Assembly: GCA_021732845.1 (NCBI GenBank)
Contig: JAKFUF010000037.1
Span: 1-64,000 of the forward strand
Length of the DNA: 64,000 nucleotides
Source of the DNA: Planctomycetaceae bacterium
GTDB taxonomy: Bacteria; Planctomycetota; Planctomycetia; Planctomycetales; Planctomycetaceae
Direction of reading: 5' to 3'
Shown here: positions 1 to 64,000 of the stretch, one piece after another
How the letters are laid out: each line of letters starts with the position of its first letter
Numbering within the stretch: position 1 is the first letter of the stretch
Translations under genes and position numbers: made by a program
Notes under the pieces: generated by a model
The model's input: only the letters and a program-made list of their open reading frames with translations
Told to the model about the DNA's origin: nothing
Database searches by the model: none

Positions 1-801
1 CCACAAACTCGCACTTCAACCCTGTCCCAGGTAAGACCATCAACTGGAGAGCCGGATGCGGGAAATCCGCCAGTCCGGTTCGGAGGGAGGGGGGAGCCGA
101 AACCAATCGGCCCTCCCTACCCCTATCCGCCGCATCGCCCGCAAGCTGAACGTCGTCCTCTCTCGAACATCGCAACGTTGCCGAGTCACTCCGTGACTCG
201 AACCCGGCCGGAGTGACTGGGCGACTTTGAGGCTCACCGGAGGGCTTGTGCCCTGCCGCTGTCTCTGAATTGCAAGCCGTCGAGGAAGCCACGATGCGAG
301 TCACGGAGTGACTCGACTACTTTGTGTTGCCTTTCGCACGGCGAAAGGACGCGAGCGTGGTCCGGCGCGGACAAACACGGAGGCTCTGGATTCAAGCTGT
401 CGGCATTGTCGCCAGACGTTCGCGTTCTTTTGCGGGAGCAAAAGACGACTTTACGCCATTCACTTGTCAATCGGCGTGGCGGGACGTCTTATCTTCCAGA
501 GCCGCGAACAACCGACGATCTGGCTTCTGCGAAGGACTCCATTTGAGCGGCACGGCGCAAGCCGTCCGGTGAATGAGGACCGACCCGCGTGGCTCACCGG
601 ACGGCTTGCGCCGTGCCGCTACAAGTGGAAACAACCGGTTTGTCCCAGCGCATCACCGGACGGCGGGCGATGGTCTGTTCATCGGTGTCCGTTGATGTAT
701 GATTTGAAAGCCACGTCATCGGTGAGATCGGGAAGAAACTCCCCATGCCTGCTCGAGGACTGGTGCATGACAAAGCCCCAGCAATTCGGGTTCACTGCTC
801 A
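1..801. other. Gene-free, palindrome-rich stretch
   Basis: No reading frame here has a recognisable domain or a convincing ribosome-binding site; the small frames present overlap each other on both strands. What is visible is repeat material. There are two short palindromes built on GAGTCACGGAGTGACTC (near 181-200 and 298-316), a single arm of the GC-rich hairpin family at about 234-260, and a complete hairpin of that family at 546-620. The first gene begins at 802. The stretch reads as intergenic repeat debris, although an unrecognised small RNA cannot be excluded. Confidence 0.6.
546..620. repeat. GC-rich inverted repeat, 27-bp perfect arms
   Basis: The left arm begins AGCGGCACGGCGCAAGCC and ends CCGGTGA. 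The right arm is its exact reverse complement, ending at GCCGTGCCGCT, with about 21 bp between them. Related copies lie at 17302-17370 and 29366-29436, with a single arm at about 234-260. All are in gene-free DNA, and the loop sequence (GACC..CGCGTGGC) is partly conserved as well, so these look like copies of one element rather than chance hairpins. No T-tract follows, so an intrinsic terminator is not indicated. Confidence 0.75.
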
Positions 802-3800
802 ATGATTCCTCTTCGTCGACTTGTGTGGCCGTTGTGCCTGGCGGCGGTGGTGCTGGTTCCGTTGGCGAAGGTCAGCGGGGCGGACAAAGTCGACTACACC
901 CGCGACATCAAGCCGCTGTTGAAGCAGCGCTGCCTTGCCTGTCACGGGGCGCTTCAGCAGCGGATGGGGCTCCGGCTGGATACCGCCGCAGCCATCCGGA
1001 AAGGCAGCGATTCCGGGGAAGTCCTTGAGCCTGGAAAGCCGGACGACAGCCGCTTGATCGAACTGGTGACGGCTGACGAAGGCCGACGCATGCCGCCAAA
1101 AGATGAGGGGACGGCCCTCAACACCGCCGAAGTCGAACTGCTGCGGCGCTGGATTTCCGAGGGTGCCACCGGACCGGCGGACGAGCAGCCCGAGGTCGAT
1201 CCGCGGGCCTGGTGGTCTTACCAGCCGATCCGCCGCCCCGAACTGCCGGTTGTGCGCAATTCGGCCTGGGTGAAGAGCCCGGTCGATCACTTCATTGCCG
1301 CCGGGCATGAGGCACAGAAGCTAACTCCGGGGGCTCCAGCCAATCGGGAAGCCTGGTTGCGTCGGGTGTTTCTCGACCTGATTGGCCTCCCTCCCACACG
1401 CGCCGAACTCCAGGCGTTTCTCGCCGATCCAGCGCCCAACGCCGAAGAACGTGTCGTCGACCACCTGCTGAGCCGGCCGGAATACGGCGAGCGCTGGGGC
1501 CGGCACTGGATGGATGTCTGGCGCTACAGCGACTGGTACGGCAGCCGAGGGATCAATGAGATCCGTTATGGCCAGCGGCACCTTTGGCGGTGGCGGGACT
1601 GGATCGTTGAGTCGCTCAATGAGGACAAGCCTTATGACCGGATGATCCTCGAAATGCTGGCGGGCGATGAGCTGGCAGGCGATGACCCGCAGGTCACGCG
1701 GGCGACGGGTTTTCTCGGCCGGAACTGGTACAAGTTCGACCGCAATGTGTGGATGTTTGACACGGTCGAGCATACTTCGCAGGCGTTTCTGGGTCTGACC
1801 CTCCGCTGCTGCCGCTGCCACGACCACAAGTATGATCCGATTTCGCAGGAGGACTATTACCGGTTCCGCGCGTTTTTTGAGCCCCATGATGTGCGGACCG
1901 ACCGACTGGCCGCCGACACTGGCACCGAAAAGGACGCCACGCTCGGCCAGGTGTTGAAGGACGGGGTGGCCCGCATCTACGACAAACAGCTCGATGCTCC
2001 GACGTATGTCTTCCAACGCGGGGACGGCCGCTATCCGGATGAGAAACGGCCGGTGAAGCCCGGCGTGCCGGCAGCCCTCGGAAACGATCAAATCGAAGTC
2101 CAGCCGGTTCAACTCCCCGCCGGTTCGTTCTACCCCGCTCTCCGACCGTTCGAACGGGAAAGCCTGACTGCCGCAGCGGCGCTCCGGGTTCGGAATGCCG
2201 AACAGGAAATCGAGACGGCGAAGCAACAAGTGGCGGCACTGGAGACACAGGTTGCCGAGCGGATCGCGGCCGGTGACGCCGCGGGCGTCGTTGAACCGAA
2301 GCTGGCGTTCCGTGACGACTTCTCCGTGGCTCGCCCTCAAGACTGGAAGATCGTGAGCGGCGACTGGGTCTACGAGAATCAGCGGCTCATCGAAAAGACC
2401 GTGGCTGGATTCTGCACCATTGTGTCGACGATGAACCACCCGCGCAACTTCCACGCACGCTGGAAATTCCGACCGCTCGAAGCCGGCGACTACCGTTCGA
2501 TTGGCTTCAGTTTCGACTACATCGACCAGGGGAACTCGCAGGACATTTACACGCACCTGACCGGGACGAGCCAGGGGATTCAGGCGTTCCATCGCCTGGA
2601 TGGACAACAGGTCTATCCGGCTGGGGGGATCGTCAAAACCCAGTCCGTGCTCAAGGTTGGCGAGGTGGCGGTCGCCGAAGTTTTTGTGCATGGCCAGCAC
2701 CTCGTGCTGTGGCTGAACGGGGCGAAGCAGTTGGACTACGTCTCGCCTGTGCCGCGCCGCGACGGAAAGTTTGCCCTCTGGGTGCATCAGGGAACCGCCG
2801 AGTTTTTGGAGCTGGAAATCCGCGAGCAGGCCGCCACCCTGGAGTCTCTGAAACGCGATCAAGTGACCGCTGCGGACAGGCTCGTCCTCGGTGACAAGAA
2901 ACGGGCCGTCGCCGTGGCTGAAGGCCAGGCCCTGACCGCGCGCATCGCGGCCGAACTCGCCCGCCATGGGAATGCCCCCGCCAGCGAGACAGACGCGCTG
3001 GCGCTGGCGGCGAGCCGCGCGGAACGCACAATTGCCGTGGCCCGCGCCGAGGAAACGTTGCTCCAGGCCGAACAACAGCTCGCCCGCCTCCAAACCGTGG
3101 CTCAACCCAGCGGAGCCACAAACTCAGGCGCGGCAGCCGCGCCTGCGGTCGTGGAAGCTCAGTCTGCGGTGGCGGTGGCTCAGGCCGCGTTGGCCACCGC
3201 GCGGGCGGCCGTTGAGCAGCCCGACGGCAAGTACGCTCCGCTGGGTCCGCAGTTCCCGGCAACCAGCTCGGGGCGGCGGCTGGCGCTGGCGCGGTGGATC
3301 GCAAGTCCAAGGAACCCGCGGACAGCGCGGGTCGCCGTGAATCACATCTGGCTGCGGCATTTTGGGCAGGCCATCGTGCCTTCCACCGAGAACTTCGGCC
3401 TGAACGGCAAGACTCCCTCGCATCCGGAACTGCTGGACTGGCTGGCAACCGAACTGATCGAGAACGGTTGGAAAACGAAGCCCCTGCACAAGCAGATTGT
3501 GCTCTCGGCCACGTACCGCCTCAGTTCAGTGACCGGGGCACCTCAAGATCCAAACCGCATCGCGGACAACGACAACCGGTACCTTTGGCGGATGAATTCA
3601 CGAAGGATGGAGGCCGAAGTCGTCCGGGACTGCGTCCTGTTCACCGCGGGCACGCTCGACCGCCAACGCGGCGGAGCGGAAATTCCCGAGGCCGAAGGCC
3701 AGTCGAAGCTGCGCCGCAGCCTGTATTTTCGCTCGACGCCGAACGAGAAGATGAAGTTTCTGGAACTGTTTGACGCGGCAGATCCCAATGCCTGCTACCG

Positions 3801-4170
3801 CCGCAAGGAAAGCGTCGTCCCCCAGCAGGCGCTGGCCCTGATGAACAGCGGCCTGGCAATCGATCAGGCGCGCACGCTGGCGGAAGAGTTGAACAAGCTG
3901 ATCGGCGAACAGAACGACGAGGCCTCAAATACCGCTTTCACGCAGGCCGCCTTTGAACAGGTGCTGAGCCGCAGTCCCACCCGCGAAGAGTCCGCTGCCT
4001 GCCTGCGATTTTTGGCACTCAACGCCCAGTCGCTGCAGACGGCCGGTGCCACCGCGTTCGCCCCCGGCGGCGTGGCCAAGCGTCTGCCACACGGCACTCC
4101 CCACCTGCGGGCTCGCGAAAACCTGGTTCATGTTTTGTACTGCCACAACGATTTCGTCACGATTCGCTGA
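802..4170 (+). CDS. PSCyt1 / DUF1549 / DUF1553 secreted cytochrome-c-like protein with LamG-like insert
   Basis: A 1,122-residue exported protein of the planctomycete PSCyt1-PSCyt2-PSD1 type. The ATG at 802 was chosen because it puts a signal peptide (MIPLRRLVWPLCLAAVVLVP) at the N-terminus; an in-frame ATG at 745 would bury it. A c-type haem motif CLACHG lies at residues 44-49. DUF1549 covers about 155-365 and contains WLRRVFLDLIGLPPTRAEL. Residues about 500-673 (DDFSVARPQDWKIVSGDW) look like a LamG/DUF1080-type beta-sandwich. A coiled, Ala-rich stretch follows, then DUF1553 from about 824 (VNHIWLRHFGQAIV). The family is envelope-located, and roles in polysaccharide degradation or electron transfer have been proposed but not proven. 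The DUF1501 gene at 4655 is its usual partner. Confidence 0.93.
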   Translation: MIPLRRLVWPLCLAAVVLVPLAKVSGADKVDYTRDIKPLLKQRCLACHGALQQRMGLRLDTAAAIRKGSDSGEVLEPGKPDDSRLIELVTADEGRRMPPKDEGTALNTAEVELLRRWISEGATGPADEQPEVDPRAWWSYQPIRRPELPVVRNSAWVKSPVDHFIAAGHEAQKLTPGAPANREAWLRRVFLDLIGLPPTRAELQAFLADPAPNAEERVVDHLLSRPEYGERWGRHWMDVWRYSDWYGSRGINEIRYGQRHLWRWRDWIVESLNEDKPYDRMILEMLAGDELAGDDPQVTRATGFLGRNWYKFDRNVWMFDTVEHTSQAFLGLTLRCCRCHDHKYDPISQEDYYRFRAFFEPHDVRTDRLAADTGTEKDATLGQVLKDGVARIYDKQLDAPTYVFQRGDGRYPDEKRPVKPGVPAALGNDQIEVQPVQLPAGSFYPALRPFERESLTAAAALRVRNAEQEIETAKQQVAALETQVAERIAAGDAAGVVEPKLAFRDDFSVARPQDWKIVSGDWVYENQRLIEKTVAGFCTIVSTMNHPRNFHARWKFRPLEAGDYRSIGFSFDYIDQGNSQDIYTHLTGTSQGIQAFHRLDGQQVYPAGGIVKTQSVLKVGEVAVAEVFVHGQHLVLWLNGAKQLDYVSPVPRRDGKFALWVHQGTAEFLELEIREQAATLESLKRDQVTAADRLVLGDKKRAVAVAEGQALTARIAAELARHGNAPASETDALALAASRAERTIAVARAEETLLQAEQQLARLQTVAQPSGATNSGAAAAPAVVEAQSAVAVAQAALATARAAVEQPDGKYAPLGPQFPATSSGRRLALARWIASPRNPRTARVAVNHIWLRHFGQAIVPSTENFGLNGKTPSHPELLDWLATELIENGWKTKPLHKQIVLSATYRLSSVTGAPQDPNRIADNDNRYLWRMNSRRMEAEVVRDCVLFTAGTLDRQRGGAEIPEAEGQSKLRRSLYFRSTPNEKMKFLELFDAADPNACYRRKESVVPQQALALMNSGLAIDQARTLAEELNKLIGEQNDEASNTAFTQAAFEQVLSRSPTREESAACLRFLALNAQSLQTAGATAFAPGGVAKRLPHGTPHLRARENLVHVLYCHNDFVTIR

Positions 4171-4198
4171 CGTGCTGGCCGAACGCCGATCCTGGATC

Positions 4199-4321
4199 AC
4201 GAGAAGGGGTACCACGAATTTTCACGAACACGACGAAGGACCCGAATGGCAACGAGATGGATTCCATCACCCGCAAAGTGAGGCCGGTTGATGATTCGTG
4301 AGATTCGCATGATTCGTGGTT
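4199..4321 (+). repeat. CACGAAT-arm inverted repeat, copy 1
   Basis: The left arm reads ACCACGAATTTTCACGAAC and the right arm GATTCGTGAGATTCGCATGATTCGTGGT, with a conserved centre (GGATTCCATCACCCGC..GGCCGGTTGAT). The flank ACGAGAAGGGG is shared with the copies at 36962 and, in reverse orientation, 17107. This is one of five copies in the window, all between genes. The centre and flanks are conserved as well as the arms, so this is a dispersed element rather than a simple repeat. Confidence 0.8.
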
Positions 4322-4409
4322 CAATATCAAACCATACGATTTACAGATCGCGGAGCCGACATTTCTCGTGTCGCAGTCATGTCGGACCACAAGTTTCGCA
4401 GGAATGTCG

Positions 4410-4598
4410 TAGGGATCGCGGCAACAATAACATGGTGAAGTTGCTTGGGATGGACGCCGATTGAGGGCAGATTCATCAGCCGGCACGCGTTAGCGCGCGT
4501 TAGCGTCCGGTTCGTGGCGTTGGCGTCTTCCGATCATCCTCCAACTCATTGGCTGTGCGGCTCGTCAAAAATCGACAGTTATTCTTGCCGCGGTCCTA
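4410..4598 (-). mobile_element. MITE-like element, copy A
   Basis: A 189-bp segment bounded by imperfect terminal inverted repeats. The left end is TAGGGATCGCGGCAACAATAAC, and the reverse complement of the right end is TAGGACCGCGGCAAGAATAAC. The interior matches copy C (54280-54489) in opposite orientation over nearly the whole length, including GATGATCGGAAGACGCCAACG and CGAACCGGACGCTAACGCG. It lacks a 32-bp block present in B and C and has an extra GCTAACGCG unit. It carries no coding capacity. The size, terminal inverted repeats and dispersed copies fit a non-autonomous miniature element; no matching transposase is present in the window. Confidence 0.75.
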
Positions 4599-4654
4599 GT
4601 TTCTGCCTTTGCGATTATTTATTAGTACACCGCGTTTCCTAAAGTCAGGTCTGC

Positions 4655-6118
4655 ATGCAACCTCCAAAATACCCCTGCGGGCGCTTCAGCCGCCGCCAGT
4701 TGCTGGCTGACTTTGGGATGGGCTTTACCGGCCTCGCCCTCGGGGCAATGCTGGGCCAGGAGCAGCGGGCGACAGCCAGCCCCCTGATCGAAGCCGTGAG
4801 CGAAAGGCAGCCACACTTTGCCCCCAAGGCGAAGAGTGTGATCTGGTATTTCATGCTGGGAGGCACCAGCCACCTGGAGAGCTTCGATCCCAAGCCGGAA
4901 GTCAACAAGCACGCGGGGAAGACGATCGACGCATCGCCGCACAAGAGCGCCGTGCTGGATTCCCCGTTCTATCGCAAAAACGTGCGGGACTTTGCCGGAA
5001 CGCCGCGAGCCCTGATGGGCACTCTGTATCCGATGCAGGTGGGCTTCCGCAAGCGCGGGGCCAGCGGCATTGAAGTCAGCGATTGGTGGCGGCATGTCGG
5101 CGACCGGATCGACGACATCGCGGTCGTCCGCTCGATGTGGACCACCGACAACGACCATGCCGCACAGTTGCAGTTTCACACCGGCCGCCACATCTTTGAC
5201 GGCTTCTACCCGTCCATTGGCTCCTGGGTTCACTACGGGCTTGGCTCGCTCAACGACAATCTGCCGCAGTTCGTGGTCATGGGCGGCGGACCAGGCGACT
5301 GTTGCGGTGGTGTCGGGGCGTATGACGGCAGTTACCTTGGCCCGGAACACACCGGCGTGCCGCTTTCGCTCGATCCGGCAAATCCACTGGCGTTCGGCAC
5401 GCCGGGTGCAAACGTTCGGGTGGACGAGCGGCGGCAGCAACTGGACCTGCTCCAGGAGTTGAACGGCCTTGCGGGTGCCGAATATCCCGATGACGCCGCG
5501 CTGCGCGCCCGCATCAAGTCCTATGAACTCGCCTTCCGGATGCAGATGTCGGTCCCGGAACTCGTCCGCCTCAGCGACGAAACGCAGGCCACGCAGGATC
5601 TTTACGGGCTCAACGAACAGCCGACACAGTCCGTCGGACGGATGAGCCTCGCCGCGCGCCGGCTTGTCGAGCGCGGGGTGCGTTTTGTGCAGATCTTCGA
5701 TGACGGCTGGGACGCGCACTCCAAGCTGAAGGAGAACCATTCCACCCGCATCAAGGCCGTGGACAAGCCGATCGCGGGGCTGCTGGCCGATCTCAAGCAG
5801 CGGGGGATGCTGGAGGAAACGCTGGTGGTGTTTGCGACTGAATTCGGCCGCACGCCCGGCGCCGAGAGCAGCGACGGCCGCGACCATCACCCCTACGGCT
5901 TCAGCGTCTGGATGGCCGGCGGCGGGCTCAAGGGCGGCGTCGTGCATGGAGCAACCGACGAGATCGGCTTTCACGCGGTGGAACACCGCCACTACGTCAC
6001 TGACATCCATGCCACGGTTCTGCACCAGCTCGGACTGGAAGCCCACCGCCTCGAAATCCCCGGCCACAAACGGCTCGAACTCGATTTCGGAGCGCCGATC
6101 CGCGAGATCATCGCCTGA
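4655..6118 (+). CDS. DUF1501 family protein (sulfatase-like fold), TAT-exported
   Basis: A 487-residue DUF1501 protein. The N-terminus contains a twin-arginine-type signal ([19 protein letters not shown]), so export in folded form is likely. Family marks are [17 protein letters not shown] near residue 70, the central [14 protein letters not shown], and C-terminal [10 protein letters not shown] followed by [24 protein letters not shown]1501 resembles the alkaline phosphatase/sulfatase superfamily, but the substrate is unknown. It lies downstream of the PSCyt1 gene on the same strand, the usual planctomycete pairing. However, 484 bp containing a CACGAAT element and a MITE now separate the two, so cotranscription is uncertain. 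Confidence 0.92.
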
Positions 6119-6212
6119 CGGGGCGGCAGGTCGTTGAGTGCCATGAAACTTGCGGGCCGTCAGGGATTCTGGGGACGAGACAATCCTGCCGCTGAAGGTG
6201 GCCAAGGGTGTT

Positions 6213-6315
6213 GGACAGGATAAAAAGGATGATGGAGGATGAAGAGAGGATCAGTTTGTGCCATCTTTCAATGAAAACATCCTTTATAATCCTCTCTTTT
6301 CCTTTCAATCCTGTG
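6213..6315. repeat. AGGAT-arm inverted repeat, copy 1
   Basis: The left arm has repeated AGGAT words (ACAGGATAAAAAGGATGATG). The right arm has the inverse (CATCCTTTATAATCCTCTC), with GTGCCATCTTTCAATGAAA in between. A second copy with matching arms and centre lies at 13416-13518. The GACGGTCAGTAAATTTGGAA stretch that follows at about 6367 matches the right outer arm of that second copy, so part of a larger composite element is present here. Confidence 0.7.
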
Positions 6316-6391
6316 CAAAAAGCCGTCCCGGAACGGCCAGCCATCTAGATGGTCCCCGAAACGCTGTGACGGTCAGTAAATTTGGAATACT

Positions 6392-6874
6392 TCAGGGATG
6401 CCTCTTTAACAGCATCTCCTGAATTTCCGCGAGTTCCGTCATGGGATCAGGTGAGTTCCAGCCCGAACAAACTTCATAGGCATCGCGTTGGCTGATCACC
6501 TTTTCTAAAGCGACCACAATGGCACGCACAACTTCGACAGCAGTTGCCGTCGACTCGTAACACGCTTTCGGGTTCGCAAGGCTTTCATCCTCATTCCAGA
6601 GAAGGCTGATGTAGACAGTGCCGCCATCGGCGGCGGGCTCGAGGATCAGCGAATGCCACCCGGGCTCCCGCCACATGTTGATGACTGATCCACTGTCGCA
6701 GCCGTCCAGGATGTTCCGTGCAGCGTGAAGAAATTCCGCGATTGGGTTGTTGAGAATTTCAGACGCCTTGAAGCTGTAAAGGTGGTCATCCAGCTCAAGC
6801 TCGATCGGCAGCCACCCCCATTGGGAAGGGCCGAACGAAATCGCGAACGGAATTGAGTGAATGTGCGAATCCAT
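6392..6874 (-). CDS. Hypothetical protein, 160 aa, immunity-protein-like in size
   Basis: A 160-residue acidic, soluble, single-domain protein without a signal peptide or membrane segment. It starts MDSHIHSIPFAISFGP and has an aromatic-rich core (WREPGWHSLILEP, VYISLLWNEDE). No family is recognised with confidence. Its size, its acidity and its isolated position between repeats recall small immunity or cargo proteins in accessory regions, but no toxin is adjacent and this is only a guess. It is the sole minus-strand gene between two plus-strand exported-cytochrome clusters and is bracketed by AGGAT and CACGAAT repeat elements. Confidence 0.7.
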   Translation of the reverse strand: MDSHIHSIPFAISFGPSQWGWLPIELELDDHLYSFKASEILNNPIAEFLHAARNILDGCDSGSVINMWREPGWHSLILEPAADGGTVYISLLWNEDESLANPKACYESTATAVEVVRAIVVALEKVISQRDAYEVCSGWNSPDPMTELAEIQEMLLKRHP

Positions 6875-6909
6875 AAGGGGATGAGCGTCTGCTGAAGTCG
6901 GGTGGGTGG

Positions 6910-7000
6910 CACTACGAATTTCACGAATCCTCTACCGGCAAGGCTTCGCGGGCGATGGAATCCTGCTCGTTACCATTCCTGACATTCGTCATTTCTCCCG
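6910..7000 (-). repeat. CACGAAT-arm inverted repeat, copy 2 (shorter)
   Basis: The element reads ACTACGAATTTCACGAAT at one end and GACATTCGTCATTTCTCCCG at the other. Its centre (CGGGCGATGGAATCCTGC) matches the reversed copy at 17107-17242. The right arm is decayed (ATTCCTGACATTCGTC). Its orientation is opposite to the copies at 4199 and 36962. Confidence 0.65.
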
Positions 7001-7129
7001 TCTGTCACCTTGGAGTCAAACAGACCGTCTTGGCTGTGGAACTCGTGGAATTCTTCCGTGAGGTGTGACCAGTCGCCGCTGTCGAACGTCTATATGATAG
7101 GCTGGGATGACTTCCGGAGGTGAGGGCGG

Positions 7130-7711
7130 GTGGACGATGAACTGCTGCGGCGCTGTCAGCGGGGAGAGGAGTCGGCTCTGGAGTCGCTGGTGGAGCGGTT
7201 TCAAGAGGGCATTTTCCGGCTGGCCTGCCGCGTGCTGGCCGATCCGGCCCGGGCCGAAGAGGCCACCACCGATGCCCTGGCCGCAATCTGGAGTCGTTGC
7301 GGAAGCTGGAGAGGGCAGGAAGGGGCGGCCGCGTGGATTCGACAAGTCGCCTGGCGGGTCATTCTCGACCAGCATCGCGCCCGCCGTCGCTGGTGGCGGG
7401 TTTGGGACTTGGAGCGGGCGGGAGACGTTTTCATTTCCCAAGAGCCGGCAGCTCTTCCGGCGCTTGCCGAGCGCGATGCACGGCAACGGCGGGAACAATC
7501 GGTTGAATTCGCCCTGCAGAATCTCTCCGCTGAAGAGCGGGCGCTGGTCCATTGGCACTACTTCGAAAGCTTGTCGTTGGCGGACATCGCCGGAATTCTC
7601 GGCGTCTCGCGTGAGGCCGTGAAAATGCGGTTGAGCCGCGCCCGAGACAAGCTGCGGCCACTGTTGAAAGACACCTTTGAGGCCAGCCACGATGACGGAG
7701 GACCAGGATGA
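7130..7711 (+). CDS. ECF-type RNA polymerase sigma factor
   Basis: A 193-residue sigma-70 family protein of the extracytoplasmic-function size. Translation starts at a GTG with a good GGAGG nine bases upstream (7116-7120). Sigma region 2 spans about residues 5-75 (ALESLVERFQEGIFRLACRV, then the DPARAEEATTDALAAIW helix). Region 4 spans about 128-180, with the helix-turn-helix SLADIAGILGVSREAVKMRL. It heads an operon in which the next gene starts inside its stop codon (ATGA at 7708-7711). It probably directs RNA polymerase to an envelope-related regulon and may control this operon. The recognised promoter sequence is not apparent. Confidence 0.93.
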   Translation: MDDELLRRCQRGEESALESLVERFQEGIFRLACRVLADPARAEEATTDALAAIWSRCGSWRGQEGAAAWIRQVAWRVILDQHRARRRWWRVWDLERAGDVFISQEPAALPALAERDARQRREQSVEFALQNLSAEERALVHWHYFESLSLADIAGILGVSREAVKMRLSRARDKLRPLLKDTFEASHDDGGPG

Positions 7712-8142
7712 ATCGCTTTGAATCCCCGCGTGATGAACTTGATCAGCCGGAGCCGGAGCGCGCCGATCCATTGCGGCAGGTGCTGGCCAGCCTTTCGTTT
7801 CCCCAGACGCCACCGGGACTGGTCCAGAAAATCCGGCGGCGGTTGCAGGCTCGACAGCTTCGCCGCAGGGCGGCGGTTGGTGCGGGAGCGGTGTTGATGT
7901 TCATGATTGGTGGTCTGAGCTGGCAGTTTTTTGACAACTCAGCGAAGCCGGTGGTGACGACCAAGGCATCGCCTGTGGGCGGCGCTCAAGAACCAATTCC
8001 GACCAGTGGATTGGACGACGGAACACTGGAGGCGCTGTTCGCCCCGCCGCCGGTCGCTTCGCTGGCCGCCTTGAACCGGCGACTGGATGCGGCAGCGCAG
8101 GTTTTGACCGCCCAAGATCGACAATGGGAACAGCTTCAATGA
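7708..8142 (+). CDS. Single-pass membrane protein, probable anti-sigma factor
   Basis: A 144-residue protein with an acidic cytoplasmic N-terminus (residues 1-45), a basic stretch (KIRRRLQARQLRRR), one membrane segment at about 54-75 (AVGAGAVLMFMIGGLSWQFF) and a roughly 70-residue outer tail. Its start overlaps the sigma stop codon by four bases, which implies translational coupling. Topology and position are those of an anti-sigma factor for the preceding ECF sigma. However, no zinc-binding HxxxCxxC motif is visible, so the role is inferred from context. Its own stop overlaps the next start (ATGA, 8139-8142). Confidence 0.85.
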   Translation: MNRFESPRDELDQPEPERADPLRQVLASLSFPQTPPGLVQKIRRRLQARQLRRRAAVGAGAVLMFMIGGLSWQFFDNSAKPVVTTKASPVGGAQEPIPTSGLDDGTLEALFAPPPVASLAALNRRLDAAAQVLTAQDRQWEQLQ

Positions 8143-8546
8143 GGTCTTTGATTCTTAGTGGACTGCTGGGATTGTTCAGCGTTCTCTGTGGCTCAGCCAC
8201 CAGTGCCGAACAAGCCCCGCCGCCCCCGCTGACGGCCGAGCAGCTCGGCCAGATTCGGACTCTGGTGCAGAGAACCCAGGCCGAACAATCCCGGTTGAAG
8301 GCCGCGCTCGCCGTGGCCCAGGAAAAACTCGCCGGGTGCTATGCGTCCTACGAACTCGACGAGCCACGGGTGGTGAAGCTGGAACAGGAGATTCTTGAGC
8401 ACCAGAAGAGCCTGCTGGCCAGCCACCATGCCATGCAGAAGGAGTTGCGGGCTCTCGTCGGTCCAGAACGGTTCAGGATTCTGAGCCGGCGGATTGAGAA
8501 TGTGTTGAAGTCGCCGAAGCCACAGCCAATGACAAATGACAAATGA
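8139..8546 (+). CDS. Small exported alpha-helical protein (Spy/CnrX-like architecture)
   Basis: A 135-residue protein with a signal peptide (MRSLILSGLLGLFSVLCGSATSAEQ) and a helical remainder (LGQIRTLVQRTQAEQSRLKA, LVVKLEQEILEH-type heptads). This resembles periplasmic sensors of the CnrX/Spy kind often encoded beside ECF/anti-sigma pairs. The ATG at 8139 overlaps the previous stop and gives the signal peptide directly. The last residues (PMTNDK) and the stop codon are encoded by an ATGACAA word array at 8528-8557, so the C-terminus may have been rewritten by the repeat. A sensor role is inferred from position only. Confidence 0.8.
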   Translation: MRSLILSGLLGLFSVLCGSATSAEQAPPPPLTAEQLGQIRTLVQRTQAEQSRLKAALAVAQEKLAGCYASYELDEPRVVKLEQEILEHQKSLLASHHAMQKELRALVGPERFRILSRRIENVLKSPKPQPMTNDK

Positions 8547-8620
8547 CAAATGACAAATGCGACGTTGCGGATCTCGAACCACAGTTCCAATCGAAAATCA
8601 CAAATCGAAAATCGAAAATG
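8528..8620. repeat. ATGACAA and TCGAAAATC word arrays
   Basis: There are three or four tandem ATGACAA words (8528-8557), and after a 30-bp gap, AATCGAAAATCACAAATCG-type words (8589-8620). The first array encodes the C-terminus and stop of the upstream gene. The last word (CGAAAATG) supplies the ATG of the next gene at 8618. The same words recur at 37203-37221, 35945-36084 and 39172-39290. Confidence 0.75.
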
Positions 8621-9577
8621 ATCAACCGTCTCGTGCTCCTGCTCGTCATCACGCTCGCCTTAACCGCACGCGCCTCCGATCCGGTCTTCTCGGGTCCGCA
8701 GGTGGGCGAAAAGCTGCCGGAGTTCAAACTTCGCGGGGTGTTTGACGACGACGCCGGCAAGGAACTGGATTTTGTGAAGCAGGCGAACGGCAAGCCGATC
8801 GTGTTGATCTTCATTCACGACCTGAACCGGCAGTCGATCGCCATGACGCGAATTCTCTCGCAATACACGGCAAGCCGCGCGAAGGAGGGGCTGGCGACCG
8901 GGGTCGTGTGGCTCGACGATGATGCCACCGAAGCCGAGTCGACGCTGAAGCGCATCCGCCATGCGCTCGCCAAAGAGGCCCCGATTGGGATTTCCGTCGA
9001 CGGCAAGGAGGGGCCGGGAAGCTACGGCCTCAACCGCAAGGTGATGCTCACGATTCTCGTCGGCAAGGAAGGCAAGGTGACCGGGAATTTCGCCCTCATT
9101 CAACCGAGCCTGCAGGCCGACTTGCCCAAGATTTTGGACAGCGTGGTCGCCGTGGCCGGCGGCAAGGTTCCCAAGCTGGAAGAATTGGAAGGCATGCGTG
9201 AAATGCCCCGCAAGGAGCCCGCTCGGGAGCAGGATCCCAACCTGCGCGGCTTGCTGCGGCCGGTGATTCAGAAGAACGCCACGCCGGAAGAGGTCGACAA
9301 GGCGGCGCTCGCTGTTGAGGAGTATGTGAACAAGAAGGGGAACGAGGCCTCCCGCAAGGAAGTGGGACGGATCGCCAATACGATCATCGACGCTGGCAAG
9401 CTGCCGGACTATGGAACACCGCGCGCCCAGGAGTTTTTGAGAAAATGGGCCAAAGACTTCGGCGGGAAACGCGACGACAAGCCCCAAGAGAAGCCCCAAG
9501 AGAAGCAACAAGACAAACCGCAAGACCAATCTGAAGAGAAACCGGGAGCAGCGCGGAAATCCGGAGACAAGGAATGA
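8618..9577 (+). CDS. Exported redoxin-like (thioredoxin-fold) protein without CxxC
   Basis: A 319-residue protein. The ATG at 8618 gives a clean signal peptide (MINRLVLLLVITLALTARAS); an in-frame ATG at 8543 would place repeat-encoded residues in front of it. Residues about 25-190 have a redoxin/AhpC-like layout (VGEKLPEFKLRGVFDDDAGK, KPIVLIFIHDLNRQSIAMT), but there is no cysteine pair at the usual active site, so it is unlikely to be a classical thiol oxidoreductase. A charged tail at about 287-310 repeats KPQEKPQEKQQDKPQ. Its stop overlaps the next gene start (ATGA at 9574-9577), linking it to the cytochrome-like protein. Confidence 0.85.
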   Translation: MINRLVLLLVITLALTARASDPVFSGPQVGEKLPEFKLRGVFDDDAGKELDFVKQANGKPIVLIFIHDLNRQSIAMTRILSQYTASRAKEGLATGVVWLDDDATEAESTLKRIRHALAKEAPIGISVDGKEGPGSYGLNRKVMLTILVGKEGKVTGNFALIQPSLQADLPKILDSVVAVAGGKVPKLEELEGMREMPRKEPAREQDPNLRGLLRPVIQKNATPEEVDKAALAVEEYVNKKGNEASRKEVGRIANTIIDAGKLPDYGTPRAQEFLRKWAKDFGGKRDDKPQEKPQEKQQDKPQDQSEEKPGAARKSGDKE

Positions 9578-11796
9578 GCTTGTCCGCCATCCTGCTGGCG
9601 GCTTTGGCGCCTGCGGTCTGCTTTGCCGAGCCCGGCCGGTCTTGGGACTTCGACACGGAAATCATGCCGGTGCTGACCCGTGCGGGCTGCAATGCCGGTG
9701 CCTGCCATGGAGCGGCCGCCGGCCGGGGTGGCTTTCATTTGTCGCTGCTGGGCTCTGACCCAGCGAGTGACCACGCGGCGATTGTCCAAGAATTCGAAGG
9801 CCGGCGGATCAACCCCGCACATCCCGAGCGGAGCCTGCTCTTGGCCAAGCCCACCGGTCGGATGGACCACGGGGGGAACACCGTGCTGCAACCGGATGGT
9901 GCCGGCGCGGCGCGGCTGGTGGAATGGATTCGCGATGGCGCACCCCGTGGCTCAAGCCGTCGCCTGCTCAACCTGCGGGTGTCCTACGAACCGCTCCAAG
10001 AGCGGTTGCCCGCCAGTGAGCGAGGAACCCCGACAGCGGTTGAAGAAGGCGGCGCAGGCCGCCCATCCGCGCCAGGGGTTTCGGAGCGAGCAAGACTTAC
10101 CAGGGTCCCGATCCAGGTGACGGCCACTTTTCAAGGCGCGTCCGGAGAACCGGGCGAGCCACAAGATGTCACCGCTTGGACGGTGTTCACTCCCGCCGAT
10201 CCGGCGGCGGTTGAAGTTGGCGAAGATTATGTCGCGCGGGTCACGCGTCGCGGACAGCATGTGGTCATGGCCAGATTCCTGTCGCGCGTGGTGCCGCTGC
10301 AGTTCAGCGTTCCGCTCTCGGACCAAGAAGTGAAGCTGGCGGGTGAGCCACGGGCGAATTTCGTGGACGACGAGATTCTGCGGGTCTTGTCCGAATTGCG
10401 CGTGCCGGTTTCACCGCCGGCCACCGATGCCGCGTGGCTGCGCCGCGTTTCCCTCGACCTGACGGGACGATTGCCGGAGCCAGCGCTCATCAATGCCCAA
10501 TTGCAGGACAAGACCCCTGATAAGCGTGGCCGGCTTGTCGACTCCCTGCTGAACAGTGAGGCCTACGCCGACTATTGGACGCTCAAGTTTGCCCGGTTGC
10601 TGCGACTGCACTCGCTGACGAATGAACCCGAGGCCTTGCAGGCCTATTCCACGTGGCTGCGGCGCGAAATTGCCGCCGACACCGGGCTGGACCAACTGGC
10701 GCGGCAACTGTTGACAGCCACGGGCGATTCCCATGTCGTGGGGCCGGCCAACTTTGGCCGGATGGTGGCCGACGCGCGCGGTCAGGCGGAACTTGTGGGT
10801 CAGTTTTTTCTGGGCGCGCGATTGGGCTGCGCCAACTGCCACAACCATCCGCTCGACAAGTGGACGCAGGCCGACTACCACGGCCTGGCCGCCGTCTTCG
10901 CGCGACTCGACCGCGGCCGCGAGGTGCGGTTGCTGTCACGAGGAGCGGTGACCAACCCGCGAACCTGCGAGCCCGCAGTCCCGCGGATACCTGGAGTGAA
11001 AGATCTGCCTGAAGGTGACAATCGCCAAGCCGTGGCCGACTGGCTGACCGCCGGCACCAATCGGCAATTCGCCAAAGCGACCGTCAACCGGTTGTGGCGG
11101 GCGCTCTTCGGCCGGGGTCTGGTTGAACCCACGGACGACATGCGGGAGACGAACCCGCCCACGCACCCCGCGCTGCTCGACCGCCTCGCCGATGACTTTG
11201 TGGAGCATGGCTGCAGCTTGCGGCACACACTCAGACTGCTGGCATTGAGCAATACGTATGGACGCAGTGATTCTCTGGTTGAGGGCAACGCCAGGGACGA
11301 TCGCTTCTATTCGCACGCCTTTCGCCGTCCCCTGGAGCCGGAAGTTCTGGCCGATGCGATTGCCGATGTCACTGGAGTGCCTGAAGAGTATGCGGGACAG
11401 CCTGGTGGCACCCGCGCCGTGGCTCTGATCGATCCGCTGAGCCCGGCTTCCTCGCTGGATGTGCTTGGCCGTTGCACTCTGCTTGGTGGCTGCGAAGAGA
11501 AGCCCGCCGTGGCTGCCGGCCTGGAAGCACAATTGCACCTGCTCAATGGCGAATTTATCAACGGCAAGTTAACCGCCGAAAGCGGCCGGCTTCGTCAATC
11601 GATCGCGGCACAACGCACGTATGCCGAAATTGTAGATGAATTCTACCAGCGGGCACTGGGGCGGCACGCCACAGATGCCGAAGCGGCGCGCTGGAGTACA
11701 CGGCTGCAAGCCGCGGACGAGAGCGAACGCAGGCAGCGCCTGGAAGATTTCGTCTGGAGTCTGCTCAACAGCCGACAGTTCATGGAAAATCACTGA
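9574..11796 (+). CDS. DUF1549 / DUF1553 secreted cytochrome-c-like protein with in-frame 29-aa repeat insert
   Basis: A 740-residue exported protein starting MSLSAILLAALAPAVCFAEP. The haem-like motif is CNAGACHG (C-x4-C-H) near residue 42, a spacing different from the C-x2-C-H of the two other large proteins here. A DUF1549 region starts near 264 (WLRRVSLDLTGRLPEPALI). DUF1553 spans about 482-740 (VNRLWRALFGRGLVEPTDDM). Residues 148-176 are encoded by an 87-bp element that also occurs twice in the alcohol dehydrogenase gene at 62616. The start overlaps the redoxin stop, and a DUF1501 gene follows. An envelope location and an oxidative role are inferred from the family. Confidence 0.92.
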   Translation: MSLSAILLAALAPAVCFAEPGRSWDFDTEIMPVLTRAGCNAGACHGAAAGRGGFHLSLLGSDPASDHAAIVQEFEGRRINPAHPERSLLLAKPTGRMDHGGNTVLQPDGAGAARLVEWIRDGAPRGSSRRLLNLRVSYEPLQERLPASERGTPTAVEEGGAGRPSAPGVSERARLTRVPIQVTATFQGASGEPGEPQDVTAWTVFTPADPAAVEVGEDYVARVTRRGQHVVMARFLSRVVPLQFSVPLSDQEVKLAGEPRANFVDDEILRVLSELRVPVSPPATDAAWLRRVSLDLTGRLPEPALINAQLQDKTPDKRGRLVDSLLNSEAYADYWTLKFARLLRLHSLTNEPEALQAYSTWLRREIAADTGLDQLARQLLTATGDSHVVGPANFGRMVADARGQAELVGQFFLGARLGCANCHNHPLDKWTQADYHGLAAVFARLDRGREVRLLSRGAVTNPRTCEPAVPRIPGVKDLPEGDNRQAVADWLTAGTNRQFAKATVNRLWRALFGRGLVEPTDDMRETNPPTHPALLDRLADDFVEHGCSLRHTLRLLALSNTYGRSDSLVEGNARDDRFYSHAFRRPLEPEVLADAIADVTGVPEEYAGQPGGTRAVALIDPLSPASSLDVLGRCTLLGGCEEKPAVAAGLEAQLHLLNGEFINGKLTAESGRLRQSIAAQRTYAEIVDEFYQRALGRHATDAEAARWSTRLQAADESERRQRLEDFVWSLLNSRQFMENH
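10014..10100 (+). repeat. In-frame 87-bp intragenic element, copy 1
   Basis: The segment encodes 29 residues beginning SERGTPTA and containing GRPSAPGVSERARLT. It matches each tandem copy at 62975-63148 in length and in most bases (GCGAGGAACCCCGACAGCGG; CATCCGCGCCAGGGGTT). It has an internal palindromic character: GGAACCCC near one end pairs with GGGGTTCC-like sequence near the other, and a GGCGGCGCAGGCCGCC hairpin lies in the middle. It keeps the host frame open. Confidence 0.85.
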
Positions 11797-11842
11797 ATGG
11801 CCACGGCGGCGATGACATAAGATTCACGTCTGGGTCGTGGCG

Positions 11843-11880
11843 GCCAATGACCCAATGACCAAGCCCCAATGACCAAGTGG
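11843..11880. repeat. CAATGACC word array, single arm
   Basis: Degenerate tandem CCAATGACC words (CCAATGACCCAATGACC, CCCCAATGACCAAG) lie upstream of the DUF1501 gene. The inverse arm seen with other copies of this family (30181, 30841, 31986) is missing here. Confidence 0.65.
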
Positions 11881-11915
11881 CTTCGTACGAGGTCCGCCGA
11901 CATGAGGAAGAGATG

Positions 11916-13238
11916 ATGAGTATGACATCGAAGCCGAGTCTCGCCCGGCGCTGCGACGGCGTGACACGGCGGGACATGCTGCGGTTGGGCGGCCTCTCGG
12001 CGTTCGGCCTGGGCCTCGCCGATTTGTTTCGGCTGCGAGCCACGGGTGCAGATCAAAAGATTCGCGCCAAGTCCTGCATCCTGTTGTGGCTCGACGGGGG
12101 ACCAAGTCATCTCGAAACTCTGGACCTCAAGCCCGACGCACCCGCCGAGGTTCGCGGGCCGTTTCAGCCGATTGCCACGAACGTCGCCGGGATCGAGATC
12201 AGCGAACTTTTGCCGCAGACCGCCAGGCTTTGCGACAAAGTGGCGATCATTCGCTCGATGACCTCTCCGCTGGGCGAACACGGTCTCGCCAACCGGTACC
12301 TCCTTAGCGGATACAAGCCGTCACCGGTCCTGCAATATCCCAACTACGGTTCCGTGGTGACGCACTTGCGCAATGGTGGCTCGGTCCTGCCGCCCTATGT
12401 GTCCATTCCCGAGTCCCGTGGCTCGGCGTCCGGATTCCTGGGAAGTGCCCATGAGCCGTTTGAAACCGGCGGCGATCCGTCGAAGCCCGAGTTTCGAGTG
12501 AAGGATCTCGAGTTCTTTCCGGGTGTCGGCGAAGCGCGGATCCAGCGCCGCCGCGAGTACCTGGCCGAGTTCGATGGTGTTCAATCGCGCCTCGAAGCGG
12601 GTGCCGCGCCGACGGATTCCGCCTTCGACCGGGCCTACCGGCTTGTGACCTCGGCCGACGCCAAAAGTGCCTTCGATCTGAATGCCGAGCCACCCGAGGT
12701 GCGGGCGCGTTATGGACCGCGGATGTTCGGCCAAAGCTGTCTCTTGGCGCGGCGGCTGGTTGAACGGGGTGTGCCGTTTGTCGATGTCCAGTACACCGGC
12801 TGGGACACGCACGAACAACTCGTGCGGCAGTTGCGCGACGGCTACACGGGTGCCAAAGTGGGAGTGGGGCTCGTGCCCACGCTGGACCTCGGCTACGCGG
12901 CATTGATCCAAGATTTGTCGGAGCGTGGACTTCTCGACGAAACCCTGGTGATCGCCATGGGCGAATTCGGGCGGACACCCAAACTGAACACCCGCGGCGG
13001 CCGGGACCATTGGCCCCGTGTCTTCAGCGTGATGCTGGCCGGTGGTGGTGTGCGCGGGGGCCAGGTGATCGGCTCCAGCGACCGCGTGGGTGAAAGTCCG
13101 CATGACAACCCCGTCACCCCCGCCGACCTCGCCTGTACGATCTACACACTGCTCGGCATCGACCCCACCCAGAACCTGCACACTGCTGATGGCCGGCCCG
13201 TGCAGATCAACCAGGGGGGAATGATGATCCGGATGTAG
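11916..13238 (+). CDS. DUF1501 family protein (sulfatase-like fold)
   Basis: A protein of about 440 residues and the DUF1501 partner of the preceding DUF1549/DUF1553 gene. Among several clustered start codons, the one at 11916 is best spaced from GAGGAAG (11904-11910); 11913 and 11922 are alternatives. The N-terminus has a TAT-like signal (CDGVTRRDMLRLGGLSAFG). Family marks are CILLWLDGGPSHLETLDLKP, VPFVDVQYTGWDTH, GEFGRTPKLNTRGGRDHWP and VMLAGGGVRGG. The conserved aspartate, histidine and arginine positions resemble alkaline-phosphatase-superfamily metal sites; the substrate is unknown. A 120-bp gap with CAATGACC words separates it from the upstream gene. Confidence 0.92.
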   Translation: MSMTSKPSLARRCDGVTRRDMLRLGGLSAFGLGLADLFRLRATGADQKIRAKSCILLWLDGGPSHLETLDLKPDAPAEVRGPFQPIATNVAGIEISELLPQTARLCDKVAIIRSMTSPLGEHGLANRYLLSGYKPSPVLQYPNYGSVVTHLRNGGSVLPPYVSIPESRGSASGFLGSAHEPFETGGDPSKPEFRVKDLEFFPGVGEARIQRRREYLAEFDGVQSRLEAGAAPTDSAFDRAYRLVTSADAKSAFDLNAEPPEVRARYGPRMFGQSCLLARRLVERGVPFVDVQYTGWDTHEQLVRQLRDGYTGAKVGVGLVPTLDLGYAALIQDLSERGLLDETLVIAMGEFGRTPKLNTRGGRDHWPRVFSVMLAGGGVRGGQVIGSSDRVGESPHDNPVTPADLACTIYTLLGIDPTQNLHTADGRPVQINQGGMMIRM

Positions 13239-13331
13239 GGGATTTTCGATTTTCGATTGGGACTCTTCATTCGAAACCTTTTCGCGGATCGGGATAGCAT
13301 TCAATTCCTTCAGCGGCACTGCTCCAAATCT

Positions 13332-13591
13332 TCGTTACCTTCGTTTCCTTCTGTTCCAAATTTTCTGACCGTCTCGAAAATTGGGCGGAGGCAAGCAGGT
13401 CATGTGGATGGATGGAGACAGGATGAAAAGGATGGTAGAGGATCAGGAAAGGATCTGTTGGTGCCAGTTTTCCTTGAAACATCCTTTCGTATCCTGTTTC
13501 ATCCTTCCAATCCTGTCTCGAAATCCTCTCAAAAATCCGACCCGCAATCCGTGACGTTCAGCAAATTTTGGAACAGAAGGTAACGAAGTTT
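13332..13591. repeat. Nested inverted repeat with AGGAT core (copy 2)
   Basis: The outer arms are ACCTTCGTTTCCTTCTGTTCC (about 13339-13359) and, inverted, GGAACAGAAGGTAACGAAG (about 13572-13590). The inner arms at 13416-13518 are AGGAT words (ACAGGATGAAAAGGATGG) and their inverse (ATCCTTTCGTATCCTGTTTC), matching the element at 6213-6315 including the GTGCCA centre. A TTTTCGATTTTCGATTGGGA array (13241-13260) precedes the outer arm. No gene lies in the 13239-13641 gap. Confidence 0.7.
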
Positions 13592-13641
13592 TTGGGGGAC
13601 CGTCGTCAATGGCACGGAGGGGATTTCAAGCGAACTTGGTC

Positions 13642-14577
13642 ATGAGATCCTTCATCCTCGCCCTGTCTCTCGTGCTGTACGCGGCGGCAAGCGCTCATGC
13701 GGAGTCGCCCGTGACTGCCGCGGCATTTTCACCAGCAGAGGATCGTGTTGTCCTTGGGTCGCAAAAGGGCATTGAGGTTCGTACTTGGCCGGATCTGGCA
13801 CAGGTGGGCACGGTGCCGACCGAGTTGGACCATGTGCATTGTTTGAGCTTCTCTCCCGATGGCAGGACGCTGCTCGCTGCCGGGGGCTCACCCGCCGAAG
13901 AAGGCGTGGTTGAAGTCTACAGTTGGCCGGAAGGGCAGAGAATTCGGCGGGTGGTGAGCCACGACGATCTGGTGTATCACGTTGCCTGGTCGCCCGAAGG
14001 GACCCACTGGGCAACTGCCGGTGCGGATGGAATCTGCCAGGTGTTTGATGTCGGTACCGGCAAACAGTCGATGCGCTACGCCGGGCACTCGCGGGCCGTG
14101 CTGTCGCTGTGCTTTTTGCCCGATGGCAATTCGATCGCCTCCGTCGGTGTCGACCAGACGCTGCAACTTTGGGATCGAGCCACGGGGAAACAGATCCGCA
14201 CTCTGGACAACCATGTGGGAGTCGTCAACGCCGTCGTGGCTCGTCCTGGTCGGCCGACGGAGATCCCGGTTGTGGCCACCATCAGCGAGGACCGCACGGT
14301 GCGGCTGTGGCAGCCTACCATCGGGCGGCTGATGCGGTTTGCCCGGCTCCCTTCCGTCCCGCGCGTGGCGGCCTGGTCGACAACCGGCGATCAACTGTTC
14401 ATTGGCGGCAACGATGGTCGGGTGCGCATCCTGGACGCCGACACGCTGGCGGTCGAACGCGACCTCTCCGGCCTGGACGGGCGAATTTATGAACTGAGTG
14501 TTGATGCCCGGAGAAACAAGCTGCTGGTGGCCGGAGAAGGCGGGGCACGGTTGATTGATTTGAAGACCGCCGAATGA
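13642..14577 (+). CDS. Exported WD40-repeat beta-propeller protein
   Basis: A 311-residue protein. The ATG at 13642 gives a signal peptide (MRSFILALSLVLYAAASAHAE); an upstream in-frame ATG at 13609 would add a basic leader. The mature part is a set of six or seven WD40-type blades with recurring SPDGRTLLAAGG, SPEGTHWATAGADG, LPDGNSIASVGVDQTLQLWD and ATISEDRTVRLWQP. Such propellers act as protein-binding scaffolds, and in planctomycetes they are common in exported proteins encoded beside PSCyt/DUF1501 genes. No catalytic residues are expected and no specific partner is known. A repeat-filled 400-bp gap separates it from the DUF1501 gene. Confidence 0.9.
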   Translation: MRSFILALSLVLYAAASAHAESPVTAAAFSPAEDRVVLGSQKGIEVRTWPDLAQVGTVPTELDHVHCLSFSPDGRTLLAAGGSPAEEGVVEVYSWPEGQRIRRVVSHDDLVYHVAWSPEGTHWATAGADGICQVFDVGTGKQSMRYAGHSRAVLSLCFLPDGNSIASVGVDQTLQLWDRATGKQIRTLDNHVGVVNAVVARPGRPTEIPVVATISEDRTVRLWQPTIGRLMRFARLPSVPRVAAWSTTGDQLFIGGNDGRVRILDADTLAVERDLSGLDGRIYELSVDARRNKLLVAGEGGARLIDLKTAE

Positions 14578-14724
14578 TCCAAAATTTCCTGGCGATTCGC
14601 GCCAGACGGTCGCCTGCTCGCCGCGCATGCGTGTTGCATTGAACCGGCTGATTTGGGATGTTTACGCAGACACGGAATGGCGGTGCCCTCCGTGGCGAGG
14701 CTGCCTCCCCGTGAGATCCCCGGC

Positions 14725-15954
14725 ATGAACCCCGTCGAAGCTGCGCGTTGGTATTTTGACCAGGCCGCCGCCCGTTTGGACCTGTCCCAAAACATGCGGA
14801 AGCTGCTGCTCACGCCGAAGCGCGAGATCAAGGTTCAAATCGCCCTGGAGATGGACAATGGCGAGATCGGAACCTTTCTTGGCTACCGCGTGCAGCACGA
14901 CAGCGCCCGCGGCCCCTTCAAGGGCGGACTGCGGTATCACCCCGAGGTTGACGGCGACGAAGTGGTGACGTTGGCGCAGTTGATGACCTGGAAGACGGCC
15001 GTGGTCAACATCCCCTACGGCGGCGCGAAGGGCGGGATTGCCGTCGATGGATCGCTGCTCAGCCGCCGCGAGCTGGAGTCGATCACGCGGGTCTTCGTCG
15101 ATGAGATCCACGACTCGATCGGCCCCAACAAGGACATCCCCGCTCCGGATATGGGAACCAACGCCCAGGTGATGGCCTGGTTCGCCAACCAGTACGAGAA
15201 GTATCACGGTTTCAACCCGGGCTGCGTCACCGGCAAGCCCCTGGAACTGCATGGCTCGGAGGGACGCGAGGAAGCCACGGGCCGCGGGGTGGTGACCATC
15301 GCCCAGCAGCTTTACAAGCGGCGGGGAAAGCCGCTCGCCGGCAGCACGGTCGCCATACAAGGGTTTGGCAACGTCGGCACGTATGCCGCGCGGTTCTTTC
15401 ATGAAGCGGGTGCCAAGGTCGTCGCCGTGACCGATGTCACCGGCGGAACCAAGAACGCGGGCGGGCTGGATGTCTGGGCCTTGATTGACTGGGGTGCGGC
15501 GAAGACGCCCCTCGCCCAGTTTCCGGGTGGCGAGCCGATCACCAATGAAGAACTGCTGTCCGCCGAGGTCGACCTGCTGGTTCCGGCGGCGCTGGGCGGT
15601 GTATTGACGGCCAACAACGCCGAACATGTCCGGGCCGGAATGATTCTGGAGGCCGCCAATCATCCCATTCATCCCGAGGCGGATGAAATCTTTAACCGCC
15701 GCGAAATCCTGGTGGTGCCGGATATCTTGGCGAATGCCGGCGGCGTGACCGTCAGCTACTTTGAATGGGTGCAGAACCAGCAGCATTTCAAGTGGGAATT
15801 GAGCCGCGTGCGGCAGGAGCTGGACCGGATCCTGATCGACAGCTTCGACAAGGTTTGGACGCTGGCGACGGAGAAAAAAGTTCCCCTGCGCACTGCCGCC
15901 TACATCATTGGCATTGGGCGTGTCGGCCGCGCCACAGTCCTCGGAGGAATCTGA
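14725..15954 (+). CDS. gdhA: Glu/Leu/Phe/Val dehydrogenase family, probable glutamate dehydrogenase
   Basis: A 409-residue cytoplasmic enzyme for the reversible oxidative deamination of glutamate to 2-oxoglutarate and ammonium, linking carbon and nitrogen metabolism. The N-terminal domain has the substrate motif [11 protein letters not shown] and the catalytic-lysine motif PYGGAKGGI. The Rossmann domain has [17 protein letters not shown]. Residues such as APDMGT are typical of the glutamate subfamily rather than leucine dehydrogenase, but specificity is not proven. The ATG at 14725 ([14 protein letters not shown]) fits family N-termini; upstream in-frame ATGs at 14653 and 14677 add unrelated residues. 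The TGA overlaps the next ATG by one base after a GGAGGAAT site, so the next gene is translationally coupled. Confidence 0.93.
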
Positions 15955-16484
15955 TGTCCCCGACAGAACTCGACCAGATGCTTTCCACCTGCGTCCTGTT
16001 TCTCGACATGACGGAGACCGAACGCGCGGAGATCATTCCCCTGCTGGAGGTGAAGACCTTCGAGGAGGGAACGCCGCTCGTGCTGGAAGGGCCACCGGAC
16101 CAGACCTTGTGGATCGTGCTCAAGGGCCGTTGCCAGGTGGCGAAGCGCCGCAAGGCTGGCGGCGAAAAGGAACTCGCCGTGCTGCTGCCGCTGGATGTGG
16201 TGGGCGAAATGTCCTTCTTCCATGCCGCTCCGCACTCTGCCAACGTCCGCGCCCTGGAGCCCGTCACCGCCTGCCGATTGTCCCACAATCAGTACGCCCT
16301 CCTCCAGGAGCGTGGCTCATGCGCTGCCAATAAGCTGGTGGCCAATACCGTCCGCATTCTTTCCGAGAGACTGCGGCGGATGGATGACTGGGCTGCCGAC
16401 TTCATGGAACGCGCCGCGGCTCCCGAGCACCACGAAGAGTGGCGCGACTTCCGCGCGAAGCTCTACAGTGGCTGGAAATTTTAG
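15954..16484 (+). CDS. Cyclic-nucleotide-binding-domain protein without DNA-binding domain
   Basis: A 176-residue protein consisting essentially of one cNMP-binding beta-roll (CRP/FNR sensor type): FLDMTETERAEIIPLLEVKT, LVLEGPPDQTLWIVLKGRCQV, LLPLDVVGEMSFFHAAPHSA. The GEMSFF segment is the phosphate-binding-cassette position, but the usual Arg of GxxALxxxxPRxA is not present, so nucleotide binding is uncertain. The C-terminal 50 residues are helical and too short for a helix-turn-helix. It overlaps glutamate dehydrogenase by one base, suggesting a role in regulating or sensing nitrogen status post-translationally; that is inference. A strong ribosome-binding site (GGAGGAAT) precedes the start. 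Confidence 0.85.
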   Translation: MSPTELDQMLSTCVLFLDMTETERAEIIPLLEVKTFEEGTPLVLEGPPDQTLWIVLKGRCQVAKRRKAGGEKELAVLLPLDVVGEMSFFHAAPHSANVRALEPVTACRLSHNQYALLQERGSCAANKLVANTVRILSERLRRMDDWAADFMERAAAPEHHEEWRDFRAKLYSGWKF

Positions 16485-16488
16485 TCGC

Positions 16489-16725
16489 ATGTCCGCTGCA
16501 ACCTCACCCCAGACCGATCCGCTGGAGCAGCGCGTCGTCGAACTGGAAACCCTCGTCATGCATTTGCAGCACGACCTGGAATCCCTCAACGCCGTGGCTC
16601 TCGAACAGCAGCGCGAACTCGACCACTTCCGCCGCATGCTGACCCGCATCGACGACCGGATGTCGCGCCTCGATTCCGGGGAAGAGCGGATCGATCCCGC
16701 GAGCGAGAAGCCGCCGCACTACTGA
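16489..16725 (+). CDS. slyX: SlyX family coiled-coil protein
   Basis: A 78-residue protein with the SlyX layout: LEQRVVELETLVMHLQHDLESLN, then a continuous heptad coiled coil (QQRELDHFRRMLTRIDDRM) and a C-terminal PPHY. SlyX proteins are small cytoplasmic coiled coils of unknown biochemical role. The start lies four bases after the cNMP-domain stop, so it probably forms the end of a three-gene unit with gdhA. No terminator is visible downstream; a MITE copy begins about 120 bp later. Confidence 0.85.
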   Translation: MSAATSPQTDPLEQRVVELETLVMHLQHDLESLNAVALEQQRELDHFRRMLTRIDDRMSRLDSGEERIDPASEKPPHY

Positions 16726-16845
16726 CCCAGAGATCGACTTTCAATCTCACGAGCTTGCGATCCTGAGACAGAAATCTCCTCATCCTCAACATCCTGCTCA
16801 AGTCGCGTGACGCACCAGAAGGCACGCGCCCGGCCGCTTCCATTT

Positions 16846-16999
16846 TAGGACTGCGGCAAGAATAACTGTCGACTTTTGACAAGCCGTACAGCCAATGAGC
16901 CGGAGGGCCTTAGCCGGCCTTAGCCCCCGGTTGGAGGATAATCGGACGACGCCAGCGCCACGAACCGGACGCTAAGGGTCGCAGCAAAAATATCTGTGA
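16846..16999 (+). mobile_element. MITE-like element, copy B (rearranged)
   Basis: It begins TAGGACTGCGGCAAGAATAAC and continues TGTCGACTTTTGACAAGCCG..CAGCCAATGAGCCGGAGGG, matching copy C in direct orientation, including the GGCCTTAGCCGGCCTTAGCC block absent from copy A. After CGAACCGGACGCTAAGG it does not continue into the usual right half. Instead it runs into GTCGCAGCAAAAATATCTGTGAC, a decayed second left end in direct orientation. It therefore looks like a truncated or fused copy. Confidence 0.7.
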
Positions 17000-17106
17000 C
17001 ATTTGTCTCCCTATCCAGCAGCGAACGCCATCAAGGGCAGCGAATGAAGTTGGTGGTGAAGTCGACAAGGCTGGCAAAACGGTGCGGGAATCGTACGGTC
17101 ATAAAT

Positions 17107-17242
17107 TAACCACGAATTTTCACGAATCATACGAATATCACGAATGATCAACCGGCATGGCTTCGCGGGTGATGGAATCCTGCGCGTTGTGATTCGTGAC
17201 ATTCGTCTTATTCGTGAAAATTCGTGGTCCCCCCTTCTCGTT
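17107..17242 (-). repeat. CACGAAT-arm inverted repeat, copy 3 (best preserved)
   Basis: The left arm is ACCACGAATTTTCACGAATC followed by two further CGAAT words. The right arm is ATTCGTGACATTCGTC followed by TTATTCGTGAAAATTCGTGG. The outermost 18 or so bases of the two arms are perfect inverse complements. The centre (GGGTGATGGAATCCTGC) and the flank CCCCTTCTCGT match the copies at 4199 and 36962 in reverse orientation. Confidence 0.8.
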
Positions 17243-17301
17243 GCCTAAGACCGGCCTTCAGTTAGCATCTTGAAGCGTGCTTTATTCTTTGTCCGGTCCT
17301 T

Positions 17302-17370
17302 AGCGGCACGGCGCAAGCCGTCCGGTGAGTGAGGGCTGATCCGTGGTGGCTCACCGCAGGGCTCGTCCCG
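17302..17370. repeat. GC-rich hairpin family, decayed copy
   Basis: It starts TAGCGGCACGGCGCAAGCCG and continues TCCGGTGA as in the perfect copy at 546-620. The right arm is degenerate (GGCTCACCGCAGGGCTCGTC). It lies in the 700-bp gene-free gap between slyX and the isochorismatase-like gene, which also holds a MITE copy and a CACGAAT element. Confidence 0.65.
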
Positions 17371-17427
17371 CGATCATCATTTTTCATTTTTCATCCCGTC
17401 CAAATCTCACCGTTTATTCCTTGGCCG

Positions 17428-18849
17428 CTAAAACGCATCCGGAAGGTCGCGGAGCCGGAGCACGGCGTCCGGTCCGATCCCGAACTTCGCGGGTAGGGGG
17501 ATGTTGGTGAACTCGGGACTGTCACCAGTGCGAACCTGCCAGACGGGATCGATGATCCAGTTGCGTGGGCCGGTGAGCAGATGCACTGAGGCCTTGTCAA
17601 TCCGTGCTTCTGGCGCTGGCAGCCTGACGACGATCAGACTGTAGTCGCCAACGTTCAGATGCTCGGCAGGGAATAGGAATTGAACTGTGCCGGGGGAACT
17701 GGACTCAACTTTTCGAGGCGAGAGCTCGTGGCCATTGAGCCACACTTGGGGCTTGCCTGGGTGAGTCAGGCTGAGCCCCACAGGCCCCATCGCGAGCCAC
17801 TTGGCAGGGACCCGCAACGCGCCCCGGTACCACATCTGTGGCTGTTCTTTGAAGGCGTCACCAATGGACTTGTGGTCGAGGTCAACCACCGCCCATTCCG
17901 ATCCCGGATTCGGGATGGCCACCGATTGGTCGATTTTCATTGGTTCGGATCCCGCCGACTTCCAGCGAAACGGCTGCCCTCCCAAAAGCTGGTCACTGGT
18001 GATCGTCGGGCAGACAAACCGTTCGACGTGCTGAATCACGAGGTCATGCCCCTTGACATGGTCCACATGCGGCCAGCGTTTGGGCGAGTACATGCTGTCG
18101 GTCATGTCCCGCATGAGTACGACGTGTTTCCCATTGCGGACCATTTGCCGCAGGCCGAACGGGCGACCGAGGACGCACATGTTGCAATGCACTCCCGTGA
18201 GGATGACATTCTGAATGCCATGCTTTTCCAGAATGCTCCACACTTCGTCCCCGCGGTCGCTGATGTAATCGTGATCAGAGTCGATCGTGATCAGATCCGA
18301 CTGCTTCTTCCACGGCGTGCCGGGGTTGCGGCCCAGCGCCTTGAGCTTGGCGGCCCAAGCCGCGTGCTCGGTTGGGTCATCGTCTTCGCCGCCGTCGGAC
18401 TGGTCGATCGGGTAGTCGTATTCACTTTTGAGCCGCGAGCACCAGGACTGGATGTCCTCCGGAAGCGACTTCGACAGCGGCGTATCCGTGGCTCGTTGCC
18501 GCGCGGGATGATCCGCATAGGCCGGCATGCAATCACTCGGGGAATGGATGATGATCGCGCCCTTGGCACGTGCCGTCTTGAGCACCTGGTCGAGCCGCGG
18601 GGCGAATTCTTCCAGCCGCCTGACAGCGTTCAGGCAATGGTGCAGGTCCCAGACATCGCACACGATGACCGCGGTCTTTCCCAGATCCCATGTCTCTTCC
18701 TGAGTCACCCGAATCGGCTTGAGCCTCGCGCTTTTATCCCGCGTAATCGACCGCAACTTCAAGGGAATGGTCTCGGCCATCGCCTGTCTCCCACCGATCA
18801 TGACCGCCAGGGTCAGGAACCATGCCAACGCCGATCGAAGTCTGGTCAT
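17428..18849 (-). CDS. Exported isochorismatase-like cysteine hydrolase
   Basis: A 473-residue exported protein. The ATG at 18849 gives a signal peptide (MTRLRSALAWFLTLAVMIGG..AMA). An isochorismatase-like fold covers about residues 45-285, with the acidic catalytic position in TAVIVCDVWDLHHC and the nucleophile elbow VILTGVHCNMCVLGRP. Between these lies an unusually long segment (about 90 residues, including SDGGEDDDPTEHAAW). The C-terminal 180 residues are beta-rich (PAKWLAMGPVGLSLTHPGKP, VWLNGHELSP) and look like a carbohydrate-binding or galactose-binding-like domain. The family hydrolyses amides, carbamates or vinyl ethers; the substrate here is unknown. Confidence 0.85.
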   Translation of the reverse strand: MTRLRSALAWFLTLAVMIGGRQAMAETIPLKLRSITRDKSARLKPIRVTQEETWDLGKTAVIVCDVWDLHHCLNAVRRLEEFAPRLDQVLKTARAKGAIIIHSPSDCMPAYADHPARQRATDTPLSKSLPEDIQSWCSRLKSEYDYPIDQSDGGEDDDPTEHAAWAAKLKALGRNPGTPWKKQSDLITIDSDHDYISDRGDEVWSILEKHGIQNVILTGVHCNMCVLGRPFGLRQMVRNGKHVVLMRDMTDSMYSPKRWPHVDHVKGHDLVIQHVERFVCPTITSDQLLGGQPFRWKSAGSEPMKIDQSVAIPNPGSEWAVVDLDHKSIGDAFKEQPQMWYRGALRVPAKWLAMGPVGLSLTHPGKPQVWLNGHELSPRKVESSSPGTVQFLFPAEHLNVGDYSLIVVRLPAPEARIDKASVHLLTGPRNWIIDPVWQVRTGDSPEFTNIPLPAKFGIGPDAVLRLRDLPDAF

Positions 18850-19023
18850 GCTGCATGCCTCAAGGCTGAATGCCGCGCCAATGGAAAGTGCGTGGCATGA
18901 TACCACCGCCCGCGGGGCCACCACAGGGAAAACCGGCACAACACGCCGTCTACCGGTCGCCAGTTGTGTCTGAGCCTGACTCAACCACATTGGCAAGGAT
19001 GGTCATGGTTCGAATCGATGAGG

Positions 19024-19122
19024 GAACCACGAATCTCACGTATAACACGAATCGTGTGGGTCCAATTGTTCGAGGCTGGAAAATCCGTCTTTTATTCGTG
19101 AGATTCGTGCTATTCGTGGTTC
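19024..19122. repeat. CACGAAT-arm inverted repeat, copy 4
   Basis: The left arm is ACCACGAATCTCACGTATAA and the right arm TTCGTGAGATTCGTGCTATTCGTGGT. The centre differs from the other copies, so only the arm words are conserved. It lies between the divergent isochorismatase-like and metallohydrolase genes. Confidence 0.7.
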
Positions 19123-19289
19123 TCACAAAACTCTGCAACAAGATCGCCTTGCCTTTTTGGTCGATGTCGCCATCAATTTCGTACCTTTCGTGGTCCAACC
19201 TCAAGGTTTAAAACCAGAGAGCCTGCAGCCGCACACTTGGCGTTTGGCGCTTTCCCGGACATCATGCGTCAATCACCAGGACGCGCTCC

Positions 19290-20930
19290 ATGCTGAACCT
19301 GAATAGGATTGCCATAATGTCCCACCCAGGCCACTTCTCCATCCGTTGCGCTGCCGGGCTGTTGCTCGTGGCCACACTCACCGCATGGTGCGATGCGGCC
19401 GTTTTGCGGGGAAGAGTCGTGGATGCCGGCACGAAGGCGGTGCTTCCCTGCCGGCTCTACGTGCAGGCCGAAAATGGCACGTGGCTCTTTGCCAAATCAT
19501 TGGGCAAAACGGGTTCGGCACTGGTCTGTTCGATTGAGCGTGGCCCGCGCAGCGTCGAGAAGCATGTCACGCTCTCGGCGGACGCATTCGAGGTTGAGGT
19601 TCCCGCCGGGAATGTCAAACTGACCGTCGAACTCGGCAAAGAGTTTCAGCCGCTCACGCGGACAGTGAACGTGGGGACCGAGCCCGTCGACATTGAGCTG
19701 CCGTTGTCGCGATGGATCGACATGCCAGCGCGAGGGTGGTACTCGGGCGACACGCACATCCACCGGAAGCTGGAAGACATGCCGAATGTCATGCTGGCCG
19801 AGGATCTGCATGTCACATTTCCGCTGAGCCACTGGGTTCGGGAGGCGTATGAACCGGCCACCAACGGCAAGGTGGGTGCAGACGTCAAACCGGCGCCGAT
19901 GCATGTGGCCAAAGACCGCGTCATCTGGCCCCTCAACACCGAGTACGAACTGTTTAATCTGCGTGGGAAGCCGCATACGCAGGGGGCGGTATTGGTGATC
20001 AACCAGCAGGGGGGCACGGAGCTGTCGGCCCCGCCCGTTCAAGCCGTCGCCACGGCCGCCCATCAGACCGGTGCGCTGCTGGACCTCGACAAGCACACCT
20101 GGAACTGGACGCCGATGATTGTGCCAGTGATGCAGGCCGATTTGTTTGAGCTGGCGAACAACCACATCTGGCGGACAGAGTTCGCCTTCAAAAACTGGAC
20201 GCTGGATCACCTTCCCAAAACCTGGGAGATCGAAACCGGTCCCGGTGGCTACACCGAATGGGGCTGGATCGACTGGGGCTTCAAAACTTATTACGCCTTC
20301 CTCAACTGTGGCTTCCGCCTGCGGCCCACGGGAGGCACCGGTGGTGGTGTGCATTCCGTGCCGGTCGGTTTCGGCCGGGTTTACGTCAATGTTCACGGCG
20401 AGTTCAGCTACGACAAGTGGATCAAAGGGCTGGACGCGGGCGACAGCTTTGTGACCACCGGCCCGATGCTGCTCGTCGAATTCAACAGCCAGCGGCCGGG
20501 GACGGTCTTCCAAGATCAAAAGTCAGCGGTGGTGACGGGAACCGCGGAAAGCCCCGTGCCGCTCGACAGAATTGAGGTCATCGTCAACGGTGACGTGGTG
20601 CGGACGATCAAACCCACCAACACACCGACCAAAGCCGGTGGCTTCTCCAGCGCGATTTCAGAAACCCTGCCGCTCGCACACTCGGCGTGGGTCGTTGTCC
20701 GCTGTTTCGACGCTCCGTCGTCCCAACGATTCCGCTATGCCCATTCAGCCCCCGCACACTACGAAATCGACGGCCCGGTCCGCCCGAAACGGCGGGAGGT
20801 GACGTACTTTATCGACCGTATGGCGCAGGAGATCGTTCGCAACCATCAGGTTTTGTCAGCAGAAGAGTTGGCGGAATACCAGCAGGCACTGCAGATCTAC
20901 CAGAAACTCGCTGAAACGGCGAAGAATTGA
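19290..20930 (+). CDS. Exported CehA/McbA-like (PHP-type) metallohydrolase
   Basis: A 546-residue protein with an N-terminal signal (RCAAGLLLVATLTAWCDAA). Residues about 35-130 form a carboxypeptidase-regulatory-like beta domain (VLRGRVVDAGTKAVLPCRLYV). The catalytic part starts at GWYSGDTHIHRK, the metal-binding D-x-H-x-H motif of CehA/McbA and PHP enzymes. It continues through an AHQTGALLDLDKHTW region and GGTGGGVHSVPVGFGRVYV, ending with a beta domain (VIVNGDVVRTIKP). Likely a secreted metal-dependent hydrolase of unknown substrate. Both 19290 and 19317 have an AGGA-type site in reach; 19317 gives a shorter signal peptide. Confidence 0.82.
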   Translation: MLNLNRIAIMSHPGHFSIRCAAGLLLVATLTAWCDAAVLRGRVVDAGTKAVLPCRLYVQAENGTWLFAKSLGKTGSALVCSIERGPRSVEKHVTLSADAFEVEVPAGNVKLTVELGKEFQPLTRTVNVGTEPVDIELPLSRWIDMPARGWYSGDTHIHRKLEDMPNVMLAEDLHVTFPLSHWVREAYEPATNGKVGADVKPAPMHVAKDRVIWPLNTEYELFNLRGKPHTQGAVLVINQQGGTELSAPPVQAVATAAHQTGALLDLDKHTWNWTPMIVPVMQADLFELANNHIWRTEFAFKNWTLDHLPKTWEIETGPGGYTEWGWIDWGFKTYYAFLNCGFRLRPTGGTGGGVHSVPVGFGRVYVNVHGEFSYDKWIKGLDAGDSFVTTGPMLLVEFNSQRPGTVFQDQKSAVVTGTAESPVPLDRIEVIVNGDVVRTIKPTNTPTKAGGFSSAISETLPLAHSAWVVVRCFDAPSSQRFRYAHSAPAHYEIDGPVRPKRREVTYFIDRMAQEIVRNHQVLSAEELAEYQQALQIYQKLAETAKN

Positions 20931-21070
20931 AGGGTTGCCTCCCGTGCTGCCTGCCGCTAAAATGCTCGATTCCTCGTCGAAAACTGAACTTTGAACTTCG
21001 GCATTCGTAATACAGCGAGTTGACGGAAGTTGCCTAGGGGCAACGACTTCGCTCGGGAGAGAACAGAATC

Positions 21071-21193
21071 ATGGTCTATCGTCCGCGTACCAAACTCGTG
21101 AAGCTGCGCAAGAGTCAGCGGTGTCCAAAATGTGGTGTCCTCGTCGCCATGCGAAAACGCTGCAAGACGTGCCACAAGCTGCTGCGCAAGTAA
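21071..21193 (+). CDS. 40-residue zinc-ribbon micropeptide
   Basis: A very small basic protein starting MVYRPRTKLVKLRKSQ, with two knuckles, CPKC (about residues 18-21) and CKTC (about 32-35), ending HKLLRK. The four cysteines are spaced as in a zinc ribbon, and 15 of the 40 residues are Lys or Arg, so a nucleic-acid or ribosome contact is plausible. GGGAGAG about ten bases upstream can serve as a ribosome-binding site. It resembles small ribosomal zinc-ribbon proteins in size but matches none that I can name. It stands alone between the metallohydrolase and EboA genes. Confidence 0.65.
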   Translation: MVYRPRTKLVKLRKSQRCPKCGVLVAMRKRCKTCHKLLRK

Positions 21194-21368
21194 ATCGAGA
21201 CTGTTTGGCGCTGGGCTGATGGCCAATTGAGCACGCAGGACGGCATCTCTCTGCCGTCCCATGCTCGCGAGTGCGATGTGGCACTCCTGGCTCAGCCCTG
21301 AATGCCCCCGGCTTCAGCTTCCATCAGGAATGTCGTGAGTCCGGGGTCGCTACGATCGATGAGATCCT

Positions 21369-22244
21369 TCACGCCAACCCGTGACTGATCTTTTCCCAAC
21401 TGAAGTCGCCGCGTGTGACTTGTTCCACCAAGTCTGGACGTGACTGCAACGCACGACTGGCCGCTTCATCCGGACAGGATGCCAACGCCAATGCGACTGC
21501 CGCTTGCTCCGCTGCGGTCCCTCTGGCCGTTGTCTGCGCCATTTCTTCCACGGCTCCGCTGACGGGGGCCTGAGCCACGACCCGCCAAAGTTCGGGTGAC
21601 ACCGCGCGGCCGGCGGCGCGGCGTTCATGGACCAAATCGATCAGGATGTGGCTCAGCGCGGGGTTGGCCCGCCGGTCGAGGCCGACAACGGGGTGCAAAG
21701 GAACGCCCACGAATAGGCACTTCACCACCAGTTGGTTCCACATCCCCTCGTCAAGCTGCTCGGCGGGGTACGGATTGCGGTGGGCCACAGCGCAGAACAC
21801 GCCCTGCATATTGTTGCGAATCCCCTCCGCCGCGCGAAAGCGGTGCTGTTCGGGGTAGGGCAAAAGCGGCAGTGCCTGGTAGAGCGCGATCAACTCGCCC
21901 ATCTCGGCCGCGACAAACAATTTGTCGATGATCGCCACATAGGCCGCCGGTTCGGGGGAGGGCGCGGTCAGCACCAACAGGGCGCGGGCCGCCTGATCCA
22001 GCGTCCAGCCTGCAGGGTTCCAACCGGGCCGTGCCAGTTCGGCAGCCTGAAGGTCTGCCTCTGTCAGCTCCAGGTCGGCCTTGCCCATTTTGCGGGCCGC
22101 CAGCCCGAACCCCATGAACAGGCCGCTGGTCTGCCCGATGCCGATCAATGCCAGCCGTTCGGACAGCCAATCAAAGGCGTTGGGCGCGGCCTGACGCTGC
22201 ACCCATTTCAGGAGAAGTTGCGCGGGCTGCAAGGTGTTGCTCAT
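21369..22244 (-). CDS. eboA: EboA domain protein
   Basis: A 291-residue helical protein. The ATG at 22244 (MSNTLQPAQLLLKWV) has a GGAG-like site; an ATG 51 bases upstream adds an unrelated leader. EboA hallmarks are ALPLLPYPEQHRFRAAEGIR, followed by a VFCAVAHRNPYPAEQ segment, MWNQLVVKCLFVGVPLHPVV, GLDRRANPALSHILIDLVHE and VSPELWR. EboA belongs to the ebo cluster, which cyanobacteria and other bacteria use to export or translocate a metabolite precursor, often with a TIM-barrel hydrolase and a UbiA-type prenyltransferase. None of those partners is adjacent here, so it is an orphan in this window. Confidence 0.85.
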   Translation of the reverse strand: MSNTLQPAQLLLKWVQRQAAPNAFDWLSERLALIGIGQTSGLFMGFGLAARKMGKADLELTEADLQAAELARPGWNPAGWTLDQAARALLVLTAPSPEPAAYVAIIDKLFVAAEMGELIALYQALPLLPYPEQHRFRAAEGIRNNMQGVFCAVAHRNPYPAEQLDEGMWNQLVVKCLFVGVPLHPVVGLDRRANPALSHILIDLVHERRAAGRAVSPELWRVVAQAPVSGAVEEMAQTTARGTAAEQAAVALALASCPDEAASRALQSRPDLVEQVTRGDFSWEKISHGLA

Positions 22245-22470
22245 GGTGGGAATTGGGGAAGTCTTGTCTCCCGAAATTATACCAGAGTTCGCCATGCCAC
22301 TCGGCTTGCGAGGACTGAATTCTGCGGGAGATCAGGCATTAAATCACCCCATCCGGTGAGTCGAATTCATACGACGACTTGCAATGTGGTGTACAGTTGT
22401 CTTAACCTGAACTGCACGGCTGTTCCATGGCCCAGTTCACGGAATGCCGATGCACTTCACAGAGGGATCT
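22245..22470. other. Short gap with visible base-composition shift
   Basis: The DNA becomes AT-richer from about 22310 (GCATTAAATCACCCCATCC, GTGTACAGTTGTCTTAACC) compared with EboA. It probably holds the promoters of the divergent eboA and DUF5131 genes. No repeat family of this window is present. The shift marks the left edge of the DUF5131-TcmP cassette. Confidence 0.5.
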
Positions 22471-23298
22471 ATGAGCGCCAATTCCAAGATCGAATGGACC
22501 GACGCAACTTGGAATCCAGTGCGCGGTTGTACCAAAGTCAGTCCCGGTTGCATCCACTGTTATGCGGAGACGTTGGCCGAACGCTTTCGTGGCGTTCCGA
22601 ATCATCCGTACGAGCAGGGCTTCGACCTTCGCCTTGTTCCCGACAAGATTGCAGAGCCGCTGAGTTGGTCCAAGCCACAAATGGTATTCGTCAACTCGAT
22701 GAGTGACCTGTTTCACAAGGATGTGCCAGACGACTACATCGTCCTGGTGGCAGGTGTGATGGCTTCCGCAAACTGGCATACCTATCAAGTGCTGACCAAA
22801 AGGTCAGACCGGCTGCGTGACTTGCTTCAAACAAAGCTCGCATTCGCTTCTGAACTCCCACATATCTGGTGGGGAGTGAGTGTCGAGAATCGTAAATATG
22901 GCCTTCCGCGAGTCGAACACCTGCGACAAGCCGATCCGAAGATGGCATTCTTGTCCGTCGAACCGCTGCTGGAAGACCTCGGGAGTTTCAGTTTGTCAGG
23001 GATCGACTGGGTCATCGTCGGAGGGGAGAGCGGGGCTGGTGCACGCCCGATGAATCCCGCATGGGTTGCCGAGATCCAACGTCAGTGTCGCGAGTCGAGC
23101 ATTCCATTTTTCTTCAAACAATGGGGTGGAGCTAAGAAGAGTCTTACCGGACGCGAACTAAACGGTCGCACATTCGATGAAATGCCGCCTTTGAATCGGG
23201 GAAGGATTTTACCCTCGGCGGAAAGAAAATTACTTGCCGCTGCCTTCGCCGCCGAATGGCGGGATAGATGTCCACCGAAGATCCACCACGTAGCGTGA
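22471..23298 (+). CDS. DUF5131 / phage Gp37-Gp68 family three-Cys-motif protein
   Basis: A 275-residue protein beginning MSANSKIEWTDATWNPVRGC. The three-cysteine motif is CTKVSPGCIHCYAE (C-x6-C-x2-C). The preceding NPVRGC and following CYA recall the NPYxGCxHxCxYCYAR signature of spore-photoproduct-lyase-like radical SAM proteins, so an iron-sulfur site is plausible. Other family marks are VFVNSMSDLFHKDVPDDYI, YQVLTKRSDRL, IWWGVSVEN and DWVIVGGESGAGARPM. It is followed after eight bases by the tcmP gene, its standard partner. The pair occurs in phages and accessory regions; its function is unknown. Base composition is lower in GC than the neighbours, suggesting transfer. Confidence 0.9.
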   Translation: MSANSKIEWTDATWNPVRGCTKVSPGCIHCYAETLAERFRGVPNHPYEQGFDLRLVPDKIAEPLSWSKPQMVFVNSMSDLFHKDVPDDYIVLVAGVMASANWHTYQVLTKRSDRLRDLLQTKLAFASELPHIWWGVSVENRKYGLPRVEHLRQADPKMAFLSVEPLLEDLGSFSLSGIDWVIVGGESGAGARPMNPAWVAEIQRQCRESSIPFFFKQWGGAKKSLTGRELNGRTFDEMPPLNRGRILPSAERKLLAAAFAAEWRDRCPPKIHHVA

Positions 23299-23306
23299 GA
23301 TAGAAG

Positions 23307-24563
23307 ATGGGCCACAAAAACCATGATTGGGGTGTTGGCAAGACTCCACCGGTCATTCGCTCGCACAGCCTTGCCAAGCACAGAGTGCTGCGGGGCTATC
23401 TCGAACGATATATCTCTGTTCTTACCGCAAATCCAAGGCTCGACCAGTTTCGGCTGACACTTGTGGATGGGTTCGCTGGTGGTGGCATCTACCTTGACGC
23501 AAGGTCCAAGGAGGAACGATCAGGTTCGCCCCTGATCATGCTCGAAGCGATGGACCAGGCTGCCGAGGCTGCCAAGGCTTCGCGGTTGAAGCCATTTCAC
23601 CTCGATGTGCAGTACATCTTTGTTGAAAAAGATGCGGAAACCATCGACTATCTTCGAAGCGTCATTTCCAAGTCCAAACACGCACCGCTGCTCGCGGACA
23701 GGATCCAACTGCTCCAGGGAGAATTTACAGCGAAAGTTCCCGAAATCACCGCATTTGTAAAACAGCGGGGACGCGCAGAGCGGGCAATTTTCGTGCTGGA
23801 CCAGTTCGGATACATTGACGTTCCGCTGCCGACAATTCGCAATATCCTGGCGACAGTCGACAAGGCCGAAGTGTTTATGACTTTCGCAGTCGATTTTTTG
23901 ATTGACTACTTGAGTGAAAACGAGGCGACTCAACAAACGCTCGCCAAGATTGGGATCACCCTGCCCTCCAAAACAATCGGAACGGCAAAGGAGAGCCGGG
24001 ATTGGCGGCGATCAATCCAATTGGCACTTCACGAACAGATCCGGTCACAAACCGCCGCAAAGTTTTATACGCCCTTCTTCATCCGATCAGAAGATTCGCA
24101 CCGTGATTTTTGGCTGGTGCACCTTTCGGGACATTTCCGTGCAAGGGACGTCATGGTGGGCTTGCACTGGAAGGAGAATCGCTCGTTCGCACACTATGGT
24201 GGCTCTGGCCTGCAGATGTTGGGTTACGATCCCAAGTACGACTCCGACCTGACCAGACAGAGAATGCTGCCTGAGTTTCATTTCGATCAAACCGCCCGTG
24301 CTTCAAGCCACGAAGAATTGCTCAGGCAGTTGCCAGAGAGAATTTTCCCATCGAAAGACGGGATTACGTTCCAGTCCCTTTTCTCCAGTCTGACAAACGA
24401 GTGTCCGGTGACTGCCGAAATCATGAAAGATGTCTTAAATGACTTGGCGAAGGACGGAACTATCCGTGTCCAGGACAAGCAGAAACTGATCATTCGACGG
24501 GCGGGAATTCGGCATGATTCGGACATCATTCTGCCGAACCCGCAAAGACGGCTTTTTACCTGA
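23307..24563 (+). CDS. tcmP: Three-Cys-motif partner protein TcmP
   Basis: A 418-residue protein of the TcmP family, encoded eight bases downstream of the DUF5131 gene. Marks of the family are TLVDGFAGGGIYLD (glycine-rich, near residue 50), SGSPLIMLEAM, YIFVEKDAETIDYLR and IFVLDQFGYIDVPL. Their order (glycine-rich loop, acidic strand end, then a D-x-F-G motif) resembles a Rossmann-type SAM-dependent methyltransferase; that is my inference and not established for the family. The C-terminal third (about 320-418) looks like a winged-helix region (LLRQLPERIFPSKDGITFQSLFSSL). It is convergent with htpG, the two stops being 28 bases apart. Confidence 0.88.
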   Translation: MGHKNHDWGVGKTPPVIRSHSLAKHRVLRGYLERYISVLTANPRLDQFRLTLVDGFAGGGIYLDARSKEERSGSPLIMLEAMDQAAEAAKASRLKPFHLDVQYIFVEKDAETIDYLRSVISKSKHAPLLADRIQLLQGEFTAKVPEITAFVKQRGRAERAIFVLDQFGYIDVPLPTIRNILATVDKAEVFMTFAVDFLIDYLSENEATQQTLAKIGITLPSKTIGTAKESRDWRRSIQLALHEQIRSQTAAKFYTPFFIRSEDSHRDFWLVHLSGHFRARDVMVGLHWKENRSFAHYGGSGLQMLGYDPKYDSDLTRQRMLPEFHFDQTARASSHEELLRQLPERIFPSKDGITFQSLFSSLTNECPVTAEIMKDVLNDLAKDGTIRVQDKQKLIIRRAGIRHDSDIILPNPQRRLFT

Positions 24564-24590
24564 ACACGGAAGTCGACCAACTGAGCTTGT

Positions 24591-26480
24591 CTACTTCGCC
24601 TGCGCCAACTCCGACATGAACCGTTCCATGCGGGTCACCAGGTCTTCGGGCTCCGGCGGGAGGCCTTCCAAGATCATGGCGTTGGCGAACAACTGCTGGC
24701 CGCATTCCTTGACGAAGGCTGCCTGACCGTCTTCCGCCGCGAGGCTGGTCAGCCGCAGAATGAGCGGGTGAGTCGGATTCACCTCCAGGGCGCGTTTCGA
24801 CATTTCGAACTCCTGATGGTTCATCTTCAGCACTTTTTGCAGTTGTGTGCTGAGGGCACCGGCGGGGTTCACCAGACAGCAGGGGCTGTCGGTCAATCGC
24901 TTGGAGGCCTTCACATCCGACACGCGGTCTCCCAGTGCCTCGCGGAACAGTTCGAGCACCCGGTCGAAGCCGGCCGGTTTCTCAGCTTCGGCAGGCTCTG
25001 GTGTCTCGGCGGAATCGGTCCCCTCGGGGAATTCCACTTCGGCGGAGTCAATGGACACGATCTGCTTCTCGGAGAAGGTCCGCAGGTGCGAGAGGGCCAT
25101 CTCGTCGATCGGATCGATCAGGTACAGCACCTCCAGCTTCTTCCGGCGGAAGACCTCGAGGTTGGGGTTCTTCTTGAGGGTTTCCAAATCCGGGCCGCAG
25201 ACGAAGTAGATCTGCTTCTGCTTCTCGGACACGCGGGCCACATAGTCCGCCAGGCTGATCAGCTTCTCCGGGTTCTCGGTGTCATTGGATGACCGGAACC
25301 GCAGCAGTTTTCCCAGGCGTTCACGCGACTCGAAGTCGGTGGCGATCCCCTCGCGGAGGTTTGGCCCGAACTGCCGGTAGAACTTTTCGTAGACCTCAGG
25401 CGTGTCTGTCGCCAGCGTATCGAGGTGATCCAGCACCTTCTTCGTCAGCACCTTCTTCAGCTTGCGGAAGATGGTGTTGTCCTGCAGCGTCTCCCGCGAG
25501 ACAGCCAGCGGCAGGTCGGCGGAATCGACCAGACCGTACAGGAACCGCATGTATTCCGGCAGCAGTTCGCGGCAGTTGTCTTGGACGAGAATCCGCTTGG
25601 CGCACAGGTGCAGCCCATGCTCGTTCTTGCCAAAGCCCAGCAGTTCGAAATTTTCTTCCGGGCAGTAGAGAATCGCACTGAACTGCAGCGGCGAGTCGCT
25701 GGAGAGATGCAGATACCACAGCGGCTTCGCATCCGGTCGATGGGTCAGATGCTGGAAGAAGCCGTTGTACTTCTCCTCAGTCAGCTCGTGTTTGGGCTCG
25801 ACCCAAATCGGACGCTGATCGTTGAGCACCTCGCCTTCGAGGCGGATCGGATGGGGAATGAACGATGAGTAGCGGCGGATGATGCTCTTGAGCCGGTAGG
25901 CCTCCAGGAATTCGTCGAGATCCGCCTTGAGATGCAGCCGGACTTGGGTGCCGCGCGGAAGGCTCTCGGCGGGCTCGATGCTGTACCGACCCGTCCCGTC
26001 CGACTCCCACCGCCAACTGGCGTCCTCCGCATAGCTGTGGCTCAGCACCTCGACCTTGTCGGCCAGCATGAATGCGGAATAGAAGCCCACGCCAAACTGC
26101 CCGATCAGCGTGAGATCTTTCTTCGCATCCCCGGAGAGCTTGCTCAGGAACTCCAGTGAACCCGAGTGCGCGATCGTGCCCAGGTTTTTCACGAGTTCAT
26201 CGTGCGTCAGCCCGATGCCGTTGTCGCGGATTGTCAGGATCCGCTTTTCCTTGTCGACTTCCAAGGTGACTTCCAGCGGCGCGTCGTCACGATATTTCTC
26301 TTCGAAGAGTTGGATGTGCCGCAGCTTGTCGAGGGCGTCGGACGCGTTGGAAACCAGTTCGCGGATCGAAATCTCTTTGTTTTGGTAAAGAGAGTGGGAC
26401 AGGATGTGCAAAAGCTGCTTGATCTCGGCTTGAAACGAGAATTCCTGCTTTTCAGGCGTGGCTTCCACAGGCGCAGTCAC
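24591..26480 (-). CDS. htpG: Chaperone protein HtpG (Hsp90)
   Basis: A 629-residue Hsp90. The N-terminal GHKL ATPase domain has the E-x-x-x-N helix ([16 protein letters not shown]), [20 protein letters not shown] and the lid [17 protein letters not shown]. The middle domain has [11 protein letters not shown]-like sequence ([19 protein letters not shown]) with the conserved SRE motif. The C-terminal dimerisation domain follows, with a slightly acidic linker ([20 protein letters not shown]). It assists folding of client proteins under stress in the cytoplasm. Length is normal for bacterial HtpG. It is the first of four minus-strand genes but is separated from the TPR gene by 175 bases, so it likely has its own promoter. 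Confidence 0.97.
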
Positions 26481-26655
26481 AATTCAATCTCCGACGCGAC
26501 ACAGACTGGACAATCAAGATCCCGACGATGAAAGCATACGGAGTGCCAATCGGACTGCCTTTCGTCGTTCGCTGCAAACGACATGTTAATAATTGGTTGC
26601 GCCGATGGTGCAAAATTGGCATCCGACTCCAACATGCCAATCTGGCAGTGGCCGA

Positions 26656-27471
26656 TCAATTCCATTCGGGTTGAGCACCAACGACCCGCCAGCGACGTTT
26701 CGCTTCCAGCAGGCACTGCCGCGCCTCTTGCAGCAGCGGTGCGTGACAGAGCTTTTCGGTCATGGCGACGGCGCGGTTCAGCAGCAGCAGGGCGGCCGGC
26801 CACCGCTCCAAATTCGCGAGGACCTGTCCGATATGAAGCAGGTCGGTCGCCACGCCGCGCTCATCCTGAAGTTCGACATGCAGGTCGAGTGCCTTCCGAT
26901 AATACTTCAGCGCCTGCTCGGTTTTGCCGCGGAGCGCGGCGACATGGCCGAGGCTTCCCCAGTCATCCGCTTCACCGGAGCGGGTGCCGAGGCTCACCTC
27001 CCATTGCAGGGAACGGTGAAAGAGTTCTTCCGCCAGCTCGAAGTCCCGCGCCAGCAGGGCATCGTTCGCGCGGTTCGACAAATCACAACCCATTTGCGGT
27101 GGGTTCTGCGGATCGGACGACAACGCGACGCTCCACGATCGCTGCTGCCACCGGGCCGCCGACTCTGCATCCCCGATCTCTCGAAAGAGGACTGCCAGAT
27201 TGTTGGCCGAGACGGACACGAGCGCCTGATTGCCGCCCAACCTCGCCTGAACCAGTGCCGTTCGCACGTGTTCCAGGGCGGCCGCGAACTCTCCTTGTCG
27301 CCAGAGGAACTGGCCGTAAGCGTGCGCCGCGACGCCGGATTCGTCCAAATCCACGGCGTGAGTGAAGTGTCGCCGCGCTGCATCGGGACGTGCGGATGCG
27401 ACCGCACGCTCAGCAGCCACGAGCAGTGCCGCCACGGGCGACGACTCGGACTCGATTGGGAAATTCTTCAA
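26656..27471 (-). CDS. TPR-repeat protein
   Basis: A 271-residue soluble helical protein made of about five tetratricopeptide-type repeats, for example RRHFTHAVDLDESGVAAHAY, ALEHVRTALVQARLGGNQAL, AEELFHRSLQWEVSLG and ALKYYRKALDLHVELQDERG. No signal peptide or membrane segment is present. TPR proteins are binding scaffolds; the partner is unknown. It lies downstream of uppS-cdsA on the same strand with a 114-base gap, so cotranscription is possible but not shown. Confidence 0.87.
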   Translation of the reverse strand: MKNFPIESESSPVAALLVAAERAVASARPDAARRHFTHAVDLDESGVAAHAYGQFLWRQGEFAAALEHVRTALVQARLGGNQALVSVSANNLAVLFREIGDAESAARWQQRSWSVALSSDPQNPPQMGCDLSNRANDALLARDFELAEELFHRSLQWEVSLGTRSGEADDWGSLGHVAALRGKTEQALKYYRKALDLHVELQDERGVATDLLHIGQVLANLERWPAALLLLNRAVAMTEKLCHAPLLQEARQCLLEAKRRWRVVGAQPEWN

Positions 27472-27585
27472 GATGGCCCTCGCAGGTTTCTGGTTGTTGC
27501 ACGGGAGAGGAGAGAGCGTGCATGACCTGAAAGCTGCGCAATAAACCTAAAATACCGATTATCCCCAATTTGTCAATTGCGCCGC

Positions 27586-28494
27586 CTACCGCGTCGTCAC
27601 GAGTGGGAGCGTGAGCCACAGCAGGTAGGCGACAGGCCCGGCGAACATCACGCTGTCCAGCAGATCCAGGAGTCCACCAAAGCCGGGAAGAAGCGGGGCG
27701 GAGTCCTTCTGGCCGAGATCGCGTTTGATCAGGGATTCGCACAGGTCGCCGATCATCCCCACCAAGCCGATCGTCGCTCCGAACAGGATCGCGCCAAGGT
27801 GCTGGCCTTGATAATGGCCACCGGTGATGGTGGGGACCGCGAACGTGAACCAGAGCCACGACCCGAGGGCGGCACCGCCAATGGCTCCGTACGCGCCAGC
27901 CCAGGTCTTTCCGGGGCTCAGCTTCGGCACCATCTTGGCTTTTCCAAACGCCTTGCCGCAGGCGTAGGCCGTGGTGTCTCCACATTTGGTGGCAATCATC
28001 AGGGAACCGATGGCGACATAACCCAGGTCGGTGCCTTGCACCCAGCGCAATTGGGCCGTGAGTCCCAGGAATAGCCCGACATAACCGACGCACAGGAATT
28101 CGGCACCCAGGGTTTCGAGATTGCCGCCAGGAGCGCTGTACCGGAACGCCCGCCAGGTCATCAGTGCCATCAACACAACGGTGATGGTTAGGGACGAGGG
28201 ACCGAGCACACCGAATGCCGCCAATCCCTTCTCGGCTGGAGCCAATACAGGCAGCCAGTGCGGCAGCCAATGGGCCGTGACGACCGCGACGCTTCCAGCA
28301 ATGGTCGCGAATAAATTGGGCTGGAAGGAACGGGTCTGCAGCAGCAGATGGAATTCATAGACCGCGCGGACGGTGAGCAGCAAAATGAAGAGGTACAGCC
28401 ACGGGGCGGCGGCACCGCTCAGCGCGTCGACATAGAAAATTCCGATCAGGCCCGCAATCAGGAAGGGTGCCTGCAACAACCGCCATCCAAGCAT
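27586..28494 (-). CDS. cdsA: Phosphatidate cytidylyltransferase
   Basis: A 302-residue integral membrane enzyme with about eight hydrophobic segments. It converts phosphatidate and CTP to CDP-diacylglycerol, the precursor of membrane phospholipids. The C-terminal signature is recognisable but degenerate: SLIKRDLGQKDSAPLLPGF continues GGLLDLLDS, with F in place of the usual H before GG and without the usual R in the D-R-x-D element. The catalytic aspartates and KRDxGxKD remain. It follows uppS by 45 bases on the same strand, the classical uppS-cdsA order. Confidence 0.92.
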   Translation of the reverse strand: MLGWRLLQAPFLIAGLIGIFYVDALSGAAAPWLYLFILLLTVRAVYEFHLLLQTRSFQPNLFATIAGSVAVVTAHWLPHWLPVLAPAEKGLAAFGVLGPSSLTITVVLMALMTWRAFRYSAPGGNLETLGAEFLCVGYVGLFLGLTAQLRWVQGTDLGYVAIGSLMIATKCGDTTAYACGKAFGKAKMVPKLSPGKTWAGAYGAIGGAALGSWLWFTFAVPTITGGHYQGQHLGAILFGATIGLVGMIGDLCESLIKRDLGQKDSAPLLPGFGGLLDLLDSVMFAGPVAYLLWLTLPLVTTR

Positions 28495-28539
28495 GTCCGT
28501 CCCGTTCGGTCACATCACGAAAGTTGGGCCAAAACGACT

Positions 28540-29301
28540 TCAAGCGTTGAGGCCGCCAAACCGCCGGTCGCGGCCGCCAAAACTCTTCAGCGCCTCGTGC
28601 AGTTCGGGTTGCCGGAACTCCGGCCAGAACTTTTGCGTGACCCACAGTTCGGCATAGCTGATCTGCCACAACAGAAAATTGCTGATTCGCATTTCACCGG
28701 CCGTGCGGATCAACAGGTCTGGATCTTCCATCCCTGCGGTGTACAACCGGTCGGCGATATGTTTCTCCGAGATGTCCGCCGGATCGAGTGTTCCTGCCAC
28801 GGCCTCGCGGGCCAGCGTCTGCACGGCGTCAACCAGTTCCGACCGGCCGCCATAATTGACCGCCAGACACAGCCGCATCCCCCGATTGTTGGCACTGCAG
28901 TCGAGCGTCTTTTGGACTTCCGACAGCACGCCGTCGCTCAATCCTTCACGGCGGCCGATCATGCAAAACTGCAGGTCCTGCCGCATGATCTCCGTCCGTT
29001 CTTCGATCACGTACTGTTCCAACAAGCTCATCAGGAAATCGAGTTCCGGCTTGGGCCGCTTCCAGTTTTCGCTGCTGAGGCAGTAAAGTGTCAGTTGCCC
29101 AATCCCGAGCCGCGCACATTCCTCGACGGTCAGACGCACCGTCTTCACGCCGCGGCGGTGTCCTTCCACGCGAGGGAGCCCCTGTGCCTGCGCCCAGCGA
29201 CCGTTGCCGTCCATGATGATGGCAATGTGCCGGGGAAGTTTGCCTCGCTCCAGCCCCAGGTCGGCCAGTTCAGCATCGGTAAATTTTGGCGGAGAACTCA
29301 C
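28540..29301 (-). CDS. uppS: Isoprenyl transferase (undecaprenyl diphosphate synthase type)
   Basis: A 253-residue cytoplasmic cis-prenyltransferase that extends farnesyl diphosphate with isopentenyl diphosphate to the undecaprenyl carrier needed for envelope glycan synthesis. The catalytic IAIIMDGNGRWAQ, the GHRRGV and LTLYCLSSENWKRP motifs, and C-terminal DLLIRTAGEMRISNFLLWQ are present (RTAGE instead of the more common RTSGE). Length is normal. It is the first gene of the probable uppS-cdsA operon. Its upstream region contains a GC-rich hairpin element and then the divergent Tad locus. Confidence 0.96.
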   Translation of the reverse strand: MSSPPKFTDAELADLGLERGKLPRHIAIIMDGNGRWAQAQGLPRVEGHRRGVKTVRLTVEECARLGIGQLTLYCLSSENWKRPKPELDFLMSLLEQYVIEERTEIMRQDLQFCMIGRREGLSDGVLSEVQKTLDCSANNRGMRLCLAVNYGGRSELVDAVQTLAREAVAGTLDPADISEKHIADRLYTAGMEDPDLLIRTAGEMRISNFLLWQISYAELWVTQKFWPEFRQPELHEALKSFGGRDRRFGGLNA

Positions 29302-29365
29302 GTCGCGATCCTTCGAAGAGGCAGTCAGCGGATTGTAGCACAGTCCCTCACGAAAGTTGACCGGT

Positions 29366-29436
29366 CAGCCCGCGAGCCCTCCGGTGAGCCACCGCGGGTC
29401 GATCCGCGCTCACCGGAGGGCTTGCGCCGTGCCGCT
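29366..29436. repeat. GC-rich hairpin family, copy near uppS
   Basis: The left arm is GCCCGCGAGCCCTCCGGTGA and the right arm TCACCGGAGGGCTTGCGCCG followed by TGCCGC, with GCCACCGCGGGTCGATCCGCG between. It belongs to the family at 546-620; the outer part of the left arm has diverged. It lies in the 335-bp gap between divergent uppS and the first pilin-like gene, where no other feature was seen. Confidence 0.7.
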
Positions 29437-29636
29437 CAAAGGGAGCGGTGGGGCAATCCTGTTGCGAAATTGCCCGATACTTTGCGTGCGAACGAGTGTT
29501 TCATTGCGGCTGGAGCAGTCGCACGCCTCTCCGCGCAAATCTCTTCACACTCGCTCTATCCACCGATTTCCAAGAAAGTTCTGGCGTTTTTTGAGGTGGT
29601 GGCTTAGAATGTCGGTCGTCCATCGCCGGTGCCGTC

Positions 29637-29837
29637 ATGCGCAATTTGAAACATCTCCCCCAGCCCAATCCGTGTCGTCCCCGTGTCGCCCTGCGGCGCG
29701 GAGCGGCCACGTTGGACTTCGTCCTCGTGTTGGGCATGTTGTTGCCCATCGCGGGGTTGTGTGTCTACCTGGGTGGGACAATCATCAAGTTGGCGTATGA
29801 AATGATCTGTGTGCTGGTGAGCTGGCCGTTCATGTGA
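29637..29837 (+). CDS. Flp-pilin-like small membrane protein
   Basis: A 66-residue protein with a basic leader ending RVALRRG, then AATLDFVLVLGMLLPIAGLC as one hydrophobic helix. This is the layout of a Flp-type prepilin cleaved after Gly, but with Asp instead of Glu at mature position 5 and a second hydrophobic stretch to the C-terminus (MICVLVSWPFM). It may be a minor pilin or pseudopilin. It is the first gene of the Tad locus, 112 bases before the clearer Flp gene. Confidence 0.7.
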   Translation: MRNLKHLPQPNPCRPRVALRRGAATLDFVLVLGMLLPIAGLCVYLGGTIIKLAYEMICVLVSWPFM

Positions 29838-29949
29838 CCATCGACACAATTCGCCAACAAGCCACAATTCGTCAGAATCCACGCACCTCCAAATTTTACC
29901 GACCGATCATCTCTCCACTGAACACAATCGTTTCGCGCAGGAGCCTCCC

Positions 29950-30165
29950 ATGAAGTCCATTCAGGCGTTTCGGAACTTGCTGGGGCGCGTCCACCGGGAC
30001 GAACGCGGCGCGGTCAGCCTCGAAACCATTCTGATCATCGGAGCCATCGCGCTGCCGATCCTGATCTTCATCATCAAGTACGGCTGGCCCAAGATCAGGG
30101 CCTACTTCGACACCAATATCAAGGAGCTGGAAGGTCAGACGGACCAGCTCAAGAACTCCAACTAA
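29950..30165 (+). CDS. flp: Flp family type IVb pilin
   Basis: A 71-residue prepilin: leader ending VHRDERG, predicted cleavage before AVSLETILIIGAIALPILIF, with Glu at mature position 5 as in Flp pilins, followed by a short polar tail (YFDTNIKELEGQTDQLKNSN). It should be processed by the prepilin peptidase encoded at 30326 and assembled into Tad pili by CpaF/TadB/TadC. A GGAG site lies at 29940-29943, seven bases before the ATG. Confidence 0.87.
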   Translation: MKSIQAFRNLLGRVHRDERGAVSLETILIIGAIALPILIFIIKYGWPKIRAYFDTNIKELEGQTDQLKNSN

Positions 30166-30180
30166 ACAGGACGACGAGTT

Positions 30181-30305
30181 TCAATGACCCAATTCCCAAT
30201 GAATCAATGACCAATGGACCAATGAGTTGTTGAACTACCGTGATCTCGCGCTCAACAGCATTGGTCATTGGAGCATTGGTCATTGGAGCCTTGGTCATTG
30301 AGTCA
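30181..30305. repeat. CAATGACC-arm inverted repeat
   Basis: The left arm is CAATGACCCAATTCCC then CAATGACCAATGGACCAATG. The right arm is CATTGGTCATTGGAGCATTG followed by GTCATTGG words. A 45-base loop (GTTGAACTACCGTGATCTCG..) separates them. The arms could fold into a long imperfect stem in the pilin transcript. The same design stands before the next two pilus genes. Confidence 0.75.
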
Positions 30306-30325
30306 TTTCAAAGGATGCGGAGGGC

Positions 30326-30844
30326 ATGATCTCGCTGTCATGTGGTCTCATGCTGGGGTTCACGCTCGCGGCGGCAGTCACTGACATCTGGTGGCACAAG
30401 ATCTTCAATTCGACGGTCTACCCGGGGATTTTGGTCGGCTTTTTGATGAGTGTGGCCGACCCGCAGGGGATCGGCTGGCAGGATAGTCTGGCAGGATTCG
30501 GGCTGTGCGCCGGCGTGATGCTGGTGACGTTCGTGATGTTCCCCTCCGTGGGCGGTGGAGACCTGAAACTGGTGGCGATGATGGGGGCATTCCTGGGACT
30601 GTCCCGGGGGCTGGAAGGAATGCTGTGGACTTTCGTCCTCGGCGCGATGCTGGGAATCATGCAGTTGATCTGGACGGTGGGGGCGGTTCAGTTGGTGCGG
30701 CAGGTGGCCCACCACCTGTGGCTCACCCTCAAATACCGCTTCGTGATCCCGTTGAGTGAAAGGGAACGGCTGACCCTGCAAATGCCGCTGCGGCTCGCCC
30801 CCGCGGCATTCTTGGCGGAGTTGATTGTGCTGGCTTCGCAATGA
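30326..30844 (+). CDS. tadV: Prepilin peptidase (TadV/CpaA type)
   Basis: A 172-residue integral membrane aspartic protease of the A24 family, without the methyltransferase half, as usual in Tad systems. The catalytic aspartates are in AAAVTDIWWHKIFN (near residue 19) and SVGGGDLKLVAMMGAFLG (GGGD, near 74). It cleaves the leader peptides of the Flp and TadE/TadG-like proteins in this locus. The stop TGA at 30842-30844 lies within the first word of the following CAATGACC array. Confidence 0.92.
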   Translation: MISLSCGLMLGFTLAAAVTDIWWHKIFNSTVYPGILVGFLMSVADPQGIGWQDSLAGFGLCAGVMLVTFVMFPSVGGGDLKLVAMMGAFLGLSRGLEGMLWTFVLGAMLGIMQLIWTVGAVQLVRQVAHHLWLTLKYRFVIPLSERERLTLQMPLRLAPAAFLAELIVLASQ

Positions 30845-30953
30845 CCCAAGGTCCAAGGCCCCAATGACCAATGTCTCTTAAGCAACCCTGTCGACGCTAA
30901 TCAAACAACCCATTGGTCATTAATTCATTGGTCATTGGGTCATTCACCTCGGT
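30841..30953. repeat. CAATGACC-arm inverted repeat
   Basis: The left arm is CAATGACCCAAGGTCCAAGG then CCCCAATGACCAATG. The right arm is CCATTGGTCATTAATTCATT then GGTCATTGGGTCATT. The loop between is unlike that of the copy at 30181. The first word overlaps the stop codon of the peptidase gene, and the element ends six bases before the next start codon. Confidence 0.75.
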
Positions 30954-30958
30954 GTCTC

Positions 30959-31966
30959 ATGAGCCGTGAAATCCTCCTCGCCTGCCTCCCGTGCCTCTAC
31001 GCGCTTCTTGGTGCGTCCGCGGTGCTCCTCGTGATTGTGCGGCACAGCCGGGCTTCCTGGGACTGGGCGCGGCTGCGGCAGGTGCACACGTGCGAGCGCG
31101 GCAGCGTGCAGTCGTTGAGCCTGGTGGTCACGCTGCCGATCTTCATCCTGATGATCCTGTTCATCATTCAGGTGAGCCAGTTGATGGTGGGGATCATTGT
31201 CGTGCATTACGCCGCCTTCGCCGGCGCACGGGCGGCATCGGTGTGGATTCCGGCGTATTACGAATCCGAGGCCGAGAATCAACTCTTCGCAAGGCAGTAC
31301 GGAACCCGCGGGGATTCCATCTACGCTGATGCGCCGATGCAGAATGCCGAAGGCAAGCTGCTCAAAATCCAGCAGGCAGTCGTGATGGCCTGCGCCCCGA
31401 TCGCCCCTTCCCGGGAACTCGTCAGCCGGTCGAACCCCACAATTTCAGTGCCAACCTGGGTTGTGGAGTCAAATGCCACGACGGCGCGCCTGTACGCGCA
31501 GATCACCCGGGAGAATTCGAACGCCAACAATTCGACCAACTCCGGTAGTTCACGGTTTGCCAAACGGTTGTACAACAAGCTGGCCTATGCGTCCGTCAGC
31601 ACGCAGGTGCGGGTTGAATGGCAATACGCACGGCATTACACCAGCGACCGCTACAACGATGCCCTGCAGGTGACCTACAACCCGCTGGATCATCCTGACA
31701 TCCCTTGGATTCCGGGAGAGGTAGGTTGGGAAGACCCGATCACGGTGCGCGTCGTTCACAACTATGCCCTGCTCTCGGGCGTGGGAAAATTCATCGCCGC
31801 CCGACTGGTCCCGGCGGATGGCAGCCAGGACAACCTCAGCCCCAAGATCAAGACGACGTCGGGCTCTTTTAAAGAGCGGGTGTATTCGATCGAGATTCCG
31901 GCCTCAGCCACGGTCTATAACGAAGGGTTCAAGTCGATCCTGCCGTATCAGCAGCGACGGCCTTAG
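30959..31966 (+). CDS. TadE-like pilus protein
   Basis: A 335-residue protein with two N-terminal hydrophobic segments: ILLACLPCLYALLGASAVLL at about 5-24 and LVVTLPIFILMILFIIQVSQ at about 53-75. The second follows CERGSVQSL, a pseudopilin-like junction. AAFAGARAASVWIPAYY, just after the helix, is typical of TadE/TadG proteins. The rest is a large polar extracytoplasmic domain. The ATG at 30959 was preferred to 30935, which lies in the upstream repeat. It probably acts as a minor pseudopilin in Tad assembly. Confidence 0.82.
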   Translation: MSREILLACLPCLYALLGASAVLLVIVRHSRASWDWARLRQVHTCERGSVQSLSLVVTLPIFILMILFIIQVSQLMVGIIVVHYAAFAGARAASVWIPAYYESEAENQLFARQYGTRGDSIYADAPMQNAEGKLLKIQQAVVMACAPIAPSRELVSRSNPTISVPTWVVESNATTARLYAQITRENSNANNSTNSGSSRFAKRLYNKLAYASVSTQVRVEWQYARHYTSDRYNDALQVTYNPLDHPDIPWIPGEVGWEDPITVRVVHNYALLSGVGKFIAARLVPADGSQDNLSPKIKTTSGSFKERVYSIEIPASATVYNEGFKSILPYQQRRP

Positions 31967-31985
31967 CTGCGCATTGACGAGCTGC

Positions 31986-32101
31986 AATGACTCAATGACC
32001 AAGGCCTCAATGACCAAATTTTTGTTCGAAATCTGCCCTTAAGTCTTAGCAGTCGCTGATCCCATCACATTGGTCATTGTTTCATTGGTCATTGTGACAT
32101 T
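31986..32101. repeat. CAATGACC-arm inverted repeat
   Basis: The left arm is CAATGACTCAATGACCAAGG then CCTCAATGACCAAA. The right arm is CATTGGTCATTGTTTCATTG then GTCATTGTGACATT. The loop is AT-richer (TTTTTGTTCGAAATCTGCCC). This is the third copy standing directly before a Tad gene. Confidence 0.75.
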
Positions 32102-32119
32102 CCCCCACAGGGGCCTATC

Positions 32120-33742
32120 GTGACCCGCCTCTCTGCCACTCTCTCTGCTGTCCGCTGCCGTATCGGTTTCGAACTCCGTCGCGCGCACGCGGACGAACGT
32201 GGAACCATCAGCATGATGACGCTGGTGATTCTGTTCATCTTCACGATCCTGCTCGGCATGATCATGAACGTCGGCCGCGAGGTCGACGACAAGATCCGGC
32301 TGCAGAACGCCGCCGACGCGGGAACATATTCGGCGGGAGTGGTGCTGGCGCGGGGGATGAACGCGTTGGCGTTCACCAACCATCTTGAGGCCGAGTTGTT
32401 CGCCATGACGGCGTATTTCCGCGAGGGGCGGGATCGGAATGCCGAGAAGTTCGTACCCGAGATTTTGGCGGCCTGGTCAAAAATCGCCCCGATGTTCAAT
32501 CGAGCCACGGGGATCCCCGAATTCCAGGCCCTGGGGCCGGCGATCAGCGCCAAGGTGCCACTGGAACAGGAGGTTGTGCTGCGGTTCAGCGAGCTGACCG
32601 CCAAGAAATCGCAGATCATGCTGCCAGCCTTGGAGTCCATTCTGGGCCAGCCCGGGCAGAATGGCGATCCGCAGTCGCACCTGATTCCCGTGTTTCAACG
32701 CGCCGTCGTGCAGGCCACGCCAATTGCCGCGCAGTTGACCATGAACGAAATTGCCAGCAGGCATTGTGCTGCCCAGCGCGGGGCGCGAAGCCGCCCGCTT
32801 GGTGGCGTCCTGTGGCGAACACGGGTGATGGCCGCCGGCGAGCAGTACGAGGACGATCCGCTGCAGCGAACCATTCCGGCCATCGATCCCGCCAGCAACA
32901 GCCCCGATGCCCGGCGGCTCGGTGGCGGCAGCAGCTTGAACGCCTACCAGACACTGGCGATTGGAGGCCGTCGCGAGTTGGCGCAGCACTACTTGGAATC
33001 CTGGATTTCCGACCCCATGTATGACCTGGGTCCGTTTGAACGGGAGGGGGGGTACAGCTTCGATGGTTCGCAATACACCCTAGACCCCATGAACGGTGGA
33101 GGGCGGATCTCGGCCAAGATGTCGCAGTTCATCGGCCTGTGGCGGATTTTTACCTGCGGGCAGTTGAATGAGTTGCTCAATTTCGAGTACCCCACCACCA
33201 ACCTGCCGCACATGGTGCGGTTTTCGTCGGGCGGCCAGTTGCCCGGCCAGATGACTCCGGGCTCACAGGATCTGCAGCAGTTGATCGAAACCGACTATTC
33301 CTTTGTCGGCGTGGTGTACTGGCCGCAATTGGCGCAGACATTCCCCAAATATTTCAAGAACCGGATTGGCGGGGATTCGATGGCGTTCACGCAGATCAAC
33401 ATCGTCGTTCCGGCGCGCCGGTATCGCTACCCCTGGAAACTGCCGCGGGCTAGTGGTTCGTCTTACAGCTTTTCGGGCGGCCGGGTGACAATGAACGCCA
33501 TTTACGATGTCGACCATGTGGACGGCTGGCCGGCGCGGGGCGATTTTCTTCACGACACCCCCAGTTCAGAGCCGTGGGATCTGTTCAATCAGAACTGGCT
33601 GGTCCAGGTGACGCCGGCGACGAACAACCAATTGCCAGCGATCCTGCAGACTCAACCGCCTTCCAGCCTCGTTCCGGGTGCCAGCCTGCCCAACCTGCAG
33701 GGGCTCACCCAGCGGGACCTGTTTCTCATCAATTCGCATTAG
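32120..33742 (+). CDS. TadG-like pilus assembly protein
   Basis: A 540-residue protein with a GTG start. The N-terminal junction ADERGTISMMTLVILFIFTI is a pilin-like basic leader plus hydrophobic helix. NVGREVDDKIRLQNAADAGT follows, the conserved segment found just after the membrane helix in TadG-type (putative Flp-locus) proteins. The large remainder is extracytoplasmic, without a recognisable von Willebrand domain, and contains a GRDRNAEKFVPEILAAW helix. It is probably membrane anchored and part of Tad pilus assembly. It is followed 16 bases later by a TadE-like gene. Confidence 0.83.
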   Translation: MTRLSATLSAVRCRIGFELRRAHADERGTISMMTLVILFIFTILLGMIMNVGREVDDKIRLQNAADAGTYSAGVVLARGMNALAFTNHLEAELFAMTAYFREGRDRNAEKFVPEILAAWSKIAPMFNRATGIPEFQALGPAISAKVPLEQEVVLRFSELTAKKSQIMLPALESILGQPGQNGDPQSHLIPVFQRAVVQATPIAAQLTMNEIASRHCAAQRGARSRPLGGVLWRTRVMAAGEQYEDDPLQRTIPAIDPASNSPDARRLGGGSSLNAYQTLAIGGRRELAQHYLESWISDPMYDLGPFEREGGYSFDGSQYTLDPMNGGGRISAKMSQFIGLWRIFTCGQLNELLNFEYPTTNLPHMVRFSSGGQLPGQMTPGSQDLQQLIETDYSFVGVVYWPQLAQTFPKYFKNRIGGDSMAFTQINIVVPARRYRYPWKLPRASGSSYSFSGGRVTMNAIYDVDHVDGWPARGDFLHDTPSSEPWDLFNQNWLVQVTPATNNQLPAILQTQPPSSLVPGASLPNLQGLTQRDLFLINSH

Positions 33743-33758
33743 CCGCACCGGGCGCATC

Positions 33759-34850
33759 ATGCACCGCCAATCCTCAAGACTGCCAACACGCTCGGCCCGC
33801 CGCGGACTCGCGCCGCTGGAACTGGTCCTGGTGCTGCCGCTCCTGCTGTTCATGATGGCACTCATGATGAACTTCGGGTCGGCCTCCGCCTGGAAGGCGC
33901 GGTCTCTCGGCGCGGCCCGGCAGGGGGTGTGGCGCGACCGGGCGGGTCGCAATGGCAGTTCCGACCCCCGACCCTCCAACTGGCCGGACACAGCACAACT
34001 GGGCTCGGCTGGCGCGAACGAACTCAGCACGGTGCGCGCCATTTGGGATGTGTCACCACTGAACTCGCCGTTTGCCCGTGGGACGAATGTTTCCGGCCAA
34101 TCTCCCCAGACTGGCAAATCCGGGCATATTCAACTGCGGGATTTGGATTATCTGGAGATTCCCGCTGGCGTCAAAGTGGGCACCTCCGACATCACGCGGA
34201 GCCCGACTCTGCTTCCGAAGACCCGTGGCTACGCCTATCACGTGAAGCATCCCCTCGTCGACAATCAGTGGCAGTACTTCACGATGGGGTATGAGAATGG
34301 CAAACCGGACGTGGTGGGCGGCGGCAACTATGCCCGGCGCTCCTATTATTGGTACATGTTCGACGAGAGCCCGGAATGGAGTTCAGAGTCCTCCGCGCTG
34401 AAGCAGGCCGACGCTTCAATGCTCGGCAATCCGCAGGCTGGAGGATTGATTCCGCTGGACCGGGACCAGGAATTTCTTCCGGCGTATCCTTGGGGATTCC
34501 AAAACTTCCAGGATTTTTATCCGATGTTTCAGCCGGGACGGTATGGCACGTTGGGGAGACCGCATCAGATTGTTTCGCGGCCCTGCACACTCGACCCGGA
34601 AAGCGTGCGAAACAATGTCAACCAGCTCGTGAATGCCATCCAGGGACGAAACGGCGGCGGCCGTGACGGAGTCCCCGGTGACATGGCGCAGACCTGGATC
34701 CGGCTGTACGACCAGCAGATCAATTACCTGCGGGGCCAGTTGGCCGGCACCCCTGAAGCCGCGCAGGCCGACGCGGCCATCAACGGGCAGATCGCCGCCA
34801 TCGAAGCTGAGAAGCAGAAGTACGTTCAGTTCCAGGGAACGCTGAATTAG
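33759..34850 (+). CDS. TadE-like pseudopilin
   Basis: A 363-residue protein starting MHRQSSRLPTRSARRG. The junction G/LAPLELVLVLPLLLFMMAL has Glu at mature position 5, so it is a good prepilin peptidase substrate. GSASAWKARSLGAARQGVWR follows, the TadE-like segment after the helix. A long extracytoplasmic part contains aromatic stretches (YARRSYYWYMFDE) and a helical C-terminus. The upstream in-frame start at 33678 lies inside the preceding gene and lacks the leader-peptide logic. Confidence 0.83.
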   Translation: MHRQSSRLPTRSARRGLAPLELVLVLPLLLFMMALMMNFGSASAWKARSLGAARQGVWRDRAGRNGSSDPRPSNWPDTAQLGSAGANELSTVRAIWDVSPLNSPFARGTNVSGQSPQTGKSGHIQLRDLDYLEIPAGVKVGTSDITRSPTLLPKTRGYAYHVKHPLVDNQWQYFTMGYENGKPDVVGGGNYARRSYYWYMFDESPEWSSESSALKQADASMLGNPQAGGLIPLDRDQEFLPAYPWGFQNFQDFYPMFQPGRYGTLGRPHQIVSRPCTLDPESVRNNVNQLVNAIQGRNGGGRDGVPGDMAQTWIRLYDQQINYLRGQLAGTPEAAQADAAINGQIAAIEAEKQKYVQFQGTLN

Positions 34851-34867
34851 GCCTTGGTTATATCGCA

Positions 34868-34940
34868 TGATTCCGGGACACCTGTCGTGGATCCGCTCGC
34901 TGGCGCTCACTCAAGATCCACTGTCGGTGTCCCAGAATCA
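34868..34940. repeat. 73-bp palindromic element
   Basis: The left arm is TGATTCCGGGACACCTG then TCGTGGATC. The right arm, GATCCACTGTCGGTGTCCCA then GAATCA, is its near-perfect inverse. About 21 bases (CGCTCGCTGGCGCTCACTCAA) lie between. It sits just after the TadE-like stop and before the next start. It could act as a processing or termination hairpin, though no T-tract follows. Its sequence is unrelated to the other repeat families here. Confidence 0.7.
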
Positions 34941-34970
34941 CGCGGTGCCATTGAGGCAAGCCCTGCAAGC

Positions 34971-35942
34971 ATGTCCGGCACGGCTGCCGAAAGTCCTCCG
35001 CCATCTGGCACCTTCCTGGCTGCGGCCGCAGCCCGGCCTGAATCCAAAACTCTGTCGCAGACGATTCGAGCCCGCACCATCGACCTGGTGGCGATGAGTC
35101 TGGTGCTGATCGTCAGCCTGGCAGCCGGCCGGCAGGTGCTCGAATGGTGGCGTGAGGACGGCATTCCCGTCACGGCGCGGCCCACCGCCATTCCGTGGGG
35201 CGAAGGTGGCGTCCCAGTGTCGATGGAGTTTGGCGAGTCGGCCTTCTCCATGCTGCGGCAAACCGTGCAGGGCGACGCCCGCGAAGCGCTCAGTGAGATG
35301 GTCAAACGCTGCGGTGAAGCTGCAGCCAATGCACGAGAGCCCGTTGAGCCACCGCTGAAGGCAGAGTTGGATTTGCTGGAGCGGTTGAGCCTGGAGCAGC
35401 CGCCATCTTCGGTGGCGGAAGCCACGCGCGACTGGCGCGTCTGCCGCCTGCCCGACATGATGCAGTTGACCGTGGGAATCCGCCGGTTTCCCGCCAACCC
35501 GCCCGATGCGGCGGGTCGGTGGCGTGTGGTATGCTGGGCGTGGCTCATGCGGGCGGGGGAGCGGGAGTGGTCGCTGTATGTGTGCAGCCCCACGTCGCAG
35601 CCACGGCCGATCGCGGGGATTGATCAGTTGCCGCTGCCCAAAGGCTGCCGGCAGGTTCTGTCGCTGCGGGAGGAGCGCGGAGGGATCCTGGCGGCGTTCG
35701 TGGGCGAGTTGACGCCGGAAGAATGTCGGAAGTCTTTCGACCGGGAGTTCGCGGCGCTGGGTTGGAAGAGTAGCGGGTGGCACGTCGTCGACGGCGCGTG
35801 GCTCACGCGGTATCGGAAGACGAGCGAAGCGGAGGCAACGGAACCAAACCCAGAAACGACGGCACAGACAAATGCCGCCGCCGACGTCCAATTTCATCTC
35901 GAAGGCAACGGAGTCTCCGGCGTCGTCAGCGTCATCCCGTAA
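34971..35942 (+). CDS. Tad-locus single-pass membrane protein of unknown function
   Basis: A 323-residue protein with a proline/alanine-rich N-terminus, one membrane segment at about 38-52 (LVAMSLVLIVSLAAGRQVLEWW) and a 260-residue extracytoplasmic domain (VCRLPDMMQLTVGIRRFPA, WRVVCWAWLMRAGEREWSLY). It has no recognised family. The ATG at 34971 is preferred; a TTG at 34854 would translate the palindromic element at 34868-34940 in frame, which looks accidental. Its position between TadE-like and CpaB genes suggests an accessory pilus component. Confidence 0.75.
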   Translation: MSGTAAESPPPSGTFLAAAAARPESKTLSQTIRARTIDLVAMSLVLIVSLAAGRQVLEWWREDGIPVTARPTAIPWGEGGVPVSMEFGESAFSMLRQTVQGDAREALSEMVKRCGEAAANAREPVEPPLKAELDLLERLSLEQPPSSVAEATRDWRVCRLPDMMQLTVGIRRFPANPPDAAGRWRVVCWAWLMRAGEREWSLYVCSPTSQPRPIAGIDQLPLPKGCRQVLSLREERGGILAAFVGELTPEECRKSFDREFAALGWKSSGWHVVDGAWLTRYRKTSEAEATEPNPETTAQTNAAADVQFHLEGNGVSGVVSVIP

Positions 35943-35944
35943 GG

Positions 35945-36084
35945 GCATTTTCGATTTTCGATTGAGGATTTTCGATTGGCTGTTGGCGACGACCGCTCAT
36001 AACGCCTACGAAAACTATCCCTTCGAAGAGCCAAAGATGCCGAACCTTTTCAATCGAAAATCACAAATCGAAAATCGAAAATCA
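35945..36084. repeat. TCGAAAATC-arm inverted repeat
   Basis: The left arm is TTTTCGATTTTCGATTGAGG then ATTTTCGATTGG. The right arm is CAATCGAAAATCACAAATCG then AAAATCGAAAATCAC. A 70-base unique loop lies between. The same design occurs at 39172-39290, and single arms occur at 8589, 13241 and 46966. It ends 13 bases before the cpaB start. Confidence 0.75.
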
Positions 36085-36097
36085 CGCAGGGGTCACG

Positions 36098-36853
36098 ATG
36101 AAGGGCATGATGGGGGTCTGGATCGCGCTGTTGCTCGGCGTGGTCGGCGCGTTCTGCAACTGGTTTTACATTGCCGAGCAGGCGCGGCAGTTTGAAAAGA
36201 CGGAATTTATCCAGATTTCCAGCAATCGTCCGCTCAACCCGGGCGACAAGTTCTCAGAATCGGATTTCGTACCGCTGCCCGTGCCGACGTTCGCCAAGGG
36301 CACGCTGGAGAAATCGGCGGTGCTGTATTCCGACCGGAAGACGGCCGTCGGACTGGTCGCGCCGCATGGCTTCCTGGAGGGCGACATCCTGATGCAAAAG
36401 GATCTGGAACAGCCGCCGCCGTCCGATGTCAAAGCGAAGCTGGGTCCGGACGAAGTGCTGATGATCGTTCCGATTGATTCACGCGTCATGGTGCCCCGGC
36501 TGATCCAGGCGGACGACTACGTTTCATTTGTGATCCCCAACCTGCCGCCGACGCCCACGCCGGCCGATGTCCCAAATGCGCCGAAGCCACTGACCAACAT
36601 CCCGTCGGGCGGTGTCTCCCGGAGGATCGGTCCCTACCGCGTGGTCTCCATGGGCGACCGGTTGGGAACGTCAGAAAAGGCCCGCGTCGTCGGCACCGGC
36701 ACCACTCAGGAAAACCTGATGGGCATCGCCATCAAGATCCAGGCGGATGGCTCGCTCGACAAACCGGGCCAGGAACTGTCGGAAGTCTTTCGGCTGACCA
36801 ACTTCAACCAGGTCCAGGTGCTGCTGCACCCGGCACCCCCAAAGAAGCGCTGA
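36098..36853 (+). CDS. cpaB: Flp pilus assembly protein CpaB/RcpC
   Basis: A 251-residue protein with an N-terminal membrane anchor (MMGVWIALLLGVVGAFCNWF), then a periplasmic SAF-like domain (PLNPGDKFSESDFVPLPVP, LVAPHGFLEGDILMQKDLEQ) and a beta-rich C-terminal part (RVVGTGTTQENLMGIAIKIQ). CpaB/RcpC is an inner-membrane or periplasmic component that normally works with the secretin RcpA/CpaC; no secretin gene is visible in this window. The ATG follows a GGGGTCACG sequence, a weak ribosome-binding site. Confidence 0.85.
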   Translation: MKGMMGVWIALLLGVVGAFCNWFYIAEQARQFEKTEFIQISSNRPLNPGDKFSESDFVPLPVPTFAKGTLEKSAVLYSDRKTAVGLVAPHGFLEGDILMQKDLEQPPPSDVKAKLGPDEVLMIVPIDSRVMVPRLIQADDYVSFVIPNLPPTPTPADVPNAPKPLTNIPSGGVSRRIGPYRVVSMGDRLGTSEKARVVGTGTTQENLMGIAIKIQADGSLDKPGQELSEVFRLTNFNQVQVLLHPAPPKKR

Positions 36854-36961
36854 CGTTGACGGCGCGGATCAAATTGTCCGGCGACTCCCATGGGGGGCGA
36901 ACAATGACTTGTGCAACAATTGCTGTCCGTTTCAAGGTGTTAATCGAAGGCCGAATCTAGA

Positions 36962-37086
36962 TTACGAGAAGGGAAACCACGAATTTTCACGAATAAGGCG
37001 AATGACACGAATGGCAACGAAATGGGTCCCATGACCCGCGGTGTCAAGCCGGTTGAGCATTCGTGAAATTCGTGAAATTCGTGGTC
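36962..37086 (+). repeat. CACGAAT-arm inverted repeat, copy 5
   Basis: The left arm is ACCACGAATTTTCACGAATA then AGGCGAATGACACGAATGG. The right arm is CATTCGTGAAATTCGTGAAA then TTCGTGGT. Centre GTCCCATGACCCGCG and flank ACGAGAAGGG match the copy at 4199. The 36854-37234 gap between cpaB and the motor gene holds this element, one AGGAT arm and an ATTTGTC array, with no gene. Confidence 0.8.
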
Positions 37087-37144
37087 AAATTTCTGACCTT
37101 CCGGTCCAGTCGCTGTGCTGCCGGACCAGCAGACATGACCAACA

Positions 37145-37221
37145 GCATCCTTTTCAATCCTTTCGTATCCTGTCCAAAACTTCCTTGTAACTCCTCCCCG
37201 CATTTGTCATTTGTCATTTGG
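37145..37221. repeat. AGGAT arm (inverse) plus ATTTGTC array
   Basis: GCATCCTTTTCAATCCTTTC then GTATCCTGTCC matches the right arm of the AGGAT elements at 6213 and 13416. Three tandem CATTTGTCATTTGTCATTTG words (37202-37221) are the inverse of the ATGACAA array at 8528. Both are single arms here. Confidence 0.6.
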
Positions 37222-37234
37222 GCTTCCCCTTCCC

Positions 37235-39163
37235 ATGAAGATCTGGTTCAACAAAGTCCATGACAGCCGCCGGGCGCTGGTCGAGGTCGAGGCCGATGAG
37301 ATTCACATTGGCCGGGACTCGACGAACACCGTCGTGCTGCAGAGCCCGCTGGTCTCCAAGAAGCACGCCATCGTGCGGCGGCAGAATGGTGCGTTGACGC
37401 TGGAAAACGTCGGCATCAACGGCTGCATGGTGGGGGACCTGGAGGTTTTTGGCGGCCAGACGACGCAGTTCCCGCCGGGCACGCAGGTCCGCATCTGGCC
37501 CTACACGCTGACGTTTGAGACCGAGACCGCCTCCGCCATCACCCGCGTGCAGCTCGAAGCGCACCTGCGGTCAATCATGGCGGACCTGGAGCTGCGGATT
37601 CACAAGAAACTGCTGGAGCGGCTGGACCTGTACGAACTGGAAAGCAACCGCCTGGGCAACGCCGAAAGCATCCTGCTGCTGGAAAACAACATTGAGGACA
37701 TCTGCCGCGAATTGCGGCTGTTCGGCGGCGAGAACGACTCGCTGCTGGAAGAGGTGACCGGCCTCACGCTGCGCGACCACGTGATCAACCAGTTGATCCT
37801 CGAGAGCAACACCGCCAACATCGATCAAGTTACGGCGCGGACGCACAACGAGTTCGACATTCCGGCCACGCTCGTGCCCGAACGCGAAACCGAACTGCAC
37901 AATCTGCTGCACTTCCTCCGCGAGCGGCTGCAGTTGAATTCGCAGCCGGATCTCAGCGGCCAGATCCAGCAGGTGGAAAACAACTTCACGGCGGTCTTCC
38001 CGCTGGTCCGCCCGCACCTGCACAAAGAGCTGCGCAAATATCTAATCCTGAGAACGCTGAAAAAAGATCTCAAGGACACCGTGTTTGGTTTCGGCCCGCT
38101 GCAGGATCTGCTGCGGGCCCCCACCATCACGGAAATCATGGTGGTCCAGAGCGACCGGATTTTTGTGGAGCGGGAAGGTGTGCTGGAGCTGTCGGGGCGG
38201 CGGTTCATCTCCGACAAGGTGACCGAGTCGATCATCGAACGCATCGTGGCTCAGGTCGGCCGCCGCATCGACAAGAGCCAGCCCCTGGTCGACGCCCGAC
38301 TTGCCGACGGCTCCCGCGTCAACGCCATCATCCCCCCGCTGGCGGTCAGCGGCCCGTGCCTGACGATCCGCAAATTTCCCGCCCACCGCTACACGATGGA
38401 CGACCTGGTGGAACTGGGCAGCATGACCCCTTCGGCCGCCATGTTCCTGCGGGCCTGTGTCATCGACAAGAAGAATATCCTGGTGAGCGGCGGCACCGGC
38501 ACCGGCAAGACCACCATGCTCAATGTGCTGTCCAGTTTCATTCCGCACAAGGAACGGGTCGTCACCATTGAGGACACGACCGAACTGCAGTTGCACCAGG
38601 AACACGTGGTGACGCTGGAATCGAAGCAGGCCAATGTTGAAGGTGCGGGGGCCTACACGATCCGCGACCTGGTGAAAAACGCGCTGCGGATGCGTCCCGA
38701 CCGGATCATCGTCGGCGAATGCCGTTCGGGCGAAGCCTTGGACATGCTGCAGGCGATGAACACCGGCCACGACGGTTCCATGACCACGGTGCATGCCAAC
38801 AGTTCCGAAGAGGTCATCAAACGTCTGGAAGTGCTGGTGCTGATGGCCGCCCCCCTGCCGGTCGTCTCCATCCACCGGCAGATCGCCTCGGCGATCAACC
38901 TCGTGGTCCAAATCACCCGCCTGCCTGGCGGCAAACGCCGCGTGACGCAGATCTCGGAAATCGCTGGCTACGACCAGGAGCGCAGCGAACTGGTCATCCA
39001 TGACATCTACAACTACCGCGACGGCCAGATGCTCCGGCCAACGGGCTATCTGCCGACGTTCGTGGAGTCGCTGATGGCCAAGAACCTGCTGCAGTTGGAG
39101 TTCCTGTACGGGAAGACGGAGACCCCGCCGGGGGCCGAGAATGGAGCGGTGCGAAGACGGTGA
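37235..39163 (+). CDS. tadA: FHA domain-CpaF/TadA secretion ATPase fusion
   Basis: A 642-residue protein. Residues about 1-95 are a forkhead-associated phosphothreonine-binding domain (EIHIGRDSTNTVVLQSPLVS, KKHAIV, NVGINGCMVG). After a 130-residue helical linker comes the CpaF/TadA ATPase. Walker A is SGGTGTGKTTML (about 416-427), followed by VTIEDTTELQL, Walker B RPDRIIVGECRSGEAL and the His box TTVHANSSEEV. It powers Flp pilus assembly from the cytoplasmic face with TadB and TadC. The FHA fusion implies control by Ser/Thr phosphorylation. The ATG at 37235 follows a word array; no strong ribosome-binding site is seen. Confidence 0.94.
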   Translation: MKIWFNKVHDSRRALVEVEADEIHIGRDSTNTVVLQSPLVSKKHAIVRRQNGALTLENVGINGCMVGDLEVFGGQTTQFPPGTQVRIWPYTLTFETETASAITRVQLEAHLRSIMADLELRIHKKLLERLDLYELESNRLGNAESILLLENNIEDICRELRLFGGENDSLLEEVTGLTLRDHVINQLILESNTANIDQVTARTHNEFDIPATLVPERETELHNLLHFLRERLQLNSQPDLSGQIQQVENNFTAVFPLVRPHLHKELRKYLILRTLKKDLKDTVFGFGPLQDLLRAPTITEIMVVQSDRIFVEREGVLELSGRRFISDKVTESIIERIVAQVGRRIDKSQPLVDARLADGSRVNAIIPPLAVSGPCLTIRKFPAHRYTMDDLVELGSMTPSAAMFLRACVIDKKNILVSGGTGTGKTTMLNVLSSFIPHKERVVTIEDTTELQLHQEHVVTLESKQANVEGAGAYTIRDLVKNALRMRPDRIIVGECRSGEALDMLQAMNTGHDGSMTTVHANSSEEVIKRLEVLVLMAAPLPVVSIHRQIASAINLVVQITRLPGGKRRVTQISEIAGYDQERSELVIHDIYNYRDGQMLRPTGYLPTFVESLMAKNLLQLEFLYGKTETPPGAENGAVRRR

Positions 39164-39171
39164 GGCGCGGC

Positions 39172-39290
39172 ATTTTCGGTTTTCGATTGAAAGGTTGTAG
39201 TTGGGGGGACGCCAAGGATTGGAAACTGACCGGTTTTTGATTCGATCTGGCTACCAATGAGAATTCGAAAATCAAAAATCGAAAATGACT
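39172..39290. repeat. TCGAAAATC-arm inverted repeat overlapping a start codon
   Basis: The left arm is CATTTTCGGTTTTCGATTGA. The right arm is ATTCGAAAATCAAAAATCGA then AAATGAC. The right arm lies inside the next gene and encodes its first residues (RIRKSKIEN). Confidence 0.7.
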
Positions 39291-40306
39291 ACGACAGTCC
39301 GTGGAAAGATGTGCTGGATGTGCTCCTGGAGCCGTTCATCGAGTTCTTCTTTCCGCTTGTTCACAAGGAGATTGATTGGAAACGCGGTGTGGAGTCGCTG
39401 GAGCAGGAACTGCGTCAGATCTTGCGGGCAGCGAATCAGGGAAAGCGGGTCGTGGACAAGCTGGTCCGCGTCCACACGCATGCCGGCGAAGCCCTGGTCG
39501 TCCTGATTCACATCGAAATCCAATGCCAGTACGAAGCGGACTTTCCACGGCGGATGTTCACCTGCCACTACCGACTGTTTGACAAATATGGAACATGGCC
39601 GGTCAACCTGGTGTTGTTCGGCGACGACCGGCCGAAGTGGAATCCACGAGAGTTCGAAGCGGGACAATGGGGTTGTGGTGTAAAATTCTGGTACCCAACC
39701 GCGAAACTGCTGGACTATGAAGACCACAGAGACAAGTTGGCGGACGAGATGAACCCGATGGCGTCCATGGTGCTGGCGCATCTCGTCTCGCGCGAGACAA
39801 GAGGTGCCCCCGAAGAGCGACAAGCGGCGAAGCTGAAGCTGGTCAAAGGTCTCTATCGCGCAGGATGGACAAAAAAGACGATCCTGTGTCTCTATCACGT
39901 GATTGACTGGATGCTGGACCTGCCCAAGGAATTGGAACTTCAGTTTCTGAATGAGGTGCAGAAGTTCGAGGAGCAGAAAAACATGCGATACGTGTCGAGT
40001 GCGGAACGGATTGGCGTCGAACGTGGGATGGAACTGGGACGACAGGAAGGAATTCAAAGAGGACGGCAGGAAGAAAGGCAGGAAGCAGAGGAGCGTGAGC
40101 GGAAGACTCTCTGTGTTTCAATTCAGACGATTCTCGAACTACGGTTTGACGAAGATGGTCTGTCGATCGCTCCTCAGGTGAAACAAATTCAGGAACTCGA
40201 TCGTCTCAGGGCGATTCATGCTCAACTGATTGCACGGGAGAGCTTCGCCAAGATCTGCACGGCACTGAAGGCGAAGCCTGCAAAAAAACCGCGAAAGACC
40301 GATTGA
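39257..40306 (+). CDS. Rpn family PD-(D/E)XK nuclease / putative transposase
   Basis: A 349-residue protein of the Rpn (recombination-promoting nuclease, formerly PDDEXK transposase-like) family. The N-terminal DYDSPWKDVLDVLLEPFIEF then FFPLVHKEIDW is the usual opening, and VLIHIEIQCQYEADFPRRMF contains the E-x-Q of the PD-(D/E)XK core. The C-terminus is a charged helical region (RQEGIQRGRQEERQEAEERE). The only start that keeps DYDSPW is the ATG at 39257, so the leading residues come from a TCGAAAATC repeat arm. It interrupts the tadA-tadB gene order and is probably an acquired gene unrelated to pili. Confidence 0.85.
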   Translation: MRIRKSKIENDYDSPWKDVLDVLLEPFIEFFFPLVHKEIDWKRGVESLEQELRQILRAANQGKRVVDKLVRVHTHAGEALVVLIHIEIQCQYEADFPRRMFTCHYRLFDKYGTWPVNLVLFGDDRPKWNPREFEAGQWGCGVKFWYPTAKLLDYEDHRDKLADEMNPMASMVLAHLVSRETRGAPEERQAAKLKLVKGLYRAGWTKKTILCLYHVIDWMLDLPKELELQFLNEVQKFEEQKNMRYVSSAERIGVERGMELGRQEGIQRGRQEERQEAEERERKTLCVSIQTILELRFDEDGLSIAPQVKQIQELDRLRAIHAQLIARESFAKICTALKAKPAKKPRKTD

Positions 40307-40370
40307 TCACCGTGCTGGCGACACTTCAAGACGCAATCCGATCCCAGAGTCATTTGCCACATCTCCAGCC

Positions 40371-41222
40371 ATGACCATCAACCCCCTCATCGTGTCCGGA
40401 ATCGCCCTCGTGGGCAGCGCCGTGGGGCTGTTGGCCTGGTCGGCGGACGAGTATTACCAGCAGGGTCTGGAACTGGTCGAGCGGGATTTGAAGGAGAAGC
40501 TCCGCCGCCTGCGGATGTCGACCAAGCGGTTGCGGAAGTGGCTCGTCGCCTGGACCGTTGCCGTGCTGGCGACCCTGGTCGCCTTCATCCTGGCGGGCGC
40601 GATCTCGCTGGGAATTCTGTTTGCGGTGTTGATGTGCTGCGGTCCGTGGTACGTCATCCGCCGCATGGCGGAGAAGCGGCAGCAGCAGATCGAAGACCAG
40701 TTGGCGGACGCGATGGTCTCGTTGTCCAGCGCCATCCGCGCCGGTCTGTCGCTGGGCCAGTCCCTGCAGATCCTGGCCGACCAGTGTCCCAAGCCAATCT
40801 CGCAGGAGTTCCAGCAGATGGTGGGCGAGTACCAGATGGGCAAGCCCCTGGAACGGGTGCTGCAGGAGGCGAAGGAGCGGCTCAAAAGCGAAAACTTCGC
40901 CCTCTTCGCCGCCGCCATGGAGGCCAGCCGCCAGAGCGGCGGGCGGCTCAATGAAACGGTCGAACGGATCGCCCATTCGGTCCTCGAACTGCAGCGGCTT
41001 GAACGCAAGATCATCTCGGAAACCGCCGAGGCCCGCACGTCGTCGCTGTACATGGCGCTCGCCCCGGTGGCAGTGCTGGCCATGTACTACTTTTTCCTCG
41101 ATCCCACCAACACCGAACGCCTGTTTACAACCGTGCCAGGACAACTGATGTTGTGTGCGTCACTGGTGCTGAACATCCTGTCTTATGTCTGGGCGCGGGC
41201 GATTTTGAATTCGGACATCTGA
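40371..41222 (+). CDS. tadB: Flp pilus assembly protein TadB
   Basis: A 283-residue integral membrane protein with a type II secretion F-like domain. Hydrophobic segments lie at about 5-22, 56-72 and 76-92 and in the C-terminal third (SLYMALAPVAVLAMYYFFLD, LMLCASLVLNILSYVWARAI). The cytoplasmic helical core includes LADAMVSLSSAIRAGLSLGQ and AAMEASRQSGGRLNETVERI, typical of TadB. With TadC it forms the inner-membrane platform driven by the CpaF ATPase. It is separated from that ATPase by the Rpn gene. Confidence 0.93.
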   Translation: MTINPLIVSGIALVGSAVGLLAWSADEYYQQGLELVERDLKEKLRRLRMSTKRLRKWLVAWTVAVLATLVAFILAGAISLGILFAVLMCCGPWYVIRRMAEKRQQQIEDQLADAMVSLSSAIRAGLSLGQSLQILADQCPKPISQEFQQMVGEYQMGKPLERVLQEAKERLKSENFALFAAAMEASRQSGGRLNETVERIAHSVLELQRLERKIISETAEARTSSLYMALAPVAVLAMYYFFLDPTNTERLFTTVPGQLMLCASLVLNILSYVWARAILNSDI

Positions 41223-41228
41223 GTTCAA

Positions 41229-41265
41229 CAATGCCCCAATGACCAATGAAACAATGACCAATGGA
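41229..41265. repeat. CAATGACC word array, single arm
   Basis: CAATGCCCCAATGACCAATG then AAACAATGACCAATGG. The last word (CCAATGG) contains the ATG start codon of tadC at 41261, so here the repeat serves as the translation start region and no separate Shine-Dalgarno sequence is visible. Confidence 0.7.
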
Positions 41266-42217
41266 TTTGACCGTACCAATGCTTGAACTCGTGGCCCAGG
41301 TCAACCCGGCGATTTATGCGCTGCCGGTCGTCGGTTGTCTGCTGGTGGGAACCGCGGTCACGTTGTTTCTTCTGACCGTCACGCGGGCGCTGCACACCGA
41401 GGATCTGGAGCAGGATCTGGCCTGGCGGTATGACATCAACCGCATCAACGAGCTGCGGAAACAGGACTTGCTGTTCCGCGTGTTTCAGCCACTGATACAA
41501 GGCTTCGCCCGCTTCAATCGCGGGGCCTTCGCGGAAACGCTGCCGGAAATTCATCGGGAGATTCAAGCCGCGGGACTCTCGCGATTCTGGACGGCCGAGG
41601 AGTATCTGGGCCGGCTGGAACTGCTGGCCCTGCTGATGGGGCCGGCTTATTTGTATGTCTGCGTGACCATCATGAGCTGGCCGGGCACGGTGATGGCCGC
41701 GGTGCTGACCGTGCTGACCGCGTACCTGCTGCGTCGCCGGTTGGCGTCGCAGGCGCGGCGGCGGCTGCTCCAAATCAAACGCCGGATGCCCTATCTGCTC
41801 GACCTGCTGACGCTGCTGATGGAGGCCGGCTCCACCTTTGTGCAGGCGCTGAAGGAGGGGGTCGATCAATTCGGGTCGCATGCCGTGGGGCAGGAGTTCG
41901 GGCGCGTGCTGGCCGAAATCAGCATGGGCAAGAGCCGCACCAACGCGCTGGAAGCAATGCGCGACCGTCTGAACGATGACGAGATCACCAGCATTGTCGG
42001 CTCGATCATCCAGGGAGAAATGCTGGGGACGCCGCTCGCGCGGCTGTTTCGCACCCAGGCCGACGTGCTCCGCATCAAGCGCACCCAGCGGGCGGAAACC
42101 ACGGCCGGCGAGGCCGGGGTCAAGATGCTCCTGCCGGCAATTCTGATCATGGCCTCCACCGTGATCATCATTCTCGGTCCGTTCATTCTGGCGTTCCTTT
42201 ACGAGCCATTGATGTAG
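41261..42217 (+). CDS. tadC: Flp pilus assembly protein TadC
   Basis: A 318-residue membrane protein with a T2SS F-like domain: a membrane segment near 14-34 (ALPVVGCLLVGTAVTLFLLT), two central segments (LLALLMGPAYLYVCVTIMSW), the conserved helical region MPYLLDLLTLLMEAGSTFVQ with EISMGKSRTNALEAMRDR, and a C-terminal segment (ILIMASTVIIILGPFILAFL). It pairs with TadB in the pilus platform. Its start codon lies inside a CAATGACC repeat word. Confidence 0.93.
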   Translation: MDLTVPMLELVAQVNPAIYALPVVGCLLVGTAVTLFLLTVTRALHTEDLEQDLAWRYDINRINELRKQDLLFRVFQPLIQGFARFNRGAFAETLPEIHREIQAAGLSRFWTAEEYLGRLELLALLMGPAYLYVCVTIMSWPGTVMAAVLTVLTAYLLRRRLASQARRRLLQIKRRMPYLLDLLTLLMEAGSTFVQALKEGVDQFGSHAVGQEFGRVLAEISMGKSRTNALEAMRDRLNDDEITSIVGSIIQGEMLGTPLARLFRTQADVLRIKRTQRAETTAGEAGVKMLLPAILIMASTVIIILGPFILAFLYEPLM

Positions 42218-42400
42218 ACTCACCTTGCTCCCGGAACACCGTGGACAGGTGCACCCGGGTGTTCTGGCATCAGGCAAACTGACACCACACTTTCGCTTTC
42301 CTGTGGCACATCGCGCGGACTCTCGCGTAGGATGGTGGTTCTTGTGTCTGTACTCTCAGCGGTTCCGTCCCTCACTCGCCGAATCGAACACCAACCGCCC

Positions 42401-43306
42401 ATGCCTTCTCGCGCACGCATCAGCATCACAACCGGCCCTGATCGGGGAAAGTTGTTCGAACTGCGGGACGAGCTGGTTCACATTGGCAAGGGGACCGACA
42501 ACCAGGTGGTCCTGTCCGACCCGTCGCTGGCCGACCACCAGGCAAGCATTGTGAGCCGCAACGGCCGCTATGCCATCTACACATCGGTGGCCGAGGGGAT
42601 TGAAGTCGAAGGCAATCCGATTCCACCGGAGCGCTGGGTGTGGCTGCCGACCGAGGCGAACATCCGCATCAGCCGCCGCACGATCTGCCAGTTCACCTCG
42701 ACCGAAGGCGACGACCGCCCCGGCGAAGCGGAAGGCGACCGGAACCGCCGCCCGGCCGAACCGCCGCCGATGCCGGGCGAGGATAAGCCACGCCGCGCTG
42801 AGGCGAAGACCAAGAAGACGGTGGCCCGCTTCATCACCGATGGCGTGGGCGATCCGCTGGTCAAACTCGGTGCTGACGGTCATCTGCCCGAACTGCGGCT
42901 CGACGCCGGCCGCGCCAGCGAGCAACGCGACAACACCCCGCGTCAGTCGAACCCCCTGCTGCTTGTCGGTGCCATCGCCGGCAGTTTTCTGCTGTCGATT
43001 CTCATGCTGCTGCTGGAGACGGAAACCAACAGCGAGCAGCTCGACAAGGCCGAGGCCCGCGTCCAGATTGAACGCTACTACGGCGACCCGGACGAGACGC
43101 CCGAGCCCTATCAGATGGCGCTCCGCCGGGCGCGGCTGGCGACATCCCGCCGCGACCGTGATGCCGAGCGGCTGGAGTACCAGCGCGTGCTCAAACTGCT
43201 GCGGGCCGAAGGTCATGAACGCCGCATCGCCGGGCTGACCGGCAATCGCCGCGGCCGCAGCGACAAGGAGCTGGAGGGGCTCATCGGCGTGCTGCTGGGA
43301 AACTGA
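42401..43306 (+). CDS. FHA domain membrane protein
   Basis: A 301-residue protein. The FHA domain at about 1-100 has LVHIGKGTDNQVVLSDPSLA then DHQASIVSRNG, followed by a proline- and charge-rich linker. One membrane segment lies at about 184-206 (LLLVGAIAGSFLLSILMLLL), and a helical C-terminal region follows (VQIERYYGDPDETPEPYQMA). It closes the Tad block and may bind a phosphorylated partner, possibly the other FHA-linked machinery; that is inference. The ATG at 42401 puts the FHA fold at the N-terminus, whereas an upstream GTG at 42332 adds an unrelated leader. Confidence 0.85.
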   Translation: MPSRARISITTGPDRGKLFELRDELVHIGKGTDNQVVLSDPSLADHQASIVSRNGRYAIYTSVAEGIEVEGNPIPPERWVWLPTEANIRISRRTICQFTSTEGDDRPGEAEGDRNRRPAEPPPMPGEDKPRRAEAKTKKTVARFITDGVGDPLVKLGADGHLPELRLDAGRASEQRDNTPRQSNPLLLVGAIAGSFLLSILMLLLETETNSEQLDKAEARVQIERYYGDPDETPEPYQMALRRARLATSRRDRDAERLEYQRVLKLLRAEGHERRIAGLTGNRRGRSDKELEGLIGVLLGN

Positions 43307-43331
43307 GCGGAGTCGCGTCCAGAATCCGCTT

Positions 43332-43781
43332 TCAGCGCGGCTGCTCGAATTCTTCCGTTGTGGCTGCTGGCCACCATTCCGCCCGCACGTCGATCAAATA
43401 CTGTTCCGCCCCGGTGGGAAAGCTCAGTGTGGCTTGAGTTCGCGTGATGCAGACCCGGTCACCAATGCCGATCGGATTCACGGCCCAGTGGTCAGTCCGG
43501 TCGTAGGCGACCAAACGTCCGTTAGACGAGAATTCAATCACATCCTCCTCCTCACTCCCCCAGCCCGCTCGAAGGCCCACGAACGTGACGATGCCCGCAT
43601 GAGCCTTCACAGGGAGTTCGCCCCGGTCAAAGCATGCCCACCATCGGGGGCTGCCGACATGGCCGAATTGCGTTCGATACACATTCCCTGGTTCACGGTC
43701 GAGTCCCTGGTTCACCACGGAGATGTACCCGGCGTGACTCTGGTCGGTGCGGATGTCGAAGAGAAGCACTGAAGGAATCAT
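43332..43781 (-). CDS. Hypothetical protein, 149 aa
   Basis: A 149-residue soluble protein beginning MIPSVLLFDIRTDQSHAG, rich in beta-type sequence (VTFVGLRAGWGSEEEDVIEF, RTQATLSFPTGAEQYLIDV). It has no signal peptide, membrane helix or family that I recognise. It is convergent with the FHA gene. The ATG at 43781 follows a CAGTGATG-type leader without an obvious ribosome-binding site. Confidence rests on the continuous frame and sensible composition. Confidence 0.6.
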   Translation of the reverse strand: MIPSVLLFDIRTDQSHAGYISVVNQGLDREPGNVYRTQFGHVGSPRWWACFDRGELPVKAHAGIVTFVGLRAGWGSEEEDVIEFSSNGRLVAYDRTDHWAVNPIGIGDRVCITRTQATLSFPTGAEQYLIDVRAEWWPAATTEEFEQPR

Positions 43782-44103
43782 CACTGGTTCCAAAGGTCGA
43801 GCCACAGGCATTCACGTGGCGCTGTCCGTGAAAATGTATGGCCAAGCTGACTTCCGCACGAGGGCACCGAAATTCAGGAGCGCCGAAACAAGTCCGGCCG
43901 TTCACAAGTCGAACAGCATCTGGTCTCAATTTCGGAGCATTGCCAGTTCTTCCGAACATGCCGCATGCTCTTTCGCACCGTGCGACACCGGAGTTGCGGG
44001 ATGTGGCGCGTTCGGAAGGCAGGCTGCAGTCGCCGCGTAAAAACTTTCGATGACAGCCATGGGCCGCTTCGCTGGGTGCTACGCATGAAAGAACAGGCCG
44101 GCC
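43782..44103. other. Gap between divergent hypothetical and HEAT genes
   Basis: No convincing gene lies here. An imperfect palindrome is visible at about 43958-44020, with TTCCGAACATGCCGCA at one end and TGGCGCGTTCGGAA at the other. The stretch probably holds the promoters of the two divergent genes; no clear -35/-10 pair was recognised. Confidence 0.5.
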
Positions 44104-45720
44104 ATGCCGGGATTGCAGACCACATTCGATGTGCTGGGAAGGACGATTAATCCGGCGGCGATTCCCATGTTGATCGCCGGGCTGAAGGTCCGTCACGACG
44201 CCATCCGCGGCAGGGCCCTGCAGGCGCTCCTCAAGCAGCGCAATGCCGTCGGAAACCAGGCGATCATCCGCTGCCTGCCCGAATACAGCGGGGAAATGCG
44301 GGAGGTCCTGGAGGCCGAGCGCGGCGTGTTGACGCCGGCGATTCGCCAGGCCCTCGGTCAAAGCGACGCCCAGATGCGGCAGAACGCCTTCGCCATGGTG
44401 CGGTGGCTCGAGGACTATGCGCAGTTTCCCGCCCTGCTGCAGCACATCGACGATCTGCGGTACCCCGACCGGGAGCAGGCGATCCATGCCATGCTGGATC
44501 TGGTCAGCCGCCTGCATGACCATCTCAAATTCGGCACGGTCGGAAGCCCCAAGGCCGGCACGCGGCAGGCCCTGTTCCTGCGAAACGCCGAGTCGATCCG
44601 CCATCAGTTGCTGGTCAGTCTCGAGACCGCGTGCGGGCGCTTTGACAAACACCGCTGCCCGGCGGTCGTCGAGTCCCTGCTGATCCTGATCGACGCCGAC
44701 AGCCTGATCCTCAGACGGCTCCTGCGCGAGGGCAGCGAGGCCCTGCGGTCGGAGCTTGAGCACCAGCTCCTGACTTCCACGCATCCCGGCGTGCTGACAC
44801 TCATTTTTCAGTTCCTGACGCAGAACTATCCGCCCCCCGCCGCCATGGCGGCCTTCAGCCGCCGCACGGATGCCGAGTTTGTTTGTCATCTGCTTCGCAA
44901 TTGGCCGCGGCGGCTGACGCCGTTTCAACAGAAAAATTTCCGCGAGATCACCATCATTCCGTGGCTCGGCAGCGAGCCGGGCCTCGAACTGATTCCGCCC
45001 GGCCTGCATACCGCCGCGCTGCGGTTCCTTTTCGCAACCGGAATCTCCGAGGACGCCCGCCTCGCCGTGCTGGAGTGGATGGTGCGGAATGGCAGCCTGG
45101 ACGGGCGGCATGCCGCGACCGATCTGCTGGCCAACCTGCAGGACCACCGGATTCAGGAAGTGGTGCTGGATGGTCTGACCTCGGAGGTGCCGGATGTCCA
45201 GGCCTGGGCCACCAGCCAGTTGCGCAGCCGCGAAATTCCACACGCCATCGAAATGCTCGTCGAACGGCTGGACAGCCCCATGCCTCCGGTTCGGGAGGCC
45301 GCCAGAAGCGAGCTGAATGATTTCAACCTGCTGAAAGTCCTGGACTTCCACGAACATCTGGAACCAGAGGTGGGGCTCCGCGTTGGCCGGCTGATCCAGA
45401 AGATCGATCCGCTGACCGTCGACAAGCTGCGGGCCGAACTGTTCCATCCGGCTCATCGCCGGCGGATCCGGGCGGCGGGCGGGTCGGTGAAGCTGGGCCT
45501 GCAGCGGCTGGTGGCCGCGGAGTTGCTGGGACTGCTGCGCGACCCCGACACGCTGGTCCGGCGGACGGCCGTCGAATCTCTGGCTACAATTCCGGGCAGT
45601 TATTCTGTCGAATCCATCCGCCCGCTGCTGCAGGACCCCAGTCCCCGTGTCCGCGAGAGTGCCGCCCGGGCACTGGCCACGGCGGGGGAGACAACGTCAG
45701 AACTGCATGCCGCACACTAA
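44104..45720 (+). CDS. HEAT-repeat protein
   Basis: A 538-residue all-helical cytoplasmic protein without a signal peptide. Regular HEAT-type repeats run throughout, for example INPAAIPMLIAGLKVRHDAI, ALGQSDAQMRQNAFAMVRWL, LDSPMPPVREAARSELNDFN, LLRDPDTLVRRTAVESLATI and LLQDPSPRVRESAARALATA. HEAT arrays are protein-binding solenoids; the partner is unknown. It is followed 17 bases later by a small membrane protein gene, so the two probably form an operon. Nearby flagellar genes are on the other strand, and a link to motility is not shown. Confidence 0.87.
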   Translation: MPGLQTTFDVLGRTINPAAIPMLIAGLKVRHDAIRGRALQALLKQRNAVGNQAIIRCLPEYSGEMREVLEAERGVLTPAIRQALGQSDAQMRQNAFAMVRWLEDYAQFPALLQHIDDLRYPDREQAIHAMLDLVSRLHDHLKFGTVGSPKAGTRQALFLRNAESIRHQLLVSLETACGRFDKHRCPAVVESLLILIDADSLILRRLLREGSEALRSELEHQLLTSTHPGVLTLIFQFLTQNYPPPAAMAAFSRRTDAEFVCHLLRNWPRRLTPFQQKNFREITIIPWLGSEPGLELIPPGLHTAALRFLFATGISEDARLAVLEWMVRNGSLDGRHAATDLLANLQDHRIQEVVLDGLTSEVPDVQAWATSQLRSREIPHAIEMLVERLDSPMPPVREAARSELNDFNLLKVLDFHEHLEPEVGLRVGRLIQKIDPLTVDKLRAELFHPAHRRRIRAAGGSVKLGLQRLVAAELLGLLRDPDTLVRRTAVESLATIPGSYSVESIRPLLQDPSPRVRESAARALATAGETTSELHAAH

Positions 45721-45737
45721 AGAGTACGGTCGACTCC

Positions 45738-46178
45738 ATGCAACCCTTGGAGAACCCACACTTGTACTTCTGGCTGCTGGCACAATCCCAGCCTGGCCCG
45801 TTCCGGGCGGTTTCGCAGTATCTTCACCGGGGGGGCACCGGGCGGGATTTGACAGTCCTGATCGCGGCGATTTCGTCGCTGCTGGCCCTGTGGCTGCTGC
45901 TGACATGGCTGGAGCGGCTGCGGATCGCCCGTGCCCGGTGGATCCTGACGCCCAAAGCCCTCTTCGCCGAATTGTGCCAAAGCCAGCAGTTGTCGCGCCG
46001 CGAACGGCAGCTTCTGGGCGATGCCGCCGCCTCTCTCCCCGCCGAAGAACTCTGCATGGTCTTCGTCGACCCCAAATACCTCCGCCGTTTTACCCGAACC
46101 CACTCCCGCGACGGAGTTGCGTTCCAGCAGCTTGGCAAGAAGCTGTTCGGCGAGGCCTGTAGTGCGGAATCTGTTTAG
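45738..46178 (+). CDS. Small single-pass membrane protein of unknown function
   Basis: A 146-residue protein with a short N-terminus, one membrane segment at about 39-57 (LTVLIAAISSLLALWLLLTW) and a cytoplasmic helical part (ALFAELCQSQQLSRRERQLL, GDAAASLPAEELCMVFVDPK). The mature part resembles no named family that I can place. It lies 17 bases after the HEAT gene. Its end is close to the degenerate antitoxin at 46193. Confidence 0.72.
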   Translation: MQPLENPHLYFWLLAQSQPGPFRAVSQYLHRGGTGRDLTVLIAAISSLLALWLLLTWLERLRIARARWILTPKALFAELCQSQQLSRRERQLLGDAAASLPAEELCMVFVDPKYLRRFTRTHSRDGVAFQQLGKKLFGEACSAESV

Positions 46179-46192
46179 CCGGAAAACGCCTC

Positions 46193-46423
46193 TTGGTAAA
46201 ACGTTATGCGGTTGCAGTGATTGTTGAACAAATCAGCGAGACTGAAATTCGGGTCCGCCGCGCCAAGGTTGTCGCCTTGGATGAACTTCCCTTCGTCGAA
46301 GAGACGCGATCTCCCCTCTCTGATCGTGCGCGCGACCATTTCCTGGAATTGCTCGACAATCCCCCGGCTGCCAATCCGGCACTCAAAAAAGCCGCCACAC
46401 GCCATAAGGCACGCCGTGATTGA
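46193..46423 (+). pseudogene. DUF1778 (TacA-type) antitoxin remnant lacking the ribbon-helix-helix
   Basis: The C-terminal half, LSDRARDHFLELLDNPPAAN followed by PALKKAATRHKARR, is the toxin-neutralising tail of DUF1778/TacA antitoxins. The usual N-terminal ribbon-helix-helix is not found in this frame or in the two others upstream. Instead the frame reads VKRYAVAVIVEQISETEIRV from a TTG at 46193, with a stop at 46160-46162 just before it. Either the DNA-binding half was replaced or lost, or this is a diverged variant. The frame overlaps the toxin GTG at 46416, the normal antitoxin-toxin arrangement. Confidence 0.65.
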
Positions 46424-46919
46424 CTGGGTCGTTGAATCATTCGCGAAACAGCACGAGCGCACCGATTTCTCCTGCGGGAAACCTGCGCTCGATGATTTCA
46501 TCCGGTCGCGCGTGAGCCAATACGAGAAGCGACGCCTGGGAAAAACGTTCGTATTGGTTCCCAGCGGGGGGAAGCGAGTTGTTGGGTACTTCACGCTCGC
46601 TGCGGGAGCGGTCTCATTCAGCAATTTGCCCGCCGATGCCTCCCGAAAGCTGCCGCAGCATCCGGTCCCAGTCGTGCTTTTAGCGCGATTGGCGGTCGAT
46701 CAGTCGGTGCAGGGAAATCGGTTGGGAGAACGGCTGCTGCTTGATGCACTTCACCGCACCGCAGAGCTGTCGTCCAGACTGGGCATTTACGCCCTCGAGG
46801 TTGACGCCTTGGACGCCGCCGCCACGGCCTTCCATGTGAAATACGGTTTTGTTCCGCTCTTGGACGACCCGCGACACCTATTCCTCCCCATCACGACCAT
46901 CGAAGGTGTTTTCGGTTGA
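46416..46919 (+). CDS. GNAT acetyltransferase toxin (TacT type)
   Basis: A 167-residue GNAT protein. The GTG at 46416 overlaps the antitoxin stop by eight bases. Family marks are an N-terminal FSCGKPALDDFIRSRVSQYE, GYFTLAAGAVSF, the acetyl-CoA loop LAVDQSVQGNRLGERLLLDA (Q-G-N-R-L-G) and C-terminal FHVKYGFVPLLDDPRHLFLP with the catalytic-position tyrosine. TacT-type toxins acetylate the amino group of aminoacyl-tRNA and stop translation; DUF1778 antitoxins neutralise them and autorepress. If the antitoxin really lacks its DNA-binding half, autoregulation would be lost. Confidence 0.87.
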   Translation: MIDWVVESFAKQHERTDFSCGKPALDDFIRSRVSQYEKRRLGKTFVLVPSGGKRVVGYFTLAAGAVSFSNLPADASRKLPQHPVPVVLLARLAVDQSVQGNRLGERLLLDALHRTAELSSRLGIYALEVDALDAAATAFHVKYGFVPLLDDPRHLFLPITTIEGVFG

Positions 46920-46988
46920 AGCTTCGCGTCAAAAAATAACGCGTCTGCGGAGCAAGCGAAAATCCTTCTTCGAAAATCGAAAATCCGC
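46920..46988. repeat. TCGAAAATC short array between convergent genes
   Basis: GCGAAAATCCTTCTTCGAAA then ATCGAAAATCCG at about 46959-46986 is a single arm of the TCGAAAATC family. It lies between the convergent stops of the GNAT toxin and fliS and is not followed by the inverse arm. Confidence 0.6.
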
Positions 46989-47447
46989 TCACGTGACCCA
47001 CGACCGCCTGGCGGCTTCCGGTGCCTTGGTCATGTGCGGGGCGGGAATCTCCGCGGCGCGCGGCGCGATCCGTTCCAGCAGTTCGAGCCACGTTTCGCGG
47101 TGGATCTCCAGAATGCGGATGGCGTCGCGGACATGCTGGGGTTCGTGGTACAGGTCGCCGTACGCCAGGTTCTTGTAGATGAAGGCGAACAGGGCCTTGA
47201 GGTTCTCGGCGAGTTCGGCGTTCGGCTCGTTCTTCACGCCGGCGATCATCTCCGCCACGCAGGAGTGGCTGCGGCTGATGGCGACGTAGGATTTGTCAAA
47301 TTGCCGCTCTTCCAGAGCCAGGCAACCCTGCCGGGCGAAGCGGATGGCGGCCTCGACCAGCAGCAGGTGCAGTCGTTCCGGGGAGGCGGTCAGCACCTGG
47401 GCGTTGAGGTATTCGTCGGCGCCGGAGTTCTGGGGGCGATAAGTCAT
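46989..47447 (-). CDS. fliS: Flagellar export chaperone FliS
   Basis: A 152-residue helical protein. NAQVLTASPERLHLLLVEAA and ALFAFIYKNLAYGDLYHEPQ fit FliS, which binds the C-terminus of flagellin in the cytoplasm and keeps it unfolded until export. The ATG at 47447 (MTYRPQNSGADEYL) is preferred to one 39 bases upstream. It follows fliD with 10 bases between them on the minus strand, so flagellin filament genes are grouped as flagellin-fliD-fliS. The C-terminal tail after the helical core is short and proline-containing. Confidence 0.9.
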   Translation of the reverse strand: MTYRPQNSGADEYLNAQVLTASPERLHLLLVEAAIRFARQGCLALEERQFDKSYVAISRSHSCVAEMIAGVKNEPNAELAENLKALFAFIYKNLAYGDLYHEPQHVRDAIRILEIHRETWLELLERIAPRAAEIPAPHMTKAPEAARRSWVT

Positions 47448-47457
47448 GGAGGTGGGA

Positions 47458-50196
47458 TCAGTTGTTCGATTTGGTGGAAGCGTCAAGTTTGTTCAATGCG
47501 GACTGCTGTGATTGAAGTTTGCCGAGGACGGTCTCCAGGTTGTAAAATTGGGTCAACAAGCGCTGGGTCTTGGAATCGAGCAGCGTGTTCAGGTCGGTGA
47601 TGCGTTTTTCCAGCGTCGTGATCGAAGCCTGGGCGGCGTTGCTGGCCGCCGTCAACTGCCCGGTCTGCTCATCGGTAAACGATTCGATGGTCGACTTGAG
47701 CTTCTTGGCGAAACCGGTCTCCGCCTGGGCAAAGAAATCGGCGATCGCCTGCGGATTCTTGGCGGCCGCGGTGGCAAATTTGTCGGTGTCGAAGCTGAGC
47801 TGGCCGGTGCTGCTGATGGAAACGCCAATGTCGGCCAGCGACTTCACGTCATTGCCTGATGTGCCAAACCGCGTGCCGGTCACGAGATTGCCGAGCACCC
47901 TTTTGACGCGCAGGGTGACCCCTTCCCCGCGGAGCGGCCCACTGGCGTTGGTCGTGCTGTCAAACTTCGTGGCATCGGCGATTTGCGTGATCGTGCCGTT
48001 GTAATTGTTGACAAAGCTCTGGATGGAGGCCGTCACCCGCGAGATGTCCTGCGACACCGTGACCGTCGTCGGCGTGGCGGAGGCCGCCTTCAGCGTGATC
48101 GTCAGGCCCGAAGAGAGCTTGTCGAAGGTGTTGGTGCCCGAACTGATGACAAACCCGGTGCTGGCGTCGGCGCCAACCCGCAGCAGGGCATCCTGGCCGG
48201 CCGAATTGATGGCAAATCCCAGGTCGAGACCACCATCGTCCACCAGAAACCGGCCTGCGGCACCGCCAATGTTCGAGGTGAGCGAGAGGCGGTTGGGGCT
48301 GAACGCCGTGCCGTCGTTGACCACGCTGGCGGCAATCCCGACTTTGGCCGCATTCAGCTTGTCGGTGATGCCCGAGAGCGTGTCCGTCGATGCGATTGTG
48401 ATGATGGTGGCCGCGCGGCTGGAGAGCTGCGACTTTCCGTCCAGCCCCGTGGTTCCCGTTCCGGCCAGTTTCAGGTCGGCGGCAGTCTTGTTGTCCAGGT
48501 CACGCACCACGATCTGGCCGCCGCCACCCGCCTCATCCTTCAACACGAAGCCGTCACCCGTTTCATTTAGCGACGCCGTCACCTTGTTGCCGGTGGCAGT
48601 GTTGATTTTGTCAATCACGTCGCCGATCGTTTTGACGTCGGAATTGATGTTCACAAAGTATTCGATCCCGGTCGAATCCTTGATCCCAATCGAACCGCGG
48701 CGAATATCCGTGGCACCCGTGCCATAGGTGGACAGAGAGGTGGCTTCATTCACATACCGCAGATTGAGGCTGCCGGACTTGATGGAAGTCTGCGCGGCAT
48801 TGACCGAGATGCCCAACTGCGTCGCCAGCGTGCTGCCGCCGACATCAGCGATCACCAGATTGCTGGCGGTCAGGCCGGAAGAATCCTGGATGGTGATGCC
48901 GGTGCCGGCGGAATTGATGGTGGCCTGAAGTTTCAGCTTGGTGACGCCATCCGTCGCGTTGTTGATGGCCGTCAGCACCTGGTCCAGTGAATCGGCCCCC
49001 GTCAGATTCACAACCGCCGTGGTTCCAGCGCGGTCCGTCAGGCTGATCTGCCCTGTCTGGCTGATGCCAGCACCGCCCCGCAAGTTTCGCAGCAGGACCG
49101 AGTTGATCCCGGCGCCAAGCCGGTTGCCAGTCAACGTCCCGCCAGTGGCTGCCGCATCAATCCCCAGGGTGCGGGCCGCGTTGCTGCCGTTCAAATTGGT
49201 GACGGCGATATTGGCCGCGCCGCCACCGCCGGTGGTATCGGTCAGGACCAGCTTCCCGTTGGTGACGGCCGCCGTCAGCTTGCCGCCGTTGCCCGTGGCC
49301 GAATTGATCTTTAAGACGACGTCATTGAGTGTGTTCGCGCCATCCAAGTTCACGTCGAGCGTGGTCGCGGCGACATCGGTCAGGATGATGCGCAAATCCG
49401 GCTGTCCCGTCGTCTGCCGCAGGCCATTGCCATCGTTCAGCTTGGAAAGCGAGAAGTTGCCATTCACCTGATAGACGCTGCTGCCCGTCAGCGTGGCGGA
49501 AGCCACGGACTGCTTGATGCCCAAGTCGGCGGCCGCGTTGCCCCCAGACTTGTCGACGACAATCAGGTTGCTGGCGGTTTGCCCCGTGGCATCCGCCAGA
49601 ACCAGCTTGTCACCATCGACAGACGCGGTGACGTTGATCCCGCTGGTGTTGTTGATCGTCCTGACCACATCGGTGACCGACGCCGCGCCGGTCAGGTCGA
49701 CATCAGCCGTGGCTCCACTGCGATCGGTGATGCGGATCACGCCGCGCCGCACGCCGGCACCGCCGTTGAGCGCGCTCAAGGTCGTTTCTGAGGCCAGACC
49801 GCCGCCCGCAGCCACGGTCAATGTGCCGGCACCGACCGTCTGGGTGGCGTCGGTGTAGCCGCGGGAGAGTACCTGCTGGGCCGACGCGAGACGCAGCGCT
49901 TGGAACTGGTAGGTGCCGGCGACGGCAGCCGTGCCGGCCTTGGCGGTCAGCGCGTTGGTGTCGGAACTGTTGGCCGAGAAGGTCTGAAAATTCGCGGCAA
50001 GGCCAAGGCTGACGGACGAGGTCGTCAGCGTCAACAGCTTGGCGGAGAGCGTGTTAAGTCCGACCTGCGTGTTTTGAAACGTCTGCCCCCGGGCCTGCAG
50101 CCGGGTGACGGCGTTCTTTTGCGACGTGACCAGTGAGGTGACGATGTCGCTAATGTTCAGGCCGCTGACGAGCCCGGTTGAGGAATTGATCGCCAT
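47458..50196 (-). CDS. fliD: Flagellar filament-capping protein FliD, enlarged
   Basis: A 912-residue FliD, about twice the usual 450-500. The N-terminal D0 part starts MAINSSTGLVSGLNISDIVT, and the C-terminal part ends with a coiled coil (EKRITDLNTLLDSKTQRLLT) as in FliD proteins. Between them at least five flagellin hook IN-type repeats are visible, such as ADVDLTGAASVTDVVRTINN, LDVNLDGANTLNDVVLKINS, AVVNLTGADSLDQVLTAINN, YFVNINSDVKTIGDVIDKIN and ITIASTDTLSGITDKLNAAK. FliD caps the growing filament and folds incoming flagellin; the extra domains are probably surface exposed. The ATG at 50196 is preferred to an upstream one at 50235. Confidence 0.92.
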   Translation of the reverse strand: MAINSSTGLVSGLNISDIVTSLVTSQKNAVTRLQARGQTFQNTQVGLNTLSAKLLTLTTSSVSLGLAANFQTFSANSSDTNALTAKAGTAAVAGTYQFQALRLASAQQVLSRGYTDATQTVGAGTLTVAAGGGLASETTLSALNGGAGVRRGVIRITDRSGATADVDLTGAASVTDVVRTINNTSGINVTASVDGDKLVLADATGQTASNLIVVDKSGGNAAADLGIKQSVASATLTGSSVYQVNGNFSLSKLNDGNGLRQTTGQPDLRIILTDVAATTLDVNLDGANTLNDVVLKINSATGNGGKLTAAVTNGKLVLTDTTGGGGAANIAVTNLNGSNAARTLGIDAAATGGTLTGNRLGAGINSVLLRNLRGGAGISQTGQISLTDRAGTTAVVNLTGADSLDQVLTAINNATDGVTKLKLQATINSAGTGITIQDSSGLTASNLVIADVGGSTLATQLGISVNAAQTSIKSGSLNLRYVNEATSLSTYGTGATDIRRGSIGIKDSTGIEYFVNINSDVKTIGDVIDKINTATGNKVTASLNETGDGFVLKDEAGGGGQIVVRDLDNKTAADLKLAGTGTTGLDGKSQLSSRAATIITIASTDTLSGITDKLNAAKVGIAASVVNDGTAFSPNRLSLTSNIGGAAGRFLVDDGGLDLGFAINSAGQDALLRVGADASTGFVISSGTNTFDKLSSGLTITLKAASATPTTVTVSQDISRVTASIQSFVNNYNGTITQIADATKFDSTTNASGPLRGEGVTLRVKRVLGNLVTGTRFGTSGNDVKSLADIGVSISSTGQLSFDTDKFATAAAKNPQAIADFFAQAETGFAKKLKSTIESFTDEQTGQLTAASNAAQASITTLEKRITDLNTLLDSKTQRLLTQFYNLETVLGKLQSQQSALNKLDASTKSNN

Positions 50197-50346
50197 GCGC
50201 GCCCACCTGCCTTTCTTCCGCCCGCGTCCTGGCAAGCGCCTTCACGATCAGAAACAGCATCAAATGTGGGGATGCCCGGTGGTACCAGCCTGTCTGAATA
50301 TCGGCAATTGCCGGTTCCGTGCTTGCTCCATTCGGTCCAGCGCGAA

Positions 50347-50390
50347 GAAAACCGGTGTCGAACGTGGCTTGGAAGCCACGTTCGACACCG
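50347..50390 (-). terminator. Intrinsic terminator of the flagellin gene
   Basis: A perfect 18-bp stem with a four-base loop: CCGGTGTCGAACGTGGCT, loop TGGA, AGCCACGTTCGACACCGG (50351-50390). On the minus strand it is followed directly by TTTTCTT (50350 downward). It lies 31 bases after the flagellin stop and before fliD, so most flagellin transcripts should end here while fliD needs read-through or its own promoter. Confidence 0.8.
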
Positions 50391-50421
50391 GGTGAGAATC
50401 TTCAAGCGGTCAACGCGATGC

Positions 50422-52197
50422 TTATCGCAACAGGCTCAACACCTGTTGTGGAGCGGAGTTGGCCGTCTGCAAGGCCGAGATGCCGGCCTGAGTGAGAATC
50501 TGCGACTTGGTCAGGTTGGCGGTTTCGACGGCGAAGTCGGTGTCGGACAGGTTGCTCTTGGCGTCGGAGATGTTTTCGAGAGCCACGCCCAGCGAACTGA
50601 TGTTGGTCTCGATCACGTTCTTCTGCAGAGCACCGAGCCGACCGCGGAGCGAGGTCACCCGGTCGCGGGCCTGTTCGACGATGTCGACCAGGGTCGAACC
50701 TTGAACGGAAGGGCCTACGTCGAGAAGACTCTTTCCGGCACCCGATCCGAGTTCGTACAGCTTGCCGGCCACACCACCCAGCTTGGCGGTGTTCACGGCC
50801 TCAATGCCCACGCCAATCTGGCCGGAAGTTGACACGTTCTGGCCGATCTGGAAGAGCGATCCACCACCGGTGATGGTGACGTTGGCGCTCGATCCCGCCA
50901 CGTTGTTGGCGGAATTGAAGGTCACGGAGGCCGAGAGCAGCGCGGTGGAGACCGAAGCTTTCAGACCCTTGCCGTAGGCGTTCTGCCCGTTGATCTTGGC
51001 GACAATGTCCGCCCCCGTGGAACGGGCGGAGGCGACGCCAGCATCGTAGGAGGTGAACGATCCGGCCAGCGTGCTGATATCGACGAATTGATCCGAGCCG
51101 AAGTCGGAACTGCTGAGCGTCAGGGTCGCATTCACGCCGCCCGTGAGGTTGGCGGCAGCGGCCGCATCGACGACACCACCACCCGCGCCTTCGACAGACG
51201 TGCTGACGAGGGCCGCTGCCGACGTGCTGGCGGCAATGGCCGCGGCAACTTGCGTGGCAGTCGAGGTCACGGTCCCGGTACCATTGGTCGCCAGGGCGAC
51301 GCTGATGGCGTTGCCGGTCACAGAGACCGACAACGACTGGCTGTTGCCGCCGTTGACGAACGCCACAGAGATCGTGGAGTCGCTGGCACCGGCATCCTGG
51401 CGGGCATCAGTGAAGGTGATGTCGCTGTTCACGGCGGCGCTGGTGCGGGCGAGCGTGGACGCCGTGGCGGCCGTCGTGATGCTGGAGGTCACGCCAGTCA
51501 CATCGCTGACCGCGTTGATCGCGTTGTTCAGGTTGGTGTAGCTGGTGCCATTGCCGAAGAACAGCACCTGGCTGCCCTTGGCTCCGGAGACCTGCAGCGT
51601 GGTGGTGGCAGTCAGGTTGCCGGCGTTGTAAGTCAGGGCACCCTTGGCGGCGGCGGTGACCACCGACGAGTTGATCGTGATCGTCGACGAGGAGCCGAAC
51701 AGGGCCTCGCTGACCTGGTAGTCGGCGAGCTTCGCCGAGTCGGCAGCAGAGACCTTGGTGGTGAACGCCTTGCTGCCATCCAGCAGTTTGTCGCCGGCGA
51801 AAGCTGTGTTGGCGGCGATGCGGTTGATCGCGCCGAGAGCCGCGTCGAGCTGCGACTGGTTGGCTTCAATTTCCGTATCGGACAGGGCACCCTGGTTCAC
51901 GCCCTGCTGCACCAGGCCACGGATCTGGTCGAGCAGGTTGTTCACTTCGCCCAGAGCACCGTCAGCCGTGCCGATGACGTTGTTGGCCCGGTTGCTGTTC
52001 TGGATCGACTGGTTGATCGCCGTGATCTGCGACCGCAGGGTTTCACTGCCAACCAGGCCTGACGGATCGTCCTTGCCCGAGTTGATTTTTGTGCCAGTTG
52101 ACAGTCTGGCGAGCGTCTGGCTCTGGAGACTGGTGGCATTGTTGAGACTCCGCAACCCGCGAAGGGAGTCGACGTTCGTTGCGATTCTTGTGCCCAT
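50422..52197 (-). CDS. fliC: Flagellin
   Basis: A 591-residue flagellin. The N-terminal D0/D1 region has SLRGLRSLNNATSLQSQTLA then RLSTGTKINSGKDDPSGLVG. The C-terminal region has SLGVALENISDAKSNLSDTD then ANLTKSQILTQAGISALQTA and ends VLSLLR. The centre (about 145-500) is a Ser/Thr/Ala/Gly-rich, surface-exposed region, for example TLQVSGAKGSQVLFFGNGTS. It is exported by the flagellar type III apparatus and forms the filament. The start codon has GAGGG six bases upstream; a long leader separates it from csrA. Confidence 0.95.
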   Translation of the reverse strand: MGTRIATNVDSLRGLRSLNNATSLQSQTLARLSTGTKINSGKDDPSGLVGSETLRSQITAINQSIQNSNRANNVIGTADGALGEVNNLLDQIRGLVQQGVNQGALSDTEIEANQSQLDAALGAINRIAANTAFAGDKLLDGSKAFTTKVSAADSAKLADYQVSEALFGSSSTITINSSVVTAAAKGALTYNAGNLTATTTLQVSGAKGSQVLFFGNGTSYTNLNNAINAVSDVTGVTSSITTAATASTLARTSAAVNSDITFTDARQDAGASDSTISVAFVNGGNSQSLSVSVTGNAISVALATNGTGTVTSTATQVAAAIAASTSAAALVSTSVEGAGGGVVDAAAAANLTGGVNATLTLSSSDFGSDQFVDISTLAGSFTSYDAGVASARSTGADIVAKINGQNAYGKGLKASVSTALLSASVTFNSANNVAGSSANVTITGGGSLFQIGQNVSTSGQIGVGIEAVNTAKLGGVAGKLYELGSGAGKSLLDVGPSVQGSTLVDIVEQARDRVTSLRGRLGALQKNVIETNISSLGVALENISDAKSNLSDTDFAVETANLTKSQILTQAGISALQTANSAPQQVLSLLR

Positions 52198-52456
52198 ACC
52201 CTCGACCTTTTCTGAAAGCCGTCACCGCCCCGAGCGGTGTCCGTCCCGCGGGACCTGCGATTGGATGAATTGCCTATCCCGCGGGCATCGCAACTCCCAA
52301 TGGCTTGGGTGCAATCCCGGGTTCTGTATCTTCTCTCTCAGGGATAAGGACCACACATGATGCAGTCTCTAGACATCCTGGGGAGCTCTGGAAGTATATA
52401 TAGGTCAGGAAAACCAGGCAGACGGCTTCCCGTTGTTTTTTTTCTTCATTTCGATT
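52198..52456 (-). promoter_or_regulatory. Flagellin leader with GGA-containing hairpins (candidate CsrA target)
   Basis: Reading on the minus strand, the region between csrA and flagellin contains GTCCCGCGGGAC (a self-complementary hexanucleotide pair), then GGACACCGCTCGGGGCGGTG, in which CACCGC and GCGGTG form a stem with TCGGG in the loop. AGGTCGAGGG lies just before the ATG. GGA/GGG in hairpins near the ribosome-binding site is what CsrA binds. A run of eight T residues at 52436-52443 is near the csrA end. No convincing sigma-28 promoter was found. Confidence 0.45.
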
Positions 52457-52705
52457 TCATGTCGACGGTTTCGACTTCCGACGCTGTGCCAGAGTCTTGC
52501 CCGCCGCGGACTCGTCGGACTCGCCGCCCGCCGCCCGCTGGTTCTCGCGCTGAATGGCTTCGTACACTTCCTGCCGGTGAACAGGAATCTCGGTTGGCGC
52601 CTGAATGCCCAGTCGCACCTTGTCTCCCCGAATATCGACAATCGTAATCACGATATTGTCACCGATAATGATGCTCTCGTCGCGTTGTCTCGACAAAACA
52701 AGCAT
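52457..52705 (-). CDS. csrA: Translational regulator CsrA
   Basis: An 82-residue Csr[21 protein letters not shown] then [20 protein letters not shown] and HRQEVYEAI are the canonical core (about residues 1-50), followed by a nonconserved hydrophilic tail ([16 protein letters not shown]). CsrA is a homodimeric RNA-binding protein that represses translation by covering GGA motifs near start codons. AAGGAG lies nine bases before the ATG. It is directly upstream of flagellin, its classical target; the antagonist FliW is not seen in this window. Confidence 0.96.
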
Positions 52706-53379
52706 CTGACCACTCCTTGCTTCTGGGACTCAATCTATGGCGGACGGGGAGGCGGTCCGGTTATCCTCAGGACGTCAGGCCGCAGCATGTGTTAGCTACA
52801 TCGTCCAGAGGAATTCCCGGGGAGAACCCCCGGTGGCCGGAATCCGGGGTTCCCGGCAACATCCGTGGAACGCGAACCGCTTCTGCCGAATATGCCGGCG
52901 CGATGGGCGGAAAAATCGCCGGCGGACCAATTGAGATTCACGTCCCAGCCATCCTCCAAGCGACATGCCTGAGTTCCGTCAACACCAGGGCGTCGCCGCC
53001 AATCCCGGCTTTGCCCGGGGCTGACGGAATGTGCCCTTCAGGCTCAACTGCAATGGCGCGCTGGTCCGACAACCCGGCGCGGCTCTCAGGCCTGAAGGCC
53101 GTTTCTGTCAGTTCAGGCCAACGGCCTTGGAATCCGACGACCCCTGTCCGGGTTGGAGGAACACTTCCAAAAAACACTGGTTCAGAAGAAACCCAACCCT
53201 CCGGCGGCGAAAAGCCTGCCGAGTCCCGTGCCGCCGCAGAGCCAGGCGGCCCCCGTACCCAAGAAGCCACAATCCCGCTTCAACTTTGAGGGATCCCCAA
53301 AACAGTCGATGCTGGAAGTGTTGGAGCTTTGATCCCGGGCAGGATACCATCTTGAAGTCGTCGTCCGTCAGGGTGTGCC
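52706..53379. other. Hairpin-rich gap without a convincing gene
   Basis: Overlapping open frames exist on both strands but none has a plausible protein composition or ribosome-binding site. Several inverted repeats are visible: CCGGGGAGAACCCCCGG near 52818, GTTCCGTCAAC against GGGCTGACGGAAT (about 52975-53030), and AAGGCCGTTTCTGTCAGTTC ending in AACGGCCTT (about 53096-53129). It carries the upstream region of csrA. A structured non-coding RNA is possible but not demonstrated. Confidence 0.5.
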
Positions 53380-54282
53380 ATGCCTCAGCTCATTCACTGT
53401 CCAGAGTGCGGAAAATCTCTGCGAATTCCGGATGAGAGAATCGATTCGATCGTCAAGTGTCCGGGCTGCGAAAGGAAATTTCGGGCCACGGAGGAGGCCG
53501 CTTCCAGCCCGGAAGCTGACGACTCGGACACCGATTCCGAGGATCCAAAGACTCGCCGCCGGAGGCCACTCAAGAACAAGTCCGCTGGTTCAGAGAGCCT
53601 GCAGCCGTTTCTCAGGCGCTGGCTGGTGGTCTGTGGAATTGTGCTGGCCGTTGCCCTCCTGTTTGGAATCGGCGGGCTGTTTTCCGAACCACTGGCGATC
53701 ATCGCATCCGTCATTTGCGTGGTCGCCATCCTCGGCTTTTCGCTGGGGGGAATGCTGTGGATGGCCATTGACCTGGGCAGGGACAACCTGCTGCTGGGAG
53801 CCGGCGTCCTGTTCATGCCGCCGATCGGACTGGTCACGGCGTACCAAAAGCCAGGTCCGGCACGGCGTGGCGCCATCGTCTATCTTTCGCTTCTCGCCCC
53901 GCTCACGCTGCTGGGGTTGATGCTGCTGGTGTTCTACCCGATGTATGTGGGGGCCGGCCGTCAATCTGGCCATGCCGCGAAATGGAAAGACCTGATGCAC
54001 CAGCTCGACGCCAAGGTCACTCCCACCACCCCCGAGGTGGCCGTGACTGTCCGCGTCGCATCCAATCCAGGCGGCTTGGATGGCCTTGAACCGCGATGCG
54101 AGGCCCTGCTGCTTCCGTTCAAGAGCTATGTGCCGGGCTCGCTGAAAATTGACGCGGCCGCTCGCCAGATCAGCTACAAGTATCGCGGCAGTGAAAACTT
54201 CAACACAATGATCGCCTTCTATCTGAGTTCCGCGACAGGGGCGTTCACCCCGCAAATGCCGGTTGTGCCTGACGCAAAGTAA
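53380..54282 (+). CDS. Zinc-ribbon multi-pass membrane protein
   Basis: A 300-residue protein. The N-terminal ribbon has CPECGKSLRIP and VKCPGCERKF, a pattern common in planctomycete membrane proteins of unknown function. An acidic linker (EADDSDTDSEDPKTRRRR) follows, then three or four membrane segments (VVCGIVLAVALLFGIGGLFS, AIIASVICVVAILGFSLGGM, GAIVYLSLLAPLTLLGLMLL) and a 100-residue outer domain. No enzymatic motif was recognised. Its stop TAA (54280-54282) coincides with the left end of a MITE-like element, so the end of this gene may have been set by the insertion. Confidence 0.8.
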   Translation: MPQLIHCPECGKSLRIPDERIDSIVKCPGCERKFRATEEAASSPEADDSDTDSEDPKTRRRRPLKNKSAGSESLQPFLRRWLVVCGIVLAVALLFGIGGLFSEPLAIIASVICVVAILGFSLGGMLWMAIDLGRDNLLLGAGVLFMPPIGLVTAYQKPGPARRGAIVYLSLLAPLTLLGLMLLVFYPMYVGAGRQSGHAAKWKDLMHQLDAKVTPTTPEVAVTVRVASNPGGLDGLEPRCEALLLPFKSYVPGSLKIDAAARQISYKYRGSENFNTMIAFYLSSATGAFTPQMPVVPDAK

Positions 54283-54489
54283 GTGTCGCGGCAAGAATAA
54301 CTGTCGATTCTTGACGAGCCACACAGCCAATGAGCCGGAGGGCCTTAGCCGGCCTTAGCCCCCGGTTGGAGGATGATCGGAAGACGCCAACGCCACGAAC
54401 CGGACGCTAACGCGTGCCGGCTGATGAATCTGCCCTTAATCGGCGTCCATCCCAAGCAACTTCACCATGTTATTGTTGCCGCGATCCTA
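54280..54489 (+). mobile_element. MITE-like element, copy C (longest)
   Basis: A 210-bp segment running from TAAGTGTCGCGGCAAGAATA to GTTATTGTTGCCGCGATCCT; its ends are imperfect inverse complements. The interior contains CAGCCAATGAGCCGGAGGGC then CTTAGCCGGCCTTAGCC, and AAACGCC..GAACCGGACGCTAACGCG. It matches copy A inverted and the first half of copy B directly. Immediately after it, TAAGTGTCGCGGCAACATTG repeats the left end in direct orientation, which suggests another insertion or a duplicated end. Confidence 0.75.
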
Positions 54490-54649
54490 AGTGTCGCGGC
54501 AACATTGTTCGCATCAGAGCGCCGCGGCGGCAAGGCACCAGGGTTCCGCGAAAACAGCCTGCGGCGCGAACCCATTTGACCAGCCATTCCAGTTTCGGGA
54601 AGATTGGTCGACGTCCACCTTCCTGCTTCGTACTCGTGAAAATCCACCC

Positions 54650-56002
54650 ATGCGATTCCACGGCCGTTCCATCGCTTTGACTGCCCTGCTCACGGTTCTG
54701 GGTTCTGTTCTCTCGGGCTTGGGAATCGCAGCGGACTGGCGGGAGTTCCGCGGGCCGTCGGGTGACGGACGGGCCGACGCGATGAACCTGCCGCTCAAAT
54801 GGAGCGAAACCGAGAACATCGTCTGGAAGTCGGCGCTGCCGGGCCGGGGCTGGTCTTCACCCGTGTTTGCCGATGGGGCGATCTGGCTGACCGCCGCCAT
54901 TGAAGAGCCACTGACAGCGGACCAGAAGGCCAAACTGGAGGCGGCGAAGGCCAGCAAGAACCCGCCCAAGGGGGAAACGCCGACGGTTGGCGCGGTCAGC
55001 CTGCGGGCGATCGGCCTCGATCCGCGGAGCGGGAAGGTGGTGCATGATGTGGAATTGCTGCGGGTGGAAGATCCGGCACCGGTCCATGCCTTGAACAGCT
55101 TCGCTTCGCCCACGCCGATTCTGGATGGCGACAAGCTGCTGTGCCACTTCGGCGAACTGGGCACCGCCTGCGTGGATGCCAACACTGCCCAGATCGTGTG
55201 GAAGAAGCAGTTCCCCTCGAAACACAGCGTGGGGCCGGGAAGTTCGCCGGTCGTCCATGGCGACCTGACGATCTTTCCATGCGATGGGATCGACGTGCAA
55301 TATGTCACCGCCATCAACAAGCACACGGGCGAGACGGTCTGGAAAGTCGACCGGCCGCCACTGACCGGCACCGAACCGGAAATGCACAAGGCGTTTTGCA
55401 CGCCGTTGATTTTGCGGAGTGATGGAAAAGCCGACCAGGTGGTCATCCCTGGTCCGCAATGGGTGGTGTCGTATGAGCCACTGACCGGCAAGACGCTGTG
55501 GCAGGCGAACTATGGCGAGGGATTTTCCAATGTCCCCCGCCCAGTGGCGGGGAATGGCATGGTGTATATCTGCACCGGCTTTGGGACACCCGAGCTGTGG
55601 GCGATCCGCACTGATGGGACGGGCGATGTCACCAAAACGCATGTCGTCTGGAAGGTCAAACGGGGGATTCCCGCCATGCCCTCACCCGTGCTGGATGGCG
55701 CGGAGATCTATTTTGTCAGCGACAACGGAGTGGCCAGTTGCCTCAACGCCAAGACTGGCGAACCGGTCTGGCAGCACCGCCTCGCGGGGAACTACTCGTC
55801 ATCCCCCCTGCTGGCCGACGGCAAACTGTACTTCTGCAGCCGCGAGGGAAAGACCACCATCGTGGCTCCCGGCCGCAAGTACAACGAACTGGCGGTGAAC
55901 ACTCTGGACGGCCAGTTGATGGCCAGCCCCGCGGTGCTGGGCGAATCCCTGCTGCTGCGGTCGCAAAATGCTCTGTACAGGATTCAGAGCAATCAGCCTT
56001 GA
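54650..56002 (+). CDS. Exported PQQ-like beta-propeller protein
   Basis: A 450-residue protein. The ATG at 54650 gives a signal peptide (MRFHGRSIALTALLTVLGSV..GIAA); the frame upstream runs through the MITE-derived region. ADWREFRGPSGDGRADAMNL is the typical opening of planctomycete PQQ-binding-like propellers. Blades follow with NIVWKSALPGRGWSSPVFAD, TAQIVWKKQFPSKHSVGPGS, GETVWKVDRPPLTGT, KTLWQANYGEGFSNVPRPVA and GEPVWQHRLAGNYSSSPLLA. It is probably a periplasmic or secreted scaffold, or a lyase-like propeller; cofactor binding is not evident. Confidence 0.9.
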   Translation: MRFHGRSIALTALLTVLGSVLSGLGIAADWREFRGPSGDGRADAMNLPLKWSETENIVWKSALPGRGWSSPVFADGAIWLTAAIEEPLTADQKAKLEAAKASKNPPKGETPTVGAVSLRAIGLDPRSGKVVHDVELLRVEDPAPVHALNSFASPTPILDGDKLLCHFGELGTACVDANTAQIVWKKQFPSKHSVGPGSSPVVHGDLTIFPCDGIDVQYVTAINKHTGETVWKVDRPPLTGTEPEMHKAFCTPLILRSDGKADQVVIPGPQWVVSYEPLTGKTLWQANYGEGFSNVPRPVAGNGMVYICTGFGTPELWAIRTDGTGDVTKTHVVWKVKRGIPAMPSPVLDGAEIYFVSDNGVASCLNAKTGEPVWQHRLAGNYSSSPLLADGKLYFCSREGKTTIVAPGRKYNELAVNTLDGQLMASPAVLGESLLLRSQNALYRIQSNQP

Positions 56003-56015
56003 ACGGAGTTGGAGC

Positions 56016-56339
56016 ATGCGTCCAGAACGTGGTCTATCGTCACTGACAGTCAGCGCGGTCACGGTGGCCGTGCTCCTGCTGCTTTACCCGCTGTCCTTCG
56101 GTCCCGCGTGTTGGCTGGGGGCGCGCGTTGACCATTTGACAGGGAAGTGGATTTCCATTGCCTATGCTCCGCTCATTTGGGGCTACGACAACAGCTCAGA
56201 GCCATTTCAACAGGCGTTCCTCGGATACGCGAACTTCGGCAACGGTGGGATGTCGGTCCGCATTTCCGGCGGGGAAGTCGGTTTTTTGCCGGTCAGTGCT
56301 TTGACTTGGGGATGTGGGCGACATGTTTTGGTGCCGTGA
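56016..56339 (+). CDS. Small membrane protein, tandem paralogue 1
   Basis: A 107-residue protein with one N-terminal hydrophobic segment (VTVAVLLLLYPLSFGPACWL) and a polar C-terminal part (WISIAYAPLIWGYDNSSEPF, QQAFLGYANFGNGGMSVRIS). It has no known family. GGAGTTGGAG precedes the ATG. It begins 13 bases after the PQQ-propeller gene and is homologous over most of its length to the gene at 56394, so the pair arose by tandem duplication. Confidence 0.7.
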   Translation: MRPERGLSSLTVSAVTVAVLLLLYPLSFGPACWLGARVDHLTGKWISIAYAPLIWGYDNSSEPFQQAFLGYANFGNGGMSVRISGGEVGFLPVSALTWGCGRHVLVP

Positions 56340-56393
56340 ATTCCTGACCAATGGGCCGGGTTTGAAGCTGCCGTCCGTGATCGGGAGTTGGAG

Positions 56394-56771
56394 ATGAGTA
56401 CCGAACGAGGTGCTTCCTCAGCCACGGTCATCACCGTTACGGCGGTTGTGCTCCTGCTGCTTTACCCGATCTCATTCGGCCCCGCCTGCTGGCTGGCCGC
56501 ACGGACGGAGGTGATCAGTGCCGAGTGGATTTCCACACTCTATGCTCCACTCCTGTGGAGCCATGACCGCTGCCCAAATATCGTTCAGCAGGCGATCAGG
56601 TCCTACGCGAACTTTGGAAGCGGCGCGATCATTGTTGACATCTCCGGGAGCGGAGTGGAATTTGAACAACTGATTGAGTTGGGCGACGTCCTGACGTTGC
56701 CGCTCCGCCCCGCCCCGCCGCCTACTTCGTCGAAATCGCCTGCGCCAGCGGACGCAGCACATGGTCAATGA
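56394..56771 (+). CDS. Small membrane protein, tandem paralogue 2
   Basis: A 125-residue protein with the same layout as its neighbour: MSTERGASSATVITVTAVVL, LLLYPISFGPACWLAARTEV, EWISTLYAPLLWSHDRCPNI and IRSYANFGSGAIIVDISGSG. The ATG at 56394 follows GGAGTTGGAG, the same upstream sequence as for the first paralogue. The C-terminus is longer and proline-rich, and it overlaps the end of the convergent gene at 56722 by 50 bases, so this tail is probably recent or secondary. Confidence 0.7.
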   Translation: MSTERGASSATVITVTAVVLLLLYPISFGPACWLAARTEVISAEWISTLYAPLLWSHDRCPNIVQQAIRSYANFGSGAIIVDISGSGVEFEQLIELGDVLTLPLRPAPPPTSSKSPAPADAAHGQ

Positions 56772-57465
56772 TCCGGCCCTGCAGCAGGTTCTCGTTGGAG
56801 ATCCGCAGCTTGTCCAGGGTTTGTTCGAACGTCGTCCCGGGTTCGAGACTGCCGTACTGCCGCACGGTGAAGTACACGCTGATTTGCTCTTCCGGGTAGT
56901 CGCCGCGGCGGACGTGATAGGCGTTGGTGCGGGTCTCGATCATGAGCCGCGCCTGCTGCCGGCATTCGGCATCCAGGGCGATCGTGATCTGTGGCTCGTA
57001 GTTGATCACCTGTGAGCCCTCCACATCCACCAGCGCCTCCAGGGCCGAGCAGGTGCCGAGTGCCTCGGCAACCAGGGCGTCGTGGTTGCCGCGGAACGAG
57101 AAGTCGAAGCTCATCATGAAGTCGAGGGCTTCACAGTCCAGCGGGCTGACGGTCAGCATGTACGGAATCAGCTCCAGCACCAGCCGGTGCTGCTGCATGG
57201 CCGATTCGACATCCGGCGGATTGGCGTACCCGCTGCACACCCGGCGGGGCTCGATGCTGATCCAGCGATAGTGCCCTTTTTCCTTGTCCTCTTCGAGAAC
57301 AAAATCACCCGACTCCCGCGTGTAGAAGTTCCGCATCGACGGGTATGACTTTTGCACACGCTCGAAAAACCCCAAGATAGTGTCCCGCTGGCCGGGAAGC
57401 GCCATCTCCGTGTTCAAATACATGTTGACGAAAAAATCGTCCGCCAGCGAATTGTACGCAATCAT
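56722..57465 (-). CDS. Conserved planctomycete-type hypothetical protein
   Basis: A 247-residue soluble protein beginning MIAYNSLADDFFVNMYLNTE. It has alternating helix and strand sequence (TILGFFERVQKSYPSMRNFY, RWISIEPRRVCSGYANPPDV, QITIALDAECRQQARLMIET, ISVYFTVRQYGSLEP) and no signal peptide or membrane segment. No family name comes to mind; the balanced composition and length indicate a real gene. It is divergent from the MotA/TolQ-like gene with a 280-base gap that shows no recognised repeat. Confidence 0.78.
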   Translation of the reverse strand: MIAYNSLADDFFVNMYLNTEMALPGQRDTILGFFERVQKSYPSMRNFYTRESGDFVLEEDKEKGHYRWISIEPRRVCSGYANPPDVESAMQQHRLVLELIPYMLTVSPLDCEALDFMMSFDFSFRGNHDALVAEALGTCSALEALVDVEGSQVINYEPQITIALDAECRQQARLMIETRTNAYHVRRGDYPEEQISVYFTVRQYGSLEPGTTFEQTLDKLRISNENLLQGRIIDHVLRPLAQAISTK

Positions 57466-57747
57466 CGAATCTTCCCCGGTGGTTCGACACCGTAATGTTC
57501 TTAATCGATATGGGCTTCGGACACAGAATCGCTTCCGTCAGTTCGGTCCGGAGGAAGTGCGGGGGGAAATCTGCGGCAAACGCGGGCCGCCGCGAATTGA
57601 TTGTAAGGGGAACGGGAAGAGGGGTCAAAGCGGTAGGTTTTGGGATGGACTGATCTTGTCCCAAACCGCCAACTCCGGTATCAGCCTTTCGCTCAACTCG
57701 GGCCACTTCCAATATCGCCGTCGTCGCTGCTGTCTGCCGGGGAACCG

Positions 57748-59022
57748 ATGCTCAACAAACTCAAGCCAGCCGCCTTCAAGGCGCTCGACCTGTCGTTGAT
57801 CCTCGGCGTGGGAGCCACGGTCGCGTTTTACTCGGTGATGCACCAGCCGGCCCTGCATGGGACGCTGCTGCACCGCTACACCACCGCCCACCCGGTGGAC
57901 TATGTCATCGTGACCCTCTTCATGTGGGGCATCGTCGACATTCTCCTCAAATTGCTCTCCTTTCCCAAAGAAAGCCTCGCGCTCCGCGAGCAGTGGCTGC
58001 CGCCCAAAAGTGTCCGTGAACCGGTCTCCAACGCCCGCGAACTCTTGGCCCAGGTCGACTCCCGACCGAAGTGGCTCGCCGAGTCCCGCATCGGCCTGCG
58101 TTTCGCCCATGCTCTCGACTTTGTCGTCGAAAATGGCTCCGCGCAGGAAATACGCGACCATCTGCAATACCTTTCCGACCAGGCCGAAGAGACCACCCAC
58201 GGCCGCTACACGCTGGTCCGGTTTGTGATCGCCGTGACCCCCGTGCTCGGCTTCCTCGGCACAGTGGTCCACTTCGGCACCGCCCTCAGCGGCATCTCCT
58301 TCGCCGAGATGACCGAACGGCTGCCGATGGTGGTGTCCGAAATGGGCGAGGCGTTCAACACCACCACCGTGGCTCTCGCCGCCGCCATGTCGATGATGTT
58401 CTCGCTGTTCATGTGCGAGCGCGTCGAGCACTCCTACGACCGCTCGGTTGACCGCATGGTCGAGCGTGAACTGCTCAACCGCTTCGAGGTCAAGCACCAG
58501 GATCTCGTTCCGTTCCTCTCGATCGTCCAGGCCGCCAATGAAGAAGTCCTGCGGGTCATGGCCGGCACGCTGGAACGCCAGGTCTCGCTGTGGACCGAGA
58601 GCCTGCAGACCATTTTCCAAAGGTTCGATGATCGCCAGCAGATCGAAGGGGCGTCACTGGCCGGCGTGATCGAACAACTCGACCGCCGGCACCAGGAACT
58701 GGACAACCGCAGCGAGGGCCGCGTGGCTCAACTCCTCGCCCAAATCGATGCCCGGCAGGACGCGCACCTGTCCAAGCTCGAGAAGACACTTCAAAGCGTG
58801 GTACTGCTCCGCGACGATTTCAAAGAGATCGGCAAGACGTTCCAGAACCTCACCCAGGGCGAAGGCCGGCTGCTGGAACTGCAGCAGGTGCTGAACGAAA
58901 ACCTGCGGACGATCCATCAGACACAGCACTTCGACGAGGCCCTGCACGGCCTGACCGCCGCCATCCACCTGATGACCGCCCGCAACCGCCTGACCGGCGG
59001 CTACGAATCGGCGGCGGCGTGA
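57748..59022 (+). CDS. MotA/TolQ/ExbB proton-channel family protein
   Basis: A 424-residue protein. Three hydrophobic segments are visible: LDLSLILGVGATVAFYSVMH near 13-32, DYVIVTLFMWGIVDILLKLL near 50-70, and the conserved pair VRFVIAVTPVLGFLGTVVHF followed by AFNTTTVALAAAMSMMFSLF. The TPxLGxxGTV motif and the threonine/alanine-rich second helix are hallmarks of the MotA/TolQ/ExbB fold. The C-terminal 180 residues are a coiled coil (FQRFDDRQQIEGASLAGVIE, LEKTLQSVVLLRDDFKEIGK). No ExbD or MotB partner follows in the window, so the energised process is unknown. Confidence 0.87.
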   Translation: MLNKLKPAAFKALDLSLILGVGATVAFYSVMHQPALHGTLLHRYTTAHPVDYVIVTLFMWGIVDILLKLLSFPKESLALREQWLPPKSVREPVSNARELLAQVDSRPKWLAESRIGLRFAHALDFVVENGSAQEIRDHLQYLSDQAEETTHGRYTLVRFVIAVTPVLGFLGTVVHFGTALSGISFAEMTERLPMVVSEMGEAFNTTTVALAAAMSMMFSLFMCERVEHSYDRSVDRMVERELLNRFEVKHQDLVPFLSIVQAANEEVLRVMAGTLERQVSLWTESLQTIFQRFDDRQQIEGASLAGVIEQLDRRHQELDNRSEGRVAQLLAQIDARQDAHLSKLEKTLQSVVLLRDDFKEIGKTFQNLTQGEGRLLELQQVLNENLRTIHQTQHFDEALHGLTAAIHLMTARNRLTGGYESAAA

Positions 59023-59170
59023 TTCACTTCGCCAACAGCGAATAACTCGTCTGCGGTATCCGCATGGAATCCGTCGGCCAGACGGCCGCCCCCCTTGCAG
59101 GTTCCACGATGTGACGCACTGAATTAATGGAGAAGCCGACCCCCGTCGTATCGCTCCAAGCTGCCATTTC

Positions 59171-62100
59171 TCAATCCACCCACAAGAATTCGTTGGCATT
59201 CAGCAGCGTGAGCGCGATGTGCGGCCAGGCGGCGGCGTCGGTGGTGGCCAGGTCGGCGGGTGTTGCGGCCGCGAATTTGTCGCCCAGTTGAACGCGGGCG
59301 AATTCGTCGAGAAACGACAGCAGGCCGGACCGTTCCGTATCGGTGGGATCGCGGCTGAAAATGAGATGGTAGGCCCATTGGATGCGGCCGGTGCGGTCTG
59401 GTGCGGATGTGAGGACGCGGCCGGCCACCGTCTGCGCGGCCCGGCTCACGGACGGACTGTTCCACAAGACCAGGGCCTGCGTGGCAACGATCGCCTCGGT
59501 GCGGCGGTTGCAGTTGATTTCCATGCGCGGGGTGTCAAAGGCTTCCAGAAGCGTCACGGGCTGGCTGCGGCGGACCTTCAGGTAGACACTGCGGCGGCTG
59601 CCCTCGGGTGTGTCTGCGGTCGAAATCGAGCCGTCCGCCTGCGGGACCACCGGGACCGGCACTCCGTACATTTTCGGGCTGAGCTTTCCGGACAGGGCCA
59701 GGAGCGTGTCACGCACCACTTCTCCTTCATGCCGCCGCGGGCGGAAGGCGGACAACAGCAGGTTCTCACCGTCGACCGCAGCCTTTGCCGAGTCCAGGGT
59801 GGATGTCTGCCGATAGGCCGTTGAGGTCACCATCAGCCGGTGCATCGCCTTCTGGCTCCAGCCACGTTCGATGAATTCCGTGGCCAGCCAGTCCAGCAGT
59901 TCGGGGTGCGTGGGTCGTTTGCCGAGCTGTCCGAAATCGTCCAGGGTGTCGACCAGTCCGCGTCCGAAATGATGGGACCACAGCCGGTTCATGTGAACGC
60001 GGGCGGTGGTGGGATGCCGCGGGTTGACCAGCCATTCGGCGAACGCCCGGCGGCGGCCGGTGGATTTGTAGACCGGCAGCGGCGCGTACTTGTAGTCCGC
60101 CGGCGTGAGGACTTCCGGGACACCGGGTTCCACGACGCGGCCCAGGTTGGTGAAGTCGCCCCGCCGCAGGACATTGGCCGTTGGGGGGGTGTCATCCAGG
60201 TCGACCAGCCCGCGAATCTGCACGATGCTGCGGGTCAGCGCCTGTTCGGTGGTGATTGCGGCCTGCAGCTTGTCGAGTTCGATTTTACGCTCGGGGTGGT
60301 TCGCCTCAATGTCTTTTTGCAAATCAGCGGCTGTGAGGCTCACACGCGGCGCGCGTTCCGCCAGCAGTTTCTGTTGCTCGTCATTGCGCTGCTTCTCATC
60401 AATCAGGAGCGCGGCCCGAACAGCAGCCACGACCGTGGCATCCTGCAGCGCCGACGGTCCCGTGACAAAGAAATTCTCCAGCGTCAGGCCTTCGAACGTG
60501 GCTGGAGTGCCGGGCGGGGTGATGTACCGGCGAAATTCCAGTTCGACTTCCGCCACAGTTCCGGCTCGGCTGCCGGTGATCACCTGGGTTCGCTGGCCGT
60601 CGTTAAACGTGCTCGTAATTATTCCGTCCGCACTGCGGACGATTGTGACCGTGGCCCGGCCCGATGGGGAAAGAGCATGGGCGAATTCGCCAGGCGTCGC
60701 GGCCTGTTGGAATTCTTTCAACTGCTGCTCGATCAGGTCGGGGCCGATACCGATCCGTCCGACGGCCGAGCCACGCTTGTTGTTGTTCTCATCCACATAC
60801 CCGTGGCTCGCGATCAAATCGCCCTTCGCATCCCGCAGATTGACCAGCAGCACCTGCATGGCCGTGTTCTTTCCGGCGTCGTTGTCGTCGTTGGAGGTCC
60901 AGCCGAACCCGAGTTCCGCCCTGAATTCGCCCGCCAGCGCGACCGGACGTTTGAGCAGAACCGTGGCGTAGCCCGGCTTGCCATCAATCTCTTGAATCAC
61001 AAACTTCTGCCCGTCCGCCGCGGTCTTCCAGCCGTTGGCCGTGCCGCTGAATTGAAGTGTCCAGTCCGCGTTGATGGTGCCGCCGACATCGACCGGGCTT
61101 TGGACGGCGCGCGCCGCGGCATCGAGTTTTTGAGCCACCAGTTTCTGCTGAATCTTCATCCGGATTGCCTGCATGCTGTCGGTCAACTGCTTGACCCGGT
61201 CGGCAATCTGCTTGTTGTGCTGTTCGACCTCGGCCTGCTCTGCCTCCGTGGCCAGGGGGACCGCCCGTTCGGACGATGCCAGCCAGCGGGCCGGGTCATA
61301 AGAAGCCACGAGGACTGCATGAATCTGATAATAGTCCCGCTGCGAGATCGGCTCGGACTTGTGGCTGTGGCAGCGGGCGCACTGCAGCGTGACGCCGAAG
61401 AAGGCCGAGCTGAGAATGTGCGTGGTGTCGGCCATCACCTTGAAAATCTCGGGCTTTTCCTTGTAGCCGGGGTAGGTGGGATCGCTGGCGGTTCGCAGGA
61501 AGCCGGTGGCGATGAGCTGGTCGCGCATCTCCGGCGTCAGTTCGGGTGCCCGCCGCCAGTCGCTGAGTTCATCGCCCGCAATCTGCTCGCGGATGAACTG
61601 GTCGTAGGGCAGGTCACGGTTGTGGGCTTGAATGACATAGTCACGGTAGCGCCAGGCCTCCGCCCGTTCACGGTCGGCTTCAAGGTAGCCATCCGAGTCG
61701 GCATAGCCGGCGACATCCAGCCAATGCCGGCCCCACCGTTCGCCATGGTGTGGCGATGCCAGCAGGGCTTCGACAAGCTGTTCGTAGGCATCTGGCCGGG
61801 CATCCTGCAGAAACGCCGTTCGCTGTTCGGGTGTTGGCGGCAACCCGGTCAAGTCGAAGCACAGCCGCCGCAGCAAAACTTCGCGGCTCGCGTCGGCATT
61901 AAAGGTCAGCCCCACCGCTTCCAGCTTTTGCAGCAGAAACGCATCAATTGGCGTGCGTACGCGGTCTGGTGCCTTAACCGTCGGTGGATCGCGGCGGACA
62001 GGCGGCTGGTAAATCCAAAACTGGCGGTCTTCGGGCTTCAGGGTGGAATCATCGTCCTTCGTTTCCAACGGCATTTCCGTGGCCAGCTTGGTGGCCGCCC

Positions 62101-62449
62101 CGGCCTTGACCCAGCGTTTCAACAGTTCGATCTGGCGGGCGTCAAGCGGGTCTTCGCCCTTGGGCGGCATCTCTTTGGAGACGATCTTTTCAATCAGCAG
62201 GCTCTCGTCGGGCTTGCCCGGTTCAATCGCCGCACCGCCGTCGCCACCGGCAACAATGGTGAACTTCCGCCGCAGGTCCAGACCGCCCTTGCGCGTCTCG
62301 GACCCGTGACAGGAAAAACACCGGGCCTGCAAAATGGGGACAATGTCGTCCTCGAAGTTCAGCGGAGCATCGGCAGCGTGCAAAGATTGGCTCGCCACAG
62401 CGAACAAACACAGCATCAGGCAGCCGAAGACAACGTGACCGAATCGCAT
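59171..62449 (-). CDS. PSCyt1 / DUF1549 / DUF1553 secreted cytochrome-c-like protein with LamG-like insert
   Basis: A 1,092-residue exported protein. A signal peptide (VVFGCLMLCLFAVASQSLHA) precedes the haem motif CFSCHG at residues 44-49, at the same position as in the protein encoded at 802. DUF1549 covers about 163-370 (LLRRLCFDLTGLPPTPEQRT, GERWGRHWLDVAGYADSDGY). Residues about 465-660 are a beta-sandwich (DGKPGYATVLLKRPVALAGE, ELGFGWTSNDDNDAGKNTAM). DUF1553 covers about 805-1070 (FAEWLVNPRHPTTARVHMNR, LDWLATEFIERGWSQKAMHR). Unlike the other two genes of this class here, it has no DUF1501 partner downstream within the window. Confidence 0.92.
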   Translation of the reverse strand: MRFGHVVFGCLMLCLFAVASQSLHAADAPLNFEDDIVPILQARCFSCHGSETRKGGLDLRRKFTIVAGGDGGAAIEPGKPDESLLIEKIVSKEMPPKGEDPLDARQIELLKRWVKAGAATKLATEMPLETKDDDSTLKPEDRQFWIYQPPVRRDPPTVKAPDRVRTPIDAFLLQKLEAVGLTFNADASREVLLRRLCFDLTGLPPTPEQRTAFLQDARPDAYEQLVEALLASPHHGERWGRHWLDVAGYADSDGYLEADRERAEAWRYRDYVIQAHNRDLPYDQFIREQIAGDELSDWRRAPELTPEMRDQLIATGFLRTASDPTYPGYKEKPEIFKVMADTTHILSSAFFGVTLQCARCHSHKSEPISQRDYYQIHAVLVASYDPARWLASSERAVPLATEAEQAEVEQHNKQIADRVKQLTDSMQAIRMKIQQKLVAQKLDAAARAVQSPVDVGGTINADWTLQFSGTANGWKTAADGQKFVIQEIDGKPGYATVLLKRPVALAGEFRAELGFGWTSNDDNDAGKNTAMQVLLVNLRDAKGDLIASHGYVDENNNKRGSAVGRIGIGPDLIEQQLKEFQQAATPGEFAHALSPSGRATVTIVRSADGIITSTFNDGQRTQVITGSRAGTVAEVELEFRRYITPPGTPATFEGLTLENFFVTGPSALQDATVVAAVRAALLIDEKQRNDEQQKLLAERAPRVSLTAADLQKDIEANHPERKIELDKLQAAITTEQALTRSIVQIRGLVDLDDTPPTANVLRRGDFTNLGRVVEPGVPEVLTPADYKYAPLPVYKSTGRRRAFAEWLVNPRHPTTARVHMNRLWSHHFGRGLVDTLDDFGQLGKRPTHPELLDWLATEFIERGWSQKAMHRLMVTSTAYRQTSTLDSAKAAVDGENLLLSAFRPRRHEGEVVRDTLLALSGKLSPKMYGVPVPVVPQADGSISTADTPEGSRRSVYLKVRRSQPVTLLEAFDTPRMEINCNRRTEAIVATQALVLWNSPSVSRAAQTVAGRVLTSAPDRTGRIQWAYHLIFSRDPTDTERSGLLSFLDEFARVQLGDKFAAATPADLATTDAAAWPHIALTLLNANEFLWVD

Positions 62450-62615
62450 GCCTGCACACTCCCGAACAGAAGCGTTGACGCCGAGTGCGCCAAACGAATC
62501 AATATTATGGCATGCGTCCCGCTCTCCCGCCAGCGCGTGTTCGCTGGCATGATGACGGGCGACGACATACTGTCATTTGAGCTTTCTCAAGATTTTTTCC
62601 AGGTGACGGTTTGGC

Positions 62616-63968
62616 ATGGCTGAATTGAATTACGACTTCTTCTCTCCGCCACAGGTTGTTTTTGGCTGGGGGCGACGGACTGAACTCGGGCGGCTGGCGG
62701 GCGGGCTGGGCCGCCGCGCGTGGATCGTGGCGGGGTCGCGCACGCTGGAGCGCTCGGGAACGCTCACCGAATTGTGCGGACTCCTGAGTGAGGCGGGCCT
62801 GATTGCCGAAGTCGTGGCTAACATTTCCCGCGAGCCTCTGGTGACGGATGTTGACCTGCTGGTGCAGGCGCTGCGCGAGCGCCGGACGGGCGCGGGTGAC
62901 GTGATGATCGCCGTCGGCGGCGGCTCGGCGATCGATCTGGCCAAGGCGGCCGGGGCGCTGGTCATGAACCCCTTCAGCGAGCGAGGAACCCCGACAGCGG
63001 ATATGGAAGGTGGCGCAAGCCACCCATCCGCGCCAGGGGTTCCGCAGCGAGCAGGACTTACCAGCGAGCGAGGAACCCCGACAGCGGATATGGAAGGTGG
63101 CGCAAGCCACCCATCCGCGCCAGGGGTTCCGCAGCGAGCAGGACTTACCAGCAACACGGTCAAGGATTTTTTAGAGGGGGTCGGCCGGGGGCTCAAAATC
63201 GTCCATCCGCCACTGCCGCTCTTGGCCATGCCGACGACCGGTGGAACAGGCACCGAAGCCACCAAGAACGCAGTGATCTCCAGCTTCGACCCGCCGTTCA
63301 AGAAGAGCCTGCGGTCGGAATGGATGGTTCCCCGGTGCGTGCTGATCGACCCGGAGCTGAGCTGTTCCGTGCCGCCGGATGTGACCGCCTGGACGGGGCT
63401 GGATGCGATCACGCAATGCTTGGAGAGCTACATTACCCTCAAGCCACGGCCGATTCCGCAGGCTCTGGGACTGCAGGGCTTGAAGCTCGCCGTGCCGGCG
63501 CTGCCGGAGGCTGTTCGAGATGGCCAGTCGGTGGAGGCCCGCTGCGCGATGGCGCATGCGGCGTTCCTCTCGGGGATGGCCCTGGCCAATTCCGGCCTTG
63601 GCGTGGCTCACGGCATTGCGGCCTCCCTGGGTGTTCATGCGCATGTCTCTCATGGGCTGGCGTGCGCGGTGCTGCTGCCCACCGCCATCCAGGTGAACCG
63701 TGGGGTGCGGGAACGCGAGCTGGCGTACTTGGGCACGGAGCTGACCGGTCGCAGTTGGTCCACGCCAGCGATGGCGATCGACGCGCTGGCCGATCTGATT
63801 GGCGGACTGCTGAGCGACCTGTCGATCCCGCACCGCCTCTCACAACTCGGAGTCAAGCCCGAGCAACTGGATGACCTCGCCGCCGGCTCCCAAGGCAACA
63901 GCCTCAATGGCAACCCACGGGAACTGTCAGTGGCGGACGTGCGAAAGATTTTGGAGGAGCTGCTGTGA
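62616..63968 (+). CDS. Iron-containing alcohol dehydrogenase with two in-frame 29-aa repeats
   Basis: A 450-residue Fe-ADH-type oxidoreductase. YDFFSPPQVVFGWGRRTELG opens the fold. The NAD site is IAVGGGSAIDLAKAAGALV, followed by LLAMPTTGGTGTEATKNAVI, ILD-type metal region PELSCSVPPDVTAWTGLDAI and the His cluster GVAHGIAASLGVHAHVSHGL. Residues 121-178 are two tandem copies of a 29-residue element (SERGTPTADM..HPSAPGVPQRAGLT). Without them the protein is 392 residues, the normal family length. The insertion falls in a loop between the NAD-binding and PTTxGTGTE motifs, so activity may be retained. Substrate unknown. Confidence 0.92.
   Translation: MAELNYDFFSPPQVVFGWGRRTELGRLAGGLGRRAWIVAGSRTLERSGTLTELCGLLSEAGLIAEVVANISREPLVTDVDLLVQALRERRTGAGDVMIAVGGGSAIDLAKAAGALVMNPFSERGTPTADMEGGASHPSAPGVPQRAGLTSERGTPTADMEGGASHPSAPGVPQRAGLTSNTVKDFLEGVGRGLKIVHPPLPLLAMPTTGGTGTEATKNAVISSFDPPFKKSLRSEWMVPRCVLIDPELSCSVPPDVTAWTGLDAITQCLESYITLKPRPIPQALGLQGLKLAVPALPEAVRDGQSVEARCAMAHAAFLSGMALANSGLGVAHGIAASLGVHAHVSHGLACAVLLPTAIQVNRGVRERELAYLGTELTGRSWSTPAMAIDALADLIGGLLSDLSIPHRLSQLGVKPEQLDDLAAGSQGNSLNGNPRELSVADVRKILEELL
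62975..63148 (+). repeat. In-frame 87-bp intragenic element, tandem copies 2 and 3
   Basis: There are two directly repeated 87-bp units (62975-63061 and 63062-63148), identical as far as can be read. Each begins CAGCGAGCGAGGAACCCCGA and ends GCGAGCAGGACTTAC. Each encodes 29 residues and keeps the host frame. A GGTGGCGCAAGCCACC hairpin lies mid-unit, and GGAACCCC pairs with GGGGTTCC across the unit. They match the copy at 10014-10100 in an unrelated gene. Confidence 0.9.
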
Positions 63969-64000
63969 TTCTGGCTGCCGGACTTTCACCCGCCTGGCAA

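Follow-up and report, generated by a model that had tools for sequence, protein, structure and literature searches.

The alcohol dehydrogenase gene and its doubled insert

Near the end of the window, which denotes the whole 64,000-nucleotide stretch analysed here, an open reading frame on the forward strand (62616..63968, 450 residues) encodes an iron-type alcohol dehydrogenase (ADH), as indicated by Pfam matches to ADH_Fe_C (3.6e-37) and to Fe-ADH, the latter split over two stretches (3.4e-33), as well as by a Foldseek search with the ADH model, which returned structures of the Fe-ADH family (best 8zrl_A, E 1.1e-27). The gene carries two adjacent 87-bp palindromic units on the same strand, unit 1 at 62978..63064 and unit 2 at 63065..63151, with the C-N-G trinucleotide CAG (62975..62977) directly to the left of the first, which is read as SERGTPTADMEGGASHPSAPGVPQRAGLT in sense frame 2. 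The original prediction had described two identical neighbouring copies, and they agree at 87 of 87 positions over 62978-63151; TRF reports a period of 87, 2.0 copies, 100% matches and a score of 356 at 62975-63152. Removal of both units leaves the predicted 392 residues (450 - 58), and the insert lies where it had been placed, between GGGSAID and PTTGGTGTE, both in the reading frame and in the alignment of homologues. A third unit of the window (10017..10103, forward strand), present as a single in-frame copy, occupies residues 148-177 of a 740-residue PSCyt2/PSD1 (DUF1549/DUF1553) protein assigned by Pfam (9574..11796, forward strand) and is identical to the ADH unit at 76 of 87 positions, in line with the divergence already noticed for the copy in the other gene.

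Both ADH units share the variant GGATATGGAAGG, which occurs nowhere else in the 1.48 Mb of genome examined, so that a duplication in situ after that change is the simplest origin of the pair; the two units are also mutual best matches among the units compared, and the recent tandem duplication that had been proposed is supported on both grounds. The element is found in none of 109 ADH homologues from other genomes, a set made up of the top 29 loci of one search and the top 80 of another, in which the same genome possibly occurs twice. In 90 of these homologues the loop is exactly as long as in the window ADH without its insert, and in the remainder it differs by -1 to +17 residues, apart from one homologue without a spanning alignment. 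The named relatives belong nearly all to Planctomycetota. One homologue from another genome (L132) bears at the same loop a 17-residue insert that is unrelated in sequence. An AlphaFold model of the ADH built from 30 sequences has a mean pLDDT of 85.6 and a single segment below 50, residues 122-178, corresponding to the insert, which is covered by no homologue in the alignment, a circumstance that lowers confidence there too. Modelling had been suggested as a check, and the notion of a tolerant loop gains support from it and from the loop lengths of the homologues; the ADH insert is probably a disordered loop.

Anatomy and hairpin of the element

A unit begins with T/CGAGCGAGGAACCCC, continues as a nested palindrome with outer arms GGAACCCC/GGGGTTCC, middle arms GCGGAT/ATCCGC and a GGTGGC-GCAA-GCCACC head, and ends in GAGCAAAACTTACCAG. 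When one unit was folded, none of 200 shuffles was as good on either strand (z -4.35 and -5.13). Across 44 units, 96.6% of the stem cells pair, and pairing falls to 33-53% when the partners are slid by 1-3 columns. The stem shows compensatory changes: four pairs changed on both sides, and none of 500 shuffles scored as high on any of five measures, although relatedness alone can, by the tool's own caveat, yield such values. A known RNA family was rejected, since at Rfam gathering scores the window gives a group II intron alone, at 47-126 (RF00029, 54 bits). A unit elsewhere in the genome (L037:9879-9965) has lost one base in its loop and gained one near its end and still measures 87 bp; these compensating indels put its middle part in another frame and restore that of the host.

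Copy number and occurrence

The original prediction had explained the repeat by a step within the ADH gene, which is not supported as a complete explanation: the unit is dispersed through the genome, mostly behind C-N-G, and 28 of 86 arrays lie inside called genes. In the host assembly (9.25 Mb, 262 contigs), a search with one unit gave at least 98 matches, with 40 of the 133 first-look candidates scored, and a covariance model built from 44 units matched all 150 candidates scored, that is, at least 150 among 10139 first-look candidates. An HMM run at E up to 1e-4 over the 1,476,968 bases fetched located 174 units in 86 arrays, 46 of them single, 19 double and 21 with three to eight units, arranged head to tail. 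The stretches of this census were picked for listed copies, supplemented by the one that follows the window (L118) and ten from contigs without listed hits; no unit occurs in the 11 stretches chosen without a listed copy (L068-L070, L118-L125), which do not form a random sample.

Outside the host genome, no match appeared in the searches made. At the model threshold, the element was matched in one of 170 genomes of the family and one of 392 of the phylum sample, the host genome being included in each count; these searches applied stricter filters and scored few candidates per genome (family 26, phylum sample 11), and may have passed over diverged relatives of the element. Likewise, 541 kb of sequence from 120 loci in other genomes gave no copy, and neither did genome contigs by exact 22-mer, viral contigs by exact 21-mer or plasmids by blastn, the genome-contig, viral and plasmid collections being ones from which records very near the host genome are possibly left out. 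The element is thus dispersed within one planctomycete lineage, with no match in the relatives searched.

Flanks and target

On the left of 85 arrays, position -3 is C in 79 and position -1 is G in 80; the base between the two is A in 50, C in 25, T in 7 and G in 3, and the one at -4 varies. On the right of these arrays, T occupies +1 in 38 and G occupies +2 in 60. These counts use a first set of boundaries, from which 14 arrays were later moved to C-N-G by at least one base. The units themselves mostly end in a C-N-G of their own (CCAG or CCCG). The left trinucleotide differs from CAG in 14 of the 46 single-unit arrays, and in none of these 14 does the same trinucleotide recur at the right end, so that strict target-site duplication in singles was rejected; single copies look to sit after C-N-G without such duplication. 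An origin as a MITE of a DDE transposon finds no support on the same count, the duplication expected of it being absent from the 14 non-CAG singles. Several multi-unit arrays have CCG at both ends and one has CGG/CGG, as target-site duplication would also give, and duplication stays compatible with the CAG singles and with these CCG and CGG arrays. Movement of the IS200/IS605 type involves an HUH enzyme that cuts hairpin DNA in single-stranded form, and the insertion follows the 3' end of a short, fixed target that is not duplicated; the flank pattern of the element agrees with this type.

Array growth and orientation

Among units in arrays of two or more, 79 of 117 have their best match within their own array, compared with a mean of 3.6 after shuffling of labels (166 of the 174 units were compared, eight partial ones being dropped). 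Of 88 pairs of neighbouring units, 11 are identical and 77 differ. Most of the change in array size appears to come from whole units duplicated locally in tandem, which need not hold for every array: of 18 two-unit arrays, 10 consist of mutual best matches and eight do not, so that age or separate insertions contribute too.

The element strand follows the local gene direction in 58 of 86 arrays, and in gaps between co-directional genes 27 of 36 arrays point with the genes. Gaps between convergent genes seldom hold an array (3 of 53, against 125 of 676 gaps, P 0.007). Agreement with GC skew was seen in 39 of 86 arrays, and orientation along the lagging strand was rejected on this count, although the skew is very weak and the test low in power. 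A strand that follows genes and is independent of skew is not directly predicted by a lagging-strand HUH mechanism.

Insertions inside genes and frame choice

By a codon-model gene caller, 28 of 86 arrays are intragenic, compared with a coding fraction of 0.81 (P 4e-22), which indicates that genes are avoided. For the frame test, each array was excised by script and the empty site scored for coding context, which avoids the bias towards open frames; three of the 86 arrays, too near a fetched end, were left out, and 17 of the 83 tested proved strongly coding. All 17 of these arrays preserve the reading frame and are free of stops, under a home-made codon model that favours intact genes on both sides and by which decayed genes could be missed. 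Cruder boundaries gave 18 frame-keeping arrays of 19 and one broken; the broken case (L035:4924) and L056:9931 fell out of the coding set once boundaries were moved. Among arrays of two or more units, the length is a multiple of three in 9 of 9 coding cases and in 14 of 29 others (P 0.005).

Pfam matches were obtained for 14 of the 17 strongly coding host frames, namely Fe-ADH, two PSCyt2/PSD1 proteins, a ClpB-like AAA protein, GDPD-DUF885, an HI0933-like flavoprotein, an AAA_33/APH protein, GT87, DUF5682, Mfd (TRCF), two cytochrome-c/TPR proteins, a PMT/TPR protein and a YHS protein; L042:11918, L051 and L058 gave no Pfam match. Frames for DUF1501, GalT-like, YhcG and GGT proteins also span copies and fall below the strict codon threshold, and in the GGT frame the copy lies near the N terminus and may precede the true start. 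The array at L033:9708-10229 was rejected as intragenic, because a signal-peptide-like start follows it and the codon model fails there. Many Mfd homologues match as separate stretches, one ending near residue 307 and the next starting near 360; homologues without the insert were compared in full for ADH alone among the hosts.

Of the 65 distinct units of 87 nt, 1 has sense frame 0 open, 41 have sense 1 open and 64 have sense 2 open, and antisense frames 0, 1 and 2 are open in 62, 64 and 25, respectively. Of the 17 coding arrays, 12 are read in sense 2, three in sense 1 and two in antisense 0. Sense 2 encodes the hydrophilic peptide SERGTPTADEEGGASHPSAPGVPQRAKLT and its variants; under a null based on CAGTG phases in 353 control frames, 4.4 arrays would be expected to use it when open frames are considered (P 1e-4). 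None of the 17 uses either of the two stop-rich frames (P 0.01). For these two results, two other motif nulls gave P values of 2e-4 and 1.5e-6, and of 0.009 and 8e-4. Antisense 1, which is open and encodes several Cys and Trp, is used in none of the 17. The inserts encode a SERGTPTADEEGGASHPSAPGVPQR-type peptide. The hydrophilic frame is thus favoured among intragenic copies, and this preference would reflect a bias in survival.

Candidate movers and neighbouring repeats

Five Y1_Tnp matches were found in the host genome, and no element copy was found flanking the Y1 gene at any of the five loci. One of them, a decayed Y1 transposase gene (L074:1501-1880, G000:C4), contains a copy of the element at L074:1638-1716 and was rejected as the mover on account of its decay and of the element inside it. 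Beside the other four no copy is adjacent: L127 has one diverged unit about 7.6 kb away (E 1.8e-6), and L130, where the contig runs out shortly past the gene so that one side is visible for only some 230 bases, gave one match of E 0.9.

The host genome has one class-3-like HUH/Y1 TnpA gene that was found (L129:2154-2660, G000:C215), assigned to class 3 by eye from two motifs, SNHCH and YTVEAQ, with weak Pfam and NCBIfam matches. Arrays of CGGA-footed palindromes of the TCACCGGACGGCTTGCGCCGTGCCGCT type lie on both sides of it (L129:1800-3060), and the window has further copies of this palindrome near 546, 593, 17302 and 29409. The reverse strand of the 87-bp element reads CGGATGGGTGGCTTGCGCCACC and has CGGA and the 10-mer GGCTTGCGCC in common with the L129 repeat, at a spacing of 5 nt in the element consensus and 1 nt in that repeat. 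The class-3-like TnpA is offered as a lead to the mover of the element and not as proof. A RAYT-like Y1 transposase of 222 residues (L128:1273-1941, G000:C228), which matches NCBIfam REP_Tyr_transpos below the cut-off, has a palindrome of the L129 type beyond one end.

The window holds other repeats as well: a dispersed palindrome family rich in ATTCGTGAA (4180-4338, 17108-17233 and 36945-37103, and also L128:2147-2268); clusters of the short repeats CAATGACC / CATTGGTCATTG in both orientations (30182-30311, 30839-30948, 31985-32105 and 41229-41265); and a further family (4413-4598, 16846-16982 and 54287-54487) with direct copies 93% identical over 123 nt and inverted ones 99% over 83 nt.

Comparison with known systems

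To our knowledge, the mode of movement of in-frame palindromic elements is unsettled. Such elements are reported from Rickettsia, Wolbachia and an archaeon (PMC2996958); those of Rickettsia and Wolbachia lie in frame in unrelated protein genes, typically in non-structured segments (PMC10969869, PMC2996958), and the Rickettsia elements (RPEs) measure about 150 bp and form ten families (PMC10969869). The element described here is likewise palindromic, dispersed and in frame in unrelated genes; unlike RPEs, it is 87 bp long, belongs to a planctomycete, forms head-to-tail arrays of up to four units inside genes and has no match in the other genomes searched. On the best reading, it would be a planctomycete counterpart of RPEs in its behaviour, and membership of a named family is not claimed.

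Among other hairpin repeats, REPs are described in a 2013 survey as 20-40 bp long with a GTAG or CGTC tag, present in phyla that include Planctomycetes and decorating reading frames of several bacteria, repair genes among them; in Thauera and R. conorii, clusters of them code for 43 to 82 residues (PMC3733652). The element resembles them as a high-copy hairpin that is partly intragenic, and the repair gene Mfd carries a unit; unlike GTAG/CGTC REPs, it is 87 bp long, has neither tag on either consensus strand and flanks no RAYT that was found, and REP/RAYT membership was rejected on size, tag and transposase flanking. The class 3 TnpA-Y1 enzymes are reported mainly from Planctomycetes, Acidobacteria and Proteobacteria together with high-copy, atypical hairpins that have a CnGA foot and lie around the gene (PMC6006769). 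On its reverse strand the element shares CGGA and GGCTTGCGCC with the repeat around the class-3-like gene of the host genome; it possesses a second, outer palindrome and does not flank that gene. PARCELs are tandem coding repeats with dyad-symmetric DNA in Mollicutes and others, amphipathic and, in Mollicutes, located in surface lipoproteins (PMC2996958); the element differs from this description in occupying varied enzymes and cytochromes. Among the open-licence papers listed by the searches, no such element inside planctomycete genes came to light. Within the literature searched, the phylum, the amplification in one species among those searched, the intragenic head-to-tail arrays and the measurable choice of frame are new.

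Proposed origin and spread of the element

The observations are probably best explained by a non-autonomous hairpin mobile element, that is, a protein-coding palindromic element, which has spread in one planctomycete lineage, is kept in frame and duplicates locally into arrays. Its copies would move as DNA, presumably in trans through an HUH/Y1 (TnpA) enzyme. Insertion would occur 3' of C-N-G, often with TG after the element, and the length of 29 codons together with the open frames would make it compatible with positions inside genes. Most copies that disrupt the frame or introduce a stop would be lost, and the hydrophilic frame would be the best tolerated, so that surviving intragenic copies would probably form disordered loops. 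Arrays may then be resized largely by local tandem duplication, as in the recently doubled ADH unit; for that gene, the simplest course is that a single unit arrived as a dispersed element and was duplicated second.

Several other accounts deserve consideration. A protein module retained because its sequence is useful, for instance as a linker or for binding, and carried from gene to gene by recombination, would suit the use of one frame in 12 of 17 strong coding insertions and the likeness of the peptide between unrelated proteins. Such a module is, however, quite unlikely, given that 58 of 86 arrays lie outside called genes, where their lengths drift off multiples of three, that two further frames are used, one of them antisense, that the host proteins are unrelated and the ADH insert is predicted to lack structure, and that what is conserved is a hairpin in the DNA, in whose stem changes compensate one another. 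That the hairpin serves, as RNA or as DNA, mainly between genes, in transcript ending, mRNA stability or REP-like enzyme binding, with the intragenic copies as by-products, is unlikely: its folding surpasses all 200 shuffles and 27 of 36 arrays between co-directional genes run in the gene direction, yet its scarcity between convergent genes is not that of a terminator. A hairpin role in addition to mobility is possible.

The doubled ADH insert invites two further accounts. The slippage or unequal crossover invoked by the original prediction fits the duplication step, as witnessed by identical neighbours with a private variant, and that step stands; a purely local slippage repeat, by contrast, cannot explain an 87-bp hairpin in at least 86 genomic arrays, is refuted as a full account and retains virtually no probability. 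It is also very improbable that the second ADH copy arose in assembly. The genome is in 262 contigs and a 174-bp array can exceed a short read, and the identity of the ADH pair itself keeps an error there compatible with the data, but 40 of 86 arrays hold at least two units and most adjacent pairs (77 of 88) differ, unlike a simple assembly error.

A more far-reaching form of the mobile-element reading, which is conceivable though rather doubtful, is that of a selfish hairpin on which element-level selection has acted to keep its length and frames compatible with coding. A class-3 HUH transposase whose usual substrate is a different repeat would move it in trans; it would have recoded many proteins of one species with disordered inserts of 29 to 116 residues, and its right end, itself a target, would allow new copies to stack into arrays as well.

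The element constitutes a large family of coding palindromes in a different phylum, with enough copies for the choice of frame to be set against a target-site null. Since one genome holds both coding palindromes and candidate HUH enzymes, the spread of such palindromes could be tested in a single organism, as could the entry of new disordered segments into proteins.
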